Source of the DNA: Actinomycetaceae bacterium TAE3-ERU4
GTDB lineage: Bacteria > Actinomycetota > Actinomycetes > Actinomycetales > Actinomycetaceae
DNA: 64,000 nucleotides
Assembly: GCA_019218365.1 (NCBI GenBank)
Contig: JAHUUJ010000005.1
Span: 1-64,000, forward strand
Direction: 5' to 3'
How positions within the stretch are numbered: the stretch's first letter is position 1; each line of letters begins with the position of its first letter. The notes beneath the pieces are model-generated. The model saw nothing but the letters and a program-made list of their open reading frames with translations, was not told the origin of the DNA and made no database searches. The position numbers and the translations under genes were made by a program. Of this stretch, positions 1 through 64,000 are shown in pieces.

Positions 1-113
1 AAACCCAGCAAATCAGCAGAAGGAAAAACATCCGCCACCAAACAAGAAAACCTCGCCGGCAACAGACAAAAACTATACCCAACCACCACCCCCAACACAA
101 ACCCAAACAACAT
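1..113 (-). CDS. Possible partial gene: start of a hydrophobic protein running off the left edge
   Basis: Read on the minus strand from an ATG at 113, this stretch stays open to the edge and gives about 37 residues. It begins with a very hydrophobic run (MLFGFVLGVVVGYSF) that could be a signal anchor or membrane segment. GAGG lies just upstream; it is too close to the ATG but well placed for the next codon, TTG. The coding strand is unusually rich in G and T compared with neighbouring genes. It follows the tyrS terminator. Too little is present to name a function, and it could be chance; a plus-strand frame is also open here. Confidence 0.3.
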   Translation of the reverse strand, partial: MLFGFVLGVVVGYSFCLLPARFSCLVADVFPSADLLG

Positions 114-133
114 GACCTCAAACACATACACGA

Positions 134-166
134 AAGCGCCCCGTGTTTCTAGGACACGGGGCGCTT
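134..166 (-). terminator. Hairpin terminator after tyrS
   Basis: A perfect 13-bp inverted repeat (134-146 with 154-166) with a 7-nt loop lies 14 bases past the tyrS stop. Only a short T run follows, so termination may be imperfect. Confidence 0.75.
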
Positions 167-180
167 ATATTGACAACCTT

Positions 181-1440
181 TTAACCGAAGGTAACAACTC
201 CCTGAGAGCGTCTACCTTTTCGGATCAAAACTAAATCACCAGGAAGAAGATCGTCTTTATCCAAAACACGTTCTGGATCTTCAACTTTCACTCCGTTAAT
301 GTAGGCACCACCAGATTCAACCGTACGACGCGCTGCCGAACGTCCTTTTTCTAAACCGCAAGAAACTAGAGCATCAACAATCGTTGTAGTTCCTAGTTTG
401 GCTTCCGCCCGAGGAAGAGAATCTGTAGCATCACGCAAAGTAGAAGCGTCAAGCTGAGTTAAATCTCCTGATTCAAAAAGAGCGCGTGATGCTTCTACTA
501 CATTGTCAGTAGCTTCTTTACCGTGCACCCATGAGGTGACCTCATAAGCCAAACGGCGTTGACCAATTCGTTTCCATGGAGAAGCAGTCGATTCTTTCAC
601 TACTTCCTCAATTTCTTCACGCGACAAGAAAGTAAAAACCTTTAGGAAACGCTCAACATCTGAGTCTTCTACATTCACCCAGAATTGATAGAAAGCATAG
701 GGAGACATCATTTCAGCATCAAGCCAAATTGCCCCTCCTTCAGATTTACCGAATTTAGTTCCATCGGCCTTTGTAATCAAAGGAGTGGTCAAAGCGTGAA
801 CAGTTACGCCTTCCGCCTTGCGAATCAAATCGGTTCCCGCAATTAAATTACCCCATTGATCGTTACCGCCGGTTTCCAGCACACACCCATAACGACGGTA
901 AAGCTCAAGGAAATCATTTCCCTGCAAAAGCTGATACGAAAATTCAGTAAAGGAGATTCCCTCATCGGAAGCTAAACGGCGAGCCACAGTATCCTTGGCA
1001 ATCATAGTTCCCAAACGGAAATACTTACCAATCTCTCGCAATAGAGAAATAGCAGTTAGTTCACCAGTCCATTCGTAGTTATTAACCATGCGGGCAGCGG
1101 CCTCGCCCTCGAAATCAAGGAAACGAGAAATCTGATCACGTAGCTTTGCCGCCCATTGGGCAACCACCTCAGATTCGTTAAGCGTCCGCTCCCCCGACAT
1201 CCGAGGATCTCCGATTAGTCCTGTAGCTCCCCCCACCAAAGCCAAGGGGCGGTGCCCGGCATTCTGTAAATGCCTCATAACTACCAACTGAACCAAATGT
1301 CCGTGATGGATAGAAGGAGCCGTGGGATCAAATCCAGTATAGAAAGTAATCGGACCCTCGTTCATTACCTCTCGCAAAGCCTCAATATCAGTGCTTTGTG
1401 AAATTAGACCACGCCACTCCAACTCATCTAAAACATCCAC
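181..1440 (-). CDS. tyrS: Tyrosyl-tRNA synthetase
   Basis: It charges tRNA-Tyr with tyrosine in the cytoplasm and is a class I synthetase of the bacterial TyrRS type. The HIGH-like motif is HHGH near residue 45, the KMSKS-like motif is KFGKS near residue 235, and an S4 RNA-binding domain fills the last 70 or so residues. The frame opens with a TTG at 1455 that has no ribosome binding site. The GTG at 1440 has GGAG nine bases upstream and gives the start usual for actinobacterial homologues, a protein of 419 residues. It lies 18 bases after argR and is probably cotranscribed with it. Confidence 0.95.
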   Translation of the reverse strand: MDVLDELEWRGLISQSTDIEALREVMNEGPITFYTGFDPTAPSIHHGHLVQLVVMRHLQNAGHRPLALVGGATGLIGDPRMSGERTLNESEVVAQWAAKLRDQISRFLDFEGEAAARMVNNYEWTGELTAISLLREIGKYFRLGTMIAKDTVARRLASDEGISFTEFSYQLLQGNDFLELYRRYGCVLETGGNDQWGNLIAGTDLIRKAEGVTVHALTTPLITKADGTKFGKSEGGAIWLDAEMMSPYAFYQFWVNVEDSDVERFLKVFTFLSREEIEEVVKESTASPWKRIGQRRLAYEVTSWVHGKEATDNVVEASRALFESGDLTQLDASTLRDATDSLPRAEAKLGTTTIVDALVSCGLEKGRSAARRTVESGGAYINGVKVEDPERVLDKDDLLPGDLVLIRKGRRSQGVVTFG

Positions 1441-1458
1441 AGTTGAACTCTCCAAATT

Positions 1459-1938
1459 CTACTTGTCCAAGGTTATCCGCATTAAATTACTAAATTCTTC
1501 AGCTTGGGCTGAGCCCCAGCAAATAATTAAAACGGTATCGTCCCCCGCTATCGTACCCAAAATTCGCTCATCACCAGCATCATCAATCGCCGCGGCTAAA
1601 AATTGGGCCGCTCCAGCATGAGTACGTACAACCACTTGATTAGCAACATGTGCAGTAGAGACCACCATGTCAGCAATTATCCGTAATAGGCGCGAAGAAT
1701 CAATCCCGCCATTTCCTGAAGGAACAACATCGGAAATTACATACACAAACTCGCCTGAAGAATCACGTGTCCGAGCAGCCCGCAGTTCTACTAAATCACG
1801 GGAAACAGTCGCCTGAGTAACCGAAAACCCAAGTTCTTCCAAACGCTTTACCAAGTCCTGCTGGGATGAGACCCGCGAAGAAGTCAAAAAATCTCGAATC
1901 GCTTGTAAGCGTCCGGCCCGAGTTAACTGATACTGCAT
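1459..1938 (-). CDS. argR: Arginine repressor ArgR
   Basis: This is an arginine-responsive transcriptional repressor of normal length (159 residues). The N-terminal winged helix carries the recognition segment SVTQATVSRDLVEL around residues 38-52. The C-terminal hexamerisation and arginine-binding domain contains GTIAGDDTVLIIC. GGGAGAAA precedes the ATG. In related actinobacteria argR lies inside the argCJBDF-R-GH cluster with tyrS not far downstream. Here it abuts tyrS directly and no arg biosynthetic gene is present on either side, so its targets must lie elsewhere or have been lost. Confidence 0.93.
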   Translation of the reverse strand: MQYQLTRAGRLQAIRDFLTSSRVSSQQDLVKRLEELGFSVTQATVSRDLVELRAARTRDSSGEFVYVISDVVPSGNGGIDSSRLLRIIADMVVSTAHVANQVVVRTHAGAAQFLAAAIDDAGDERILGTIAGDDTVLIICWGSAQAEEFSNLMRITLDK

Positions 1939-1962
1939 TTTCTCCCGCTGTCCCTACATAAA

Positions 1963-2451
1963 CTAAGAATTCAAATAATCAACAATTCCTTGCGCAAATG
2001 TTTCTACTTCATCCCAATTACGGAAGTCTCCCTCAACAGCACCACCTAGACGGGCAATTGAGCGCTCCCGTAAATTAAGCTGCGTCGTATCTAAACGCCC
2101 CGCGAATGTTTTGAGAGAAACCGGAGCAACTTCAAGAAGCACCGGCCCTACCCGCGAGGGATCTTGAACAGTCCCTTTCGGAACCCCAGCAAGCCCAACA
2201 GAAAATGCCCAAACCGGTAACTCCCTAAGCTCACGTTCAAATCGTTTCACAAAGTCAGTTGCCGCCGGCATCCACTGCGTCAGATAAACAGCAGAACCAA
2301 TTACAACAGAATCATAACCGTCAAGAGAGGAAACCTGCTCAGGAAGAGAGAAAGTAACCGCATGTCCGGCTCTCTGCAACACTTCACCAATGCGCTCTCC
2401 AACACCCAGCGCTGAACCATGCTTAGAAGCTGTAGTAACTAGAATATTCAT
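1963..2451 (-). CDS. Flavodoxin-domain protein
   Basis: This is a 162-residue protein with a flavodoxin fold. It opens with MNILVTTASKHGSALGVGE, the FMN phosphate-binding loop type seen in flavodoxin and protoporphyrinogen oxidase HemG-like proteins. VVIGSAVYLTQWMPAATDF follows near residue 60 and a typical AFSVGL strand near residue 88. It is probably an electron carrier or flavin-dependent oxidoreductase; the substrate cannot be told from sequence. The frame extends upstream to 2502, but the family start is the ATG at 2451. It lies 24 bases upstream of argR on the same strand. Confidence 0.85.
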   Translation of the reverse strand: MNILVTTASKHGSALGVGERIGEVLQRAGHAVTFSLPEQVSSLDGYDSVVIGSAVYLTQWMPAATDFVKRFERELRELPVWAFSVGLAGVPKGTVQDPSRVGPVLLEVAPVSLKTFAGRLDTTQLNLRERSIARLGGAVEGDFRNWDEVETFAQGIVDYLNS

Positions 2452-2636
2452 ACTCAAAAGTAAACACCATAAAAAGATCAATATTCCGTCTAAAGGTCCC
2501 ATTTAACGCAAATCTTAAAAGGAATCTTTTTCCCTCTTGCAGCTTGCATCATAGAATAAACCGTCATATTGTAATTTTGTTGCTTTTAGATAAAAAAGCA
2601 TATTTCCCCTACCTAATAAAACTATAAGGAGATGGT

Positions 2637-4241
2637 ATGGCGCGGCGCGCTCTTGTAGCCTTGGTTGCCACTAGCGCACTGGCATTAACAGCCTGTCTAC
2701 CACACCGCACTCCAGTACAAAAAGTTTCTCCCCCAACATCTGGAACAATCGAAAAAACTTCTCCTAAAAGAACACTTAAAATTGCCCTCTCTTACAATCC
2801 GGGGACGGGATTTGACCCTGCGAAAGTTTCTGGAATCCTCCCAATTAGCGTAAACTGGCACATATTCGAAGGACTAATGGAAATAAATCCAGATACCGGT
2901 GAAATCTATCCGGCGCTGGCTGCACAATCTCCAAACAAAATTAATGACACTACCTACCGCATAACTTTAAGAGAAAACGCCAGATTTTCTGATTCAACCC
3001 CAGTTACTGCCGATGATGTAGTTTTTTCCTACGAACGAATCCTAAGCCCATTCTTTCCCGATACAAACCTCTACCGTTCTTTTCTAGGTTTTATAAAAAC
3101 AGTTAAAAAAGTAGACAATAAAACAGTAGAAATAACTCTCAACTACCCATATAGCTACTTCGTAGAAAGACTCTCCTTAGTCAAAATCATCCCAAAAGAA
3201 AAAGTCCAAAAAGATTCACGTAAATTCAACCGCTTTCCCATCGGAAGTGGGCCGTTCTCACTTAAAGCAAATGGTGAAAATGGAGTCCTTGCTTTTACTC
3301 CCAATCGTTACTACAACGGAAGTAAAACAGCTCCCGTAGAAGACATGGAGTGGCGGCTAATCCAAGACCCCCAAGAACGTACCCATGTGATGAAAGAAAA
3401 TGAGGTTGATTTAATTACCTCTCTCCCGTCAGATACATATAATGAGCATCTGCTCTCAAACGGAGATATACGCTCTGAAGCGATTGATTCCTTTGCACTT
3501 ACTTTCTTTATGTTCAACACACAGCATAAGCCTTTCAATGATAAAAGAGTGAGGCAAGCATTTTTCTACGCACTAGATTATGACCAATTAACCAATACAG
3601 ACTTAGGCGGATTAGCGACCCCCGCTACCTCGTACCTACAAGAGTCAAATCCCGCGTATCAAAAGGCATCAACAATTTATAGCCATAATCCAGAAAAAGC
3701 TAAAGAACTCTTAAAAGCAGCCGGAGTAAAAAATCTAGAGCTAACTGTAAATACAACAAATCAAGATTCAATTAAACGAATACTGCCTAGAATTAAAGAG
3801 AATCTTCAATCCATTGGAATCAAAATAAAATTTAATTCACGACCAACAACTGCAACCTATAAAGATATTGATGCAGGCAACTACGATGTCTTAATCGCGC
3901 CTGGTGACCCTTCCGTATTTGGGAAAGACCCTGATATTCTTCTGCGCTGGTATTACGGAAAAAATATTTGGAGTCAAAAACGCTACGCCTGGGATAAAAG
4001 CCCAGAATTTAAGCAAATCCAGAAATTACTAGACGAGGCCTCTACCTCAATGTCAAACTCGGATGCCAGGTTAAAATATCTTAAGATATATAACCTAATC
4101 GCAGACAATGCAGTTCTCTATCCTCTATTCCACAAACGCCTAACAACTGCATACGATACTTCCAAATTAGAAAAATATACTCCCTTAAATACCACAGGCG
4201 TGTATTTTCTCAACACTGTATTAAAAAATCCGGAAGAATAA
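2637..4241 (+). CDS. Peptide/nickel-type ABC transporter substrate-binding lipoprotein (SBP family 5)
   Basis: This is a 534-residue periplasmic-type binding protein of the DppA/OppA family. The N-terminal signal peptide ends in a lipobox (LTAC, cysteine 20), so the mature protein should be anchored to the outer face of the membrane. Family features include ALAAQSPNKINDTTYRITLR, DDVVFSYERILSP and the helix VRQAFFYALDYDQL. A strong AAGGAGATGGT site precedes the ATG. No permease or ATPase gene is adjacent, so it must share a transporter encoded elsewhere. It is richer in A and T than its neighbours. The ligand is unknown; oligopeptides are the usual one. Confidence 0.92.
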   Translation: MARRALVALVATSALALTACLPHRTPVQKVSPPTSGTIEKTSPKRTLKIALSYNPGTGFDPAKVSGILPISVNWHIFEGLMEINPDTGEIYPALAAQSPNKINDTTYRITLRENARFSDSTPVTADDVVFSYERILSPFFPDTNLYRSFLGFIKTVKKVDNKTVEITLNYPYSYFVERLSLVKIIPKEKVQKDSRKFNRFPIGSGPFSLKANGENGVLAFTPNRYYNGSKTAPVEDMEWRLIQDPQERTHVMKENEVDLITSLPSDTYNEHLLSNGDIRSEAIDSFALTFFMFNTQHKPFNDKRVRQAFFYALDYDQLTNTDLGGLATPATSYLQESNPAYQKASTIYSHNPEKAKELLKAAGVKNLELTVNTTNQDSIKRILPRIKENLQSIGIKIKFNSRPTTATYKDIDAGNYDVLIAPGDPSVFGKDPDILLRWYYGKNIWSQKRYAWDKSPEFKQIQKLLDEASTSMSNSDARLKYLKIYNLIADNAVLYPLFHKRLTTAYDTSKLEKYTPLNTTGVYFLNTVLKNPEE

Positions 4242-4255
4242 AATAAATTAGCGTG

Positions 4256-4302
4256 AATATTTGTGGGGTAAGAACCGAATCGGTTCTTACCCCACAAATA
4301 TT
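4256..4302. terminator. Bidirectional terminator, 22-bp perfect stem
   Basis: A perfect 22-bp inverted repeat (4256-4277 with 4281-4302) with a 3-nt loop sits between two convergent genes, the binding protein and pheT. Its ends are AATATT, so both strands end the hairpin in an A/T-rich stretch. It probably stops transcription from both sides. Confidence 0.85.
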
Positions 4303-4309
4303 ACATAAA

Positions 4310-6967
4310 TCAGCCGCGAAGCTGCGCTCCAAAACGCTTCTTAGCTTGAGCCACAATACGCTTACGAATTTCAGCAGTTTGCTCCGCGGATAGAGTGCAA
4401 TCAGCACCACGCATACGTAGAGCAAAAGCCAAAGACTTTAGGCCTTCGCCAAGCTGGGATGAGCGATAGTCATCAAATAGATAAACATCTTCCAGTAGCG
4501 GGCCAGCCGCTTTCTTGATTTCCACCAAAAGATCACTTACACAAACCTCAACCGGAACTACCAAAGCGATGTCTTCCTTAGCTACCGGATAAGTTGAAAC
4601 AGGCTTAACCTGCAAAGGCGTATTTGACATTGCCTGAATTACTAATGATAAATCCAGCTCAAAGGCACAGGTTCTCTTGGGCAAATTATAGTTATCAACT
4701 ACTTGAGGATGAAGCTCGCCCGCATACCCCACAACGTGCAGTTTCTTTCCTACCCGTAAGCGAAGCTGGGCTACCCTACCAGGATGGAATGGAGCCAAAG
4801 AAGCCGCTTCGACCGCGGTTACCCCCTGAGCTTCCAATGCCCGTCGATTGATATATTGAGAATCGGAATCCGTAGTCAGAGGCTGAGCGCAGTCAATATT
4901 CACTCCCAGAGTAGAAGCAACCGAACGAACAGCATTAATTGAATCTGCCCAATCGTAATCCCGGCTAAAAGAACCCGGTGCAGGAACACTAGTAGCCCCC
5001 GCAAAAACTCCACCAATATGCCAGGGCTGATTAGGCACCTGCGAATGAATCAAGGCAATTTCTTCAGCAGAAGGAGTAAAGTCCTGCGGCAGATGAGCCT
5101 TCGGAGTCCCCTCCGGATGCGTAACCATACCGGTCTCAAAAATAGCCAAAGAAGTAGTGCCGCGCGAAACATTGCGAGCAGCTACTTCAAGTAGAGAATC
5201 CAAAATTGAAGTACGCAAATATGGAGCATCCTCTGCTAAAGGATTAGCCAAACGAACAGCCTTACGCCGTATATCATCTTGAGGAATTAACTGCTTATCA
5301 TGCGCTGCACCAATGAACGGGTAAGAAAGAACCTGTGATAGTCCCTGCGCACAGAGAACATTAGCAACCTTCCGGCGAGCCTTTTGATCTGCCGGCAGTC
5401 CCCCGCCAGCACGCGCCTGCGGCAAGATTGAAGGAACCTGATCGTAACCATGCAAACGCACAATCTCTTCAATCAGGTGAGCCGATCCACTCAAATCGGG
5501 GCGCCATGAAGGAGGCTGTACTCTCAACATATCACTGGCATCAGAAATTACTTTACAGCCAATTTCCTCAAGTGAAGAAATTACTTCCGCACGAGTATAG
5601 TCAACCCCGATTAAAGTACTAGGCGCATGCCAATCAAAAAGCAGCTCGGGAAGCACAGAAGTATTATCAATATCGCCAACTCGCCCGGTATCCGTGGCCC
5701 CACCGTACTCGACCAACAAATCTACGGCTCTTTGTGCGGCAATAGCCGGAAGATTAAAGTCAACCCCACGCTCAAAACGCTTCGCTGCTTCGGAAGGCAA
5801 GCGATGACGGCGAGCTGAGCGAGCAATACTCACAGAATCGAAGTGAGCGGCTTCCAACAAAATCGAAGTCGTCTGCTCACCAACCTCACTGTAAGCCCCT
5901 CCCATAACACCGGCTAATCCCAACGGACGAGAACCGGTTTCAGACGGAGAATCAGCAATTAGCAAATCCTGCTCATCAAGATTACGCACTACACCGTCCA
6001 AAGTCTCTAGCTTCTCTGCAGAGCGTGCCCGACGTACTACCAAAGGAGCGGAGAGCTTAGCTAAATCATAAGCATGTAGAGGCTGTCCCAAATCAAGCAT
6101 CACATAGTTAGTCACATCGACAATTAGGGAAATAGGACGCATCCCCGCAGCAATAATTCGTTTCTCCATCCAAGCCGGAGTCGGTGCCTGCGGGTTAATC
6201 CCCTCCAAGACGCGAGTGACAAAACGGTCACAACCCGATTTTCCTCGAATAGGCTGCACATCATCAAGCAACACCTCAAAGGCATCTGCTGAAGGAGGCA
6301 AAACCTTTTTTACCTGATTACCTTCCAAAGCTGGATCAATAAAGGTATTACCAGTAGAGTGGCTGTATTCCCGAGCTACCCCACGCATAGAAAAACAGTA
6401 TCCGCGATCCGGAGTAATGTTAATTTCCAGCAGCTCTTCACCCAGTCCCAGTAAAGAAACCAAGTCCGAACCTACCGGGGGGACCTCTCCGTCCAAATAA
6501 TCTTCCAAGATAATAATTCCCTCAGAAGAGTCACTTAATCCCAACTCGGTCTCCGAACACATCATTCCATCGGAGATATGTCCGTAAGTTTTACGAGCAG
6601 CGATTTCAAAACCACCTGGTAAGCATGCTCCCGGCAAAGAAACTACAACATAGTTTCCAACCTCAAAATTATGTGCACCGCAGATAATTCCGCGGCTCGG
6701 CAAATCTGAAGGTTCCCTACCGGTTCCCGGTGCGTCATTGTAACTACCAACATCTACTCGGCAGTAGTTAATAATTTTTCCATTAGATTGTTCCTTAGGC
6801 TCACGAGTAAGTACCTTACCGACGACCAGTGGACCCGTTACCGCGGGCGGAACGATACGTTCTTCTTCCAAACCCACTCGCACCAAATCAGCCGCGAGTT
6901 GAGAAACTGTAGCCTCCGGCTGCAGCTCCACGTGTTCGGATAACCATTCAAGCGAAACGTACGGCAT
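4310..6967 (-). CDS. pheT: Phenylalanyl-tRNA synthetase beta subunit
   Basis: This is the large subunit of the heterotetrameric enzyme that charges tRNA-Phe, 885 residues. It carries the EMAP-type tRNA-binding domain at about 40-165, B3/B4 editing and B5 domains in the middle, and a C-terminal anticodon-binding domain (ferredoxin-like) ending near the GAQLRG terminus. The frame runs 28 codons further upstream into pheS, but MPYVSLEWLSEHVEL at 6967 is the family start. Only one base separates it from the pheS stop, so the two are translationally coupled. Confidence 0.95.
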   Translation of the reverse strand: MPYVSLEWLSEHVELQPEATVSQLAADLVRVGLEEERIVPPAVTGPLVVGKVLTREPKEQSNGKIINYCRVDVGSYNDAPGTGREPSDLPSRGIICGAHNFEVGNYVVVSLPGACLPGGFEIAARKTYGHISDGMMCSETELGLSDSSEGIIILEDYLDGEVPPVGSDLVSLLGLGEELLEINITPDRGYCFSMRGVAREYSHSTGNTFIDPALEGNQVKKVLPPSADAFEVLLDDVQPIRGKSGCDRFVTRVLEGINPQAPTPAWMEKRIIAAGMRPISLIVDVTNYVMLDLGQPLHAYDLAKLSAPLVVRRARSAEKLETLDGVVRNLDEQDLLIADSPSETGSRPLGLAGVMGGAYSEVGEQTTSILLEAAHFDSVSIARSARRHRLPSEAAKRFERGVDFNLPAIAAQRAVDLLVEYGGATDTGRVGDIDNTSVLPELLFDWHAPSTLIGVDYTRAEVISSLEEIGCKVISDASDMLRVQPPSWRPDLSGSAHLIEEIVRLHGYDQVPSILPQARAGGGLPADQKARRKVANVLCAQGLSQVLSYPFIGAAHDKQLIPQDDIRRKAVRLANPLAEDAPYLRTSILDSLLEVAARNVSRGTTSLAIFETGMVTHPEGTPKAHLPQDFTPSAEEIALIHSQVPNQPWHIGGVFAGATSVPAPGSFSRDYDWADSINAVRSVASTLGVNIDCAQPLTTDSDSQYINRRALEAQGVTAVEAASLAPFHPGRVAQLRLRVGKKLHVVGYAGELHPQVVDNYNLPKRTCAFELDLSLVIQAMSNTPLQVKPVSTYPVAKEDIALVVPVEVCVSDLLVEIKKAAGPLLEDVYLFDDYRSSQLGEGLKSLAFALRMRGADCTLSAEQTAEIRKRIVAQAKKRFGAQLRG

Positions 6968-6968
6968 C

Positions 6969-8054
6969 TCAGTGCCCCTTTCCGTAAAGTCCAAACTGCT
7001 GGGAAAAACGCACATCGCCCTCGACGATGTCATGCATATCCCCAATTCCATGGCGAAGCATCAAAGTTCGCTCTATACCCATTCCAAAAGCAAATCCCTG
7101 ATATTCGTCAGGATTAACTCCACAGGCACGCAATACGTTTGGATTCACCATTCCGCATCCACCCCATTCAATCCATCCCGGACCACCTTTCTTTAAAGGG
7201 AACCACAAATCCAACTCGGCAGAAGGCTCGGTAAAGGGGAAAAATGAGGGGCGGAAGCGAGTCTTTGCATCAGGTCCAAACATTGCCTTCGCAAAGTGGT
7301 CAAGGACTCCCTTAAGGTGAGCCATCGTTAGGTTCTTATCGATAGCCAACCCTTCGATCTGGTGAAATACCGGAGTATGCGTAGCATCCAGCTCATCAGA
7401 ACGAAAGACTTTTCCCGGACAAGCCATGTAGAAAGGCGGCTGCGTCGAAGTCATTACACGTCCTTGCACCGGGGAGGTGTGAGTGCGCATTACTAAGTGC
7501 GAGCTCTCTTCCGCCTGTCCATCTAAAGAAGCAGAATCAATGTAGAAAGTATCTTGCATCTGCCTAGCTGGATGATCTATATCTAGATTTAAAGCATCAA
7601 AGTTAAACCATTCGTGTTCAAGTTCGGGACCTTGAGCGATATCCCATCCAAGAGATACGAAAAAGTCAGAGATTTCATCCTGTAATAGCTCCAGCGGATG
7701 ACGTCCCGCAGGGAGGGAACGCAGTGGAGCAGAAGTCACGTCAACCGATTCATTTGCTAATGCCTGAACCAAAGCTAAACGCTCAAGCTCTTCCAAACGC
7801 TCTTCATAAGCTTTGGAGATTTGTCCGGTTGCACTACCAACTAGCTTTCCCACCTGCGCACGCTGACTCGGGTCAATATTTTTAATCTCACGCTTTGCTT
7901 GAGCTATCAGGGAGGACTCTCCCATCCAAGCCGGACGCAAAGATTTCAGTTCTTCAACCGAGACAGCCCCGGCAAAAGCCTCACCGGCTTGCCCGATTGC
8001 CGCCGTTAGGCTCTTTTCCAATTCACCGGCATCCGTGGGTAAAGACATTCCCAT
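6969..8054 (-). CDS. pheS: Phenylalanyl-tRNA synthetase alpha subunit
   Basis: This is the catalytic class II subunit of PheRS, about 361 residues. It has an N-terminal coiled coil, motif 2 (FRSDELDATHTPVFHQIEGL) and motif 3 (GFAFGMGIERTLMLRHGIGD). The frame opens with TTG at 8066. GGGAG lies five bases upstream of the ATG at 8054, which is preferred; an ATG at 8048 is also possible. It is first gene of the pheST operon. I see no T-box or leader-peptide attenuator upstream. Confidence 0.95.
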   Translation of the reverse strand: MGMSLPTDAGELEKSLTAAIGQAGEAFAGAVSVEELKSLRPAWMGESSLIAQAKREIKNIDPSQRAQVGKLVGSATGQISKAYEERLEELERLALVQALANESVDVTSAPLRSLPAGRHPLELLQDEISDFFVSLGWDIAQGPELEHEWFNFDALNLDIDHPARQMQDTFYIDSASLDGQAEESSHLVMRTHTSPVQGRVMTSTQPPFYMACPGKVFRSDELDATHTPVFHQIEGLAIDKNLTMAHLKGVLDHFAKAMFGPDAKTRFRPSFFPFTEPSAELDLWFPLKKGGPGWIEWGGCGMVNPNVLRACGVNPDEYQGFAFGMGIERTLMLRHGIGDMHDIVEGDVRFSQQFGLYGKGH

Positions 8055-8159
8055 CACTGCTCCCAATAGATAGATTCACAGAATTAACCTTGACTATTCT
8101 AACGCAAGAATCACAGAGAATTTAGCTCAATTGCCGGAATTAGCATGTAAGGTTAAAGC

Positions 8160-9065
8160 ATGAAAAAAAATGCTTCAGATTTAGCGAAAAGAGCTCCCCT
8201 GGGAAATCTTAAACCAGGATATGTTAGCCCCCGCCTTTCAGTTCCCAAGGAAATTGAACGCCCCGAGTATATGTTCCATGATGGACCTGAGGTAATCACC
8301 GCCAGCGACGTTAAAACACCGGAAACTGTAGAAAAGATTCGCCGAGCTGGACGAATTGCAGCAGATGCGGTGCAACTTGCTGGAAGCATGTGCAAACCTG
8401 GGGTAACCACAGATGAAATTGATATTGCAGCACATAACTTCATTATCGAACAGGGTGCATACCCATCTTGCCTCGGATATATGGGATTCCCAAAATCAAT
8501 CTGCACTTCTATCAATGAAGTAATTTGCCACGGTATTCCTGACAATCGTCCATTAGAAGAAGGTGACATCATCAATATTGATATCACCGCCTACCTCGAC
8601 GGAGTGCACGGGGATACCTGCGCAATGTTTACTGTAGGAGAGGTGGATGAAGAATCTAAAAAGCTAATCGAGGTAACTGAAAAAGCGATGATGCGAGCCA
8701 TTAAGGCGGTTCGCCCCGGACGAGAAATAAATATCATTGGACGAGTCATTGAATCATATGCAAAACGCTTTAACTACGGTGTTGTTACCGACTACACCGG
8801 TCATGGCGTAGGAGAAGCATTCCACTCAGGTCTGATTGTTCCTCATTACGATTGTGCCCCCGCCTATAACACCATTATGGAAGAGGGAATGGTTTTCACA
8901 ATTGAACCAATGCTAACTCTGGGAACCGTAGAGTGGGAGCAGTGGGAAGATGATTGGACCGTAGTCACCGCAGACCGTGCTCGCACCGCGCAGTTTGAAC
9001 ACACAATTGTGGTGACTGCCAACGGTGGTGATATTCTAACTCTGCCATCAAGCTCCGTTGCTTGA
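8160..9065 (+). CDS. map: Methionine aminopeptidase, type I with N-terminal extension
   Basis: It removes the initiator methionine from new proteins. The 301-residue protein has the metal ligands of the family: [13 protein letters not shown] (two Asp), [11 protein letters not shown] (His), FTIEPM (Glu) and FEHTIVV (Glu). About 45 residues precede the catalytic domain and contain a proline-rich [20 protein letters not shown] segment, similar to the extension of mycobacterial MetAP1c (MapB). It is divergent from pheS and followed 22 bases later by ppgK. Confidence 0.94.
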
Positions 9066-9087
9066 GCGTCGGCTGGAAAGGACAAAA

Positions 9088-9840
9088 ATGACAATTGCAT
9101 TCGGTATTGACATTGGCGGCTCCGGGATTAAAGGCGCCCCGGTAAATCTTGAAACTGGAGAATTCACCGACGATCGCCTACGCATCGTCACTCCGCAACC
9201 TTCAACACCGGAAACCGTAGCGGACGTTTGTTCTCAGCTAATTGACCACTTCGAGGTCCCTAAAGATGTACCTATTGGCATTACTTTCCCGGCTCCAATT
9301 AAGCACTCTACCGTTCGTTTCATCGCTAATCTAGACCAATCTTGGACTGGCGTGAACGTAACTGCGCTGATGCAAGAACGCATTGGACGTCGTTGTATAG
9401 CCGTCAATGATGCAGACGCAGCTGGAGTAGCAGAAACTAAATTCGGTGCGGCAAAAAATGTCAAGGGACTTGTCATTGCAACGACGCTGGGCACTGGAAT
9501 CGGATCGGCCCTAATAAATGACGGTACCCTAATCGAAAATTCCGAGCTCGGACATTTAAAAATACGCGGAGTGTCAGCAGAAAAGCTCGCTGCAGCACAA
9601 ATTCGTAAAGCAGAAAAGTTAAGCTGGGATGAGTGGGCCCAGCGTCTCCAGGAGTACTACTCATATCTGGACATGCTATTTTCTCCAGATTTGTTCGTAG
9701 TTGGTGGGGGCGTATCCAAAAAACACGATAAATTCCTCCCCAAGTTAGAACTTTCATGTCCAATTGTCCCTGCGGAATTACGTAACTCAGCTGGAATCGT
9801 TGGGGGCGCTGCCCTAGCTTACGAATATTTTAAAAGCTAA
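9088..9840 (+). CDS. ppgK: Polyphosphate glucokinase
   Basis: This ROK-family kinase phosphorylates glucose using polyphosphate or ATP, as characterised in Mycobacterium and Corynebacterium. It has 250 residues. Visible motifs are the N-terminal phosphate loop [14 protein letters not shown], the second loop [22 protein letters not shown], and the PPGK-typical segments [18 protein letters not shown] and [16 protein letters not shown]. The frame begins at 9058, but the ATG at 9088 has GGAAAGGA upstream and starts at the family N-terminus. It follows map in an apparent two-gene operon. Confidence 0.94.
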
Positions 9841-9850
9841 ATAAAACAAC

Positions 9851-9915
9851 ACAGAACCCGGCTATCGGAAAATACGCTTCTAAAAGGACGAGCCGCCCGA
9901 TACGCCGGGTTCTGT
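9851..9915 (-). terminator. Inverted repeat at the 3' end of RNase P RNA, probable terminator
   Basis: Positions 9851-9868 are an inverted copy of 9897-9915 with one extra base in the latter. The loop is 28 nt. On the minus strand the hairpin is followed by GTTGTTTTAT. One arm lies inside the mature RNase P RNA and contains its conserved AGAACCCGGC strand, so the terminator borrows core sequence. Confidence 0.6.
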
Positions 9916-10240
9916 ACTTGTGTCAAGACAAGTGACGGCCATTTATCTAGAACCTACGTTACCGCAAGTCTCAAGCAACCTACCCGTAGACTACAAGAGC
10001 TAACTAAGCCTACTATTTGGTCTTGCTCCCGATGAGGTTTACCAAGCAGATACAGTCACCCATACCTCTGGTGGTCTCTTACACCACCTTTTCACCCTTA
10101 CCCGAAGGCGGTATATTTTCTGTGGCACTATCTCGCGGGTCACCCCGGGTGGCCGTTAACCACCATCGCGCTCTTAGGAGCCCGGACGTTCCTCGGTGGC
10201 TATAAAATAATGCCAACGCGACCGTCTGGACGACTCGTCC
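9886..10240 (-). ncRNA. rnpB: RNase P RNA, bacterial type A
   Basis: This is the catalytic RNA that trims the 5' leader of tRNA precursors. Read on the minus strand it contains the conserved blocks GAGGAACGTCCGGGCTCC (5' strand of helix P4), GGTAAGGGTGAAAAGGTGG, and ACAGAACCCGGC near the 3' end (the other P4 strand). The ends pair as P1: GGACGAG at 10240 with CTCGTCC at 9892-9886. Length is about 355 nt. The 5' end is only 30 bases from the yaaA start codon on the other strand, so its promoter must overlap the beginning of yaaA. Confidence 0.93.
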
Positions 10241-10270
10241 TTGCAAAAGAGTACTACGGAAGAAGAAAAA

Positions 10271-11077
10271 ATGTTAATCCTACTTCCTCCCAGTGAGGGA
10301 AAAAACTTTACCTACGAGGGAGAAAACTTATCCCCCGTAGACTTAGAAAAATTACCTTTTACACAGCTTACAACTACTCGAATAAAAATTTTAGAAGAGC
10401 TAGAACAACTAGGGAGCAGCGACGAAGCACTCAAAATACTTAAGCTAAATTCCCCTAAAAGATCTGAAGCGGCAACCCACAAATATCTAACTACAGCCGG
10501 TGCCCGCGCCGCAAACTTGGTCTACACCGGAGTCTTATATTCAGCTGCCGATTGGATAAATTGGCCAGAAAATGAAGTCAGCCAACGTACCTTCGTAGTA
10601 TCGGCTCTCTGGGGGCTTGTACGCCCAAGTGACAAGATTCTTCCCTACCGTCTCTCAATGGGGGTAAAACTACCCCAAAACGGCTCCTTAAAAGCAATTT
10701 GGAAAAAAGAAATTACACCCGTTCTAAACGAAATTTCACGTGGGAACGTAGTAGTAGACATGCGTTCAAGCGACTACCAAGCAGTATGGCCTCCCACTGC
10801 AAAAACAGCCAAAACATGCGGCTGCATATTCGTGACAGTCCGAGTAATACGAATTGTAAATGGACAAGAAAAAGTCGTCTCTCATAATGCCAAACACGCA
10901 CGTGGTGAATTAGCCGGATACCTCGTCCGGAAAAATAAAATGCTCCAAACTGCAGAAGAAATTTTAGAACAGGCTAAAGCTCTAGCCCAAAACCCCGATA
11001 GCAGTATCATCGATGCCCGATTAGAAAAATCTAGCGCGGATGGACAAGTCCAGATTCTTACGCTCCAAACCAGTTAG
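10271..11077 (+). CDS. yaaA: Peroxide stress protein YaaA (DUF328)
   Basis: This is a 268-residue member of the YaaA family. The E. coli member binds DNA and lowers free iron during peroxide stress. The signature LLPPSEGK opens the protein, and ALWGLVRPSDKILPYRLSMG lies in the middle, followed by VVDMRSSDYQAVWPP. The frame can be extended to a TTG at 10241, but the ATG at 10271 has GGAAGAAG upstream and matches the family start. It is divergent from rnpB. Confidence 0.92.
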   Translation: MLILLPPSEGKNFTYEGENLSPVDLEKLPFTQLTTTRIKILEELEQLGSSDEALKILKLNSPKRSEAATHKYLTTAGARAANLVYTGVLYSAADWINWPENEVSQRTFVVSALWGLVRPSDKILPYRLSMGVKLPQNGSLKAIWKKEITPVLNEISRGNVVVDMRSSDYQAVWPPTAKTAKTCGCIFVTVRVIRIVNGQEKVVSHNAKHARGELAGYLVRKNKMLQTAEEILEQAKALAQNPDSSIIDARLEKSSADGQVQILTLQTS

Positions 11078-11096
11078 GCCATCCAGATACCCATCG

Positions 11097-11771
11097 TTAC
11101 TCGTGAAAATCTCCCAGAGCATGTCCTAAGCTGCAGTCCAGGGCTAAAGCTACCAGGAATATTTTCCCCCGGGAATCACGACGCAAGATAGTCGTGCTGG
11201 CAAGAGGAATATCCATCCGCATCAGCTCGCGACCAGGAATCTTAAGCTGAGTTCCCAAAAGTACTCGAGTGATGACCTCATGACATGCTAGAACAACAGT
11301 CTGCCCGGCATGTTCTTCCCAAATCTTATTCGCAAAAGGAACCAAGCGATCTGTCATGGAATCCACATGTTCTAAAGTTTCCCAGGCAGGTTTACCATCA
11401 ATCCAATCATCTATAGCCTGCGGATATAACTTAAGAATCTCATCCATTGGCTTTCCAAAGGCCTCACCTACGCCTATTTCACGAAGTGGCTCAACGGTCT
11501 GCAAGGGCAAATTAAGTTTCTCTGAGAGAAGACACGCAAGCTGATGAGCTCGTTTTACAGGAGAACCGTAGAGGACCTCTGGAATAGGCATTCGTTCAAT
11601 AACATCGCGCCCAAAATGTGTGGCTAAGGAAGCCGCACCATTGATTTGCTTAAGACCAGCTTCGGAAAGTTCAGGGTCTATTTCATCGCTTCCTCCACAC
11701 AGGCATCCCGCCTCGGTATAACGAGTTGCACCGTGCCGGACAATCACCATGTAAGTATCTTTAGATGTCAT
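11097..11771 (-). CDS. Histidine phosphatase family protein (phosphoglycerate-mutase-like)
   Basis: This 224-residue protein belongs to the histidine phosphatase superfamily. It shows the catalytic IVRHGATRYTEAG motif at about residues 10-22, a YGSPVKRAHQLA segment, and the second histidine in VLACHEVITRVLLG. In mycobacteria the equivalent neighbour of NIF3 and the zinc-ribbon protein is an RNase HI fused to such a phosphatase; here only the phosphatase part is present. The substrate is unknown. Its ATG overlaps the stop of the upstream gene by 4 bp (ATGA), indicating translational coupling. Confidence 0.88.
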   Translation of the reverse strand: MTSKDTYMVIVRHGATRYTEAGCLCGGSDEIDPELSEAGLKQINGAASLATHFGRDVIERMPIPEVLYGSPVKRAHQLACLLSEKLNLPLQTVEPLREIGVGEAFGKPMDEILKLYPQAIDDWIDGKPAWETLEHVDSMTDRLVPFANKIWEEHAGQTVVLACHEVITRVLLGTQLKIPGRELMRMDIPLASTTILRRDSRGKIFLVALALDCSLGHALGDFHE

Positions 11772-12517
11772 TTTGCTTCCTCCACTTCAGCCGGGCGCCG
11801 CACTAAAATCCATTCCATATCTTCGGAGGTAACTACCTCATCTGGTGCTGCATTACGAATTTTTTCCCATTCTGTGGGAGTAAACTGCAAGTTCACGTTC
11901 TGGGCTACACGGCCCCGTAATTCAACTGCCCCAATTCCCCCAGTCGCTTTGCGGATGGCATCATATTCTGCCGTTAGTTCAGCTCCGGCTATTTCCATTG
12001 CCTTCTTACGGCGTTCAATGTAGGGCTGTGCATCAGCACGCAATTGCGCAACTTGTTGATCACGTTCTCTACGCAAGGATTCTATTTCCGAGGTCATGGA
12101 ATCAGTAGTAGAACGAGCCGAAGCGAGCTTTCCCTCAGTTTCCTCTAAATCTTCTTCAACCTGCAGCATTTCCTCTTCTAATTTCTCAACACGACGGTTA
12201 AGGACTGCAATTTCTTCCTGCATAGTTCGCAGTTCACGTAAATCACCCTGGCCTGCTTCTAAGCGCTGAGTCTGAACTTTATGCCGGGCCTGGACTTTTT
12301 CTAAATCTCCCTGGTTACGCTCTTGCAGACGCTTAAAATCACCAACTTGCCCCTGCAAGGAGGCGACAATACGGGTTAAGTCATCGCGACGAGATGAAAT
12401 CTCTTCAATCTGTGCATGCAAAGGCAGATTCTTTGCCTCAAAACTAAGACGGGCAAGGGCAGTGTCACACTCTTGCATTTCAAGAAGAGCTAACTGACTT
12501 TCAGGAGACGCTTTCAT
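11768..12517 (-). CDS. Coiled-coil protein of the zinc-ribbon (CT398/Rv2229c) family, zinc site lost
   Basis: This 249-residue protein is mostly an antiparallel coiled coil (about residues 5-165). Family members end in a C4 zinc ribbon. Here the corresponding region, roughly 195-240 (GAVELRGRVAQNVNLQFTPT ... VVTSEDMEWILVRRP), keeps the fold pattern but has none of the four cysteines; the only cysteine in the protein is near residue 17. The position between NIF3 and the phosphatase gene supports the family assignment. Its start directly follows the NIF3 stop. The function of the family is unclear. Confidence 0.85.
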   Translation of the reverse strand: MKASPESQLALLEMQECDTALARLSFEAKNLPLHAQIEEISSRRDDLTRIVASLQGQVGDFKRLQERNQGDLEKVQARHKVQTQRLEAGQGDLRELRTMQEEIAVLNRRVEKLEEEMLQVEEDLEETEGKLASARSTTDSMTSEIESLRRERDQQVAQLRADAQPYIERRKKAMEIAGAELTAEYDAIRKATGGIGAVELRGRVAQNVNLQFTPTEWEKIRNAAPDEVVTSEDMEWILVRRPAEVEEAK

Positions 12518-13372
12518 TCATTCACTTTCTGTTGTTGGTAGCCACAAATCCCAAGGTTCGGTACATTTTGCCGAAACCTCTATTTCAACTTCATACCCAA
12601 GGTTACTTAATTCACGAGAGATAGAATCCCGCGCCAGGTCGCACCAAACACTTTCGGTAGCCCAGTGTGAAGCATTTATCAAATAGGGTTTCCCTCCCTG
12701 CAGGTGTTCTAAAGCTGGATGATGACGTAAATCAGCCGTCACATACACATCGGCTCCGGCCTCACGTGCCGTAGTCAAAAATGAATCCCCAGACCCACCG
12801 GAAACTGCCACGCGGAAAACTGTATCTTCCAGGTTTCCGCCAATCAAGACACCGTTTGGTCCAGCGGGCAAAAATTTCGCAACAATATTTGCAAATTCCC
12901 TCAAGGTCATTTCATATCGAAGATACCCTACTCGTCCCAAGCCCGGATGGGTAGAATCCCCAGAAGGAACCAAGGGGACTACTCTTTCTAGTTCTAGACG
13001 AGAGGCCAAAGCGGTAGCCACTCCTTCAGCAGCGGAATCAGCGTTAGTGTGCGCATTAAATAGCGCGCACCCTCCCCTAATCAAACGATGTATTAAATTA
13101 CCTTTAGGGTCACTAGCTGGAACAAACGAAGTTCCACGTAAATAAAGCGGATGGTGAGTCAAAAGCAACTGAGAATCGGAATTAAGAGCCTCATCCACGG
13201 TCTCTTTCACCGGATCAAGGGCAATCAATATACGTTCAACACGAGCCTCTAAATTCCCACATATCAAACCGTTGCGGTCCCAATCTTCCGCTAAACGCGC
13301 CGGATAAAGATTTTCCAAAACGTTAATGATGGTCCCTAATGAGGGAACTGCGCATGCGGTTCGATTACCCAT
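12518..13372 (-). CDS. NIF3-like dinuclear metal-centre protein (YbgI/YqfO family)
   Basis: This 284-residue protein belongs to the NIF3 family, sometimes annotated as GTP cyclohydrolase I type 2. Metal ligands are visible in LLLTHHPLYLRG, FNAHTNADSA, and NASHWATESVWC near the C-terminus. Other family segments are WDRNGLICGN and VTADLRHHPA. The true activity of the family is not settled. The ATG at 13372 has no Shine-Dalgarno sequence, and TAAAAT lies 7-12 bases upstream, which would fit a leaderless mRNA. It heads a three-gene operon. Confidence 0.92.
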   Translation of the reverse strand: MGNRTACAVPSLGTIINVLENLYPARLAEDWDRNGLICGNLEARVERILIALDPVKETVDEALNSDSQLLLTHHPLYLRGTSFVPASDPKGNLIHRLIRGGCALFNAHTNADSAAEGVATALASRLELERVVPLVPSGDSTHPGLGRVGYLRYEMTLREFANIVAKFLPAGPNGVLIGGNLEDTVFRVAVSGGSGDSFLTTAREAGADVYVTADLRHHPALEHLQGGKPYLINASHWATESVWCDLARDSISRELSNLGYEVEIEVSAKCTEPWDLWLPTTESE

Positions 13373-13378
13373 AGTGCG

Positions 13379-13384
13379 ATTTTA
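13379..13384 (-). promoter_or_regulatory. Possible -10 box for a leaderless NIF3 operon transcript
   Basis: TAAAAT on the minus strand sits so that a start site 7 bases downstream would fall on the A of the NIF3 ATG. The -35 region is poor (TTCTTC). Confidence 0.4.
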
Positions 13385-13415
13385 ACGGATAATCACAAAA
13401 TAGAAGAAAGAAAAA

Positions 13416-13440
13416 CACCCGATGCACTAAGCATCGGGTG
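13416..13440 (-). terminator. Terminator of tRNA-Val
   Basis: A 10-bp perfect stem (13416-13425 with 13431-13440) with a 5-nt loop is followed on the minus strand by TTTTTCTTTC. Confidence 0.9.
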
Positions 13441-13447
13441 CAAATTG

Positions 13448-13521
13448 TGGGCCCGGCCGGACTCGAACCGACGACCCCTTGGGTGTAAACCAAGTGCTCT
13501 AGCCAACTGAGCTACAGGCCC
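13448..13521 (-). tRNA. tRNA-Val (anticodon UAC)
   Basis: A 74-nt cloverleaf on the minus strand. The acceptor stem GGGCCTG pairs with CGGGCCC (one G-T pair), D stem GCTC/GAGC, anticodon stem CTTGG/CCAAG around the loop TTTACAC, and T arm GTCGG-TTCGAGT-CCGGC. The anticodon TAC reads valine codons GUA and GUG. The 3' CCA is not encoded. A promoter lies upstream at 13541-13569. Confidence 0.95.
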
Positions 13522-13540
13522 CACGAGAGTAGAAACAGCA

Positions 13541-13569
13541 AAAATATTTTTTGTTGTTCACTCACGCAA
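13541..13569 (-). promoter_or_regulatory. Promoter for tRNA-Val
   Basis: On the minus strand TTGCGT (13569-13564) is separated by 17 bases from TATTTT (13546-13541), about 19 bases before the tRNA 5' end. Confidence 0.5.
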
Positions 13570-13622
13570 CGATTGAAAATCATATAACAGTTTTTTCAAT
13601 CCCTCAAATCAAAAGTAAGTGC

Positions 13623-13682
13623 TTTCCCTCCACTCGAATCAGAGTAAAGGGAAAAGAAAAAACCGCGAAAAATAAAGGTTTT
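13623..13682 (-). terminator. Possible terminator after the DUF3052 gene
   Basis: Two imperfect hairpins follow the gene on the minus strand. One pairs AAAACC with GGTTTT (13682-13659) and is followed by TTCTTTTCCC. The second pairs TTTCCC with GGGAAA further on. Stems are short. Confidence 0.4.
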
Positions 13683-13683
13683 A

Positions 13684-14094
13684 CTACCCTCGTTTACGAG
13701 CAATCAGCCTGAAACCAGACCACGCCCCCTCCAAAGCAGTGCCCGAAGTCACAGAAAGACCTGCGATTTTAGCAGCTTCGGAAACATCTGCCGGAGAAAC
13801 ATGTCCTTCATGACCAGCCTTGGGAATCATCAGCCAAATAAGGCCACCGTTTTCCAAATTCGCCGCGGCATCAACCATCAAATCGGCCATATCCTCAACT
13901 TCACCATCATCGCTGCGCCACCAAACAAGCGCACCATCAACCATGTCGCCATACTCGCCGTCAACCAATTCATTTCCGGTCTGCTCGACAATCGCTTCGC
14001 GCAAAGACTGCTCCACGTCTTCATCCCAATAAAACTCTTGCACCACCGAATTCTCAACATATCCGAAATTCGGTACCGGTCGCTGCCCAGACAC
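13684..14094 (-). CDS. DUF3052 family protein
   Basis: This 136-residue protein of unknown function belongs to DUF3052, a family whose gene lies divergent from aceE in many actinobacteria. It begins SGQRPVPNFGYVENSVVQEF and contains DGALVWWRSDDGEVEDMADL and a C-terminal LSVTSGTALEGAWSGFRL segment. It looks soluble, without signal or membrane segments. The frame opens at 14133, but the GTG at 14094 is preceded by GAAAGGAG at good spacing and gives the family N-terminus. The conserved pairing with aceE suggests a link to pyruvate metabolism, but this is only inferred from context. Confidence 0.9.
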   Translation of the reverse strand: MSGQRPVPNFGYVENSVVQEFYWDEDVEQSLREAIVEQTGNELVDGEYGDMVDGALVWWRSDDGEVEDMADLMVDAAANLENGGLIWLMIPKAGHEGHVSPADVSEAAKIAGLSVTSGTALEGAWSGFRLIARKRG

Positions 14095-14208
14095 TGCTGG
14101 TTGTCTCCTTTCAAGGGACTTGGCAGCCGCCAAGTCGTTTTCTATGCACGCTTAAAGTGTCAGATTTTCGCCTTACGCGCAAATCATGAGCATTTTCCCC
14201 CTAGGTAT

Positions 14209-14242
14209 GGCCTAGTTCATAGGCCTGAGGTCCTCGTACAAT
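14209..14242 (+). promoter_or_regulatory. Palindrome and possible promoter in the DUF3052-aceE divergent region
   Basis: A perfect inverted repeat GGCCTA-GTTCA-TAGGCC (14209-14225) overlaps a possible -35 region, and TACAAT (14237-14242) could be a -10 box for aceE. The arrangement would suit a repressor site. Confidence 0.4.
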
Positions 14243-14327
14243 CGCATTTATAGCGAATTCAATGGACAATAGAAGTGTATCTGCAAAAGCACCGCTGATG
14301 GTGCAAGTACGAGTGGAAGAAGGATCC

Positions 14328-17069
14328 GTGAGCGAACTCAACGAGACCAGCCCCCTCATCGACGGCCTGCTAAGCCAGGTTCCGGACAACGATCCAGAGG
14401 AAACAAAAGAATGGATTGAGTCCCTGGATGGGCTGATAGACGAAAAGGGCGGACCACGTGCCCGCTACATCCTACTGTCGATGCTACGCGAAGCACGCAT
14501 GCGCAATGTTTCCGTACCGCAATCACTGACCACCCCCTTCGTGAACACCATCGGTGTTCACCAAGAACCTTACTTCCCTGGCGATGAGGTCACAGAACGA
14601 CAAATTCGTCGTTGGATTCGCTGGAACGCCGCTGTTTTGGTGACACGAGCTCAGCGCCCGGGAGTTAAAGTCGGTGGACACATTTCCTCCTATGCCTCGG
14701 TTGCAACCCTATACGAAGTTGGTTTCAACCACTTCTTCCGTGGGAAGAACCATCCTGGAGGCGGAGACCACGTATTTTTCCAGGGACACTGCGCCCCCGG
14801 TAACTACGCACGCGCCTTCCTTGAAGGCCGACTAACTGAGGATGACCTCGATGGCTTCCGACAGGAAGTAAGCCACGACCACGGCATCCCCTCTTACCCC
14901 CACCCCCGTCAGATGCCCGACTTCTGGGAATACCCCACCGTCTCTATGGGACTAGGGCCTGCAGAAGCTATCTATCAGGCATGGTTTGACCGTTACCTAC
15001 ACGAACGTGGCTTAAAAGACACCTCGCAGCAGCACACTTGGGCTTTCCTCGGTGACGGCGAAATGGACGAACCAGAATCCCGCGGTATGCTTCAGCTAGC
15101 CGCCCAGCAAGGCCTAGATAACCTTACCTTTGTTGTGAACTGTAACCTTCAGCGTCTTGACGGCCCGGTTCGCGGTAACGGCAAGATTATGCAGGAACTA
15201 GAAGCCTTCTTCCGCGGTGCCGGCTGGAACGTCATCAAGGTAGTTTGGGGACGTGAATGGGACGTTCTGCTAAATGCAGATAAAGACCGCGCCCTCGTTA
15301 ATTTGATGACTGAAACCCTAGATGGTGATTACCAGTCCTTCCGAGCCAACGACGGTGCGTTCATCCGTGAAAACTTCTTCAACCGTGACCCGCGTACAAA
15401 AGCCATGGTTAAGGACTGGTCAGATGAACAGATTTGGTCCCTAAAGCGCGGTGGACACGATTACCGTAAGGTTTACTCGGCTTACAAGGCCGCGATGGCT
15501 CACACCGGTCAGCCCACGGTAATCTTGGCTCACACTGTTAAGGGATACGCTCTCGGTACACACTTCGCCGGCCGTAACGCTACACACCAGATGAAGAAAC
15601 TGGCAATTGACGATTTGAAGGCACTGCGTGATCGCCTGCAGATTCCAATTTCCGACGAAGTTTTGGAAGCCAACCCCTACGAGCCTCCTTACTACCGTCC
15701 CGAGCCAAATGACCCCGCTCTCCAGTACATGATTGAGCGCCGTGAAGCACTGGGTGGCTTCCTGCCCTCACGTCCAACTAAGGACGGCGAGCTTCCCATG
15801 CCAGCAGAAAAGATTTGGAACGTTCTAAAGGACGGATCTGGGAAAATGGAAGTCGCCACCACTATGGCGTTCGTCCGACTTCTCAAGGACATCATTAAGG
15901 ACAAGCAGATTGGTAAGCACATTGTGCCTATCATTCCTGACGAGGCGCGTACTTTCGGTCTGGATGCTATCTTCCCAACCGCGAAAATCTTCAATACTCA
16001 CGGTCAGAACTACACTCCGGTAGACGCCTCTATGATGCTTTCTTACCGTGAATCGAAACAGGGACAGATTCTCCACACCGGAATCAACGAAGCGGGTTCT
16101 GCCGCTGTATTCCAGGTAGCTGGTACTTCCTACGCCACCCACGGCGTACCGATGATTCCGGTTTACATCTTCTACTCGATGTTCGGATTCCAGCGTACCG
16201 CAGACCAGTTCTGGGCTGCTGGTGACCAGCTATCACGCGGTTTCATCATTGGAGCTACCGCAGGACGCACCACTCTAGCCGGTGAAGGAACCCAGCACAT
16301 GGATGGACACTCGCCCATCATCGCGGGAACCAACACTGCGGTCGTTCAGTATGACCCTGCCTACGCCTACGAAATTCGCCATATAGTACGCGATGGTCTA
16401 CAGCGTATGTACGGTCCGGACTACTCGCGCGACCGCAATGTGATGTACTACCTGACCGTTTATAACGAGCCAATTCACCAGCCGGCAGAACCTGAAGACG
16501 TGGATGTTGAAGGCATCATTAAGGGTATTCACCAGGTCGCAAAGGCTGAAGGCGACGGTGTTAAGGTAGACCTCCTAGCTTCTGGTGTCGGCGTTCCTTG
16601 GGCTATGAAGGCTCGCCACTTACTCGAACAGGACTGGGGCGTAAGCGCTTCGGTTTGGTCAGTAACTAGCTGGCAGGAACTACGCCGAGATGGTCTCGCT
16701 GCGGATAAGCACAACTTGCTTTACCCAAGCGAAGCCAAGCAAACCGCATTTGTTACACAGAAATTGCAGGGCGGTTCTGGAACCTACATTGCAACCTCTG
16801 ATTTTGACCACCTAGTTCAAGACCAGATTCGCAAATGGGTACCTGGCTCTTACTCGGTACTTGGTGCTGACGGCTTCGGATTCTCCGACACCCGTTCAGC
16901 AGCCCGCCGCCACTTCTTTATCGATGCTGAATCAATGGTAGTAGCTGCACTAGCTCAGCTTGCTGAAGAAGGAAAGGTGCGCCCCGAAGCTGTTCCCGCC
17001 GCAATTGAAAAGTATGACCTTTTCAATGTTAACGCTGGAACTTCTGGCTCAACCGAGGGTGAAGGCTAA
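14328..17069 (+). CDS. aceE: Pyruvate dehydrogenase E1 component, homodimeric AceE type
   Basis: This is the thiamine-diphosphate enzyme that decarboxylates pyruvate and passes the acetyl group to the E2 subunit, about 913 residues. It is the single-chain homodimeric E1 of actinobacteria and gamma-proteobacteria. The N-terminal half contains the ThDP/Mg motif [12 protein letters not shown] and [15 protein letters not shown]; the middle has [20 protein letters not shown] and [12 protein letters not shown]; the C-terminus has [11 protein letters not shown]. The frame opens with an ATG at 14262 without a ribosome binding site. The GTG at 14328 has AGAAGGA close upstream and gives the usual N-terminus ([14 protein letters not shown]), so it is preferred. 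E2 and E3 are not in this window. Confidence 0.95.
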
Positions 17070-17079
17070 ATAATCACTA

Positions 17080-17123
17080 AAAGGTGTGCCCCCAGCTAGA
17101 AATTTAGCTGGGGGCACACCTTT
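17080..17123 (+). terminator. Terminator after aceE
   Basis: A perfect 19-bp stem (17080-17098 with 17105-17123) with a 6-nt loop. The plus-strand arm ends in CACCTTT, then A residues. It sits between convergent aceE and aspA. Confidence 0.8.
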
Positions 17124-17128
17124 AAAAA

Positions 17129-17166
17129 AGATTTGGCTCCCGTTATCTCCAACGGGAGCCAAATCT
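17129..17166 (-). terminator. Terminator after aspA
   Basis: A perfect 16-bp stem (17129-17144 with 17151-17166) with a 6-nt loop, followed on the minus strand by TTTTTT. Confidence 0.9.
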
Positions 17167-17177
17167 AAAAGCTCAGA

Positions 17178-18680
17178 CTAGAATCCATAATCTGGAATAT
17201 CCACGATTGGAGCAAACTCAGGCGGAATCTCAGAAGAATCATCCTCTACCTCTAAGACTCCCGAATACACCGGCATAGCCAAGTTTGCAGGACTTAAAAT
17301 CTGATCAACTTGCGCAGCGGTTAAAAGTCCCTTTTCGATTACCAAATCACGAACCTGACGCCCAGTACTTGCTGCCTCTTTACCAATAATATCGCCATTA
17401 TGGTGACCAATAATATCGTTGAAATAAGTAACTATTCCAATAGAGTTCATTACATAGGCCTCGCATTTCTCTGCATTTGCCTCGATACCCTCTACGCATA
17501 GCTCACGCAAAGTACGAACAGCATTTGTCAGTAACTGCAAGGACTCATGAAGACTTTGTGCGATTACAGGCTCCATCACATTCAACTGTAGCTGGCCTGC
17601 CTGCGCCGCCATCGTAACAGTCACATCATTCCCAATTACTTTAAAACAAACCTGATTCACGACCTCGGGAATAACCGGATTAACCTTTGCCGGCATAATT
17701 GAAGAACCCGCAGCCCGCTGTGGTAAACGAATCTCTGCCAGCCCAGCCCGCGGTCCGGAAGAAAGCAAGCGCAAATCATTACAAATCTTAGCTAATTTAG
17801 AGGCACAACGCTTCAAAGTACCGTGCATGGATACATAAGCACCCGTGTCCTGTGTTGCCTCAATGAGGTTGGTTGCACCGATAATATCCGTACCGGTAAT
17901 CTCTCGAAGTCTCTTTACAACCCGTTCTTGATAGCCCGGAGGAGTATTAATTCCAGTTCCAATTGCTGTGGCACCCAAGTTAGTTTCCAACAAAAGTTGA
18001 GAATTATTTTCTAATCGCCCATCTTCCTCAGCTAGATTAACAGCAAAAGCAGCCATCTCCTGCCCAAGGGTCATTGGAACAGCATCCTGTAACTGAGTGC
18101 GTCCCATTTTTAAGATGTTACGAAACTCAAGCCCTTTTTCAGCAAATGCATCAACTAAGCGAGCAAGCTCCACCCGGAAATCTGAAACAGCTTCATAAAC
18201 AGCTAACCGCAAACCGGTTGGAAAAGTATCATTCGTAGACTGTGAACGATTCAAGTGATCGTTCGGATCAAGAACATGGTAATCACCACGTGGACGTCCC
18301 ATCATCTCCAAAGCCAGATTCGCGATGACCTCATTAGTATTCATATTTACCGAAGTACCGGCCCCGCCTTGGAACAAATCTACAGGAAACTGATCCATAC
18401 AAAGACCGTGATCTAAAATTGCATCACAGGCTTTAACGATTGCTTTCACCCGCCATTTACGCATCGTCCCTAAATCGCCATTTGCCAATGCGCAGGCTTT
18501 CTTTACCTGAACCATAGCGCGAATCATCTGCGGGAAATCATTCATTGTCGTTCCAGAAAGACGATAGTTTTCAGTCGCCCGCAACGTGTGTATTCCCCAG
18601 TAAACCGAAGCGGGAATCTCACGTGCACCTAGTAAATCTTCTTCCAACCGGGTCTGCAGATTGGGATTATTCTGTGTCAT
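17178..18680 (-). CDS. aspA: Aspartate ammonia-lyase (aspartase)
   Basis: It converts aspartate to fumarate and ammonia; it belongs to the fumarase/aspartase superfamily. The 500-residue protein carries the superfamily signature [11 protein letters not shown] near residue 325, plus [15 protein letters not shown] and [17 protein letters not shown] fumarase class II is less likely given the ASPA-like N-terminus ([20 protein letters not shown]). The frame extends upstream, but the ATG at 18680 has GAGG at 6-nt spacing. It stands alone between aceE and the ACP-like gene and has its own terminator. Confidence 0.93.
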
Positions 18681-18768
18681 CAAAAACCTCGATGTTATTC
18701 GTAACAGCGGTCTCAAAACAAGGCCACACAACTATGTTAACGAACAAAATAAAGGTTCGCGTTAAAGG

Positions 18769-19128
18769 CTAAGGTTTTTCTGAAATAGATTCTAAAGTTG
18801 CCACAATATCAGCGATATTCCGCCACTTTTCTACTTCTATATCAGGTATAGAAAGTTTAAACTCGCTTTCTAGTCGAGCCACTACCGCCCAAATTGCCAG
18901 CTTGTTTAAACGCAAAGTAGAAATTTCAGTGGAAAGAGAAAACTCCTCCGGAGCAATCTTTGTATGTGGAAGTAGTGCAGTAACTACCTCTGTAAGTAAA
19001 TCCTGTTTTTTATCTTCTGAAACTTCCCCCTCCGAGGAATCTAAAACAGCCAATTCAGCATCCGTTGTCGGAGAGCCTTCTTCCCCCTCAAGCTGTGCCT
19101 TTAAAGCAACTAGAGCCGATAAATCCAT
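18769..19128 (-). CDS. Acyl-carrier-protein-like protein lacking the phosphopantetheine serine
   Basis: This 119-residue protein has an acidic N-terminal stretch of about 45 residues, then an ACP-like helical domain. The segment LESEFKLSIPDIEVEKWRNI matches helices II-III of acyl carrier proteins. The DSL motif that carries 4'-phosphopantetheine is replaced by NKL (TLRLNKLAIWAVV), so it cannot be a conventional acyl carrier. It starts 4 bases after the DUF3145 stop. In Streptomyces the DUF3145 gene follows fabD-fabH-acpP-fabF, so this may be a repurposed or decaying acpP. I am fairly confident of the fold and not of the function. Confidence 0.7.
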   Translation of the reverse strand: MDLSALVALKAQLEGEEGSPTTDAELAVLDSSEGEVSEDKKQDLLTEVVTALLPHTKIAPEEFSLSTEISTLRLNKLAIWAVVARLESEFKLSIPDIEVEKWRNIADIVATLESISEKP

Positions 19129-19132
19129 TATC

Positions 19133-19633
19133 TCAGCCTACCCGATGTAGCCAACGCACGGGAACGTCATCCCCGGCATAGCGGAATGGCTCCAATTCTT
19201 CGTCCCAGGCAGTACCTAAAGCCAGAGCTAAAATTTCTTTCACTCTCTCCGGGTTAGTTTCCTCCAGTAAAGCAGCACGAACCCGTTCTTCGGGAATTAC
19301 AACATTGCCGGCGCTATCAGTCTGCGCATGGAAAAGACCTAACGAGGGAGTATGAGACCAGCGCCCACCATCGCAAGCAATTGATGGCTCTTCCGTAACT
19401 TCAAAACGCAAGTGTTCCCATCCTCGCAAAGCCGAAGCAATTCTAGCTCCCGTTCCGGCTGGTCCCATCCAGGCTACCTCGGCGCGGAACATCCCTGGCG
19501 AAGCTGCCTGAGGGGTCCAGTGAAGCTGCAGAGGAGAACCTAGAGCGTCAGAAGCCGCCCACTCTAGGTGGGGGCACAATGCGCGCGGGGAAGAATGCAC
19601 AAAAAGTACACCCCGTGTATTAGACCCGTTCAT
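19133..19633 (-). CDS. DUF3145 family protein
   Basis: This 166-residue protein belongs to DUF3145, an actinobacterial family of unknown function normally encoded at the end of the type II fatty-acid-synthesis cluster. Segments include TRGVLFVHSSPRALCPHLEW, LRGWEHLRFEVTEEPS and GTAWDEELEPFRYAGDD. It has no signal or membrane segment. A strong AAGGAGG precedes the ATG. It is the first gene of a two-gene operon with the ACP-like gene; no other fab gene is nearby. Confidence 0.9.
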   Translation of the reverse strand: MNGSNTRGVLFVHSSPRALCPHLEWAASDALGSPLQLHWTPQAASPGMFRAEVAWMGPAGTGARIASALRGWEHLRFEVTEEPSIACDGGRWSHTPSLGLFHAQTDSAGNVVIPEERVRAALLEETNPERVKEILALALGTAWDEELEPFRYAGDDVPVRWLHRVG

Positions 19634-19765
19634 ATTTCCTCCTTAGCGTGAGGGTCGTCTTCCCCTACGTCCTCAAGTTAAGAAAGGTACGTCCAATCGG
19701 TGTGTATCTAGAGTATGCCACTATAAGAAGGAGAAAGCCAGCTATAGACACGCTAAGACGAAGAA

Positions 19766-21430
19766 TTAAGACAACCCTATAATCTGCCCATTCTCATCTA
19801 TATCCATCCCCAAAGCGGCCGGGTTTTTAGATAACCCTGGCATCGTCATCATCTCCCCCGCTACCAAAACAACAAAACCCGCACCGGCAGAAAGACGAAC
19901 TTCGCGTATCTGTAGCTCGTGTCCAACAGGCGCCCCCAAAGCCCGGGGATTGCTAGAGAAAGAATATTGGGTTTTCGCTATACAAATAGGTAGACCAACG
20001 TATCCGGCTTCTTCAATTTTCGCCAACCGCCGACGAGCCCCCGGAGACCACGTAACCGTACCCGCGCGATAAATTGAGGTTGCAACCTTATATGCCTTTT
20101 CCTCGTAAGTATCAGCAAGGTCGTAGGCAAAAGTAACTTCCTTCTCACTTGAAGGATGCTTTAGAAGATTTTCTTTAACCACTTTCGCCAATTCACGCGC
20201 GCCCTCGCCTCCCTGCGAAAAATGAGTAGCACTAACGCAAGGAACGTTAAGAATATTTCGTAAGCATTCAAGTTCCTCAGGGGTATCCGAAGGGAAACGG
20301 TTAAGCGCCACCACAGTACGTACGCCAAAAACATTTTCGAGATTTTCAATATGTCTCAGCAGATTAGCGCACCCACTCCTAACTGCATCTATGTTAGGAG
20401 TATTCAAGTCGCTTACGGCGACACCCGAATTATATTTAACAGAGCGAACAGTTGCCACCAAAACACTTAAAGCAGGACGCAAACCAGAGGCTTGACATAA
20501 AATATCAAAAAACTTTTCAGCTCCCAGATCAGCGCCGAATCCTGCCTCCGTAACCACTACATCAGAAAGCTCCATAGCCAAAGAAGTAGCGGCCAACGAG
20601 GAACAACCATGGGCAATATTTGCAAACGGGCCACCATGAATGAAAGCTGGATTGCCTTCTAAAGTTTGTACCAAATTAGGTTTTATTGCGTCACGGAGAA
20701 TAACCGCCATAGCGCCTGCTGCACCAATGTCTTCAGCGGTAACTGGCACTCCATCCAGATTTAGCCCAATCACAATCTTCCCTAAACGGGAACGTAAATC
20801 CATAAGGTTACGCGATAAACAAATAATAGCCATAATTTCCGAGGCCGAAACAATATCGAACCCATCCTCGCGTAAAAATCCATTCGTAGCTCCACCCAAA
20901 CCAACGGTAATTTGGCGCAAAGCACGATCATTCATATCCATCACACGACGCCACCAAATCTGCCGGGCATCAAGATTCAGGCTATTTCCCTGATGAAGAT
21001 GATTATCAATCATGGCAGAAAGCAAATTATGTGACTGTGCAATAGCAGCAAAATCTCCGGTAAAAGCTAAATTGATATCCTCCATCGGAATTACCTGAGC
21101 ATAGCCGCCCCCGGCAGCCCCACCTTTTATCCCGAATACCGGCCCCATAGATGGCTCTCGCAAAGACAGTGAGGCCTTCACTCCTTCTAGATTCAAAGCA
21201 TCACAAAGGCCCACCGAAGTTGTGGTTTTCCCCTCCCCCGCCGGGGTAGGCGAAACAGCCGTTACAAGCACCAAACGCCCAGTTTTTTCGGAAAGATTCT
21301 CCCCTGCCGAAATCTTAGCTTTATAGGGTCCGTAAAGTTCTAGATTAGAATCTTCAATCCCTAATTTTGCGGCTATCTCAGTAATCGGACGAGTATTAGC
21401 CTCACGCGCAATCTGCAGGTCAGTCAGCAA
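19766..21430 (-). CDS. fhs: Formate-tetrahydrofolate ligase
   Basis: It makes 10-formyl-tetrahydrofolate from formate, ATP and tetrahydrofolate, feeding purine synthesis and formylation of initiator tRNA. The protein has 554 residues with the ATP loop [14 protein letters not shown] near residue 65 and the family segments [15 protein letters not shown] and [16 protein letters not shown]. The frame opens with a TTG at 21451, but AAGGAG lies seven bases before another TTG at 21430, which gives the family start [15 protein letters not shown]. The gene lies directly behind the def terminator, so its own promoter is not obvious. Confidence 0.95.
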
Positions 21431-21449
21431 AGTTTTTCTCCTTAAAAAC

Positions 21450-21484
21450 AATATTTCCCGCCGTAATATACGGCGGGAAATATT
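21450..21484 (-). terminator. Strong hairpin between def and fhs
   Basis: A perfect 16-bp stem (21450-21465 with 21469-21484) with a 3-nt loop overlaps the last base of the def stop codon. On the minus strand it is followed by TTGTTTTTAAGGAG, so the T tract runs into the fhs ribosome binding site. It may act as a terminator or attenuator for fhs. Confidence 0.9.
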
Positions 21485-21984
21485 TATTCCATAATCTTTC
21501 GTACTTCACGCATAGCCTTTGCACGTACAGCGCGCTCAAGGCGATCTAGGTAAAGATAACCATCAAGATGATCGCACTCGTGCTGCAGGCAACGAGCCAT
21601 GAGTTCTTCACCTTCTACAACGATTTCCTTCCCATCAATGTTGTACCCGGTTACTCGCGCATACCATGCACGCTTAGTGGGAAACCATAATCCAGGAACA
21701 GAAAGACATCCCTCGTCACCATCTTGATACTCATCAAAATCAAGCTTATCCAAACGCGGATTAAGCACGTAACCAATGTCGCCATCAATATTCCAAGAAA
21801 ACGCCCTTAGCCCAACACCAATTTGATTTGCTGCCAGTCCTGCTCGTCCCTCCAGATCAACGCCTTCAAGGAGATCTTCAACGAGTATTTTCACACCCGG
21901 ATCCTTAAAATCACGAATCTCATCACAGGGAGTTCGCAAGACCGGATCACCAACAATCCGAATATCTCTAATCGCCATTCTCAT
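21484..21984 (-). CDS. def: Peptide deformylase
   Basis: It removes the formyl group from the N-terminal methionine of new proteins. The 166-residue protein has all three motifs: [20 protein letters not shown] with the metal-binding Cys, and QHECDHLDG with the HExxH site. Its first ATG overlaps the proS stop by 4 bp (ATGA); a second ATG two codons later is also possible. Grouping with proS and fhs makes biochemical sense: fhs supplies the formyl donor and def removes the formyl group. Confidence 0.95.
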
Positions 21985-23783
21985 GCCTTCCTTGAGTCAT
22001 TAATCATCGTCGTCAACTCACTAACAGCAGAAGCGACTTCAACCTCGCGCTTTTCCCCGGTCTGACGGTTACGGATTTCTACCTTACCGTCTTTCAAACC
22101 GCGTCCTACAACCAACACAAAGGGCATTCCTAAGAGTTCGGAGTCAGCAAATTTCACACCTGCTGATACCTTCAAACGATCATCGTAGAGAACATCATAA
22201 GAAGCAGATAACTCAGTGGTAAGTTCTTCCGCTTTCTCGAACACTTCCTGGTCTTTACCAGTTGCCAAAATGTGAATGTCATAAGGGGCAAGACCCAAGG
22301 GCCACTTCAAACCTTTATCGTCACAGTTTTGCTCCGCTAAAGCAGCCAAAACGCGTGAGATACCGATTCCATAAGAACCCATTGTCACGACCTGAGCCTT
22401 ACCATTTTCATCAAGTACCTTAAGATCAAGCGCCTGAGCATATTTACGGCCGAGCTGGAAAATATGCCCAACTTCAATACCTCTAGCCAATTCCAAAGGT
22501 CCTGAACCGTCTGGAGCCGGGTCGCCAACCCGAATCTCTGCTGCCTCGATAGTTCCATCGGCCTCAAAATCACGGCCTTTAACCATATTGAAAGTGTGAA
22601 CCCCGTCTTTATTACCACCGGTAATCCAGCGAGTTCCATCAACCACACGAGGATCGAGTAAATAACGAACAGAACCAATCGGCTCGCCATTGTCATCAAC
22701 ACTTCGGTTGGGAGAGTTAGGTCCCAAAACCTGAGGACCGATATAACCGGGAACCAATTCAGGATGGCGTGCCAAATCTTCAGGAGAAGCCATCTCAACC
22801 TCGGCTGGTGAAACTGAAGCTTCCAAACGCTTCATATCAATTTCCCGGTCGCCGGGGATACCCACGCAAATTACTTCACGTTCCCCGCCGGCCCAAGTTA
22901 GAGTCACCATGACATTCTTGAGCGTGTCACCGGCCTCCCAGGGACGGTCTTCGCGTGGAGCAATCTCATTAGCCATTTCCACCAAAGAAGCAATGGTCTT
23001 CGCTCCAGGGGTTGGATAATCCTGTGGCAGCGGCTGCCCCTCAATCGGCAAAGAATCTGGAACTACAGTCTTTACCGCCTCGGCGTTGGCGGAATATCCC
23101 CCGGCAGAACGCACGAAAGTATCCTCACCAATCGCACATGGATGTAAGAACTCTTCAGAACGTGAACCACCCATTGGGCCGGCCATCGCCCGACAAATCG
23201 CGACCTCAAGCCCTAAACGCTCAAAAATGCGACTATAGGCGGCACGCATCACCGCATAGGAATCATCCAACCCAGAATCCGCTAAATCGAAAGAGTAAGC
23301 ATCCTTCATGACGAACTCGCGGCCACGAATCAACCCTGCCCGAGGACGCGCCTCATCACGATACTTCGTTTGAATCTGGTACAGAGAAAGAGGAAGATCC
23401 TTATAGGAAGAATACAAATCCTTAACTAAAAGCGTAAACATTTCCTCATGGGTAGGAGCCAACAGGTAATCCCCGCCCTTACGATCTTGCAACCGGAATA
23501 AATTAGGACCGTATTCCTCCCAGCGGTTAGTTTTTTCATACGGCTCACGCGGCAAAAGAGCCGGGAACAGAACTTCCTGAGCCCCACTGGCATCCATTTC
23601 CTCACGGACTACCTGCTCAATCTTACGCAACACTCGCAAGCCGAGGGGTAACCAAGAATAGACTCCTGGCGCAACACGGCGGATATAACCGGCACGTACC
23701 AGTAACTTGTGGCTGGCCACCTCAGCATCTGCTGGGTCTTCCCGCAAAGTACGCAAAAAATAAGATGACATGCGGCTTAACAA
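21981..23783 (-). CDS. proS: Prolyl-tRNA synthetase
   Basis: This is a class II synthetase of the bacterial type with the editing (INS) insertion, 600 residues. It begins [20 protein letters not shown], as usual. Motif 2 is in [20 protein letters not shown], the editing domain covers roughly 225-410, and motif 3 is in [18 protein letters not shown]. The C-terminal anticodon-binding domain is complete. It lies about 100 bases downstream of ispG and overlaps def. Confidence 0.95.
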
Positions 23784-23878
23784 AATATCCGCCCTTCCTC
23801 AAGAGAGATAACAAACAAAACCATTCTAGCCTCTTTTCCCGAAGGTCAAGCAACAATTTTAAAAAATAAAACCAAACA

Positions 23879-23901
23879 TCAGCGTTAAGAAATAACGCTG
23901 A
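23879..23901 (-). terminator. Terminator overlapping the ispG stop codon
   Basis: A 9-bp stem (23879-23887 with 23893-23901) includes the last codons and stop of ispG and is followed on the minus strand by a T-rich stretch (GGTTTTATTTTTT). Confidence 0.75.
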
Positions 23902-25045
23902 CCTCACCGCTTCCTTCTTCCAAGCCCATCTGTTCAGCAAGCTCGTTCGCTTTCTGAATTAAAGTCTCCACAATTTGATCTTCGGGAACCGTGGCTACGA
24001 CCTTTCCCTTAATAAAAATCTGTCCCTTACCGTTACCTGACGCACATCCCAAATCAGCTTCACGAGCTTCACCGGGACCGTTTACTACACATCCCATGAC
24101 AGCTACACGCAAAGGTACTTTCAAATCTTTCAGCCCCTCCGTTACGTTCTCAGCAAGAGTATAAACATCTACCTGAGCACGACCACAAGATGGGCACGAA
24201 ACAATTTCCAAAGTCCGTTCACGCAACCCCAAAGATTGCAAAATCTCAATTCCAACTTTTACTTCCTCCACCGGAGGGGCAGAAAGAGAAACTCGAATAG
24301 TATCACCAATTCCTCGGGAGAGTAACGCCCCGAAAGCCGTCGCAGACTTAATTGTCCCTTGGAAAGCCGGCCCTGCCTCAGTAACCCCTAGATGTAAAGG
24401 CCAATTTCCTGCTTCAGAAAGCATTTCATAAGCTCGAACCATCGTTACTGGATCATGGTGTTTCACGGAAATCTTGAAATCGTGGAACCCGTGCTCCTCA
24501 AATAAAGAAGCTTCCCAAACTGCAGATTCAACCAATGCTTCAGGAGTTGCTCGACCATATTTCTTTAACAAACGTGGATCCAAAGAACCCGCATTTACAC
24601 CAATACGTAATGAACAGCCATAATCGGAAGCCGCTTTGCAAATATCCTTAACCTGATCATCAAATTTACGGATATTACCCGGGTTCACACGAACTGCAGC
24701 GCATCCTCCCTCAATTGCCGCAAAGACATACTTAGGCTGGAAATGGATATCAGCAATTACCGGGATATTAGACTGCTTAGCAATAATTGGTAAGGCGTCT
24801 GCATCCTCCTGACGAGGACAAGCAACACGCACAATATCGCATCCAGAAGCAGTAAGTTCAGCAATTTGCTGCAGAGTATGACCAATCTCATGAGTGTGTG
24901 TGGTGGTCATTGACTGAACTGAAACCGGCGCATCACCGCCTACCGCAACCGATCCAACCTGGATTTTCCGAGTGGGTCTACGCGGTCGGATTACGGGGCG
25001 TGCTTCCTTGACCTTGGGCATACCCAACGTAACTTCACTACTCAC
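23885..25045 (-). CDS. ispG: 4-hydroxy-3-methylbut-2-enyl diphosphate synthase (IspG/GcpE)
   Basis: This 4Fe-4S enzyme carries out the penultimate step of the MEP isoprenoid pathway. The 386-residue protein is of the short bacterial type. The cluster ligands are visible in SCPSCGR and [12 protein letters not shown] near the C-terminus, and [13 protein letters not shown] marks the N-terminal barrel. The GTG start at 25045 has AGGAG upstream. It is the last gene of the dxr - M50 protease - ispG set; grouping with dxr is classical in actinobacteria. Confidence 0.95.
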
Positions 25046-25068
25046 AAAAACTCCTAACTAGCCAACAC

Positions 25069-26307
25069 CTAAATCAGTGGGGCAACGAAATCAGCTACCA
25101 CTAGGATAACCGTCATCAGCAAAAGTAGACCGCCTACAGCATACGAAAGGGGAATCATCCTCGCCATATCAGCGGCCCCGACATCATGCTTCCCTAGGAT
25201 TCTACGCCATTGCCCACGTATTCCTTCATAGAGAGCACCCACAACCTGTCCCCCGTCAAGCGGTAGAAGGGGAATCAAATTAAAAACAAAAAGAGCCATA
25301 TTCAAGGCCGCTAATACGCTCAAGAAACCAGCCAACCTATCAAGCCAGGTTATCCCCGGACCAGCAGCAGAGCCAATTTGGCTTCCCATCTGCGCGATTC
25401 CCACCACGGATATAGGAACATTTCGGTCTGATAAGTTATATCCAAACATCTGAGTAACACGTATCCACAGCGAATGCGGAAGGTTAATCACCAAACCTGC
25501 AGTTGCTTTGAATTGCTCCCCTACAGACTGATATGCCTGAAATAAAGAATCTCTTTGCCGAACCAAAGAAGGAACAATTCCAATCCGTGTTTTCCCCTCT
25601 AAAGCAACGGCTTCTACCTCTACTTTTTCTAAGTTTCCAGCACGCCGATATTGCACCGCGATAGGCTTGCCTGCAAGTGCGGTAGATACCGAGGAAGTTA
25701 TATCTTCCCAGGAATTAACATGCCTATCACCAATCGCAACAATTACGTCTCCTGGTTTAAGGCCTGCCCGAGCTGCTCCGCAAGCTTCGGTCTGCGCGCA
25801 GGTAGGAACCTGAGAAATTTGTGTAGTAGGTCGCTGCACACCAATTACGCTAACGGCTAGGACAGTAAACAAAAATGCCAAAAAAGCATTAGTAATAATC
25901 CCGCCTGCCATAACAACAACTTTTTTCCACCAAACGAGAGTGTAAAAAGGAACCAGATTAGGATACTTCGCAATTTCCGTTGCGGATTCAGCACGTGCCT
26001 GTTCTACCGTAGAAAGTTCCTTCGAATCCGTTTTAATAGGTGCACCTAGCGCAGCTTCCCTTAGAGAATTAGGACGCAGCATGCCCAAAATACGCACATA
26101 CCCGCCCAGTGGAATAGCGCGAATGTGATATGTAGTAGGACCAATTTTTTTAGCAAAAAGACTTGGCCCAAATCCGACCGCATATTCTGGGACACCTACC
26201 CCAAATTTTTTAGCCGGAAGCATATGTCCTAATTCATGTAAAGCAACAGAGAGCACAAGCCCCAATAAGAGAACTAAAATGCCCAACAACGAACCTAGAG
26301 ATATCAA
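25069..26307 (-). CDS. Site-2 membrane metalloprotease, M50 family (RseP/Rip1-like)
   Basis: This 412-residue membrane protein cleaves other proteins inside the membrane. The zinc motif HELGH is in the first segment (near residue 25), a PDZ domain follows around residues 185-260, and the third ligand motif NLIPLLPLDGGQ lies near residue 345. In mycobacteria the homologue Rip1 cuts anti-sigma factors. The start is a TTG at 26307 with AAGG upstream. It sits between dxr and ispG, as is typical; the link to those enzymes is positional. Confidence 0.93.
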   Translation of the reverse strand: MISLGSLLGILVLLLGLVLSVALHELGHMLPAKKFGVGVPEYAVGFGPSLFAKKIGPTTYHIRAIPLGGYVRILGMLRPNSLREAALGAPIKTDSKELSTVEQARAESATEIAKYPNLVPFYTLVWWKKVVVMAGGIITNAFLAFLFTVLAVSVIGVQRPTTQISQVPTCAQTEACGAARAGLKPGDVIVAIGDRHVNSWEDITSSVSTALAGKPIAVQYRRAGNLEKVEVEAVALEGKTRIGIVPSLVRQRDSLFQAYQSVGEQFKATAGLVINLPHSLWIRVTQMFGYNLSDRNVPISVVGIAQMGSQIGSAAGPGITWLDRLAGFLSVLAALNMALFVFNLIPLLPLDGGQVVGALYEGIRGQWRRILGKHDVGAADMARMIPLSYAVGGLLLLMTVILVVADFVAPLI

Positions 26308-26310
26308 AAG

Positions 26311-27540
26311 TTACCTTCCCGCACCAGTATTTGCGACGAACTCGCAAGCAAGTTTCCGAGCCCAAACATCTACCTCTTCCAGCTGCTTTAAATCGGTAAT
26401 CACAGATGGCACGTACCGTTCGCAAACCGCACTAACGGTATCAACTATCTGCAAGAAGCCAATATTTCCTTTACGGAAAGCATCCACCGCAACCTCGTTA
26501 GCGGCATTCATAACGGCCGGTGTCCCTCCACCAGCATTTGCCGCGGCACGAGCCAAATCCAGCGCAATAAAAACTTTATTATCGACAGGCTCAAAAGACC
26601 ATCCAAACGGAGAATCAAACTCGTTTGCAGCAGCCACCTCACAGAGGCGTTCAGGCCATGACATTCCCAAAGCAATCGGAATTAACATAGATGGAGGAGA
26701 AGACTGCATAATAGTCGAACCATCTTGCCACCGAACAGCAGAATGAATATGAGACTGAGGATGAATTACAGGGATAATGTCATCAGCGGGAATATCAAAA
26801 AGTAGATGAGCTTCCACTAATTCCAAAGCTTTATTCATCAAAGTTGCCGAGTTAATAGTCACGACCGGCCCCATCGACCAAGTAGGATGATTTAGCGCTT
26901 GCTCCAAAGTTACCTTCTCTAACTGCGCGCGAGTCCATCCTCTAAAAGGACCACCGGAAGCCGTAAGAATAAGTTTAGATACTTCACTTCGCCCCGTTAT
27001 AACCGGAACTGTCATTCCTCGTTCATGCACTCCGGAACGTAAACACTGAGCTATAGCACTATGTTCAGAATCAACCGGAACAATCTGTCCCGGACGAACC
27101 ATCGCAGCAGCGACCAAGGAACCACCAACCACCAGCGATTCTTTATTTGCTAAAGCCAAAGTAGAACCCGCAGCCAAAGCCGCTAAAGTTGCCGTTAAGC
27201 CAATTGCTCCGTTAATTCCGTTTACAACTACTCCGGACTGACCAACACAAGAAGCAGCCACCTCATTAGCGTGAGGACCACAAACAATTTCCCTCTCAAT
27301 CGAAGTCAAGCCACGACGTAATTCCAAATCAGCAATTAACGAACGCAAACTGTCCGCTTCCTCTGTAGCAATCGCTAGCAAAGGAACTTCAAAATCGACA
27401 GCTTGAGAAGCTAATAATTCAAGCTGAGAACCACCTGCACTAAGAGCAAGTACACGATAATCATCGCGATTATCTGCAATCACCTCAAGGCATTGACGAC
27501 CAATTGAGCCCGTAGAGCCAAGAAGACTAACCTTACGCAC
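26311..27540 (-). CDS. dxr: 1-deoxy-D-xylulose 5-phosphate reductoisomerase
   Basis: It catalyses the first committed step of the MEP isoprenoid pathway using NADPH. The 409-residue protein has the N-terminal GSTGSIGRQCLEVI loop, ALANKESLVVGG, PVDSEHSAIAQCL and LTASGGPFRGW, all diagnostic. The GTG start shares its first G with the stop codon of the upstream DivIVA-repeat gene, so translation is coupled. With ispG it gives two of the pathway's seven steps in this window. Confidence 0.96.
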   Translation of the reverse strand: MRKVSLLGSTGSIGRQCLEVIADNRDDYRVLALSAGGSQLELLASQAVDFEVPLLAIATEEADSLRSLIADLELRRGLTSIEREIVCGPHANEVAASCVGQSGVVVNGINGAIGLTATLAALAAGSTLALANKESLVVGGSLVAAAMVRPGQIVPVDSEHSAIAQCLRSGVHERGMTVPVITGRSEVSKLILTASGGPFRGWTRAQLEKVTLEQALNHPTWSMGPVVTINSATLMNKALELVEAHLLFDIPADDIIPVIHPQSHIHSAVRWQDGSTIMQSSPPSMLIPIALGMSWPERLCEVAAANEFDSPFGWSFEPVDNKVFIALDLARAAANAGGGTPAVMNAANEVAVDAFRKGNIGFLQIVDTVSAVCERYVPSVITDLKQLEEVDVWARKLACEFVANTGAGR

Positions 27541-28079
27541 TATTCAACCGCCAGCATCACCTCAAGAACACGGTTCAAGTAGGCATCAACCACCCGCTCA
27601 TCATAAGCACGCTTACCGTAAGCAGTTTCAAAAACTACACTACGCACTTCCCGTGCTGTTAAATCGCGCCCCTCATTAAAGAAAGCAGAAATATTATCTA
27701 AAAAAGCATCTACCTGTTCTACTTTATAACCAGCTTGACTACGCCGTGGATGTTCAAAACGTTCACCTAGAGGCCGAAGCAACCGAGGATACAAAGTAGC
27801 TGCACGGACCGATACTTTATCCAACCATGATTGCTGCCCATTGTGGGTAACATAATCTGCTCTCTCTTGGTTGGTAAGAGCATCAATCAAACGGTCAAGA
27901 GCCGAATCAACTTCGTCTTCATCATATCCATTGCGCTGCAGGGAAAAAACTTTCTGCAAAATGCTATCGGGAGTCAGTTTTCCTACGCCCTCTTCATAAA
28001 AACGACGTGCCTCTTCAAAATAGCTGTTTACTTCTTCTACGTTATAGCCTTTACGCAAATAACCAACGCGCTTAAACAT
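27540..28079 (-). CDS. DivI1A-repeat protein (DivIVA-like)
   Basis: This 179-residue protein is built of four copies of a short DivIVA-like repeat with the pattern GY-x4-V(D/N)-x2-(L/F): GYNVEEVNSYFEEA, GYDEDEVDSALDRL, GYKVEQVDAFLDNI and AYDERVVDAYLNRV. It lacks the long coiled coil of the main cell-pole protein DivIVA/Wag31. It probably has a structural or membrane-curvature role, but nothing here proves it. It overlaps rlmN upstream (8 bp) and touches dxr downstream. Confidence 0.85.
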   Translation of the reverse strand: MFKRVGYLRKGYNVEEVNSYFEEARRFYEEGVGKLTPDSILQKVFSLQRNGYDEDEVDSALDRLIDALTNQERADYVTHNGQQSWLDKVSVRAATLYPRLLRPLGERFEHPRRSQAGYKVEQVDAFLDNISAFFNEGRDLTAREVRSVVFETAYGKRAYDERVVDAYLNRVLEVMLAVE

Positions 28080-29319
28080 TTGTTATCTTTGCCCTTCCCG
28101 CAGCTTTCTGCTTTCTTGTGACTTCTGTTGCTAACTGACCACAAGCCCCATCGATATCAGAGCCTCTCGTATCCCGAATTGTCGTTCGTATTCCAGCAGA
28201 ACGCAACTGATTAACGAAGGCTTCTTGCTGTTCCTTAGTCGAAGCTGTCCAAATCGATCCCGGCGTAGGATTAAGAGGAATTGGATTAACGTGAGCCCAC
28301 CCAGATCCGCGTGCATTTAATTCATCAGCTAATAACTGAGCTCGCCAAGTGTGGTCATTCATATCTTTAATAAGCGCATACTCGATAGAAACACGACGTC
28401 CGGTAACCTCAAAATAATGCCGAGCAGCATCAAGCAGCTCCCCCACTTTCCAACGCGCATTAGCAGGAATCAAATCATCACGTAACTCGTCGTCAGGAGC
28501 ATGTAAAGAAACCGCCAGAGTAACCGGCAAACCAACCTCGGCTAGCTTCAGAATCAGCGGAGCCATCCCTACTGTGGAAACCGTAATGTTACGAGCCGAA
28601 AGCCCGAATCCATACGGAGGTGGCTCAATCATACGATGCAAGGCTTCAACTACCGCACGGTAATTAACCAGAGGCTCTCCCATTCCCATAAAAACTACGT
28701 TAGATAAACGTGCTGGACCGGTAGAAAGAGCTCCCGCCTCGGAAGTAATCATCGCCCGGCGAACCTGCTCAATAATTTCACCAGTAGATAGGTTACGGGT
28801 CAGTCCCATTTGTCCCGTAGCGCAAAATGGGCAGGCCATACCGCAGCCCGCCTGCGAAGATACACAAAGAGTAGTACGGTCTCGATAGCCCATAAGCACT
28901 GACTCTACGCTAGTGCCGTCGTATAAACCCCAGACGTTCTTAATCGTAGATCCACCATCGGCAATTAGTTCAGCCTTTTTTTCTAATAGATTAGGTAAAA
29001 AAGTCTCCGCAACGAAATCGCGCATGGACTCGGGAAGGTCCGTCATCTGGGATGGGTCAGCTTGAAGATTAGAAAAATAATGCCGCGAAAGTTGATCGGC
29101 ACGAAACGCCGGGAACCCTGCAGATTTCAAAAGTTCCTTACGTTTTTCCAAAGTTAAATCAGCCAGGTGCGAGGGAGCCTTACCTTTACGTCTCGCCGTA
29201 AAAGAAATTATTGGTTTAGCATCAGGGCTAGTAGCTCCTTCAGGGGGCTGATCGGTAGGACGAACCTGCCTTCTCGCCTGTGCCTTTAGCTCCTCAATAC
29301 TTGCTATTGTCTCAGTCAA
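28072..29319 (-). CDS. rlmN: 23S rRNA (adenine(2503)-C(2))-methyltransferase RlmN
   Basis: This radical-SAM enzyme methylates A2503 of 23S rRNA and A37 of some tRNAs. The 415-residue protein has the CxxxCxxC cluster motif in CGMACPFCATGQMG, FMGMGEPLVNY, and the catalytic cysteine in DTRGSDIDGACGQLA near the C-terminus. About 50 extra N-terminal residues precede the usual domain. The start appears to be a TTG at 29319 with a weak ribosome binding site, so the N-terminus is uncertain. It lies 4 bases after cdsA. Confidence 0.95.
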   Translation of the reverse strand: MTETIASIEELKAQARRQVRPTDQPPEGATSPDAKPIISFTARRKGKAPSHLADLTLEKRKELLKSAGFPAFRADQLSRHYFSNLQADPSQMTDLPESMRDFVAETFLPNLLEKKAELIADGGSTIKNVWGLYDGTSVESVLMGYRDRTTLCVSSQAGCGMACPFCATGQMGLTRNLSTGEIIEQVRRAMITSEAGALSTGPARLSNVVFMGMGEPLVNYRAVVEALHRMIEPPPYGFGLSARNITVSTVGMAPLILKLAEVGLPVTLAVSLHAPDDELRDDLIPANARWKVGELLDAARHYFEVTGRRVSIEYALIKDMNDHTWRAQLLADELNARGSGWAHVNPIPLNPTPGSIWTASTKEQQEAFVNQLRSAGIRTTIRDTRGSDIDGACGQLATEVTRKQKAAGRAKITNV

Positions 29320-29323
29320 AAAA

Positions 29324-30223
29324 CTACCACCCCAAAGCGATATGCATCACAAGAAAACATGCGGGTGCGGTAACCAAAAGAGAATCTAATCGATCCATAA
29401 TCCCCCCGTGCCCCGGGAGAATATTTCCCATATCTTTTAATCCTAAATCACGTTTTAAGAGAGACTCTGCCAAATCACCGGATGTAGCAGTCACCGCACA
29501 AAGTAACCCCAAGATTATACCCCACCACCAGTGGGCTCCCAGGAATATCATTCCCGAGATTCCTGCTAACAAAGTCCCTAAAAGAGAACCAGCAAAGCCT
29601 TCCCATGATTTCTTAGGAGAAATAGAGGGAGCCATCGGGTGCTTTCCAAAAAGTACCCCCGCAATATATCCCCCGGTATCGTTCATAACGGTAATCAAAA
29701 CAAAAAGAATTTCCGGAATTATTCCTCCGCGCACAAGTATCAAAAGCGCAAAGGAAGCTAACAGAGGAACATACCCGAGAGCAAAAGCCGAAACCGCTAT
29801 GTTACGAATAGTTTGTCTAGCGGAATTGCCAGATACCAAGTGCCAGACTACACCAGCGCCAAGTGCCGCATAAAACGACACAAAGGCAGCTTCCATTCCA
29901 AGTTGATAAGCAGAAACCAATATTCCAATTGCCCCTACCGCAGAAATTGGGTAGGCAATATCAACATTTGCTCGCGCAAACGCAGAACGTAATTCAGACA
30001 GGGCAACTAGGGAACCGGCAATAGTTAAAACTAAAAACCCCACCGGATGTATAACCATTGAAAGAACCAAAACGGTAACTAACAATATCCCCATGCCGAT
30101 AGCTGCTGGCAAATTACGTCCAGCCCGAGACTTATTTTTCGGAGCCTTAGCCGCCTCCTCGACCGTAACCGGTCGACTAGGAGGACGTCTAAAGTCTCTT
30201 CTGCTAAGTCTTTCCATTATCAA
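29324..30223 (-). CDS. cdsA: Phosphatidate cytidylyltransferase
   Basis: This integral membrane enzyme makes CDP-diacylglycerol for phospholipid synthesis. The 299-residue protein starts with about 35 basic residues and then has around seven to eight hydrophobic segments. The family signature [18 protein letters not shown] is followed by [19 protein letters not shown], with the catalytic aspartates, and [13 protein letters not shown]. The ATG overlaps the frr stop by 4 bp (ATGA). Confidence 0.95.
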
Positions 30224-30780
30224 ACAGTTAGAAGTTCTGATTCCTTGGCAGCCAAAACCTCATCGACAGAATCAACATGACGCTTGGTAATAGCTTCCAG
30301 TTCCTTTTCTGCGCGCTCTACCTCGTCTTCTCCGGCATCTCCATCTTTTTTAATCTTGTCCAAGGTTTCCTTAGCCTTACGACGAATTCCACGAATAGAA
30401 ACACGTCCTTCCTCAGCTTTTGCCTTTGCTTGCTTGACATAATCACGACGCCGTTCTTCCGTCAAGGCAGGCAGAGAGACACGAATTACCTGACCATCAT
30501 CAGTCGGATTAACTCCCAAATCAGATTCACGGATAGCCTTTAGAATCTCGTTTGTCGCACTACGATCAAAAGGCGTAATCAAAACTGTACGGGCCTCAGG
30601 AATCTGGAAAGATGCAAGCTGCTGCATAGGAGTAGGAGCTCCATAGTACTCAACCATCAAGGAGCTAAACATTCCGGTGTTAGCCCGACCGGTACGAATA
30701 GCCGAAAATTCAGAGCGAACTACGTCCACGGCCTTATCCATTTTTTCTTCAGCTTCTAGCAGAGCCTCGTCAATCATCAT
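30220..30780 (-). CDS. frr: Ribosome recycling factor
   Basis: It splits post-termination ribosomes together with EF-G. The 186-residue protein shows the family features: [39 protein letters not shown], and the C-terminal helix [20 protein letters not shown]. Two ATG codons at 30780 and 30777 are both possible starts; the first shares a base with the pyrH stop. It belongs to the rpsB-tsf-pyrH-frr-cdsA block. Confidence 0.96.
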
Positions 30781-31511
30781 TAACCTTCCTTTTGAGCAGT
30801 TACCAAGGTGCCAATTTTTTCACCCAGCAAGGCCCTAGTTACGTTTCCTGGAATATTCATACCGAATACCCTCATGCTTACATTATTATCCATACACAGC
30901 GAAAATGCTGCTGCATCCACTACTTTCAGGCCCTTAGCTAAAGCTTCCTGATAAGTAACCTGCTGCAGCATCTGCGCATCGGGGTTAGAACGGGGGTCAT
31001 CCGTATAGACCCCATCTACCCCATTTTTGGCTACCAGTACCTCATCACAGCGGGTTTCTAAAGCTCTTTGTGCAGCCACGGTATCAGTAGAAAAGAAAGG
31101 CATACCCGCACCGGCACCAAATACAACTACACGCCCTTTTTCCATATGGCGAATAGCACGCAAAGGAATATAACTTTCGGCTACCTGCCCCATCGCAATT
31201 GCTGTCTGCACTCGAGTAGAAACCCCACGCTGCTCCAAAAAGTCTTGCAGGGCAAGCGCGTTCATTACAGTTCCCAGCATTCCCACGTAATCGGCGCGGG
31301 CACGGTCAAAGCCTCGTTTTGATAGTTCAGCACCACGGAAAAAGTTTCCGCCACCCACGACAACTGCAATTTGCACCCCAGCTTCGTTAGCTTTCGCAAT
31401 CTGTTCAGCAACACCAGAAAGGACATCGGGATCGAGTCCAACTTGTCCTCCACCAAAGACCTCACCGGAAAGCTTCAATAAGACTCTTCTACCCGACTTA
31501 GTATCACTCAT
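30780..31511 (-). CDS. pyrH: UMP kinase
   Basis: It phosphorylates UMP to UDP; it belongs to the amino-acid-kinase fold and is usually regulated by UTP and GTP. The 243-residue protein has [13 protein letters not shown] at the N-terminus, [28 protein letters not shown] and the C-terminal [22 protein letters not shown] lies upstream of the ATG. A hairpin terminator separates it from tsf, and its own promoter should lie at about 31515-31560. Confidence 0.96.
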
Positions 31512-31561
31512 TATTTGCCTTTCATTCAGATTGCTTCTTCCCTAGTTTAGCGGTCTATAAC

Positions 31562-31602
31562 AAGATTCAGCCCCGAGACACGAGACCTCGGGGCTGAATC
31601 TT
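31562..31602 (-). terminator. Terminator after tsf
   Basis: A perfect 16-bp stem (31562-31577 with 31587-31602) with a 9-nt loop lies just past the tsf stop. The following sequence is only weakly T-rich (TTGTTATAG), so some read-through into pyrH is likely. Confidence 0.8.
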
Positions 31603-31611
31603 ATAAAGAAA

Positions 31612-32451
31612 TTAGGAACCTACGTGGAAACGAACGAAGGAAACAACCTTTCCACCAGTCGCTTCAACAATCTGTCCAACAGTTGACTTCGGGTCCTTAG
31701 CAAAAGCCTGATCCAACAAGCAGTTTTCCTTGTAGAAACCGTTCATACGGCCTTCCACAATCTTCGGCAATGCTGCTTCCGGCTTGCCCTCTGCACGGGT
31801 CAGTTCTTCCAAAGTGGCGCGTTCCTTGGAAACTACGTCCTCGGGAACGTCCTCACGAGAGAGGTAGTCAGGCTGGTAAGCGGCAATGTGCAAAGCCAAG
31901 TCGTGAGCAACCTCAGAAGCAGGCTTGTCAGTACCAACCAAAACACCAACCTGCGGAGGCAGGTCAGGGTTGGAGTGGTGCAAGTAAGAGGTAACTGCAG
32001 GAGCAGCCACACGAGCCATACGGGAAACTACAATCTTTTCACCGATAACCGAGGCAACGCCCTCAACCAGGTCCTTCACAGTACCTTCGGCAGCGGGAGC
32101 GGATAGCAGTTCTTCCACGTTGGTCGCACCGGATTCAACAGCGGCAGCTAATACCTTATTTGCAAACTCAATAAACTTTTCGTTCTTAGCAACGAAGTCA
32201 GTTTCAGAGTTAACCTCTACCATTACGCCTACCTGGCCATCAGCCTCATCCGCGATGCTTACAAGAACCAATCCGGCAGAAGCCGAACGACCCTCGCGCT
32301 TCGAAAGAGACTTAATGCCCTTGAGACGAATTACCTCAACGGCTTTGTCCATGTCGCCATTAGCTTCTTCCAAAGCCTTTTTGACGTCCATCAGACCAGC
32401 GCCGGTCTTTTCACGCAGAGCCTTGATGTCTGCTGTGGTGTAGTTAGCCAT
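31612..32451 (-). CDS. tsf: Elongation factor Ts
   Basis: It recharges EF-Tu by exchanging GDP for GTP. The 279-residue protein has the N-terminal UBA-like domain with LREKTGAGLMDVKKALEEAN, the EF-Tu contact motif ETDFVAKNEKF, and a C-terminal VGQIVEATGGKVVSFVRF. A clear AAAGG precedes the ATG. It follows rpsB by 19 bases. Confidence 0.96.
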   Translation of the reverse strand: MANYTTADIKALREKTGAGLMDVKKALEEANGDMDKAVEVIRLKGIKSLSKREGRSASAGLVLVSIADEADGQVGVMVEVNSETDFVAKNEKFIEFANKVLAAAVESGATNVEELLSAPAAEGTVKDLVEGVASVIGEKIVVSRMARVAAPAVTSYLHHSNPDLPPQVGVLVGTDKPASEVAHDLALHIAAYQPDYLSREDVPEDVVSKERATLEELTRAEGKPEAALPKIVEGRMNGFYKENCLLDQAFAKDPKSTVGQIVEATGGKVVSFVRFHVGS

Positions 32452-32470
32452 TCGATATTACCTTTCGAGA

Positions 32471-33316
32471 TCAGGCTTCTTCGGTCTTGGTTTCTTCAGC
32501 GGCAGCTTCGGCAGTTTCTTCCTTGGCCTCAGCTTTTTCGCCTTCTTCAGATGCGTTTAGAAGTTCACGCTCCCACTCAGCCAAGGGCTCAGCTTCAGCG
32601 ACTTCTTCTGCACCGGTCTTGGCGCCAGAACGAGCGACCAGGCCTTCTGCACAGGCATCAGCAACAACGCGAGTTAGAAGTGCGACAGCGCGAATTGCGT
32701 CATCGTTACCAGGAATGCAGTAGTCGATTTCGTCGGGGTCGCAGTTGGTGTCCAAGATAGCAACCACGGGAATGTTCAGCTTCTTAGCCTCAGCAACCGC
32801 CAGGTGCTCCTTCTTGGTGTCGATAATCCACACAGCCGAGGGAACCTTGACCATGTCGCGGATACCGTTAAGGGTACGCGAGAGCTTGTCCTTCTCGCGA
32901 CGCATCATCAACAGTTCCTTCTTGGTGTACTGCGAGGCAGCAACATCTTCAAAGTCAACCTGTTCAAGTTCCTTCATACGCTGGATACGACCAGAAACGG
33001 TCTTAAAGTTGGTAAGCATACCACCTAACCAGCGGTGGTTTACGTAGGGCATTCCCACACGAGTTGCCTGCTCAGCAACTGCAGCCTGAGCCTGCTTCTT
33101 AGTACCAACGAACAAAACGGTGCCACCGTGAGCAACGGTCTGCTTCAAGAAGTCGTACGCAATGTCAATATCAGCAATGGTCTGCTGTAGGTCGATAATG
33201 TAGATTCCGTTACGCTCAGCCAGGAGGTAAGGCTTTACCTTCGGGTTCCAACGACGGGTCTGGTGACCGAAGTGAACGCCAGCTTCGAGCAATTCACTCA
33301 TCTTGACTACTGCCAT
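32471..33316 (-). CDS. rpsB: 30S ribosomal protein S2
   Basis: This is the S2 protein of the small subunit, 281 residues. Diagnostic segments are [31 protein letters not shown] and [19 protein letters not shown]. The last 45 or so residues form a Glu/Ala-rich acidic tail not present in E. coli S2 but common in actinobacteria. GGAAAGGAAAATAAC precedes the ATG. Transcription probably starts about 175 bases upstream, behind a structured leader. Confidence 0.96.
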
Positions 33317-33490
33317 GTTATTTTCCTTTCCACGCCAAATGGCGCGAGGGCTAAAAGCCCTTTCAGATTTAGTTGAGTTTACAAAAACACTTTTGTGTTC
33401 CTGCCCTAGTGCCCTTCGTTTCGCACCCCAGTTTCAAACTAGGGACTCCGCGAAGACGAACGCCAAAGCGCTTTGGACACGCGAAGTCGC
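33317..33490 (-). promoter_or_regulatory. Structured 5' leader of rpsB
   Basis: The minus-strand leader can form several separate hairpins: CCAAAGCGCTTTGG; CCCTAGT paired with ACTAGGG about 30 bases later; AACAC-AAAA-GTGTT; GGGCT-TTT-AGCCC; and CGCCA-TT-TGGCG just before the ribosome binding site. In other bacteria rpsB is autoregulated by S2 through its leader; whether this one is cannot be told. No gene is seen between 33317 and 33663. Confidence 0.5.
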
Positions 33491-33493
33491 CCA

Positions 33494-33523
33494 CCTATAG
33501 GCAGACGCTAGGAAAAGTGTAAA
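33494..33523 (-). promoter_or_regulatory. Promoter of rpsB-tsf
   Basis: On the minus strand TTTACA (33523-33518) and TATAGG (33499-33494) are 18 bases apart, giving a start site near 33488 and a leader of about 170 nt. Confidence 0.55.
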
Positions 33524-33663
33524 CCATTTGGACTAGATTTCTGGAATTATTTGTAGTTCTAGATAGCTTAAGTAGCCACTATCACATTTCATTCACATTT
33601 TTTCTATCCCCAGACTGTCTGTTTTCCCTCTGCTCGCCAGCTTATTTTTCAGAAAATTAAAAT

Positions 33664-34164
33664 ATGAGCATAAAGAAAAATACAGTTTTTATCCTAGCTA
33701 GCCTTCTCTCTTGTTTTGGAAGCGTAGTATCCCAAAATTCCCACACACCCTCATTAAGTTCTGTAAACAGTTTCATTCCACCCGTCTGGCCGGTAGTTAT
33801 TTTAGAAAGATATGAGGAATTAGAAAAATACTGGGACAAGGGTCATCGCGTCGTTACTCTAAAATGTGCTTTTTCATCCTCAATTAAAGCCAGCGGAAAC
33901 GGAAAACTAATCTTCCATGGAAACACTCCTGTCGGGCAGAGCGTATCAATTCTGCATTCAAGCGGGTTTCGCACCACCTATACAAATATCGAAATAAATC
34001 CAAATTTGAAGTCAGATTCCCCCATTCTTGCAGGTACTGAGGTAGGAAAATGCGCTAAAGGATATTTTCTTTGGGGAGCAAAAATAAATTCAAAAGAATA
34101 CTTCAATCCGCTAAAACTGATAGTTGGAAAACCTCAGCTAACACCGTGGGCACCCGCTCCTTAA
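33664..34164 (+). CDS. Secreted LytM/M23-like protein with degenerate active site
   Basis: This 166-residue protein starts with a signal peptide (KKNTVFILASLLSCFGSVVS) and carries an M23 peptidase-like beta domain at about 55-155. In active enzymes of this locus the first zinc motif reads GHRGVDL and the last LHWG. Here they read GHRVVTL and FLWG, so the Asp and final His ligands are gone. It is probably a non-catalytic regulator or binding module, like EnvC or NlpD. Mycobacteria also have an M23-type gene divergent from rpsB, which supports the identification. The start lacks a strong ribosome binding site. It shares the bases TTAA with the convergent xerC stop. Confidence 0.72.
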   Translation: MSIKKNTVFILASLLSCFGSVVSQNSHTPSLSSVNSFIPPVWPVVILERYEELEKYWDKGHRVVTLKCAFSSSIKASGNGKLIFHGNTPVGQSVSILHSSGFRTTYTNIEINPNLKSDSPILAGTEVGKCAKGYFLWGAKINSKEYFNPLKLIVGKPQLTPWAPAP

Positions 34165-35105
34165 GCACGGGGAAAAGCTTGGAGATATGCTGCTGTAAGA
34201 CGCTTTTGGTCAACATGCGTATAGCGTTGAGTTGTTTGCAGCGAAGAATGTCCTAATAAATCTTGAACCACTCGTAAATCAGCCCCACCCGACAAGAGGT
34301 GTGTAGCTGCAGAATGACGTAAAGCGTGTGGTGAAATATCAGGTACTCCCGCCTTGGTAGCTAAAACATGAATATCTTCACGAGCGGCTCTTTGATTTAG
34401 ACGTTTCCCTTTTACTCCCATAAAAAGGGCACCTTCAGACAATGACTTTTCTCGAAAAAAAGGAAAAGCGTAATCGAGATAAAGAGAAAGTACGTAGCGC
34501 GCAGGCTTTCCTAATGGAACCACTCGTTCTTTATTACCCTTACCCAGAACCCGAACCGTTAAATCAGATAAGTTCAAATCAGATACATTAAGACCAACCA
34601 ATTCTGAAATTCTAATTCCAGTAGCGTAGAGCAATTCAGCCATAGCCCAACAACGCAGCGCAACAGCTTTATCTGTTTCGCCATCAGCTAGGGCATAGGC
34701 TTTCTGCGCATATTTAAGAAGCGAACGCACCTGCTCTTGATTCAACACCGTCGGTAGATATTTTTCTAACTTTGGAGTTTGTAAACTCTGCGCAGGATTA
34801 GATTCAACTAACCTATTTTTTGCTGCCCAAGAAAAGAATCCACGCAAAGAAGCTGCTTTACGCGCAAGGGAAGAACGCGCAATTCCATCTTCAAGCTCCC
34901 GCCCCAACCATAAACGTAAGTCAGTTATCGTTACCGAAGAAAGAGAAAAATTATCTAGTTCTTTGCCAGAAATAGTATTCAAACAATCCTGCACATCAGA
35001 CATATATGCACGTACGGTGTGTTGGCTCAGCCCTTTTTCCAGCGCCAAGAATTTACGGTATTGCTCAAGGACAGATTCCAACAAGTCACTTTCTTTTTTC
35101 TTCAT
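34161..35105 (-). CDS. xerC: Tyrosine recombinase XerC-type
   Basis: This 314-residue site-specific recombinase would resolve chromosome dimers at dif with XerD. The N-terminal SAM-like core-binding domain covers about 10-110. The catalytic residues are visible: Arg in ATGIRISELVGL, Lys in GKGNKERVVPLG, HxxR in SPHALRHSAATHLL, His in LLGHSSLQTTQ and Tyr in RYTHVD. No accessory mobile genes are nearby, and the locus (xerC near dprA and yifB) is the standard actinobacterial one. There is no clear ribosome binding site. Confidence 0.9.
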   Translation of the reverse strand: MKKKESDLLESVLEQYRKFLALEKGLSQHTVRAYMSDVQDCLNTISGKELDNFSLSSVTITDLRLWLGRELEDGIARSSLARKAASLRGFFSWAAKNRLVESNPAQSLQTPKLEKYLPTVLNQEQVRSLLKYAQKAYALADGETDKAVALRCWAMAELLYATGIRISELVGLNVSDLNLSDLTVRVLGKGNKERVVPLGKPARYVLSLYLDYAFPFFREKSLSEGALFMGVKGKRLNQRAAREDIHVLATKAGVPDISPHALRHSAATHLLSGGADLRVVQDLLGHSSLQTTQRYTHVDQKRLTAAYLQAFPRA

Positions 35106-35120
35106 AGAAAAATCAAAAAA

Positions 35121-36071
35121 CTAACGTAATACCGAAGAAGCAACACGATAGTAGTGATGCCGGCGTCCACGAATCGCAATTGAATAGGTTGAAATATTTT
35201 CTGGCAGACTCACTCCTAAATATCCGCAATCACCCAAATGATGTATATCCACGCCCGATTGCTTTGACATAAGTGCAATTTCACGGATTGTATCTACATC
35301 TGCACCCTCTTGTGAAGTTCCTACAGCGCTCATCGCCAAGACGCCTTCCGCATGAGCACAAGAAACCCAAGAAGAAACTAAATCTAAAGTTACTCCCGGT
35401 ACGCTGCCCGGGGCCGGGAACAAGATTACATCCGCTCCCGCTTCGGCCAATTCCTTAATCACCTGTGGGGAGGTAATCATCGCCCCTCCTTGTGAATCAA
35501 CTCCTGCCGCATGCATTCGGCCTGCTATAAGCAAAATTTCTTCTCCTAAAGCAGCCCTTATTTCCCCTACCCGGCGAACTAACTCAGCATTCGTCACACC
35601 GGTTCCCGGGTTACCGGTCAAAATAATAAACTGAGCCCCCTGAGAATAGGCTTTTCTAGCATTTTCAATAGTAGCCACACGTCCTGCCGACATAGCCCAG
35701 GGAGTTGTTTTGTCCTGTTTTAAAGTTTCCAATAGTTCATCAGGAACCGGTTCTAGATTAATTCCCACTACGCGCCCGGTAAGCTTCCCTAGTTCTTTCA
35801 AAAGAGAATCAGTATTTTCAGTAGGCAAACCTACAATTTTCGGATTATTCACATCATACAAATTAGAAATGAGTAAATCTGCACCGTTTGCCGCTGCCAA
35901 CTCAGCATTAGTTATACCATCTACTAAAGGTTGTGTTTGACAAATAGATTCCGCAGCCAATACACGCCCTTCAGATCCTAAAATTGCTTGACGTAATTCA
36001 CTACGTTTTTCCACACCACCTCTACAGGCAGACTGCAACTCGGTAGATGAAGCCGAAATAATACGTTTCAT
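35121..36071 (-). CDS. Uncharacterised TIM-barrel-like protein
   Basis: A 316-residue soluble protein I cannot assign to a known function. The alternating pattern of strands and helices suggests a TIM barrel: LAAESICQTQPLVDGITNAE, GADLLISNLYDVNNP, QFIILTGNPGTGVTNAE, EILLIAGRMHAAG, GADVILFPAPGSVPGV and GVDIHHLGDCGYLG. The fragment DGITNAEL recurs as GVTNAEL. The C-terminus is basic (IRGRRHHYYRVASS). From memory, similar proteins are labelled PEP-phosphonomutase-like or DUF7916; I could not check this. It is divergent from a symporter gene and upstream of xerC on the same strand, suggesting it acts on the imported solute. Confidence 0.75.
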   Translation of the reverse strand: MKRIISASSTELQSACRGGVEKRSELRQAILGSEGRVLAAESICQTQPLVDGITNAELAAANGADLLISNLYDVNNPKIVGLPTENTDSLLKELGKLTGRVVGINLEPVPDELLETLKQDKTTPWAMSAGRVATIENARKAYSQGAQFIILTGNPGTGVTNAELVRRVGEIRAALGEEILLIAGRMHAAGVDSQGGAMITSPQVIKELAEAGADVILFPAPGSVPGVTLDLVSSWVSCAHAEGVLAMSAVGTSQEGADVDTIREIALMSKQSGVDIHHLGDCGYLGVSLPENISTYSIAIRGRRHHYYRVASSVLR

Positions 36072-36099
36072 TGTTATTTTCCTTGGAATCTATATAGGT

Positions 36100-36240
36100 A
36101 GCTGTTACTTACATTCTAGAGTTGATTCCCTTACACGTCAGCTTTGTCAGGCCACTTAAAACAAATTAAGAAAATAAAATACATAAAATTGTAATAAATT
36201 AGTAAAATTTTAAAAAATAAGGTAGGGTGTCTTAATTCCT
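36100..36240. promoter_or_regulatory. AT-rich divergent promoter region
   Basis: This stretch between the barrel-protein gene and the symporter gene is very rich in A and T. On the plus strand TTGTAA (36189-36194) and TAAAAA (36211-36216) are 16 bases apart and may drive the symporter. A small TTCCT/AGGAA hairpin follows. Confidence 0.35.
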
Positions 36241-36280
36241 GTAGATAGGAAAAGGACTATAACAAGGATTAGGTCAACGT

Positions 36281-37480
36281 ATGAAAATACCAAAAGTTTC
36301 ATTAGTGGTATGGGTTTTTATAGCTATTCTGATGGGTGTAGCACTGGGTCTGGTAATACCGCACGGTATAGTTCGAGTATTTGTTACCTTTTCTTCCCTA
36401 TTCAGTCAGTTCTTAACTTTTTCCATTCCTCTTATCATCCTTGGATTAGTTTCTCCTGCTATCGGAGAACTCGGACATGGGGCAGGAAAATGGCTACTAA
36501 TTACGGCTGCTATTGCCTACATATCCACTTTCTTGGCTGGTTTACTGACCTACTTCACAGGAATAGCGCTTTTCCCCTACATCCTTTCTAGCGATACCAC
36601 AATAGGTAAAGTCAAAAACCCTGAGGAAGTTGCGCTTACCCCCTATTTCAATATTGAGATGCCACCTGTTTTCGGGGTGATGACAGCGCTTCTTTTAGCT
36701 TTTGTCCTGGGAATTGGTATAACCCTAGTAAAAACTCAAGCAATTGCACGTGTCCTTGATGAATTCCGTTCCATTATTATTCAGATGGTAGAAAAAATTA
36801 TTATCCCTCTTCTACCTGTTTATGTAATGGGAATATTCATGAACCTAACCGCTTCGGGTGAAGCTTGGGTCGTAATAAAAACATTCTTAACAGTAGTTTT
36901 CTGGACAGTTTCCTTAACTGTTATAGTGCTTCTTCTCCAATATTCAATCGCTGCTGCCCTAACGAAGAATAACCCGTTTAAAGCTCTATGGAATATGCGC
37001 GATGCTTACCTAACGGCGTTAGGAACTTCTTCCTCCGCGGCTACAATCCCAGTTACTCTAGAATGCGCCAAAAGAAACGGTGTCTCAGAAGCAATTGCGT
37101 CCTTTACGATACCGCTCTGTGCGACTATTCACCTTTCGGGTTCAATGGTAAAAATAACCGGCTTCTCAATGGCAATCCTTTGGATAACCGGGGGTAATCT
37201 ATTATTTAGTAACTACATAGGTTTTATTTTAATGCTCGGTATCTTTATGATTGCGGCTCCGGGAGTTCCCGGAGGTGCAATTACAGCCGCGGCAGGACTG
37301 TTAAGTAGCATGCTCGGATTTACCGACATTCAAGTAGGCCTTATGTTTGCTACCTATATTGCCTTAGACTCTGTAGGTACGGCTACAAACGTTACAGGTG
37401 ATGGCGCTATTGCTATGATAATTAACAAGCTAGCCCAAAAGCATTCCCTTGAAAATAGCTCTATTCCCGAATCCGTGTAG
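36281..37480 (+). CDS. Dicarboxylate/amino acid:cation symporter (DAACS family)
   Basis: This 399-residue membrane protein has about eight hydrophobic segments plus two re-entrant loops. Family marks are the serine-rich loop GTSSSAATIPVTLECAK near residue 250, PLCATIHLSGSMVK, the second loop GVPGGAITAAAGLL near 330, and DSVGTATNVTGDGAIAM. It should import an amino acid or dicarboxylate with Na+ or H+; the substrate cannot be read. The usual NMDGTA motif of glutamate carriers is altered to IHLSGS, so glutamate is not assured. It is divergent from the barrel-protein gene. Confidence 0.9.
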   Translation: MKIPKVSLVVWVFIAILMGVALGLVIPHGIVRVFVTFSSLFSQFLTFSIPLIILGLVSPAIGELGHGAGKWLLITAAIAYISTFLAGLLTYFTGIALFPYILSSDTTIGKVKNPEEVALTPYFNIEMPPVFGVMTALLLAFVLGIGITLVKTQAIARVLDEFRSIIIQMVEKIIIPLLPVYVMGIFMNLTASGEAWVVIKTFLTVVFWTVSLTVIVLLLQYSIAAALTKNNPFKALWNMRDAYLTALGTSSSAATIPVTLECAKRNGVSEAIASFTIPLCATIHLSGSMVKITGFSMAILWITGGNLLFSNYIGFILMLGIFMIAAPGVPGGAITAAAGLLSSMLGFTDIQVGLMFATYIALDSVGTATNVTGDGAIAMIINKLAQKHSLENSSIPESV

Positions 37481-37484
37481 GCAG

Positions 37485-38681
37485 TTAGACCTTTAAACGA
37501 GAATATCTGTTTTGTTTACTCCGCTTAGCTTTTGAGCATAGTTCGAGCTCTCCCAGAGCAGTAAGAACTTCTTGCAGAGATAATCCACTAGCTCTAACGA
37601 TTGAAGATACGCTAGAGTCCCCATAAAGCGGCAATACTTCCAATACCCGTTTTGTACTGATAGGTAGTTCGTCTTCCTCTGCCGTGTCTATCCCGGGAAT
37701 AATTTCTGGTGCAATTTTCCCAAATAAATCCATTGAGAGTATTTCCTCTCCAGCTAAAGCTACTACCTCCTGCGCATCGCATACGAGACGTGCACCATCT
37801 TTAATTAACCTATTAGTTCCAACAGAAGTTTGCGAAGTTACCGGCCCAGGAACAGCAGCGAGTGGACGCCCTAATTCACTCGCTCTACGTGCAGTAGCCA
37901 GGGCACCCGAACGTGTACCGGCTTCTACAACTACAGTAACCGCAGATAAAGCTGCAATTATCCGATTCCTAGCTAGGAAACGCCAGCGTGCTGGCCTTGA
38001 CCCCAAAGGAACTTCAGATATTACAGCACCTCTTTCTAAGATTCCCGAGTGTAGTTGTTCTAAAGCAAGCGGATAAAGCCTGTCAATCCCTCCAGCCATT
38101 ACCGCAATAGTCTTTCCACTTCCGGCCAAAGCACCCTCATGAGCGGCCGAATCAATTCCATACGCACCCCCAGATACAATCACGGCTCCCGTTTTAGAAA
38201 GATTAAGTGCCATTTCCTGAGCAACTACCTCCCCATATCGGGTACAACTTCTCGCACCCACAATTGAAATTGGTAATCCAGCGGGAATCTGTCCTCTTAC
38301 CCATAAAGCAAACGGCTGTGAATCACCCAGTGAGCTAAGTCCCCTGGGCCAGCCAACAGATTGAGGAACCAAAATAGTTCCTCCAATTTTTTCCAAATTG
38401 TCTAAACTCTTTACTGGATTTAGACAAAGCGCCCGTGGGAGTACACGCTCATATAGATTAACCAGCCCATCGCTTGTAATTCCATCTAATTCACAAACTT
38501 GTCTTCCCGAAGCTACCTCAGCTAGAAGACATAATGCTCCTTCCCCACCGAGTTGGGAAACTAAACGTCCAGCCAAAGGACTCGGCGCTTCGACTAGAGA
38601 ACTCCAAATCACGCCATTTATTTCTGGACTACTCTCAGCTAATTTCGCTAAAGAAGTAAAAACTTCACAGGCCTCCATCAC
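37485..38681 (-). CDS. dprA: DNA-processing protein DprA
   Basis: This 398-residue protein would load RecA on incoming single-stranded DNA during natural transformation. The Rossmann-like core holds SIVGARSCTRYGE, SGGAYGIDSAAHEGAL, VMAGGIDRLYP and ARNRIIAALSAVTVVVEA. A winged-helix DprA C-terminal domain follows at about 325-395. Its start overlaps yifB by 17 bases; start codons GTG (38681) and ATG (38678) are both possible. It forms an operon with yraN and yifB, a common arrangement also in species not known to be competent. Confidence 0.94.
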   Translation of the reverse strand: MMEACEVFTSLAKLAESSPEINGVIWSSLVEAPSPLAGRLVSQLGGEGALCLLAEVASGRQVCELDGITSDGLVNLYERVLPRALCLNPVKSLDNLEKIGGTILVPQSVGWPRGLSSLGDSQPFALWVRGQIPAGLPISIVGARSCTRYGEVVAQEMALNLSKTGAVIVSGGAYGIDSAAHEGALAGSGKTIAVMAGGIDRLYPLALEQLHSGILERGAVISEVPLGSRPARWRFLARNRIIAALSAVTVVVEAGTRSGALATARRASELGRPLAAVPGPVTSQTSVGTNRLIKDGARLVCDAQEVVALAGEEILSMDLFGKIAPEIIPGIDTAEEDELPISTKRVLEVLPLYGDSSVSSIVRASGLSLQEVLTALGELELCSKAKRSKQNRYSRLKV

Positions 38682-40218
38682 TGCCCCCGTTGTCTCTTAA
38701 TCCCAAAGCACGAAACACATCTTCCTTCTGGACGTTATCTCTTCCTTCCAAATCTGCAATTGTGCGAGCTAAACGCAATATGCGATCACGACCTCGTAAA
38801 GAGACTCTTCCTTTCTCAAATGCCTGTTCACCTATTTCAAGAGCACTTTGAGAAAACTTGCCTATCTGACGAATCTGTCTTCCAGAAAGTTGCGAATTAC
38901 TTTTCAGACCGAAGTCCTTTAGTCTTTTTTCTGCGCGCTCACGAGCCTGACAAACACGTTCGCGAACGATACTAGAACTATCACCTGCGGATGTTTTCAT
39001 TAATTCAATCCGAGTTGGTATTTCTATTAAAAGCTGAATATCGATCCTATCTCGCAGCGGACCAGATAAACGCTGAAAATAACGACGCCTCGCCCAAGGT
39101 GTACACACGCAAGTCGAAAGCCTGGATAAAGAATTACCGCAGGGACAAGGATTTGCTGCGAGTAAAAGTTGAAAAGAAGCCGGCATTTCTACAGTCGCCT
39201 TAACTCTAGAAATCCGTACTTTTCCTTCCTCCAGCGGCTGTCGTAAAGAATCTAGAACCCCGGGAGAGAACTCGGGTGCCTCGTCTAAAAATAAAACCCC
39301 ATTGTGAGCGATTGAAACAGCTCCCGGCTGCGGTATCCCGCTTCCCCCACCGACCATCGCCGGCAGACTTATTGCATGATGCGGAGATTCGAAGGGACGT
39401 TCTTGTAGCAATCCATTAGGGGGTAATGTTTTCCCCGCTAACGACGCTAGAGCCGTACTCTCCAGGGCTTCTGCTCGCGTAAGTGGAGGAAGAATACTGG
39501 GTAGGCAACGCGCGAGCATAGTTTTTCCAGCCCCGGGAACTCCCATCATCATCATATGATGTCCTCCGGCAGCTGCTACCTCCAAAGCGTACTTAGCATT
39601 TTCTTGCCCCTTTACATCCAACATTTCTCCTCTCTGCGGAAGAGAAATATTTTCATTGCGACACGGAGTCAACTGAGGAGGAGAAAGTTTTATTTTTCTA
39701 CATTTCCCACCAAAATCATTTATTACTTCCGTCAAATGTGAATAGGAAAGAACTTTAATTTTTGGTACTAAAGAAGCCTCTGCTTTGTTTTCGTCTGCTA
39801 CCACTACAGTTTTGATACCCTGCTGAGCTGCGGACATTACGCTTGCAAGAACTCCTCTGATACCGCGTAATGAACCATCTAGGCCGAGTTCAGAAATAAA
39901 ACAAACAGACTCTAAAAGTCGGTTTCCCCAACGTTGTTCGGCAAAGAGCATAGCGATAGCAATAGCCAGGTCAAAAGAAGAACCGGTCTTAGGCATAGAT
40001 GCCGGCGATAGATTAATAGTTAATCGTTGGGAACCAAGCTGAAATCCGGAAGATGAAACAGCAGCTCGTACTCGTTCCTTAGCCTCTCGTAAAGATGTAT
40101 CGGGAAGTCCTACTAAAGTAATAGAAGGTAATCCAGGAGAAATATGTGCTTCCACACTAACTAGATATCCCTCGATTCCTAAAAGGCCAATCCCCAATGT
40201 ACTTACCACTCTAGCCAC
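38665..40218 (-). CDS. YifB/ComM family Mg chelatase-like AAA ATPase
   Basis: This 517-residue AAA+ ATPase belongs to the ComM/YifB family. ComM is a helicase that helps integrate foreign DNA in some transformable bacteria. It has an N-terminal Lon-like ChlI domain (about 20-140), Walker A GVPGAGKTMLARC near residue 225, Walker B FLDEAPEFSP near residue 310, and a cysteine-bearing segment NPCPCGNSLSRLSTCVC. The GTG start at 40218 coincides with the end of yraN. Confidence 0.94.
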   Translation of the reverse strand: MARVVSTLGIGLLGIEGYLVSVEAHISPGLPSITLVGLPDTSLREAKERVRAAVSSSGFQLGSQRLTINLSPASMPKTGSSFDLAIAIAMLFAEQRWGNRLLESVCFISELGLDGSLRGIRGVLASVMSAAQQGIKTVVVADENKAEASLVPKIKVLSYSHLTEVINDFGGKCRKIKLSPPQLTPCRNENISLPQRGEMLDVKGQENAKYALEVAAAGGHHMMMMGVPGAGKTMLARCLPSILPPLTRAEALESTALASLAGKTLPPNGLLQERPFESPHHAISLPAMVGGGSGIPQPGAVSIAHNGVLFLDEAPEFSPGVLDSLRQPLEEGKVRISRVKATVEMPASFQLLLAANPCPCGNSLSRLSTCVCTPWARRRYFQRLSGPLRDRIDIQLLIEIPTRIELMKTSAGDSSSIVRERVCQARERAEKRLKDFGLKSNSQLSGRQIRQIGKFSQSALEIGEQAFEKGRVSLRGRDRILRLARTIADLEGRDNVQKEDVFRALGLRDNGGSDGGL

Positions 40219-40598
40219 TAAGCTCCAACCTCCATGAATCTTACTTTAGGAAGTTGGTAGTCAGTCACAGCAATTTCAATTACTCGCAAAGAAATAAACG
40301 AATATTCAAACTTAGAAAATTCCGCTAACCAACTACTAGAAAGGGAACGCATACGTTTAATTTTCTGTTTCCCAATGTGCTCTGCCCCAGCTCCACAATA
40401 CTTTGAAGTTCTAGTTTTAACTTCATAGAAGGCAAGGACTCCCCCATGTGAAGCAACTATATCTATTTCCCCTTTGTTGGAACGCCAGTTTCTTTCCAGT
40501 ATTTTCCAGCCATATTTTTCCAAAATCTCAACTGCGAGATTTTCTCCCGCTCTACCGACTTTCCAATTGGAGCCACTATAGGTTTTAATTTTTAGCAC
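40218..40598 (-). CDS. YraN family protein (UPF0102), endonuclease-like fold
   Basis: This 126-residue protein has the restriction-endonuclease-like fold of the YraN family. Candidate active-site residues are in AGENLAVEILEKYGW (Glu), KGEIDIVA (Asp) and FYEVKTR (Glu and Lys). Function in the cell is not established. The frame opens with a GTG at 40607 that overlaps its own Shine-Dalgarno sequence; AGGAGG is nine bases before the GTG at 40598, which is preferred. It heads the yraN-yifB-dprA operon. Confidence 0.9.
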   Translation of the reverse strand: MLKIKTYSGSNWKVGRAGENLAVEILEKYGWKILERNWRSNKGEIDIVASHGGVLAFYEVKTRTSKYCGAGAEHIGKQKIKRMRSLSSSWLAEFSKFEYSFISLRVIEIAVTDYQLPKVRFMEVGA

Positions 40599-40657
40599 CA
40601 GGCTCACCTCCTAGTAACCAGGATGGTGAAAATACAGGTATCTAGAAAATAAAAAAC

Positions 40658-40679
40658 GTCCCGGTGTGGAAACCGGGAC
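40658..40679 (-). terminator. Terminator after the DUF2469 gene
   Basis: An 8-bp GC-rich stem (GTCCCGGT with ACCGGGAC), followed on the minus strand by TTTTTTATTTTC. It ends the lepB-rnhB-DUF2469 unit. Confidence 0.88.
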
Positions 40680-40690
40680 AAGTGGATAAC

Positions 40691-40999
40691 CTACTGATCT
40701 GTAAGTTCTAAATCCATTTTCGGGAGCTCTTCTACATTTACATCACGGAAAGTAACCACCCGCACATTCTTTACAAAACGAGAAGAACGATATACATCCC
40801 ATACCCAAGCATCACTCAAAGTAAGCTCGAAAAAAATTTCTCCGCCCGTGGAACGAGCCTGTACGTCAACCTGATTAGCAAGGTAAAGGCGTCGTTCTGT
40901 TTCTACGACATACTTGAATAGGGGGAGTACATCACGATACTCCTTAAAGAGAGCCAATTCGTGATCGTTTTCGTAACGCTCTAAATCTTCACGATTCAC
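40691..40999 (-). CDS. DUF2469 family protein
   Basis: This 102-residue acidic soluble protein belongs to DUF2469, conserved next to rnhB across actinobacteria. It begins NREDLERYENDHELALFKEY and contains FFELTLSDAWVWDVYR and VRVVTFRDVNVEEL. The function is unknown. The start is a GTG with GGGGA upstream. It follows rnhB by 10 bases. Confidence 0.92.
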   Translation of the reverse strand: MNREDLERYENDHELALFKEYRDVLPLFKYVVETERRLYLANQVDVQARSTGGEIFFELTLSDAWVWDVYRSSRFVKNVRVVTFRDVNVEELPKMDLELTDQ

Positions 41000-41009
41000 T
41001 GTAAGTCCC

Positions 41010-41672
41010 CTAATTCACTATTCCGGGTAATTTCCAAGAACGCCGATGCAAGTCGCTAACCCCAAGCTGAGACAGTGCTCGCACATGCGCCGCCGAAGCG
41101 TAACCTTTATTAGAACTCCAATCGTACCCTGGATCTGGTAACTCGCGCATATATGAGTCACGTTTAACCTTTGCTAATACCGAGGCAGCAGCAACGCTGG
41201 CACACGAGATATCGGCTTTTACGCGAGTAATTACAGGCGGGAGAGAAAAAGAAGAGAGCTGCTGAAAAAATAAATCAGGAGCACTTGATATCCAATCATG
41301 TTTCCCATCAAGCAAAATTAAATCTGGTTTAATTCCCATTTCTTCCAAACAGGCTAGCCCTCTAATTGCAGCCAATCGTAAAGCTCCGGTTATTCCATAC
41401 CTGTCTACTTCTACGGCAGAAGAGTCACAAACAGCATATTTAACTGCCCATTTTTCAATCTGGGGCACTAATTTTTCACGTCGAGAAGGAGCGATAAGTT
41501 TTGAATCAGTTAGCCCAGCTGGAACTAAATTACAACCTGCATCGACTACGCATAGTCCCACTGTTACCGGCCCGGCTAAAGCACCTCTCCCGACCTCATC
41601 AATTCCACAGATAAGAGGAAAATCAGCAAAATAATGTGACTCAAATTCTAAAGTAGCATCGGGACGAAGCAT
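41010..41672 (-). CDS. rnhB: Ribonuclease HII
   Basis: It cuts RNA in RNA-DNA hybrids and removes misincorporated ribonucleotides. The 220-residue protein has the metal-binding Asp-Glu pair in CGIDEVGRGALAGPV, a third Asp in LILLDGKHDW and the downstream ASVAAASVLAKVKRD. The ATG overlaps the lepB stop (TAATG), so the two are coupled. Confidence 0.95.
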   Translation of the reverse strand: MLRPDATLEFESHYFADFPLICGIDEVGRGALAGPVTVGLCVVDAGCNLVPAGLTDSKLIAPSRREKLVPQIEKWAVKYAVCDSSAVEVDRYGITGALRLAAIRGLACLEEMGIKPDLILLDGKHDWISSAPDLFFQQLSSFSLPPVITRVKADISCASVAAASVLAKVKRDSYMRELPDPGYDWSSNKGYASAAHVRALSQLGVSDLHRRSWKLPGIVN

Positions 41673-42397
41673 TACTTAACCACCGGAATACCTTGGAAAA
41701 CTTCATGCTCTGAAGGAAGCCAAGCCATCCTTTTCCAAGGCCAAATAATTGCAATAGCCTTACCTAAAACATCGCTTTCAGGAACCGTACCCTGCGAAGG
41801 TAGATTCTGATGCGATCTCGAATCAGCCGAATGAGAACGGTTATCCCCCATCACCCACAGATGACCGGCAGGAACCTTAACGGAAAATTCTTGGCGAGAG
41901 GGAACTTCACCAGTTTTCAAATATGTCTCTTCAAGCGGTGCGCCGTTAACTGTTAAATTCCCCTTCGCATCACAACAGCGAACAGTATCTCCGGGAAGAC
42001 CGATGACCCTTTTAATCAGCTGCTGATGTTCACGATCTGTTCGTAAACCGACCCAGACGAGCCCTCTTTCCCACCAAGAGGAAGTGGTTTCAGGAGGATT
42101 GCCCAACCACTTTTGAGAATCATTAAACACGACAATATCTCCACGCTCTATAGGAACGCTCCCGGGAGTCAAACGTGAAGCCAAAATATAATCACCCGGT
42201 TCTATTGTTGAAGACATAGAAGAAGTTGGAATATAGAATCTCTGTACAACGAAATGACGGACCATGGTCATAGTTAACAAAGCCACCAATAAAATCACCA
42301 GAAACTCAATAATCTGGAATCCCAACGAACGTGGTTTATCTACACAATCCGAATGCGAACTGGGTGCCAAGTTATCTTTTTTCTCTACCTTCTTCAC
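41672..42397 (-). CDS. lepB: Signal peptidase I
   Basis: This membrane-bound protease removes signal peptides from exported proteins. After the chosen start the protein has about 241 residues, with a single membrane segment at about 28-50. The catalytic Ser is in PTSSMSSTIEPGD and the Lys in IKRVIGLPGDTVRCC; GDNRSHSADSRS is the box E signature. The frame runs back to 42454, but that region overlaps the rplS terminator. AGGAGG sits four bases before the GTG at 42397, which is the likely start. Confidence 0.94.
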   Translation of the reverse strand: MKKVEKKDNLAPSSHSDCVDKPRSLGFQIIEFLVILLVALLTMTMVRHFVVQRFYIPTSSMSSTIEPGDYILASRLTPGSVPIERGDIVVFNDSQKWLGNPPETTSSWWERGLVWVGLRTDREHQQLIKRVIGLPGDTVRCCDAKGNLTVNGAPLEETYLKTGEVPSRQEFSVKVPAGHLWVMGDNRSHSADSRSHQNLPSQGTVPESDVLGKAIAIIWPWKRMAWLPSEHEVFQGIPVVK

Positions 42398-42442
42398 GCA
42401 TCCTCCTAAAAGATTCATCCCAATTCTAAGGGAGAAAGGAAA

Positions 42443-42465
42443 AGGCGTGCTCATAGAGCACGCCT
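42443..42465 (-). terminator. Terminator after rplS
   Basis: A perfect 10-bp stem (AGGCGTGCTC with GAGCACGCCT) with a 3-nt loop, followed on the minus strand by TTTTCCTTT. It lies between rplS and lepB. Confidence 0.9.
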
Positions 42466-42483
42466 AAACCATAAAATGCTACA

Positions 42484-42840
42484 TCACTTAGCAGAACGCT
42501 CGCGGCGTTCCTTAACCTTTGCAGCCTTACCATGACGCTTCCGCAGGTAGTACAGCTTCGCACGACGAACGTCACCACGGCTTACGACCTCGATCGACTC
42601 AATGGTCGGAGCGTTAACCGGGAAAGTACGCTCCACACCACAGCCGAAGGAAACCTTACGGATGGTGAAGGTTTCACCGATACCAGCACCACGGCGAGCC
42701 AAAACTACACCCTGGAATACCTGGATACGGGAACGGTTACCTTCAACAACCTTAACATTTACCTTGATGGTGTCACCCGGACGGAAAGCCGGGATGTCAG
42801 AACGAATCTGAGCGGACTCAAGCTGGTCAAACTTTCTCAT
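42484..42840 (-). CDS. rplS: 50S ribosomal protein L19
   Basis: L19 sits at the interface of the two ribosomal subunits. The 118-residue protein has the typical [31 protein letters not shown] and [17 protein letters not shown]. It has its own promoter and a leader of about 155 bases, separate from trmD. A terminator follows. Confidence 0.96.
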
Positions 42841-43030
42841 TTATATTCCTTCACGCAAAAGCCGCAGGTCTATTACGTGTAATCACGGTGCAAGGCACCA
42901 ACCTCTACAATTCACTACAGTGCTTTGACGGTCCCCCTACGGCAGGTATCCGTCGACCATAGCAACACTCTATTCTGCCAAATAAATAAGGAAAAATCTA
43001 GCTAATACTGATGAAACTCGCCACTGTCAA
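42841..43030 (-). promoter_or_regulatory. Promoter and leader of rplS
   Basis: On the minus strand TTGACA (43030-43025) and TATTAG (43007-43002) are 17 bases apart, a near-consensus promoter just past the trmD stop. The leader that follows can form small hairpins, such as GGTGC-CTT-GCACC and ATTAC-AC-GTAAT, before the ribosome binding site AAGGAATATAA. Confidence 0.6.
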
Positions 43031-43057
43031 AGTTTAGCAAGAAGGGGGGAAGGAAAC

Positions 43058-44359
43058 TTAGGAAAGTTCCTTAGATAAAACTGCAATTTTTATTCCCGCT
43101 GCCCTTGTCATTCCCAAAGCTGACAATGAACGGTGTAATTTACGCTTTGCCTTATTCGAGGCAAAAGGGATACCTGCTTCTAGTAAAGCCAATAAAACCG
43201 AGGGGTCTTCAAGTTGCCCACAAATATACAGCTGAGGGTTTTCCTCTAAATCAAGTTGTCCCTCTTTAACTAGATACTTGCGTAAATGCAATACCGATAT
43301 TGCATCTAGACTCTGCAAAATACGACGAGTTTCTTTCTCGGTTGTTCCCAGCACTAAACTAGCCTGGGAAAAAGAAGTAAACTCCCCAGCTACAGCCAAC
43401 GGCAAAGCTAAATAGGTTTTTTTATCTTCATTGCCAGATATAGAAAGCAAAAACTCCCAACAACGCTCTATTTGCTCGCCGTTAAGCCCAGTTAGTAAAG
43501 TTCTTATTCTAACCCCAGGAAATTGTTGCATTTGCCTATCATTAGCTGGCAAAACTTCAACTTTCAGTTCGCCCGCCAAAGGCCACAGTCCTCGCGAATA
43601 ACAAAATAAAATATCGCGTACACTCAAAGAAGAATGAGCTTTCCCGCCGGGCAATAACAAATCCGGCCGCCGCACAACCGTTCGCTCTAACGATTTATCA
43701 TGGCGCCACCTCTCTACTGCTTGGTGATCACCCGCGCGTAATACTGCAGGCACTTCAACCCCACCAAAGCAAGAAGGGCGAGTATAGACAGGATATTCCA
43801 AAAGTCCACTTTCCCCATGAGATTCCTCAACTAGGGAATAAGAGTTGCCAACCACCTCTGGCACTAAGCGCCCAATCGCCTCGATTGCCACTAAAGTAGC
43901 AGATTCACCACCGTTAAGAACATAATCTCCCAAGGAAAATTCAACCACGCGCACATCATGTCGAGATTCAGCTAAATCAATAAAACGTGTATCAATCCCC
44001 TCGTAACGACCGCAGGCAAAGATAATTCGATTCTCCTCCGAAAGCTCCTCAGCCATTGTCTGAGTGAAAGGTTTTCCAGAAGGAGTAGGAACCAAAAGAA
44101 CAGGTTTTTTTTCTGTTGAAATACTACCCGGTGCCGAAAGTACAGACGCAAATGCACTGTCCCAAACATCTGCGCGCATGACCATTCCGGCTCCCCCGCC
44201 ATAAGGAGAATCATCTACAGTACGGTGCTTATCACTTGCCCAATCACGTAAATCATGAACCGCAATATTTATTTTTCCCGATTCCTGGGCCTTCCCAAGC
44301 AAAGAAACCTCAAGAGAAGCAAAAAAGTCCGGGAAAATTGTAAGAATATCAATTCTCAT
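43058..44359 (-). CDS. trmD: tRNA (guanine(37)-N1)-methyltransferase TrmD with a long C-terminal extension
   Basis: It methylates G37 next to the anticodon, preventing frameshifts. Residues 1 to about 235 are a normal SPOUT-fold Trm[48 protein letters not shown] and [15 protein letters not shown] (knot region), ending in VVRRPDLL. About 195 further residues follow (total 433) that are not part of standard TrmD (240-260 residues) and that I do not recognise; they contain [18 protein letters not shown] and an alpha-helical, basic C-terminus. The ATG at 44359 overlaps the end of rimM and has GAGG upstream. Confidence 0.93.
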
Positions 44360-44876
44360 CAGAAACATCCTCGGAAGCTAAAGCAAACAAACCTCCAGGT
44401 GGATCAAGGACTACTACTGCCTTTTCTAAATCAATTTCAGGAACGATTTCTTCAACAAAAGGAACTAAAACAGGACCTACCTCAAAATGATTCACTTCCA
44501 GCAGCTCATGAGCCGTACCGAAGATTAAATCACTTACTTCCCCCAAAGCATTACCTTCGGTATCGATTACTTTTAAGCCACGTAACTGAGAAGGATAATA
44601 GGCATCTTCTTCTACATCCTCAGCAGAATCAACAACCAGCTTCACACCGCGCAGACGCTCAGCTTGCTCTCGGGAAGTAATCTCAGCAAAAGCTGCCACA
44701 ATACGACCACCTTGTTTACGCAGCCCCTGAACCGTCAAAGGCCCCATAGAAGCAGGTTCGGTACGCAATACCTTTCCTTTGGCAAAACGAGTACGAAGAT
44801 TGTCGGTACGCACCTCAAGGTTTACGTAGCCTCGTAAACCGACACTCGAACCAATAACTCCCACAGTTACATCCAC
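44349..44876 (-). CDS. rimM: Ribosome maturation factor RimM
   Basis: It helps assemble the 30S head by binding S19. The 175-residue protein has the N-terminal barrel with [15 protein letters not shown] and the PRC-barrel domain with [15 protein letters not shown] and [20 protein letters not shown] (both at usual positions). The frame opens at 44897, but AAGGAAGGA lies upstream of the GTG at 44876, the preferred start. It sits behind a terminator-like hairpin and overlaps trmD. Confidence 0.94.
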
Positions 44877-44904
44877 GATAATCCTTCCTTGGAGCAAAAT
44901 AAAA

Positions 44905-44939
44905 TACCGGCCGGAGCTAGAAACTAGCGCCGGCCGGTA
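44905..44939 (-). terminator. Terminator or attenuator between khpA and rimM
   Basis: A 16-position stem with one mismatch (44905-44920 with 44924-44939) and loop AAA is followed on the minus strand by TTTTATTTTGC. It would cut transcription of rimM-trmD relative to rpsP-khpA. Confidence 0.88.
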
Positions 44940-44947
44940 AATAAGAA

Positions 44948-45184
44948 TTACAAATCCGTGTCAATCACATCAACACGAACTGAACCCCGACTTGAGATGC
45001 CATTCATGACGGTCCTGAGCGCTTTAGCAACGCGACCCCCGCGACCAATCACACGCCCCAAATCAGAAGGTGCTACACGCACTTCCAACAGCGGCCCGCG
45101 ACGGGTATTCTTGCGAGTCACTTCAACAGCATCGGGATTATCCACAATGCCCCTTACCAAGTGCTCTAGAGCGTCAGCTAACAT
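44948..45184 (-). CDS. khpA: KH-domain RNA-binding protein KhpA
   Basis: This 78-residue protein is a single KH domain of the KhpA (UPF0109) family, which with KhpB binds RNA and affects cell elongation in Gram-positive bacteria. The GxxG loop is in GRVIGRGGRVAKALRTVM. GAGG precedes the ATG, which lies 2 bases after the rpsP stop. The rpsP-khpA-rimM-trmD order is standard. Confidence 0.94.
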   Translation of the reverse strand: MLADALEHLVRGIVDNPDAVEVTRKNTRRGPLLEVRVAPSDLGRVIGRGGRVAKALRTVMNGISSRGSVRVDVIDTDL

Positions 45185-45186
45185 AC

Positions 45187-45669
45187 TCAGGCCTCCTCAG
45201 TTTCCTCGGTGGCCTCAACTGCAGGAGCTTCATCAGCTTCCTTTGCGGCAGCCTCTTCAGCAGCCTTCTTCTCGGCCTCTTCCTTAGCCTTAGCCTCAGA
45301 CAAAGCAGCCTTACGCTTTTCAGCTTCCTTAGCAGCTTCTTCCATAGCCTTCTTCTGAGCTTCCGCAGCAGCGTCAGCGTCCTTGTACTGAACACGAGAT
45401 TCAGTGTTCTTGGCGCCCTTGAACTTAGCCCAGTCACCAGTCAGGTCAAGAAGGTGCTTAACCTGGTCCGAAGGCTGCGCGCCAACGCCGAGCCAGTACT
45501 GAACACGCTCAGATTCAATCTGAATCAAAGACGGGGTCTCCATCGGGTTGTACTTGCCAACCTCTTCAATTACACGGCCGTCACGCTTCTTACGAGAATC
45601 AACGACAACAACACGGTAGAACGGTGCACGGATTTTACCCATGCGCTTTAAACGAATGCGAACTGCCAC
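45187..45669 (-). CDS. rpsP: 30S ribosomal protein S16
   Basis: This S16 protein has 160 residues. The conserved core ([34 protein letters not shown]) covers the first 85 or so residues. The rest is a long Ala/Lys/Glu-rich tail likely to form a charged helix, longer than in E. coli S16 but known in actinobacteria. The frame extends upstream, but the family start is the GTG at 45669 with AGGAG upstream. The start codon can pair into a small hairpin, CCAC-TAAA-GTGG. Confidence 0.95.
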
Positions 45670-45872
45670 TTTAGTGGTCACTCCTATACTTAGTCGGTTT
45701 GGGCACGCGCCGAATCCGGTGGGTTTCGGATTCAATCAATGCCCTGTAGGCGCTTCACGCTCTGAGAGGGGTCGCGCGTTGCGAGTACAGCATTTAATTC
45801 TGCCAGAATATGGGGAAAATTACTAATCGATATTAGATAAACCAACGTGCACTTTATCACCTAACGATAAAA
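45670..45872 (-). promoter_or_regulatory. Leader region of rpsP
   Basis: There are 203 bases without a gene between ffh and rpsP. A hairpin CCGAA-(10 nt)-TTCGG and the start-codon hairpin at 45667-45678 are visible on the minus strand. I see no clear consensus promoter, though one must lie here if rpsP is expressed apart from ffh. Confidence 0.35.
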
Positions 45873-47408
45873 CTATAACTGTCCCAAAATCCTTTTCACG
45901 TCATCGGGAAGTTCAGGAACCTGCGTAGACTCCGCCGGCGCAGAAGAAAAAGCACTACCAAAAGCAGCTCCACTCGCTGGGTTTCCCTTTGTAGACTTAG
46001 CTGCCGGATTTCCAGAAAGTTTAACTTTCTTGCCCTTCTTGACCTTCTTTTGTGCCCGCTTAGCTGCCCGACTACCACCCGGTGCCATTCCCGGAATAGC
46101 TCCCATTCCCGGAATCCCGCCGCCCTTCATCGCTTTTTGAGCCATTTCAAAACGCTGCACTAGAGCATTTACTGCCTGTACGGAAGTCCCCGATCCTTTA
46201 GCGATACGTAAGCGTCGAGAACCGTTAAGAATCTTGACATCAGCTCGTTCAGCCGGGGTCATAGAACGAACAATCGCTTCAATCCGGTCAATTTCTTTTT
46301 CATCAAAGTTTTCCAGCTGTTCCCGGAACTTACCAGCCCCCGGCATCATCTTCATCAAGCTTTTAAGCGAACCCAACTTCTTAATCTGCTGCATCTGCTT
46401 AAGAAAGTCATCAAGGGTAAAACTACCCTGCATCAGTTTCTCCGCCATTTCGGCAGATTCTTGTTTATCTAGTGCGTCTTCTGCTTTCTCAATAAGGGTT
46501 TGGATATCTCCCATATCCAAAATACGAGAAGCCATCCGTTCAGGATAAAAACGCTCAAAATCATCTTGCTTTTCACCTGTAGAAGCAAAAAGAATAGGCG
46601 CTCCAGTAACACCTCTAACTGAAAGCGCAGCACCACCTCGGGCATCACCATCCAGCTTGGACAATACAACACCGGTAAAACCAACCCCATCACGGAATGC
46701 AGTAGCTGTATGCACAGCGTCCTGACCAATCATGGAGTCTAAGACAAACATAATTTCATGAGGATTAATAGCATCGCGGATATCACGCGCCTGACGCATC
46801 ATTTCCTCATCGACACCAATGCGACCAGCGGTATCAACGATAACAATATCGAACCCATTGCGAATTGCGTGATCTAGACCGGAACGAGCTACGCTAACTG
46901 GATCTCCGATGCCGTTTCCCGGTTCAGGTGCCCAAACAGTTGCCCCGGCACGCTCACCAACTACCTGCAGCTGCGTTACCGCATTCGGACGCTGCAGGTC
47001 CGAAGCTACTAATAAGACCCGCTTTTTCTGTCCATCAAAAAACTTAGCTAGCTTTCCCGCCAAGGTAGTCTTACCAGCACCTTGCAAACCAGCCAGCATA
47101 AAGACAGAAGGACCGCGCTTAGCAAAATTAAGGTCACGTGCCTGTCCACCAAGAACCTCAATTAGTTCTTCATTCACAATTTTGATTACTTGCTGGGCGG
47201 GATTCAGAGCCTTAGAACGAGTAGCCCCATAAGCACGCTCACGTACCTTTGCGGTGAACTCTCTAACTACCGGCAAAGCAACGTCAGCGTCAATCAAGGC
47301 CCGACGAATCTCACCAACTGTTAAATCAACATCCGATTCGCGAAGCAGTCCCTTACCCCGCAAACGTTTAAAGGACTGCGTAATCTTTTCTGAAAGTGAA
47401 GCGTACAC
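45873..47408 (-). CDS. ffh: Signal recognition particle protein Ffh (SRP54)
   Basis: This GTPase binds signal sequences as they leave the ribosome and delivers them to FtsY. The 511-residue protein has the N domain (about 1-85), the G domain with GLQGAGKTTLAGKLA, DTAGRIGVDEEMM and TKLDGDARGGAAL, and the methionine-rich M domain from about 300 with LKQMQQIKKLGSLKSLM. A basic, Gly/Ala-rich tail ends in PDDVKRILGQL. The start is a GTG with GGAAG upstream. The SRP RNA gene is not in this window. Confidence 0.96.
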   Translation of the reverse strand: MYASLSEKITQSFKRLRGKGLLRESDVDLTVGEIRRALIDADVALPVVREFTAKVRERAYGATRSKALNPAQQVIKIVNEELIEVLGGQARDLNFAKRGPSVFMLAGLQGAGKTTLAGKLAKFFDGQKKRVLLVASDLQRPNAVTQLQVVGERAGATVWAPEPGNGIGDPVSVARSGLDHAIRNGFDIVIVDTAGRIGVDEEMMRQARDIRDAINPHEIMFVLDSMIGQDAVHTATAFRDGVGFTGVVLSKLDGDARGGAALSVRGVTGAPILFASTGEKQDDFERFYPERMASRILDMGDIQTLIEKAEDALDKQESAEMAEKLMQGSFTLDDFLKQMQQIKKLGSLKSLMKMMPGAGKFREQLENFDEKEIDRIEAIVRSMTPAERADVKILNGSRRLRIAKGSGTSVQAVNALVQRFEMAQKAMKGGGIPGMGAIPGMAPGGSRAAKRAQKKVKKGKKVKLSGNPAAKSTKGNPASGAAFGSAFSSAPAESTQVPELPDDVKRILGQL

Positions 47409-47461
47409 GTTTATCTTCCTGGTAGACGAAAACAGCTAATTAAGAATAACACTAGAAAAAA

Positions 47462-48619
47462 CTAGCCGATGATGGATTCAACAAAAGCCTCGGGATTAAA
47501 AGGAGCCATATCATCGGCGCCTTCCCCTAGACCAACTAGCTTAACGGGAACCCCAAGTTCCTTCTGAACGGAAACAACTATCCCACCCTTGGCTGTTCCG
47601 TCAAGCTTTGTCAGAACAATTCCACTAACCTGCGCTACTTCAGCAAAAACCCGAGCCTGCGCCATACCGTTTTGCCCAGTAGTTGCATCAAGTACCAATA
47701 GAGTCTCGCTAATATTGCAAACTCTTTCCATAACTCGGCGAATCTTACCAAGTTCATCCATCAACGTTGATTTATTATGCAAACGACCTGCAGTATCAAC
47801 CAAAACAACATCTGCAGACACTTCGGCGGCATGCTTTACAGCATCAAAAGCTACTGAAGCCGGATCTGCTCCTTCACGATTAGAGCGAACAACCTCCACC
47901 CCAATACGGTCTGCCCAAGTCTCTAGCTGATCAGCAGCTGCCGCGCGGAAGGTATCAGCTGCACCAAGCACAACACTTTTCCCCTCTGCTACCAAAATGC
48001 GAGTTAATTTAGCAGCTGAGGTAGTCTTTCCCACGCCATTTACACCCACCATCAAAACAGCCGCTGGAATTTTAGTCCCTTCGGCAGATACGGTGGGAGA
48101 AAGGTTAAGTTCACGATTCATAGACGGGTCTACTTGCGCTAGCAATTGTTCCCGCAAAATACGACGTACCTCATCAGGATTATTTAGCCCCCGGACTTTA
48201 GCTTCTAGACGTAAGGCCTCCATAATCTGATCAGTTGCTTCTAGACCTAAATCAGCACCCAACAGGGTCTCTTCGATTTCCTCCCAGTCGCTCTCGGATA
48301 AATCTCCCCGTGAAATAACAGAAAGTAAAGTTTTTCCCAGACTACCGGAACGAGCAAGTCTCGCACGTAAGCGAGTCATCCTCGACCCCAGGGCCTCTGG
48401 CTCCTCGAATTTTGTAGTACCGACAGCAGCGGCACTATCCGCGTTAGAAGTATCTTCAAAACCGCTGGAGGCAGAGCTAGAGAGCTCATCAGCTTCTTTT
48501 TCAGAACCATCCTTCTTGGATTTTGCAAACTTCAAGAAGTAAGCCGCAAGGCCACCGGGGATAAGAGCGAGTATCCAATATGCTTCCGGCTGCGAAAAGA
48601 AATCAATAAAACTTTGCAT
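47462..48619 (-). CDS. ftsY: Signal recognition particle receptor FtsY
   Basis: This is the membrane receptor for the SRP-ribosome complex, 385 residues. It starts with a hydrophobic segment (AYWILALIPGGLAAYFL, about residues 13-29) that should anchor it, then a short acidic linker, then the NG domain from about 80 with GVNGVGKTTSAAKL, DTAGRLHNKSTLM and TKLDGTAKGGIVV. It lies between smc and ffh, 4 bases after smc. Confidence 0.96.
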   Translation of the reverse strand: MQSFIDFFSQPEAYWILALIPGGLAAYFLKFAKSKKDGSEKEADELSSSASSGFEDTSNADSAAAVGTTKFEEPEALGSRMTRLRARLARSGSLGKTLLSVISRGDLSESDWEEIEETLLGADLGLEATDQIMEALRLEAKVRGLNNPDEVRRILREQLLAQVDPSMNRELNLSPTVSAEGTKIPAAVLMVGVNGVGKTTSAAKLTRILVAEGKSVVLGAADTFRAAAADQLETWADRIGVEVVRSNREGADPASVAFDAVKHAAEVSADVVLVDTAGRLHNKSTLMDELGKIRRVMERVCNISETLLVLDATTGQNGMAQARVFAEVAQVSGIVLTKLDGTAKGGIVVSVQKELGVPVKLVGLGEGADDMAPFNPEAFVESIIG

Positions 48620-48623
48620 ATAT

Positions 48624-51600
48624 CTATTCTAAACGTAGACGGGAAGATACGACCTTACTTATGCCATCTCGCATAGTCACACCATAGAGAGCATCTGCGA
48701 CTTCCATAGTTCTCTTCTGATGCGTAATCAAAATTAGCTGAGAACGCTCACGCAGCTGGGTAAATATCTTTAGCAAACGTCCCAAATTGGTATCGTCTAA
48801 AGCCGCTTCAACCTCATCCATGACATAGAAGGGAGAAGGGCGAGCAATAAAAATTGAAACCAGCAGAGCCACCGCAGCCAACGAACGCTCACCCCCAGAG
48901 AGCAAGGACAAGCGTGAGATTTTTTTACCCGCCGGGCGGGCTTCAATTTCAACCCCGGTAGTTAATAAATCATCAGGGTTTGTAAGTACCAGTTTCCCTC
49001 GCCCACCTGGGAAAAGAGTTGAAAAAACTGACTCAAAAGCAGCAGCAGTATCGTTAAATGCCGAAGCAAAAACATCTTGAACGTGGTTATCGACTTCCTC
49101 AATTAATCTCAACAAATCAGCGCGAGAATCTTGAATATCGGCCAATTGCTGTGAAATAAAATCATAACGAGATTGAGCAGCCTTCAGCTCCTCTAAAGCA
49201 AGCGGATTTACCCGCCCTATTCTATCCATTCGCCGCTGCGCAGCGGCATATGCTTCAGATACTTCTTCATAGACAAAAGCACGCCCCGCAACATCGAATT
49301 CGCTATTTTCTACTCCTGCTTGAGGTTCCGCTAAAAGCCTATCAACCTGCCCTTCTGCAGGGGCAGAAAACAGCCATTCAGGCACTTGGCGTTTACCCCC
49401 AAAACGTTCTGTTAGCTCCGATAAAGTAAGTTTGAGCTCTGCTCGTACTCGTTCTTCTAAAGAAGTAAGCTCAAGTTTTAAAGAAGCTAACGCTAGTTCA
49501 CTTTCGCGTGCATTATCCGAAAGTTCTTCTAAAGTAGCAGTGACCTCGTCTAAACGTTTGCGTAGAGAATCTTCCTTCCTGGTTAATTCCAAACGTCGCG
49601 AGGAAGCTTCTTGGCGACTAACAGATGCCCTCGAATATGCCTGTTTTGCCAACGAACGAGCCCGCTCAACAATTGTGATGGCTTCTTCCAACATCTCGCG
49701 AACTTGCTTTCTTGCCTCCTCTTGCCGAGTAAAAGTATCACGTTGCTGACGCTCTCGTTCCGCGCTTGACTCCAATGCCCGAATCCGAGTCCTAATAGCG
49801 CTAAGTTCCTTATCTAATTGTGCAAGCTCAGAATGAACCTGGCCTTCTTTATCGCGCGCCTGCGAAATCTTAGTTGCAATCTCCCCCATTGCCAAGCGAG
49901 CCTGCGCGACTATCTCTTCGCTCAAAACGGTAGGTAAATCATTCAGCTCACAAGTGGCTGTAGCAAGCTCCGCCTGCGCAACTCGTAAATCAGTTTTTGC
50001 CTGCTCAACCCGTTTAGTTGCTCTCGTTAGGTCGGCCTCGCTCATTCTTTTTTCTGTTTCCAAGGAAGAACGTTGAGCTAAGACTTTAGCCGCTTGGGCA
50101 TCTGCCTCCCGTAAAGCCCGTAAAGCTTGATTCGTTTCCTTAATTGAACGGTCTAATTCCTCTCTTGCCAAAGACAGGCCCTCACTAGCCTCCGAAAGAA
50201 GCGTCTCATAATGCGTAGTTTTAGCAAGTGCCTGCTCATACTCGGCACGACTTTGTAAGATACTACTTCCCTCGCGGTTACCTGAGTCAAGAGAAAATCT
50301 AGTAACAATCTGTCCAGAACGAGTTAAAACCTGATGGCAATCAAGATAGGTACACAAAATTTCACGAGCTTGCGAAATACTTTCCGCATAGGCAGTACCC
50401 GAAAGATAATTTTCTAAACATTCCCCTAAGACCTTATCTTCAACCTGTACTAAGCAATACGCACATAGTTGTGTCGGCATCTCCAAAGACGGCGAAGAAA
50501 GAGGAGAAAAAGGAGGAAATAAAACAGTTAGATTCCCCTGGGATAATTTCTCTAAAGCATCCACTCCAGATTCCCAGTTGGACATCATAACGCCTCGCAA
50601 AACAGGCCCCAAAGCAACAGCAATGGCCTTTTCCCACCCTGACTTTACCCTGATTAACGAGTCTAATAATCCGCTAGCTTGTTCTAAAGCTAAAGCCTCA
50701 CTAACACAATCATCTGGAATCAGGACTTCTTTCAGGGCTCTTGCCCTTGCCGCCCAGGCAGAAGCCTCGGAAGAATATTCCCTCTCGCGAGCCAAAAAGG
50801 TATCGACTCTACGCCGAGCTTCGTCACTAGAAGATGCAGCAGACTTATGTAACTGAGCTGCTTTCCCCTGTAGATTTATCTCCTGAGGAGCAAACTCCTC
50901 CAATCGAGATTTAGCTTTTTCCAACACCTGGGCAGCTTGTTCCCAGGTCTTTTCTAAACCAATAAGTTTTTCTTCTTCCTGAGCAAGACGTTGTTTTGCA
51001 TTTGCCAAACGCGCCTCAGCTCGCGCACGAATCGAAACTTCTACTGAACGGCGATTAGATAGAGTAGAAAAATTCGTTGCTGCCTCACCCTGTGAGCGTT
51101 CTAAAACGGTACGTTCCAAAACCATCTTAGCCAGAGAGTCGCGGATAGCATCGGCTTTCACAACCAAGTCATCTGCTTGCAACGCTAGTTTCTTTGCCTC
51201 GTCTTCTAAAAGTTCCGGCGCTATCCCCGGCACCTGATTACGTGGACGATAATTTATCTGCCTTTCAGCCATAATTTCAAGCATCGTTGAGCTCTTTTGA
51301 ATTACTCGCGATAATTCCTCACAACGATGTGTATAAAGTTCAAAGTCCGGAACTAAATCTTCTATTGCTGCATGGCATTTATCTATCTCACTACGCAAAG
51401 AATCACGCTCGGCTAAAAGTTGAGAACGCTTTTGAGAAACTGCCGAGAAACCACTTGCTCCTGCCTGCATCTGGAGCTGTTTTTCCTCCAGTTCAAATGC
51501 CAGCAAAAAAGCACGTAACTGATAAATCTGCTCGTTAACAGAAGCCGCCCTTGCCGCGGCTTTGGCCTGCCGCGAAAGCGGTCCTAATTGACGTTTTATT

Positions 51601-52190
51601 TCCGCAGCTAAATCCTTCACCCGAGCCGTGTTTTCGTCCAAAGATTCAAGCTTACGTAAAGCTCTTTCCTTCCGACGACGATGCTTAAGAACCCCCGCTG
51701 CCTCGTCAATAAATCCTCGACGCGATTCTGCCGTAGCACTTAAAACAGCATCGAGTTGCCCCTGCCCAACAATCACATGCATCTGTTTACCCATACCGGT
51801 ATCAGACAGCAGCTCTTGTACATCTAATAAACGTGCTGGCTCGCCATTAATTGAATATTCAGAGCCACCGGAACGAAACATCGTCCTAGTAATGGTTACT
51901 TCTGTGTAATCAATTGGAAGCGTTCCATCAGTATTATCAATAGTCAAAGATACTTCAGCCCGACCTAAAGCGGGACGAGTTGAAGTACCAGCAAAAATTA
52001 CATCGGACATATTAGCCCCACGTAGATTTTTTGCTCCCTGCTCCCCCATTACCCAAGAAAGGGCATCAACTACATTTGATTTACCAGAACCATTAGGACC
52101 AACTACAGCCGTAATGCCAGGTTCCAGGTTTAGCGTTGTTGTCGATGCAAAGGATTTAAACCCCCGCATAGTCAACGTCTTCAGGTACAT
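48624..52190 (-). CDS. smc: Chromosome segregation protein SMC
   Basis: This ATPase organises and segregates the chromosome with ScpA and ScpB. The 1188-residue protein has the N-terminal Walker A GPNGSGKSNVVDALSWVMGE, two long coiled coils, a hinge domain around residues 500-660, and the C-terminal ABC signature LSGGERSLAAVALL with Walker B PSPFYVMDEVEAALDD. All key ATPase motifs are intact. The ribosome binding site is weak. It follows ndk by 15 bases. Confidence 0.96.
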   Translation of the reverse strand: MYLKTLTMRGFKSFASTTTLNLEPGITAVVGPNGSGKSNVVDALSWVMGEQGAKNLRGANMSDVIFAGTSTRPALGRAEVSLTIDNTDGTLPIDYTEVTITRTMFRSGGSEYSINGEPARLLDVQELLSDTGMGKQMHVIVGQGQLDAVLSATAESRRGFIDEAAGVLKHRRRKERALRKLESLDENTARVKDLAAEIKRQLGPLSRQAKAAARAASVNEQIYQLRAFLLAFELEEKQLQMQAGASGFSAVSQKRSQLLAERDSLRSEIDKCHAAIEDLVPDFELYTHRCEELSRVIQKSSTMLEIMAERQINYRPRNQVPGIAPELLEDEAKKLALQADDLVVKADAIRDSLAKMVLERTVLERSQGEAATNFSTLSNRRSVEVSIRARAEARLANAKQRLAQEEEKLIGLEKTWEQAAQVLEKAKSRLEEFAPQEINLQGKAAQLHKSAASSSDEARRRVDTFLAREREYSSEASAWAARARALKEVLIPDDCVSEALALEQASGLLDSLIRVKSGWEKAIAVALGPVLRGVMMSNWESGVDALEKLSQGNLTVLFPPFSPLSSPSLEMPTQLCAYCLVQVEDKVLGECLENYLSGTAYAESISQAREILCTYLDCHQVLTRSGQIVTRFSLDSGNREGSSILQSRAEYEQALAKTTHYETLLSEASEGLSLAREELDRSIKETNQALRALREADAQAAKVLAQRSSLETEKRMSEADLTRATKRVEQAKTDLRVAQAELATATCELNDLPTVLSEEIVAQARLAMGEIATKISQARDKEGQVHSELAQLDKELSAIRTRIRALESSAERERQQRDTFTRQEEARKQVREMLEEAITIVERARSLAKQAYSRASVSRQEASSRRLELTRKEDSLRKRLDEVTATLEELSDNARESELALASLKLELTSLEERVRAELKLTLSELTERFGGKRQVPEWLFSAPAEGQVDRLLAEPQAGVENSEFDVAGRAFVYEEVSEAYAAAQRRMDRIGRVNPLALEELKAAQSRYDFISQQLADIQDSRADLLRLIEEVDNHVQDVFASAFNDTAAAFESVFSTLFPGGRGKLVLTNPDDLLTTGVEIEARPAGKKISRLSLLSGGERSLAAVALLVSIFIARPSPFYVMDEVEAALDDTNLGRLLKIFTQLRERSQLILITHQKRTMEVADALYGVTMRDGISKVVSSRLRLE

Positions 52191-52205
52191 GAGAAAACTT
52201 AGGTT

Positions 52206-52622
52206 TTAGTTACTAGGAAACCAAATTGAAATTTCGCGTTCAGCAGCCTCGTAGCTGTCCGAACCATGAATAACATTTCGGGCAACTCCATCAGCCCAAG
52301 AACGAGAATAATCACCACGGATAGTACCGGGAGCCGCGGCAGAAGGCATAGTAGCCCCCATCATGGAGCGAACTGCTTCCTGTACTCCCTCACCTTCAAT
52401 AATTACAGCTACCAACGGACCAGAAGACATATACTCCGCCATCGCAGGATAAAAGTCTTTTCCGACATGCTCACTGTAGTGGGCATCAAGCTGTTCCTTA
52501 GAAGCTACCTGCACGCGTAACTGAGAAAAGGTAAAACCACGCGACTCAAAGCGTGAAAGAATCTTTCCAACCAACCCGCGAGCAACCGCATCTGGCTTTA
52601 TCAAAACTAACGTACGCGACAT
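52206..52622 (-). CDS. ndk: Nucleoside diphosphate kinase
   Basis: It transfers phosphate between nucleoside tri- and diphosphates. The protein has 138 residues with SRTLVLIKPDAVARGLVG at the start and the active-site histidine in ARNVIHGSDSYEAAERE. The frame opens further upstream, but the ATG at 52622 has GAGGGG upstream and matches the family. It follows the CDP-alcohol transferase gene by one base. Confidence 0.95.
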   Translation of the reverse strand: MSRTLVLIKPDAVARGLVGKILSRFESRGFTFSQLRVQVASKEQLDAHYSEHVGKDFYPAMAEYMSSGPLVAVIIEGEGVQEAVRSMMGATMPSAAAPGTIRGDYSRSWADGVARNVIHGSDSYEAAEREISIWFPSN

Positions 52623-52623
52623 T

Positions 52624-53409
52624 CTAGTTCCCCTCTTCTTCCGCGATTCCTGCAAGCTCTTCCATCTTCCGACGCCCTAAAACAGTACGTACAATCCCAA
52701 TACCGATAAAGTAAATACCAAAAATCCACCAGAGGATAAAGACCCACAGGTTATCTACAGCAGAAGAATCCATAACCCGTGCCACCAGCAAGAAACCAGT
52801 GGTTACAAGCCAACCAACCGTAACGGCAATATTCAAGGGCATCCAAGTACGAACTCGCAAAGGATGCACAAAAGTCAACGTCGAAAGCGTCAAAGACATA
52901 ACCACTAAGGAAACAATTACGTTAACAATCGGTCCAGTTTCCAAAACGTAAAAGTACATAGCAGCAATATTCCAAGCCGCTGGGAAACCAACAAAATAGT
53001 TATCCTGCGCTTTCATTCCCTTGTTCGCATAACAGAACATAGAGGAAGTAGCTACCATAACCACAATCACTGCCGCTAGCCAGCGTGGTCCTAACGGCAG
53101 GTAAAGATACATGAAAATAGCCGGAATGAAAGTCCAAGTAAGGTAATCGACAATATCGTCAAGGATTACCCCATCAAACCAAGGAACTACCTCACTTACT
53201 TTTGCAGCCCGTGCAAAAGTTCCATCAATGGCATCAACCAAGAGTGCTACAGAAAGCCATAGCCACATCCATCCAACGTGCCCGTTGATTAAAGAAAGTA
53301 ACGCTAAGACCGCCCATGCAACCCCTGTCATGGTGAACGCGTGAACCGACCAAGCGGCTACCTTCTGGCCAAGAGTATAACTTGACATTGAGGTCGTTTT
53401 TCCAGTCAT
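52624..53409 (-). CDS. CDP-alcohol phosphatidyltransferase, phosphatidylcholine-synthase-like
   Basis: This 261-residue membrane protein has about eight hydrophobic segments. The CDP-alcohol transferase motif DG-x2-AR-...-G-x3-D-x3-D is complete: DGTFAR followed by GVILDDIVD. The surrounding LVDAIDGTFARAAKV, DYLTWTFIPA and NYFVGFPAAWNIAAMYFY resemble bacterial phosphatidylcholine synthase (Pcs), which joins CDP-diacylglycerol and choline. The actual alcohol is not proven. It lies in a folC - transferase - ndk run; the ATG has GGAAC upstream. Confidence 0.85.
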   Translation of the reverse strand: MTGKTTSMSSYTLGQKVAAWSVHAFTMTGVAWAVLALLSLINGHVGWMWLWLSVALLVDAIDGTFARAAKVSEVVPWFDGVILDDIVDYLTWTFIPAIFMYLYLPLGPRWLAAVIVVMVATSSMFCYANKGMKAQDNYFVGFPAAWNIAAMYFYVLETGPIVNVIVSLVVMSLTLSTLTFVHPLRVRTWMPLNIAVTVGWLVTTGFLLVARVMDSSAVDNLWVFILWWIFGIYFIGIGIVRTVLGRRKMEELAGIAEEEGN

Positions 53410-53435
53410 ATTGTTCCTTTTCTAATGGGTTTTCC

Positions 53436-54950
53436 CTAGCTCAGTTTACAAAGAGCCCGAGCAGATCCTACCAGACTTATAGAACCACATACTACCGTCC
53501 CATTGGCGTCAAGGCTATCTCCGCCATCCTGACTCAGCTCAACTGCCTTTTCTAAGGCTTCTTCTAGAGTGTCTGCTTTGTGCACTCTATCGGCCCCAAA
53601 AACATCATCGGCTAAAGATGCCAATTCCTCAATGGACATTGCCCTTTCCCCGGGCATCTGTACAACTACAATTTCTTCAAATGCGGGTTCTAGAATGCCA
53701 AGCATTTCTTCCACTGCTTTATCAGCCATCGCGGAAAATACACCGTACACACGCGTAAATCCAAAATTCTCCTCTAAAGCAGCAACCAAGCTTTCCATTC
53801 CCGCAGGGTTATGAGCCGCATCTGCAATAATCGTCGGAGAGCCTTTAATTACTTCCAACCGTCCCGGACTGGTAGCACGCAAAAATCCTCCCTCGACCAG
53901 TTCCCCAGATAGTGCTTTCCCACCGAGGAAAGCCTCAACCGCACTCAAGGCTAAGGCTGCATTCTGTGCCTGATGCTTACCAAATAGAGGGAGAGGAATC
54001 TCCTCATATAACGCTGCTGGAGACTGGATAGTAACCGACTGACCACCTACCGCTAAGCGATAATCTACAAGGGAAAAATCCCTCCCAGACAGACGAACTA
54101 TTGCGTCACTAGCCTTTGCCGCTTGGAACATTACAGCCTCAACTTCAGGAAGCTGCGGCGCCAATACAACAGTTGCACCGGGCTTAATAATCCCAGATTT
54201 TTCCTTGGCTATTTCTTCACAAGTAGATCCAAGCCAACGCTGATGGTCTAAAGAAATCGGGGTAATCACACTAACTTGTGCATCAATCACATTGGTAGCA
54301 TCCCAGCGTCCCCCCATACCTACTTCCATAACTGCAACATCCACGGGAGCAGCCGCAAAAGCAGCGAAAGCCATCACCGTAAAGAACTCAAAAAATGACA
54401 GCCCAGCACGTCCTTCCCGATGGCAGGCTTCGTCAACCATCTGCACAAAAGGAGAGACATCTTCATAGGCCTGCAAAAAAGCTGACGCACTAATCGGCTT
54501 TCCCCCGATGCTAATACGTTCACGCACATCAACTAAATGCGGAGATGTAAATCTTCCCACGCGTAATCCTGCAGCCGAAAGCAGAGAATCAATCATTCGG
54601 GTAGTTGAAGTTTTACCGTTAGTGCCCCCCACATGTATATATGAGAGGGAGTCCTGGGGATTTCCCATTAGCTCCAACACTTGAGTCACTTTATCAAGAG
54701 AGGGATTAGGGGAATGTTCTGGCAAACGCGCAACAATCTCCGCATAGCATTGCGCCACGCGAGCTAAATCCTGCGGGTCATCTACAGAAACATTCCCCTT
54801 CCCAACAGACGATAAAGAGGAAACAGAAGATTCCAAATCCGGAGTACGGTCATCAATCACTCCAGTTAAAAGGTCCTCACGTAACTGGTGCTCTTCCGGA
54901 GTAATTGACAATGGATCTAGTCCATCCATTTCTTCTTCAGCAAATATCAT
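53436..54950 (-). CDS. folC: Dihydrofolate synthase / folylpolyglutamate synthase
   Basis: It adds glutamate to dihydropteroate and reduced folates. The 504-residue Mur-ligase-like protein has the ATP loop VGGTNGKTSTTRMIDSLL near residue 105, FTSPHLVDVRERI, EVGMGGRWDATNVID and the C-terminal ADAAHNPAGMESL. The N-terminus is about 60 residues longer than in E. coli; ATG codons at 54950 and 54929 are both possible. It follows ileS by 7 bases, as in many actinobacteria. Confidence 0.94.
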   Translation of the reverse strand: MIFAEEEMDGLDPLSITPEEHQLREDLLTGVIDDRTPDLESSVSSLSSVGKGNVSVDDPQDLARVAQCYAEIVARLPEHSPNPSLDKVTQVLELMGNPQDSLSYIHVGGTNGKTSTTRMIDSLLSAAGLRVGRFTSPHLVDVRERISIGGKPISASAFLQAYEDVSPFVQMVDEACHREGRAGLSFFEFFTVMAFAAFAAAPVDVAVMEVGMGGRWDATNVIDAQVSVITPISLDHQRWLGSTCEEIAKEKSGIIKPGATVVLAPQLPEVEAVMFQAAKASDAIVRLSGRDFSLVDYRLAVGGQSVTIQSPAALYEEIPLPLFGKHQAQNAALALSAVEAFLGGKALSGELVEGGFLRATSPGRLEVIKGSPTIIADAAHNPAGMESLVAALEENFGFTRVYGVFSAMADKAVEEMLGILEPAFEEIVVVQMPGERAMSIEELASLADDVFGADRVHKADTLEEALEKAVELSQDGGDSLDANGTVVCGSISLVGSARALCKLS

Positions 54951-54957
54951 TCGCTTT

Positions 54958-57900
54958 TCACGCCTTCTTTAATGCAATAGCTAATTCAGAACCCTCAGCA
55001 CGAATCTCGATACTCACAGCAAGAGTTTCTGAAGCAATCATCTCTTTATAGGTTTCTAAGGCAGCGGCCATCTGCGCGGAAGCGCAAAGACTTAATTCAA
55101 TCCGATCAGAAACATGTAGACCGGATGCTTTACGCTCATCTTGAATCTGACGTACCACATCACGTGCAATACCTTCTGCGAGAAGCTCAGCAGTCAGTTC
55201 AGTATCCAAAACCAAAAACGATCCCGCAGGCAATACCATTGCGACCTCGCCTTCATGCGCCTGAACAGAAAGTGAAAGATCAAACTGTCCAGCAGATAGC
55301 ACTACGGGTTCATTCCCCGCTATAACTCCGGGGAAACGAACCTGCGCGCCGTCAACCTCCCACTGCCCACTCTTCTGAGCTGCAAAAAGCTGCGAGGTAA
55401 AGCGACGTAAATCACTAGGAAGCTCACGCGGGAAAATTGTCAACTGATGGCTTACCTCATATCCAGAATCCTCTGGAGCCACGAAAGTCACATTCTTAAC
55501 GTTAACTTCCGAGGAAATCAACGCAGCAAACTCTGCTAGCCGTTCATGACGAGAAGAAACAACCGTCAAGTTAGCCAACGGCTGGCGAACACGCAATTTA
55601 TTAGCCTTGCGCAAAGCATGCGCCCCAGAAACAGCCTCACGAATCTCATCCATTGTCGAGATAAGGTCTTTATCCACAACATGATCAGGCCAGACTGGCC
55701 AGTCTGCCAAATGGACTGAACGCTCACCTGTAAGACCACGCCAGATTTCTTCTGCAAGCAAAGGAAGAAGAGGAGCCACCACACGTAACAAGGTCTCTAA
55801 AACCGTGTACAAAGTATCGAAGGCACGTGCATCTTCATCCCAGAAACGCTCACGGGAAGTACGCACATACCAATTCGTAAGCAAATCAAGATGCTCACGA
55901 ATCTTCTCAGTGGATTCTGTGATTAAATACGCATCTAAATCTTCAGCGACAGCCTGTGCTAATTGTCCCGTACGAGCAAGTACGTAACGGTCCATAGCAT
56001 CAAGAGAGGCAAGCATTTTTTCGTCATTCAAGTCAAGCAGCTTCGCCTCATAGCCACGCCCCTCATCACAGGCAGAAGAGTACAGCGAGAAGAAGTAATA
56101 AGTGTTCCATAGCGGAAGCAGAACCTGCCTTACCTGATCACGAATTGCACCCTCGGTAACAACCAAGTTTCCACCCCGAACAACGGGAGAAGACATGAGG
56201 AACCAGCGCATTGCATCAGCACCGTAGTTCTTAAATACCTCAGCAACATCTGGATAGTTACGTAAAGATTTTGACATCTTTAAACCATCATCACCCAGAA
56301 CAATTCCATGCGAAACACAGTTAGTAAAGGCAGGACGGTCAAACAGCGCGGTAGCTAGAACATGCAGAGTGTAAAACCATCCGCGAGTCTGCCCAATATA
56401 TTCAACAATGAAATCCCCTGGATAGTGGTTTTCAAACCACTCCTGGTTCTCAAACGGATAATGAACCTGCGCAAAGGGCATCGATCCAGATTCGAACCAA
56501 CAGTCCAAAACGTCAGGGATACGACGCATCATCGATTCGCCCGTTGGATCGTCTGGATTAGGACGGACCAGAGTATCAATAAACGGACGATGTAGATCCT
56601 TTACCTCAACCCCAAAGTCAGCTTCCAACTCGGCAAAAGAACCATACACATCAACGCGCGGATAAGAAGGATTATCCGAAACCCAAACGGGAATTGGTGC
56701 GCCCCAGAAACGATTACGAGAAATCGACCAGTCACGAGCACCTTCAAGCCATTTACCAAACTGTCCATCACGCAAGTGTCCCGGAATCCAGTTAATCTGC
56801 TGGTTAAGCTCTACCATACGGTCGCGTATCTTAGTTACTGCCACGAACCAGGAAGAAACTGCACGATAGATTAGCGGCTGACGACAACGCCAGCAGTGTG
56901 GGTAAGAGTGAACATAAGACTTCTGCTGCACCAAGACCGGACGACGATATACATCAACCGCAGCTAAAGGACCGGTTCCATCACGCAAATCACGAATAAT
57001 GGGTTTATTAGCTTCAAATACCTGCTCTCCCTGATAAGCAGGAACCTCCGCAGTAAAACAACCAGCCTCATCAACCGGCATGTAGATGTCCCGAATCAAG
57101 TTCTCAGAACAAACATTCATGTCATCTTCACCGAAAGCAGGAGCCATGTGTACCAAACCAGTACCGGAATCAGCGGTTACGTAATCTGCACCGAGAATAG
57201 ACCAAATGCGCTGATTATCACCGGCATCTGCAGGAACATACGTCCCTCTCTCATTTAGCGAAGCATAGCCAGTTTTCTCCAAGAAACGAGGTACAAAACC
57301 CTCGAACATAGGGTAATAGGTACGCCCAACTAGCTCCCTTCCCATTAGCTCCTGTACGACCTCTGGAGACTGCCCTAATTCCTTCTCATAAGAAGAAAGC
57401 AAATCACGCGCTACAATCACGCGCTCACCAGCAAGTTCACCTTCAGAAGGGCAAACCACTAGGTAGGTAAATTCAGGATTAACCGCGATAGCTTGGTTAG
57501 AAGGCAAAGTCCAAGGAGTAGTAGTCCAGATTAGGGCAAGCTCGCCCTTTTCTTGCCCTTCAAGAGGAGATAGGCGCACACCAACAGTTACGGTATTATC
57601 CTGACGATCTTTATATACATCGTCATCCATCTTTAATTCATGATTAGAAAGAGGCGTTTGATCTTTCCAACAATAGGGCAAAACTCGGTATCCCTGATAG
57701 GCCAATCCCTTATCGTAAAGTTGCTTAAATGCCCAAATCACCGACTCCATGAAAGTTGGGTCTAAAGTTTTATAGTCATTTTCAAAATCAACCCAACGTG
57801 CCTGGCACTTAATGTATTCTTGCCACTCATCAGTAAAGTGCAAAACAGATTCACGACAGGTCTTATTAAAGGCCTCAATCCCAATTCCGCCTTCGCCTTC

Positions 57901-58275
57901 AATGTCGTCTTTACCGCTAATACCAAGAATACGCTCCGCTTCTAGCTCGGCAGGCAATCCGTGAGTATCCCATCCAAAACGGCGCTCGACACGCTTACCC
58001 TGCATTGTCTGATAGCGACCTACTAAATCTTTGACATAACCGGTTAACAAATGGCCATAATGCGGCAAACCATTAGCGAAGGGAGGACCATCGTAAAATA
58101 CAAATTCATTTTGTCCGTTTTTGCCTGCCGGACGGTTATCAATAGAAGCCTGGAAGGTCCCGTCTTCTTCCCAGTACGACAGAGTCCGGGATTCTAAATC
58201 GGGAAAAGAAGGAGAGGCAGAAAGCTCTTCACTCCGATGACGGGGGTAAAAAGAATTGCGGTTATTATCGCTCAT
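54958..58275 (-). CDS. ileS: Isoleucyl-tRNA synthetase
   Basis: This class I synthetase has 1105 residues after the chosen start. The HIGH motif is [11 protein letters not shown] and the KMSKS motif is [11 protein letters not shown]; the editing domain lies between, and the anticodon-binding and C-terminal regions are of the long eukaryote-like type found in actinobacteria. The frame opens at 58329, but the ATG at 58275 has GAGGAA upstream. That ribosome binding site is itself the target of the T-box leader, which pins the start. Confidence 0.95.
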
Positions 58276-58278
58276 TTG

Positions 58279-58530
58279 TTTTCCTCGGAACACTAGCTTC
58301 ACAGATTCCGAGGACGATAGTTGCAACAATAGCCACTACCGCGGTACCACCCCGCTTGCCGAGGAAACCTCGACCTCTTATTTATAGCTATTACGGGCCA
58401 CCCGTCCAGTTCTAATAAGCACTAAGCCGTTCTTCTGGAAGCTCGCCGGTGATATCCGAATAAACTCGGCCGGGTCACAGCAAGATAAGTGTATCCAGTG
58501 GCTTGCAAAATTACCACTTTTAGCACACAG
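58279..58530 (-). promoter_or_regulatory. T-box riboswitch of ileS, translational type
   Basis: On the minus strand the conserved T-box GGGGTGGTACCGCGG lies at about 58353-58339. A stem I of the short actinobacterial kind surrounds 58430-58480; its internal loop holds ATC (58453-58451), an isoleucine codon that would pair with the tRNA anticodon. Downstream, TCCTCGGAA (58314-58306 side) can pair over 9 bp with TTCCGAGGA, which is the ileS ribosome binding site (58290-58282). Uncharged tRNA-Ile should open this sequestering hairpin and turn translation on. No transcription terminator with a T run is seen. Confidence 0.9.
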
Positions 58531-58549
58531 ATTCATTGGAAGAATGATA

Positions 58550-58577
58550 CGGGTGCGACAGAAAACTGTCGCACCCG
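58550..58577 (-). terminator. Hairpin between galM and the ileS leader
   Basis: A perfect 12-bp stem (58550-58561 with 58566-58577) with a 4-nt loop. It has no long T run behind it (TATCATTCTTCC). It may end the leuS-galM transcript or be part of the ileS leader. Confidence 0.5.
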
Positions 58578-58703
58578 CAATCCCATCAACACAGAGCAAG
58601 AAAAAGCAATGTCACCAAAACCCTCTCTTGCATCATCAAGAATACACCAAAAAGCAAACAATATGTAATAAATGCAAAAATAAATTACTTTTAATTTACT
58701 TTT

Positions 58704-59636
58704 TTAGTTGTTTTTATTAAGGTTCTCTATCTTTAGTCCTACCTGTAGGACTTTTTTATCTCCAGGCTCAAGATAAATATCACCTAAGCATTCGGAACGA
58801 TTAAAAGCATCGGTTACAAACTCGCAAGGCTCCAATGCAACCGACTCATACCTTCGCAATTTCAAGTAATCACCTGAATAGACATGAAACACTCCCACTC
58901 CAGGTTGATTCAAAGATAAGTTTGTCTCCATTCGCAACCGATAGGCCGCAGTTTCCAAAAGCGCGTAGGGTGCAGATAAATCTGTATAGGGCAAATCCCA
59001 ATCCCGCAAATTAGATAATTCCCTAAGTCTTTTTTCTAATCCGAAAGCTGCACTCCCCTCACGGGGGATTAGGTTGTCATCCAAAGAGACGTCACGACAT
59101 TCGGGCAAGGTAATTTTCCAACTGCCATGATGCGCGAAATATGGGTGCCATCCAAGGCCCACCGGAGCACCCGTATCACCCCTATTTATTACTTTCAAAG
59201 CAAAAAGAAGACCATCGTCATTAATCTCATAAGATACCCGAACCTCTAAATTAAAAGGGTAGGAAGAAGACGGCTCTACAACGGTCATTAGCTCTATTCG
59301 AGCGTCAGATAGTTCCAACACCTCGAAAAGATTAAACGCCACAAGCCCGTGGAGGGCATCACGAATCCCTGGTTCTCGTTCGCCAAGATCGTACTCAATT
59401 CCAGCAAACTTAAACTTAGCATCTGCAATGCGGTTGGACCAAGGAGCTAAAATTGCACTTCTATATCCATCACATTCAAGAAGCTCAGCATCCGTAGCAT
59501 AACCATCTATTACCTTAACGAAGTCTCCCGCGGTGGTTACAAACCCAAAATTCGTAACCACCGCGCCGAAGCGACTAATGGAAAGCGTATAGGGACCATA
59601 CCGCAAAATAATATCGTTAATCGTCAGGCTTTCCAT
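58704..59636 (-). CDS. Aldose 1-epimerase (galactose mutarotase) family protein
   Basis: This 310-residue beta-sandwich protein interconverts sugar anomers. It has the catalytic regions of the family: LHGLVAFNLFEVLE (His), GLGWHPYFAHHGSW (second His) and ALEPCEFVTDAFNR (Glu). It may act on a sugar other than galactose. AGGAGG precedes the ATG. It lies 18 bases after leuS, an odd partner, and no other sugar genes are near. Confidence 0.88.
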   Translation of the reverse strand: MESLTINDIILRYGPYTLSISRFGAVVTNFGFVTTAGDFVKVIDGYATDAELLECDGYRSAILAPWSNRIADAKFKFAGIEYDLGEREPGIRDALHGLVAFNLFEVLELSDARIELMTVVEPSSSYPFNLEVRVSYEINDDGLLFALKVINRGDTGAPVGLGWHPYFAHHGSWKITLPECRDVSLDDNLIPREGSAAFGLEKRLRELSNLRDWDLPYTDLSAPYALLETAAYRLRMETNLSLNQPGVGVFHVYSGDYLKLRRYESVALEPCEFVTDAFNRSECLGDIYLEPGDKKVLQVGLKIENLNKNN

Positions 59637-59654
59637 TTTTCCTCCTAATAAAGG

Positions 59655-62513
59655 TTATTTCGGAACCACAAAGTTAACTAGACGCGGCTGTCGCACAATT
59701 ACCTTCAAAGGCTCCGTACCCTCCAAAGCAGAAACAATTGGTGCAGCCTCTCGCGCTTGTTTTTCCAAATCTGCAGCAGAGATATCAGGAGATACCTCAA
59801 TCTTCGCGCGAACCTTACCGTTTATCTGCACAATGCAAGTAATCGCATCAGCCTCCAGCAAACGAGGATCTTCAACCACCGGAAAATCATGGGAAATTAG
59901 GGATTGCTCATGGCCTAAACGCTCCCATAATTCCTCGGCAATATGCGGCGCAACCGGCGCAACCATCAAAACCAGAGGCTCAACCGCACTTCGCGGAACC
60001 TGCTGCAAACCAGTTAGATGATTATTAAGGACAATCATCTTAGCGATGGCCGTATTTACTCGCATATTTGCGTATTCTTCGGTCACCTCAGCAATGGTGC
60101 GAGCAACTAGCTTCCGAGTAGGCATGTCCGGTTCTTCTTCCACGACATTCGCCACCCCAGTTTCTTCGTCAATGACGTTACGCCACAGACGCTGTAAGAA
60201 ACGTTGCGATCCGACAACGGCACGAGTCTCCCAAGGACGTGACATGTCCAGCGGACCCATGCTCATTTCGTACACGCGGAAAGTATCAGCTCCGTATTCG
60301 TCACACATCTCATCGGGAGTAATCATATTCTTCAGGGACTTACCCATCTTCCCGTATTCGCGTTCCACCGGCTGACCTTGATATGTAAAACCAGTAGTCT
60401 CATCGCCTTCAACTTGATCAGCCGGAACATACTGTCCACGGGAATCCTTAAAGGCATACGCCTGAACGTATCCCTGATTAAATAAGCGATGGAACGGTTC
60501 AGAAGAAGAAATATGACCTAAATCGAACAAAATTTTGTGCCAGAAACGTGCATACAGCAGGTGCAATACAGCATGTTCAACCCCACCAACATAGAGATCA
60601 GCTCCACCCGAGCCTCCCTCTTCCTGAGGTCCCATCCAGTATTTCTCATTAAGAGGGTCAATCATTTCTGCGGCATTATGCGGATCTGCGTAACGCATCT
60701 CGTACCAGCACGAACCCGCCCACTGAGGCATGGTATTTGTATCACGACGATACTTTCGTTTTCCATCCCCTAAATCAAGCTCAACTTCAACCCAATCATT
60801 TACGCGTCCCAGAGGAGGCTCAGGTTCCGAATTGGCATCATCAGGATCAAATGCGCGCGGTCGGAAATCTTCCATTTCCGGCAATGTTACAGGCAACATC
60901 GACTCTGGTAGAGCATGAATATTGCCCTCTTCATCGTAAACCACGGGGAAGGGCTCTCCCCAGTAACGCTGACGAGAGAAAAGCCAGTCGCGCAAACGGT
61001 AAGTAGTTGCCCCGTATCCACTTCCTGTTTCTTCTAGCCATGTAATCATCTTGGCCTTAGCCGTAGCTTTATCAAGTCCATTTAGATTCAGCTTTTCATT
61101 AGAGGAGTTAATTACAGCTCCGTCTTCAGTCCAAGCAGTTTCACAATCGAAATCTTCAGGAACCTCGATTGTGTAAATAATGTCTAGGTTATATTTCTTA
61201 GCAAAATCAAAGTCACGCTGATCATGGGCGGGAACAGCCATAATTGCGCCCGTACCATACCCGGTTAGAACATAATCAGCGGTAAACAACGGGGTCGGGT
61301 TGGAGTTTACCGGGTTAGTCGCGAAAAGCCCGGTAAAGACCCCAGTCTTTTCTAGTTCGTCACCGGTGCGCGATTCTTCTGATTTTGCCACTGCTTGCTT
61401 CTTGTATTCAGCCACTGCTTCGCGAGGATTAGCATATCCACCGGTCCATTCAGGTCGCGTCCCTTCAGGCCATGATTCCGGCAAAGATTCGGGATTGGCA
61501 AGTAGCTCATGTTCCGGAGCGATAGCAGTAAAAGTAGCTCCAAATAGGGTATCAGGACGCGTAGTGTAAACCTCAAATTCAGATTCCCCTACAGCAAACC
61601 GGACTCGTGCACCTTCTGAACGACCAATCCAGTTGCGCTGCATGGAAGCAACTTTTTCCGGCCAGTCGATAGTTTCTAAGTCATCTTCTAGGCGATCAGC
61701 ATAATCGGTAATACGCATCATCCACTGGCGCAATTTAGATTGGAATACCGGATAGTTACCGCGATCAGAACGACCATCGCTAGTAACTTCCTCATTAGCT
61801 AAAACAGTCCCTAGGCCGGGGCACCAGTTAACCTGTGCGTAACTGACATAAGCCAAGCGCTTAGAATCGATATACTCTCGCTGAGCATGCGCGTCCATTT
61901 CCGCCCATGAGCGACCGTCATCTACCTTAATTGAGCCATTTTCCAATCCAGAAATTAGCTCAGCAATCGGACGAGCGCGTCCTAATCCGCGACCATCACG
62001 CGCTGACGCCTGTCGATCGTACCAAGAATTGTAAACCTGTAAAAATACCCACTGGGTCCACTTCACATAGTCCGTATCCGTAGTGGAAAAAGTTCGTCTT
62101 CTATCGTGCCCCAGCCCAATCCGACGTAACTGACGTTCCATATTGGCTATGTTCTGCTCAGTTGTAATTCGAGGATGTTGTCCTGTCTGCACAGCGTATT
62201 GCTCAGCAGGTAGACCAAAAGCATCATAAGACATTGCATGTAGCACGTTTTTACCCTGCATACGCTGAAAACGACCTACAACATCAGTGGCTATATATCC
62301 GAGAGGATGGCCCACATGCAGCCCCTTCCCCGAAGGATAGGGGAACATATCAAGCAGGAAAAAACGAGGAAGGTCAGCCTTAGGGCCAGCTAAATCACCG
62401 GTTGGATTATCAGCATTAAAACTGCCCAGTTCTTCCCAGCGTTTTTGCCATTTTTCTTCAATCTGCCCCGCGAGCGCAGCATCATAACGTTCTTGGATAT
62501 TGCGGTCGACCAT
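59655..62513 (-). CDS. leuS: Leucyl-tRNA synthetase
   Basis: This class I synthetase has 952 residues. The HIGH-like motif is HVGHPLGY near residue 67, the editing domain occupies roughly 280-470, and the KMSKS-like motif is KMGKSLKN, the usual actinobacterial form. The N-terminus [20 protein letters not shown] and C-terminal anticodon-binding and tail domains are complete. GAGAGG precedes the ATG. It is followed by galM and is divergent from the HIT gene. Confidence 0.96.
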
Positions 62514-62617
62514 TACGCACCTCTCATCTATTTTCTTTAACTAGCGGTAGTTTACCCCACATGTCTTTATCCGCCCATCTAGACACAAGCCCCTAAATTG
62601 AGGGAAGATTAAGAGCC

Positions 62618-63022
62618 ATGAGCACAATTTTTGAAAAAATTATTAATCGAGAGATACCTGCCGAAATTGTTTACGAAGACGACACCTGCATTGTTTTCCT
62701 AGATATCGCTCCCACTACTCGTGGACATGTACTTGTCATTCCCCGCACACCGGTAGATCAACTTGATGAATTAGACGAATCCACAACCAGCCATATTTTC
62801 CTTGTGGCCGCTCGATTTTCTAGGCTCTTGCGTACAACTTATGATACTGCTCGCTCTTGCATACTAGTAGCAGGCTACGGAGTCCCCCATGCTCATATCC
62901 ATGTCTTTCCTACCAATCAGACTGAAGATATAAATCCGAACAAAACTCTCAAACTAGACAGTAGCGAGTTATCTGCAGATGCCGCAAAAATTCGTGCAGC
63001 ACTCGCTCAAGATGTGAACTAG
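62618..63022 (+). CDS. HIT family protein
   Basis: This 134-residue protein belongs to the histidine-triad nucleotide hydrolases. It starts STIFEKIINREIPAEIVYED, as bacterial HinT-like proteins do, and carries the triad HAHIHVFP near residue 94. It probably hydrolyses AMP-linked small molecules. The expected GGGQ-type segment between strands reads VAGYGVPHAH. Its stop codon overlaps that of the convergent VKOR gene (shared CTAG). Confidence 0.92.
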   Translation: MSTIFEKIINREIPAEIVYEDDTCIVFLDIAPTTRGHVLVIPRTPVDQLDELDESTTSHIFLVAARFSRLLRTTYDTARSCILVAGYGVPHAHIHVFPTNQTEDINPNKTLKLDSSELSADAAKIRAALAQDVN

Positions 63023-63804
63023 CTGAAGAAAGCGGTTCCTAGGCCAGCTAATAATACAATCGCAATCAGGGTGTACATGATTACTAGGAAAGCCCACCAT
63101 TCCCGAACCATTGGGCGCCCTAGCCATCCCATTCCGGGCAACTGATTCTTGAGTGCTCGACCGGAAAGAACCACAAATAGAGCGATAGTGACAATCCAAA
63201 CCAGCAAACACCAAGGGCAAATTGTCTTGAACGAAAAAGCTGACTCATAGGCAAACCAATAAACGAAGAGCACTGCTCCCATGCTGGCTAGGAATAAGCC
63301 TAACCAAACCCAGCGAGGTAGTTGCACTCGCGACAGCAAAAGGACTCCAATTGCCGTCAGGGCACTAAAAGCAATCACCCCGAGAAGAGCATTTGGAACA
63401 CCGAAAAGAGCTGACTTCCACGAACTAAGCGAAGCTCCACAAGAAATCCAGGAGTTAATATCACACGACTGCTTCTTATCTGGAGCTTGTGCATGCCCAA
63501 TTGTTGCCAATACCAACGCAGCGGATGCCAATAGACCAAGCAAAGATAAAATTGTCACGGTCAGCGAAGGCCAAAAATCAAGACCTCCCGCCAATTCATG
63601 TTCGGAAGAGCGGTTTCTCTCCGCCAATTCTGCGTAAAGTTCCTTTTCAGATATCCCGGCCAAAGAATCTTCTTTTTCTACAGTTTCATCTTTATAAGCT
63701 ACCGATTCTTCAACTCGATTCTCTGAATCATCTACTTCAGTTACCGGAAAATCATCAGCTTGTCCCAACGTATCAGCGCGATTTTCCTCTGCAAAATTAC
63801 TCAT
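63019..63804 (-). CDS. Vitamin K epoxide reductase (VKOR) family protein
   Basis: This 261-residue membrane protein likely reoxidises a DsbA-type thiol oxidase by passing electrons to quinone. After an acidic N-terminal region of about 80 residues there are five hydrophobic segments. The loop cysteines are in SCDINSWISCGASL and the active-site pair in ICPWCLLVW. GGAGG precedes the ATG. No dsbA-like gene is next to it in this window. Confidence 0.93.
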   Translation of the reverse strand: MSNFAEENRADTLGQADDFPVTEVDDSENRVEESVAYKDETVEKEDSLAGISEKELYAELAERNRSSEHELAGGLDFWPSLTVTILSLLGLLASAALVLATIGHAQAPDKKQSCDINSWISCGASLSSWKSALFGVPNALLGVIAFSALTAIGVLLLSRVQLPRWVWLGLFLASMGAVLFVYWFAYESAFSFKTICPWCLLVWIVTIALFVVLSGRALKNQLPGMGWLGRPMVREWWAFLVIMYTLIAIVLLAGLGTAFFS

Positions 63805-64000
63805 TTTTCCTCCATAATTGGCTCTTCTTGATTATCGCCCAGAGTAAGGACAAGGGCTACTTATCAGTCTCTAAAAGAAAAATAGAACAAAAAATGTGTT
63901 CTTAAAAACAAGGTGCCAAATCAATTTGAGTTCCTCCCGATGATCGTGTAAAGTTTTCACGTTGCTTAAATAATTCGTTTTATTTCAGTAATCACCCAAG

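Follow-up and report, generated by a model that had tools for sequence, protein, structure and literature searches.

The window analysed here, a stretch of 64,000 nucleotides from Actinomycetaceae bacterium TAE3-ERU4, carries next to a DUF3145 gene a short reading frame whose product resembles an acyl carrier protein (ACP) without the phosphopantetheine serine, and the question is what such a protein is kept for. The first-pass annotation of the locus had left two answers side by side, a repurposed ACP or a decaying one. The whole is best explained, and with fair probability, by an apo protein-binding module derived from acpP, whose partner would most likely be DUF3145. The reading frame was correctly described as intact; it opens with ATG and encodes 119 amino acids plus stop, and its start lies 4 nt downstream of the stop codon of DUF3145. 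The DUF3145 neighbourhoods were read genus by genus, and the serine-less relatives found there, which also have open frames, are named ACPL together with the window protein. The features of the window are listed in Table 1.

Table 1. Positions in the window of ACPL, its domains and key residues, and the neighbouring genes and elements.
Feature	Positions	Strand	Basis
aceE (pyruvate dehydrogenase E1), anchor of the ancestral aceE-PucR-acpP-fabF-DUF3145-def block	14262..17069	+	Pfam PDH_E1_M, gene order
aspA, synteny anchor; in FAS-II Actinomyces it flanks acpP-fabF as well	17178..18731	-	Pfam Lyase_1, gene order
ACPL, serine-less acyl-carrier-protein descendant	18769..19128	-	open frame, Pfam PP-binding 22.0 bits, AlphaFold ACP fold, family-wide occurrence
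Four-helix ACP domain, residues 42-117	18778..19005	-	AlphaFold2 pLDDT, Foldseek ACP matches, profile A1 against AcpM 1e-13
W80, new conserved aromatic, serine+4	18889..18891	-	column counts: W/Y in 67/68 ACPL, M/L in 52/52 acpP
K76, replaces the phosphopantetheine serine (DSL to NKL)	18901..18903	-	alignment with 52 canonical acpP, S in all
Short N-terminal helix, residues 4-14 (SALVALKAQLE), on acidic linker	19087..19119	-	AlphaFold helix; motif in relatives
DUF3145, presumed partner, co-directional with ACPL	19133..19633	-	Pfam PF11343, E 3.2e-71
Conserved leader hairpin upstream of DUF3145	19649..19676	-	GAGG-n-CG-TWGGGGAAGR-CG-nn-CCTC; alignment of 38 leaders

A profile search against ACP families placed the Pfam PP-binding domain (PF00550) on residues 56-112 with a marginal 22.0 bits, the curated gathering cut-off being 20.8. 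Two relatives, L138 and L196, scored 32.6 and 16.9 bits, the latter under the cut-off. The NCBIfam ACP models gave 13-22 bits with the window protein, far under their cut-offs, and the scores for the curated AcpP models were likewise low (TIGR00517, 17.7 against 70.45 bits; NF002148, 22.3 against 71 bits). The structure predicted by AlphaFold2 from an alignment of 16 relatives and 23 canonical ACPs displayed helices at residues 32-55, 76-90, 96-100 and 105-117, with a pLDDT per block of 79-91 over residues 41-119 (84-91 over 41-110) and of about 90 in helices II-IV. The PDB matches listed by Foldseek for this model were ACPs, alone or within larger complexes, mostly with TM scores of 0.7-0.87 by target length, and a profile of 40 ACPL relatives (A1) had mycobacterial AcpM among its best sequence matches in the PDB, at 1e-13. 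The model is thus ACP-like. The likeness, which had been confined to helices II-III, is real and extends over the whole four-helix domain.

The acidic extension of about 45 residues that had been described at the N-terminus was also observed (12 acidic and 3 basic residues in positions 1-45), and the prediction adds to it a short helix of its own at residues 4-14. The region of low pLDDT at approximately residues 17-36 represents the linker between this helix and the ACP domain. The motif of the terminal helix, in the forms ALAALKAQL, ALAKLAAL and IAELLG, is found again in relatives. A short helical motif (ALAALKAQL / AADLAKLF) is N-terminal where ACPL is co-directional with DUF3145 and C-terminal in several ACPL that are convergent to it, where a similar ADLxxLF helix is seen. 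Its tether is acidic or of low complexity each time (L138:8508-8885, L087:5555-5986, L097:5533-5889 and L248:1477-1893).

Comparison with the 52 canonical acpP sequences revealed two changes, at the serine site and four residues after it. In acpP the D, S and L of the DSL motif are invariant and are followed by M or L four residues after the serine, and every acpP located beside fabF has this form. N75-K76-L77 of the window ACPL aligns with the motif, in agreement with the reported change from DSL to NKL. Among the 68 ACPL, the serine site is occupied by at least nine different residues and serine is absent from 63, while position +4 is W in 36, Y in 31 and C in one, and the Glu at serine+11 is kept in all 68. 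Serine is found at the site in a single genus, g4, in five species (L088, L255, L257, L258 and L262) with DSV in the W-containing helix, and these species also have a FAS-I-type ketoacyl synthase (KS) and AcpS. In genera related to g4 the residue is R, D, V, A, H, L, N or C, in the same TRW context. Since the serine-bearing forms all belong to one genus and the TRW context is kept, we read S as one drifted state. The disappearance of the old constraint together with the appearance of a new one at +4 is what a new function, not decay, would be expected to leave. A recent loss of the serine in the window ACPL was considered and rejected, as all three congeners of the window genome lack it too; nor did the relatives reveal a recent, frameshifted loss beside serine-bearing close kin.

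The window ACPL as a single query matched in 67 of the 213 genomes of the family, and the ACPL profile in 195, with canonical acpP among the matches; P0001 alone as a query gave no match in a search of the genome contigs. The serine-less form was found in more than 60 sequences with open frames, from about 19 genus groups, and all four congeners (the window genome and three others) keep the gene. ACPL is co-directional with DUF3145 and lies directly downstream of it, usually at 0-40 nt, in g1, g16, g19, g20, g24, g27, g30, g34, g35 and Scrofimicrobium. The two genes are convergent in g4, g6-g9, g12, g13, g25, g28 and g32, as are the neighbours in most FAS-II loci. The tight coupling to DUF3145 that had been proposed therefore holds in the window and in about nine genera, whereas elsewhere the genes are convergent neighbours. 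The convergent ACPL of g13, with 74-78 amino acids, resemble plain acpP in size and orientation. No ACPL was detected in a few FAS-II-less genera that carry DUF3145 (g18, g23, g29 and g36), so ACPL is not always needed. The names of two records, L145 (Trueperella pyogenes 331_TPYO) and L200 (Xylanimonas cellulosilytica 352_XCEL), are probably wrong, as their loci are almost identical to loci of oral Actinomyces/Schaalia.

Gene order was compared in 121 loci, with the domains checked by Pfam. FAS-II loci from the same family or order read, with small variations, aceE> (aspA<) PucR-type regulator> acpP> fabF> DUF3145< def<. In FAS-II-less loci the order is aceE> (aspA<) ACPL DUF3145< def<; fabF and the PucR-type regulator are absent, and ACPL occupies the acpP slot between aceE/aspA and DUF3145/def. 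Canonical acpP at the locus goes together with a strong stand-alone fabF beside DUF3145 (E < ~1e-38). The remaining genomes mostly have a FAS-I synthase, which is one frame of approximately 3000-3170 amino acids in ten of the genomes examined, or no ketoacyl synthase. In a tree of 103 domains one branch splits ACPL from acpP (99/94, and 98% of bootstrap trees), although with 74 columns and long branches the inner detail is weak. Gene order and tree suggest, at a level close to certainty, that ACPL descends from the FAS-II acpP of the same locus and was kept after FAS-II was lost. The convergent ACPL retains the ancestral orientation, the window form being the same gene inverted into the DUF3145 operon. 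The first-pass annotation had missed that ACPL is orthologous by position to the acpP of FAS-II, and also that the genome is devoid of any fatty-acid synthase or PPTase.

The window genome (1.70 Mb, 99.98% complete) contained no match to PF01648, which covers AcpS and Sfp-type PPTases and matched in 10 of 14 control genomes, and no match to PF00109 (ketoacyl synthase), which matched in all 14. In the absence of a PPTase no arm can be attached to ACPL, and the serine itself is replaced, so the earlier statement that no prosthetic arm is possible stands. Lacking the features that define a functional ACP, ACPL should not carry that annotation. The three congeners keep FAS-I (3094-3174 amino acids) and AcpS, which shows that the loss of synthase and PPTase from the window genome is recent; ACPL was serine-less before this loss and survived it. 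It is also kept in genomes without KS or AcpS within g7, g8, g12 and g16. A hidden second ACP was sought and rejected, since ACPL is the only gene of the window genome with a PF00550 score above the cut-off. With neither type of FAS and no PPTase, the organism is expected to depend on an external supply of fatty acids, in contrast to its three congeners.

Selection was estimated from pairs with usable dS. Whole-gene dN/dS was 0.10-0.41 for ACPL and 0.00-0.12 for DUF3145. For the ACPL domain alone, dN=dS was rejected in five of seven pairs (p from 8e-5 to 2e-13). The two closest pairs, with domain dN/dS of 0.61 and 0.65, did not reject it (p ~0.4), and in these same pairs dN=dS was rejected for the extension. 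Between the window ACPL and its congeners dS is saturated or nearly so, and the claim of selection is thus drawn from the relatives, in which dN/dS is mostly below 1, as expected under purifying selection. We consider it very probable that ACPL is under selection for function. A predicted ACP fold, a widespread serine-less form, a fixed new aromatic and mostly low dN/dS together favour the repurposed ACP of the two answers first offered.

DUF3145 was present in 208 of the 213 family genomes and in 187 of the 198 genomes sampled from the class. In an order-level search it was missing from one whole family (f3, with small, Bifidobacteriaceae-like genomes) and present in nearly every other genome. 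A PDB sequence search with DUF3145 returned chance-level matches only, and the literature gave only two passing mentions of it, with no described function. The DUF3145 and ACPL genes of the window are not in frame with each other. For the in-frame pair of Boudabousia liubingyangii, a fused read-through was modelled by AlphaFold, in which both domains fold (pLDDT 79.5, pTM 0.53) with no scorable interface; the Foldseek and VIA lists for this model were filled by ACPs, so that DUF3145 itself was barely tested. The operon shared with ACPL in about nine genera makes DUF3145 the best candidate for a partner. However, where the neighbours are convergent, as they are in many genera and at the majority of FAS-II loci, adjacency could be inherited position, and the chances that DUF3145 is the main partner of ACPL seem to us evenly balanced.

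The DUF3145 gene is preceded by a hairpin 15-30 nt before its start, in the same place in about 80 loci (L138-L217), in which a fixed CG-TWGGGGAAGR-CG apex is carried on a variable GAGG/CCTC stem. The stem covaries (two-sided changes in 26 cells, compared with 11.8 in shuffles) and pairs in 88%, as compared to 29-35% in slid controls. The hairpin had no match in Rfam, and it could be an autoregulatory or a protein-binding site.

We propose that ACPL is a former FAS-II acpP, which outlasted FAS-II at the ancestral locus and became an apo protein-binding module. Unable to carry anything, ACPL could act only through contacts, and three features fit such a module: the kept domain, the aromatic residue gained at +4, and a short terminal helix carried on an acidic tether. 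We regard this mode of action as likely. ACPL would bind and stabilise its partner, most likely DUF3145, without a prosthetic arm, and the binding of ACP by DUF3145 may go back to FAS-II ancestors. W80 would either fill the unused acyl pocket or form a new contact face, and the terminal helix on its tether could provide a second contact or an anchor. A more specific version holds that the near-universal DUF3145 of actinomycetes has ACP as an obligate structural subunit, and that ACP was kept for that role alone after FAS-II loss, losing its serine and outliving the PPTase; this version is tentative, and we lean slightly against it.

A different partner, such as a cysteine desulfurase, a SpoT-like enzyme, a membrane transporter or a lipid enzyme, would leave the apo module as it is and make the adjacency to DUF3145 a legacy of the FAS-II locus. 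Known ACPs do bind MukBEF (PMC8602292), the ISC machinery (PMC13343975) and SpoT (PMC3340395), and in mycobacteria MmpL5 (PMC11633376) and EmbB (PMC7305291). The place beside DUF3145 is older than the loss of FAS-II, the two genes are convergent in many genera, and DUF3145 persists in some genera without ACPL. Inherited position alone does not, however, predict that ACPL should be inverted into the DUF3145 operon and stay there in about nine genera, and we consider a different partner unlikely, though less so than the readings below. If ACPL were instead an unrelated paralog or a horizontally gained ACP that came to lie beside DUF3145 by chance, the weak detail of a tree with long branches and 74 columns would be no obstacle, but its position in the very slot from which acpP and fabF are missing, and the acpP-like size and orientation of the g13 forms, speak against it; this reading is very improbable.

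Equally improbable is a decaying, functionless relic of acpP, the other answer first offered. It would account for the lost serine and pathway, the fast divergence, the two close pairs with domain dN/dS near 0.6 and the disappearance of ACPL from a few genera. It does not account for more than 60 open-frame sequences in about 19 genus groups, the W/Y fixed in 67 of 68 and the E at +11 in every one, the rejection of dN=dS in other pairs at p values as low as 2e-13, or the pLDDT of about 90 in helices II-IV of the predicted ACP fold. The serine site has drifted while a new aromatic became fixed, and on the grounds of breadth, fixed W/Y and mostly low dN/dS, decay was rejected. Least probable of all is that ACPL is still a carrier, either with its prosthetic group or substrate on another residue or with the g4 serine form as a persisting carrier function. 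The five g4 species that combine DSV with a FAS-I-type KS and AcpS fit such a role, but the window genome lacks every PPTase, and the related genera have eight other residues at the site in an unchanged TRW context. The preferred reading thus remains an acpP-derived apo module.

ACPL offers a natural experiment in which the two jobs of an ACP, acyl carriage and protein binding, come apart: carriage is impossible in the window organism, yet ACPL persists within a constrained family in which a new aromatic has become fixed. Should DUF3145 prove to be the partner, this would be the first lead on a class-wide protein without a solved relative or a described function, and would suggest that some core process of FAS-II actinomycetes is linked to ACP.

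One set of known counterparts is the AcpP of Actinomyces, Cellulomonas, Georgenia and Demequina, encoded with fabF beside DUF3145. ACPL shares with them the locus, the fold, the Glu at serine+11 and the helix III-IV pattern. They are modifiable, with DSL, M or L at +4 and an adjacent fabF and PucR-type regulator, whereas ACPL has none of these features. Mycobacterial AcpM is a true FAS-II carrier and has its serine. It resembles the proposal for ACPL as an actinobacterial ACP that is a structural subunit outside FAS, in the EmbB (PMC7305291) and MmpL5 (PMC11633376) complexes; unlike AcpM, ACPL is not a carrier, and it has no known connection to Emb or MmpL. The AcpP of E. coli resembles the proposal for ACPL as a binding partner outside fatty-acid synthesis, bound to MukBEF (PMC8602292), SpoT (PMC3340395) and the ISC machinery (PMC13343975), but there a single protein serves both roles and keeps its arm.

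For a serine-less exapted ACP, no bacterial precedent was found in the open literature. To our knowledge, such exaptation is known from apicomplexan mitochondria only. The serine-less exapted ACP itself is already known, and the bacterial version appears to be new. The closest known case is in Plasmodium, where FAS-II has been lost and the mitochondrial mACP, without 4-phosphopantetheine, is essential as a partner of Isd11-Nfs1 (PMC8547962). Like mACP, ACPL has kept the ACP fold and lost both the serine and its cognate FAS-II. It differs in being bacterial rather than from a eukaryotic organelle, in lying beside DUF3145, a putative partner in place of Isd11-Nfs1, in its W/Y at serine+4 and tethered terminal helix, and in that the host of the window is also devoid of every PPTase. 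ACPL probably works like the arm-less mACP and, if so, would be its counterpart in bacteria.
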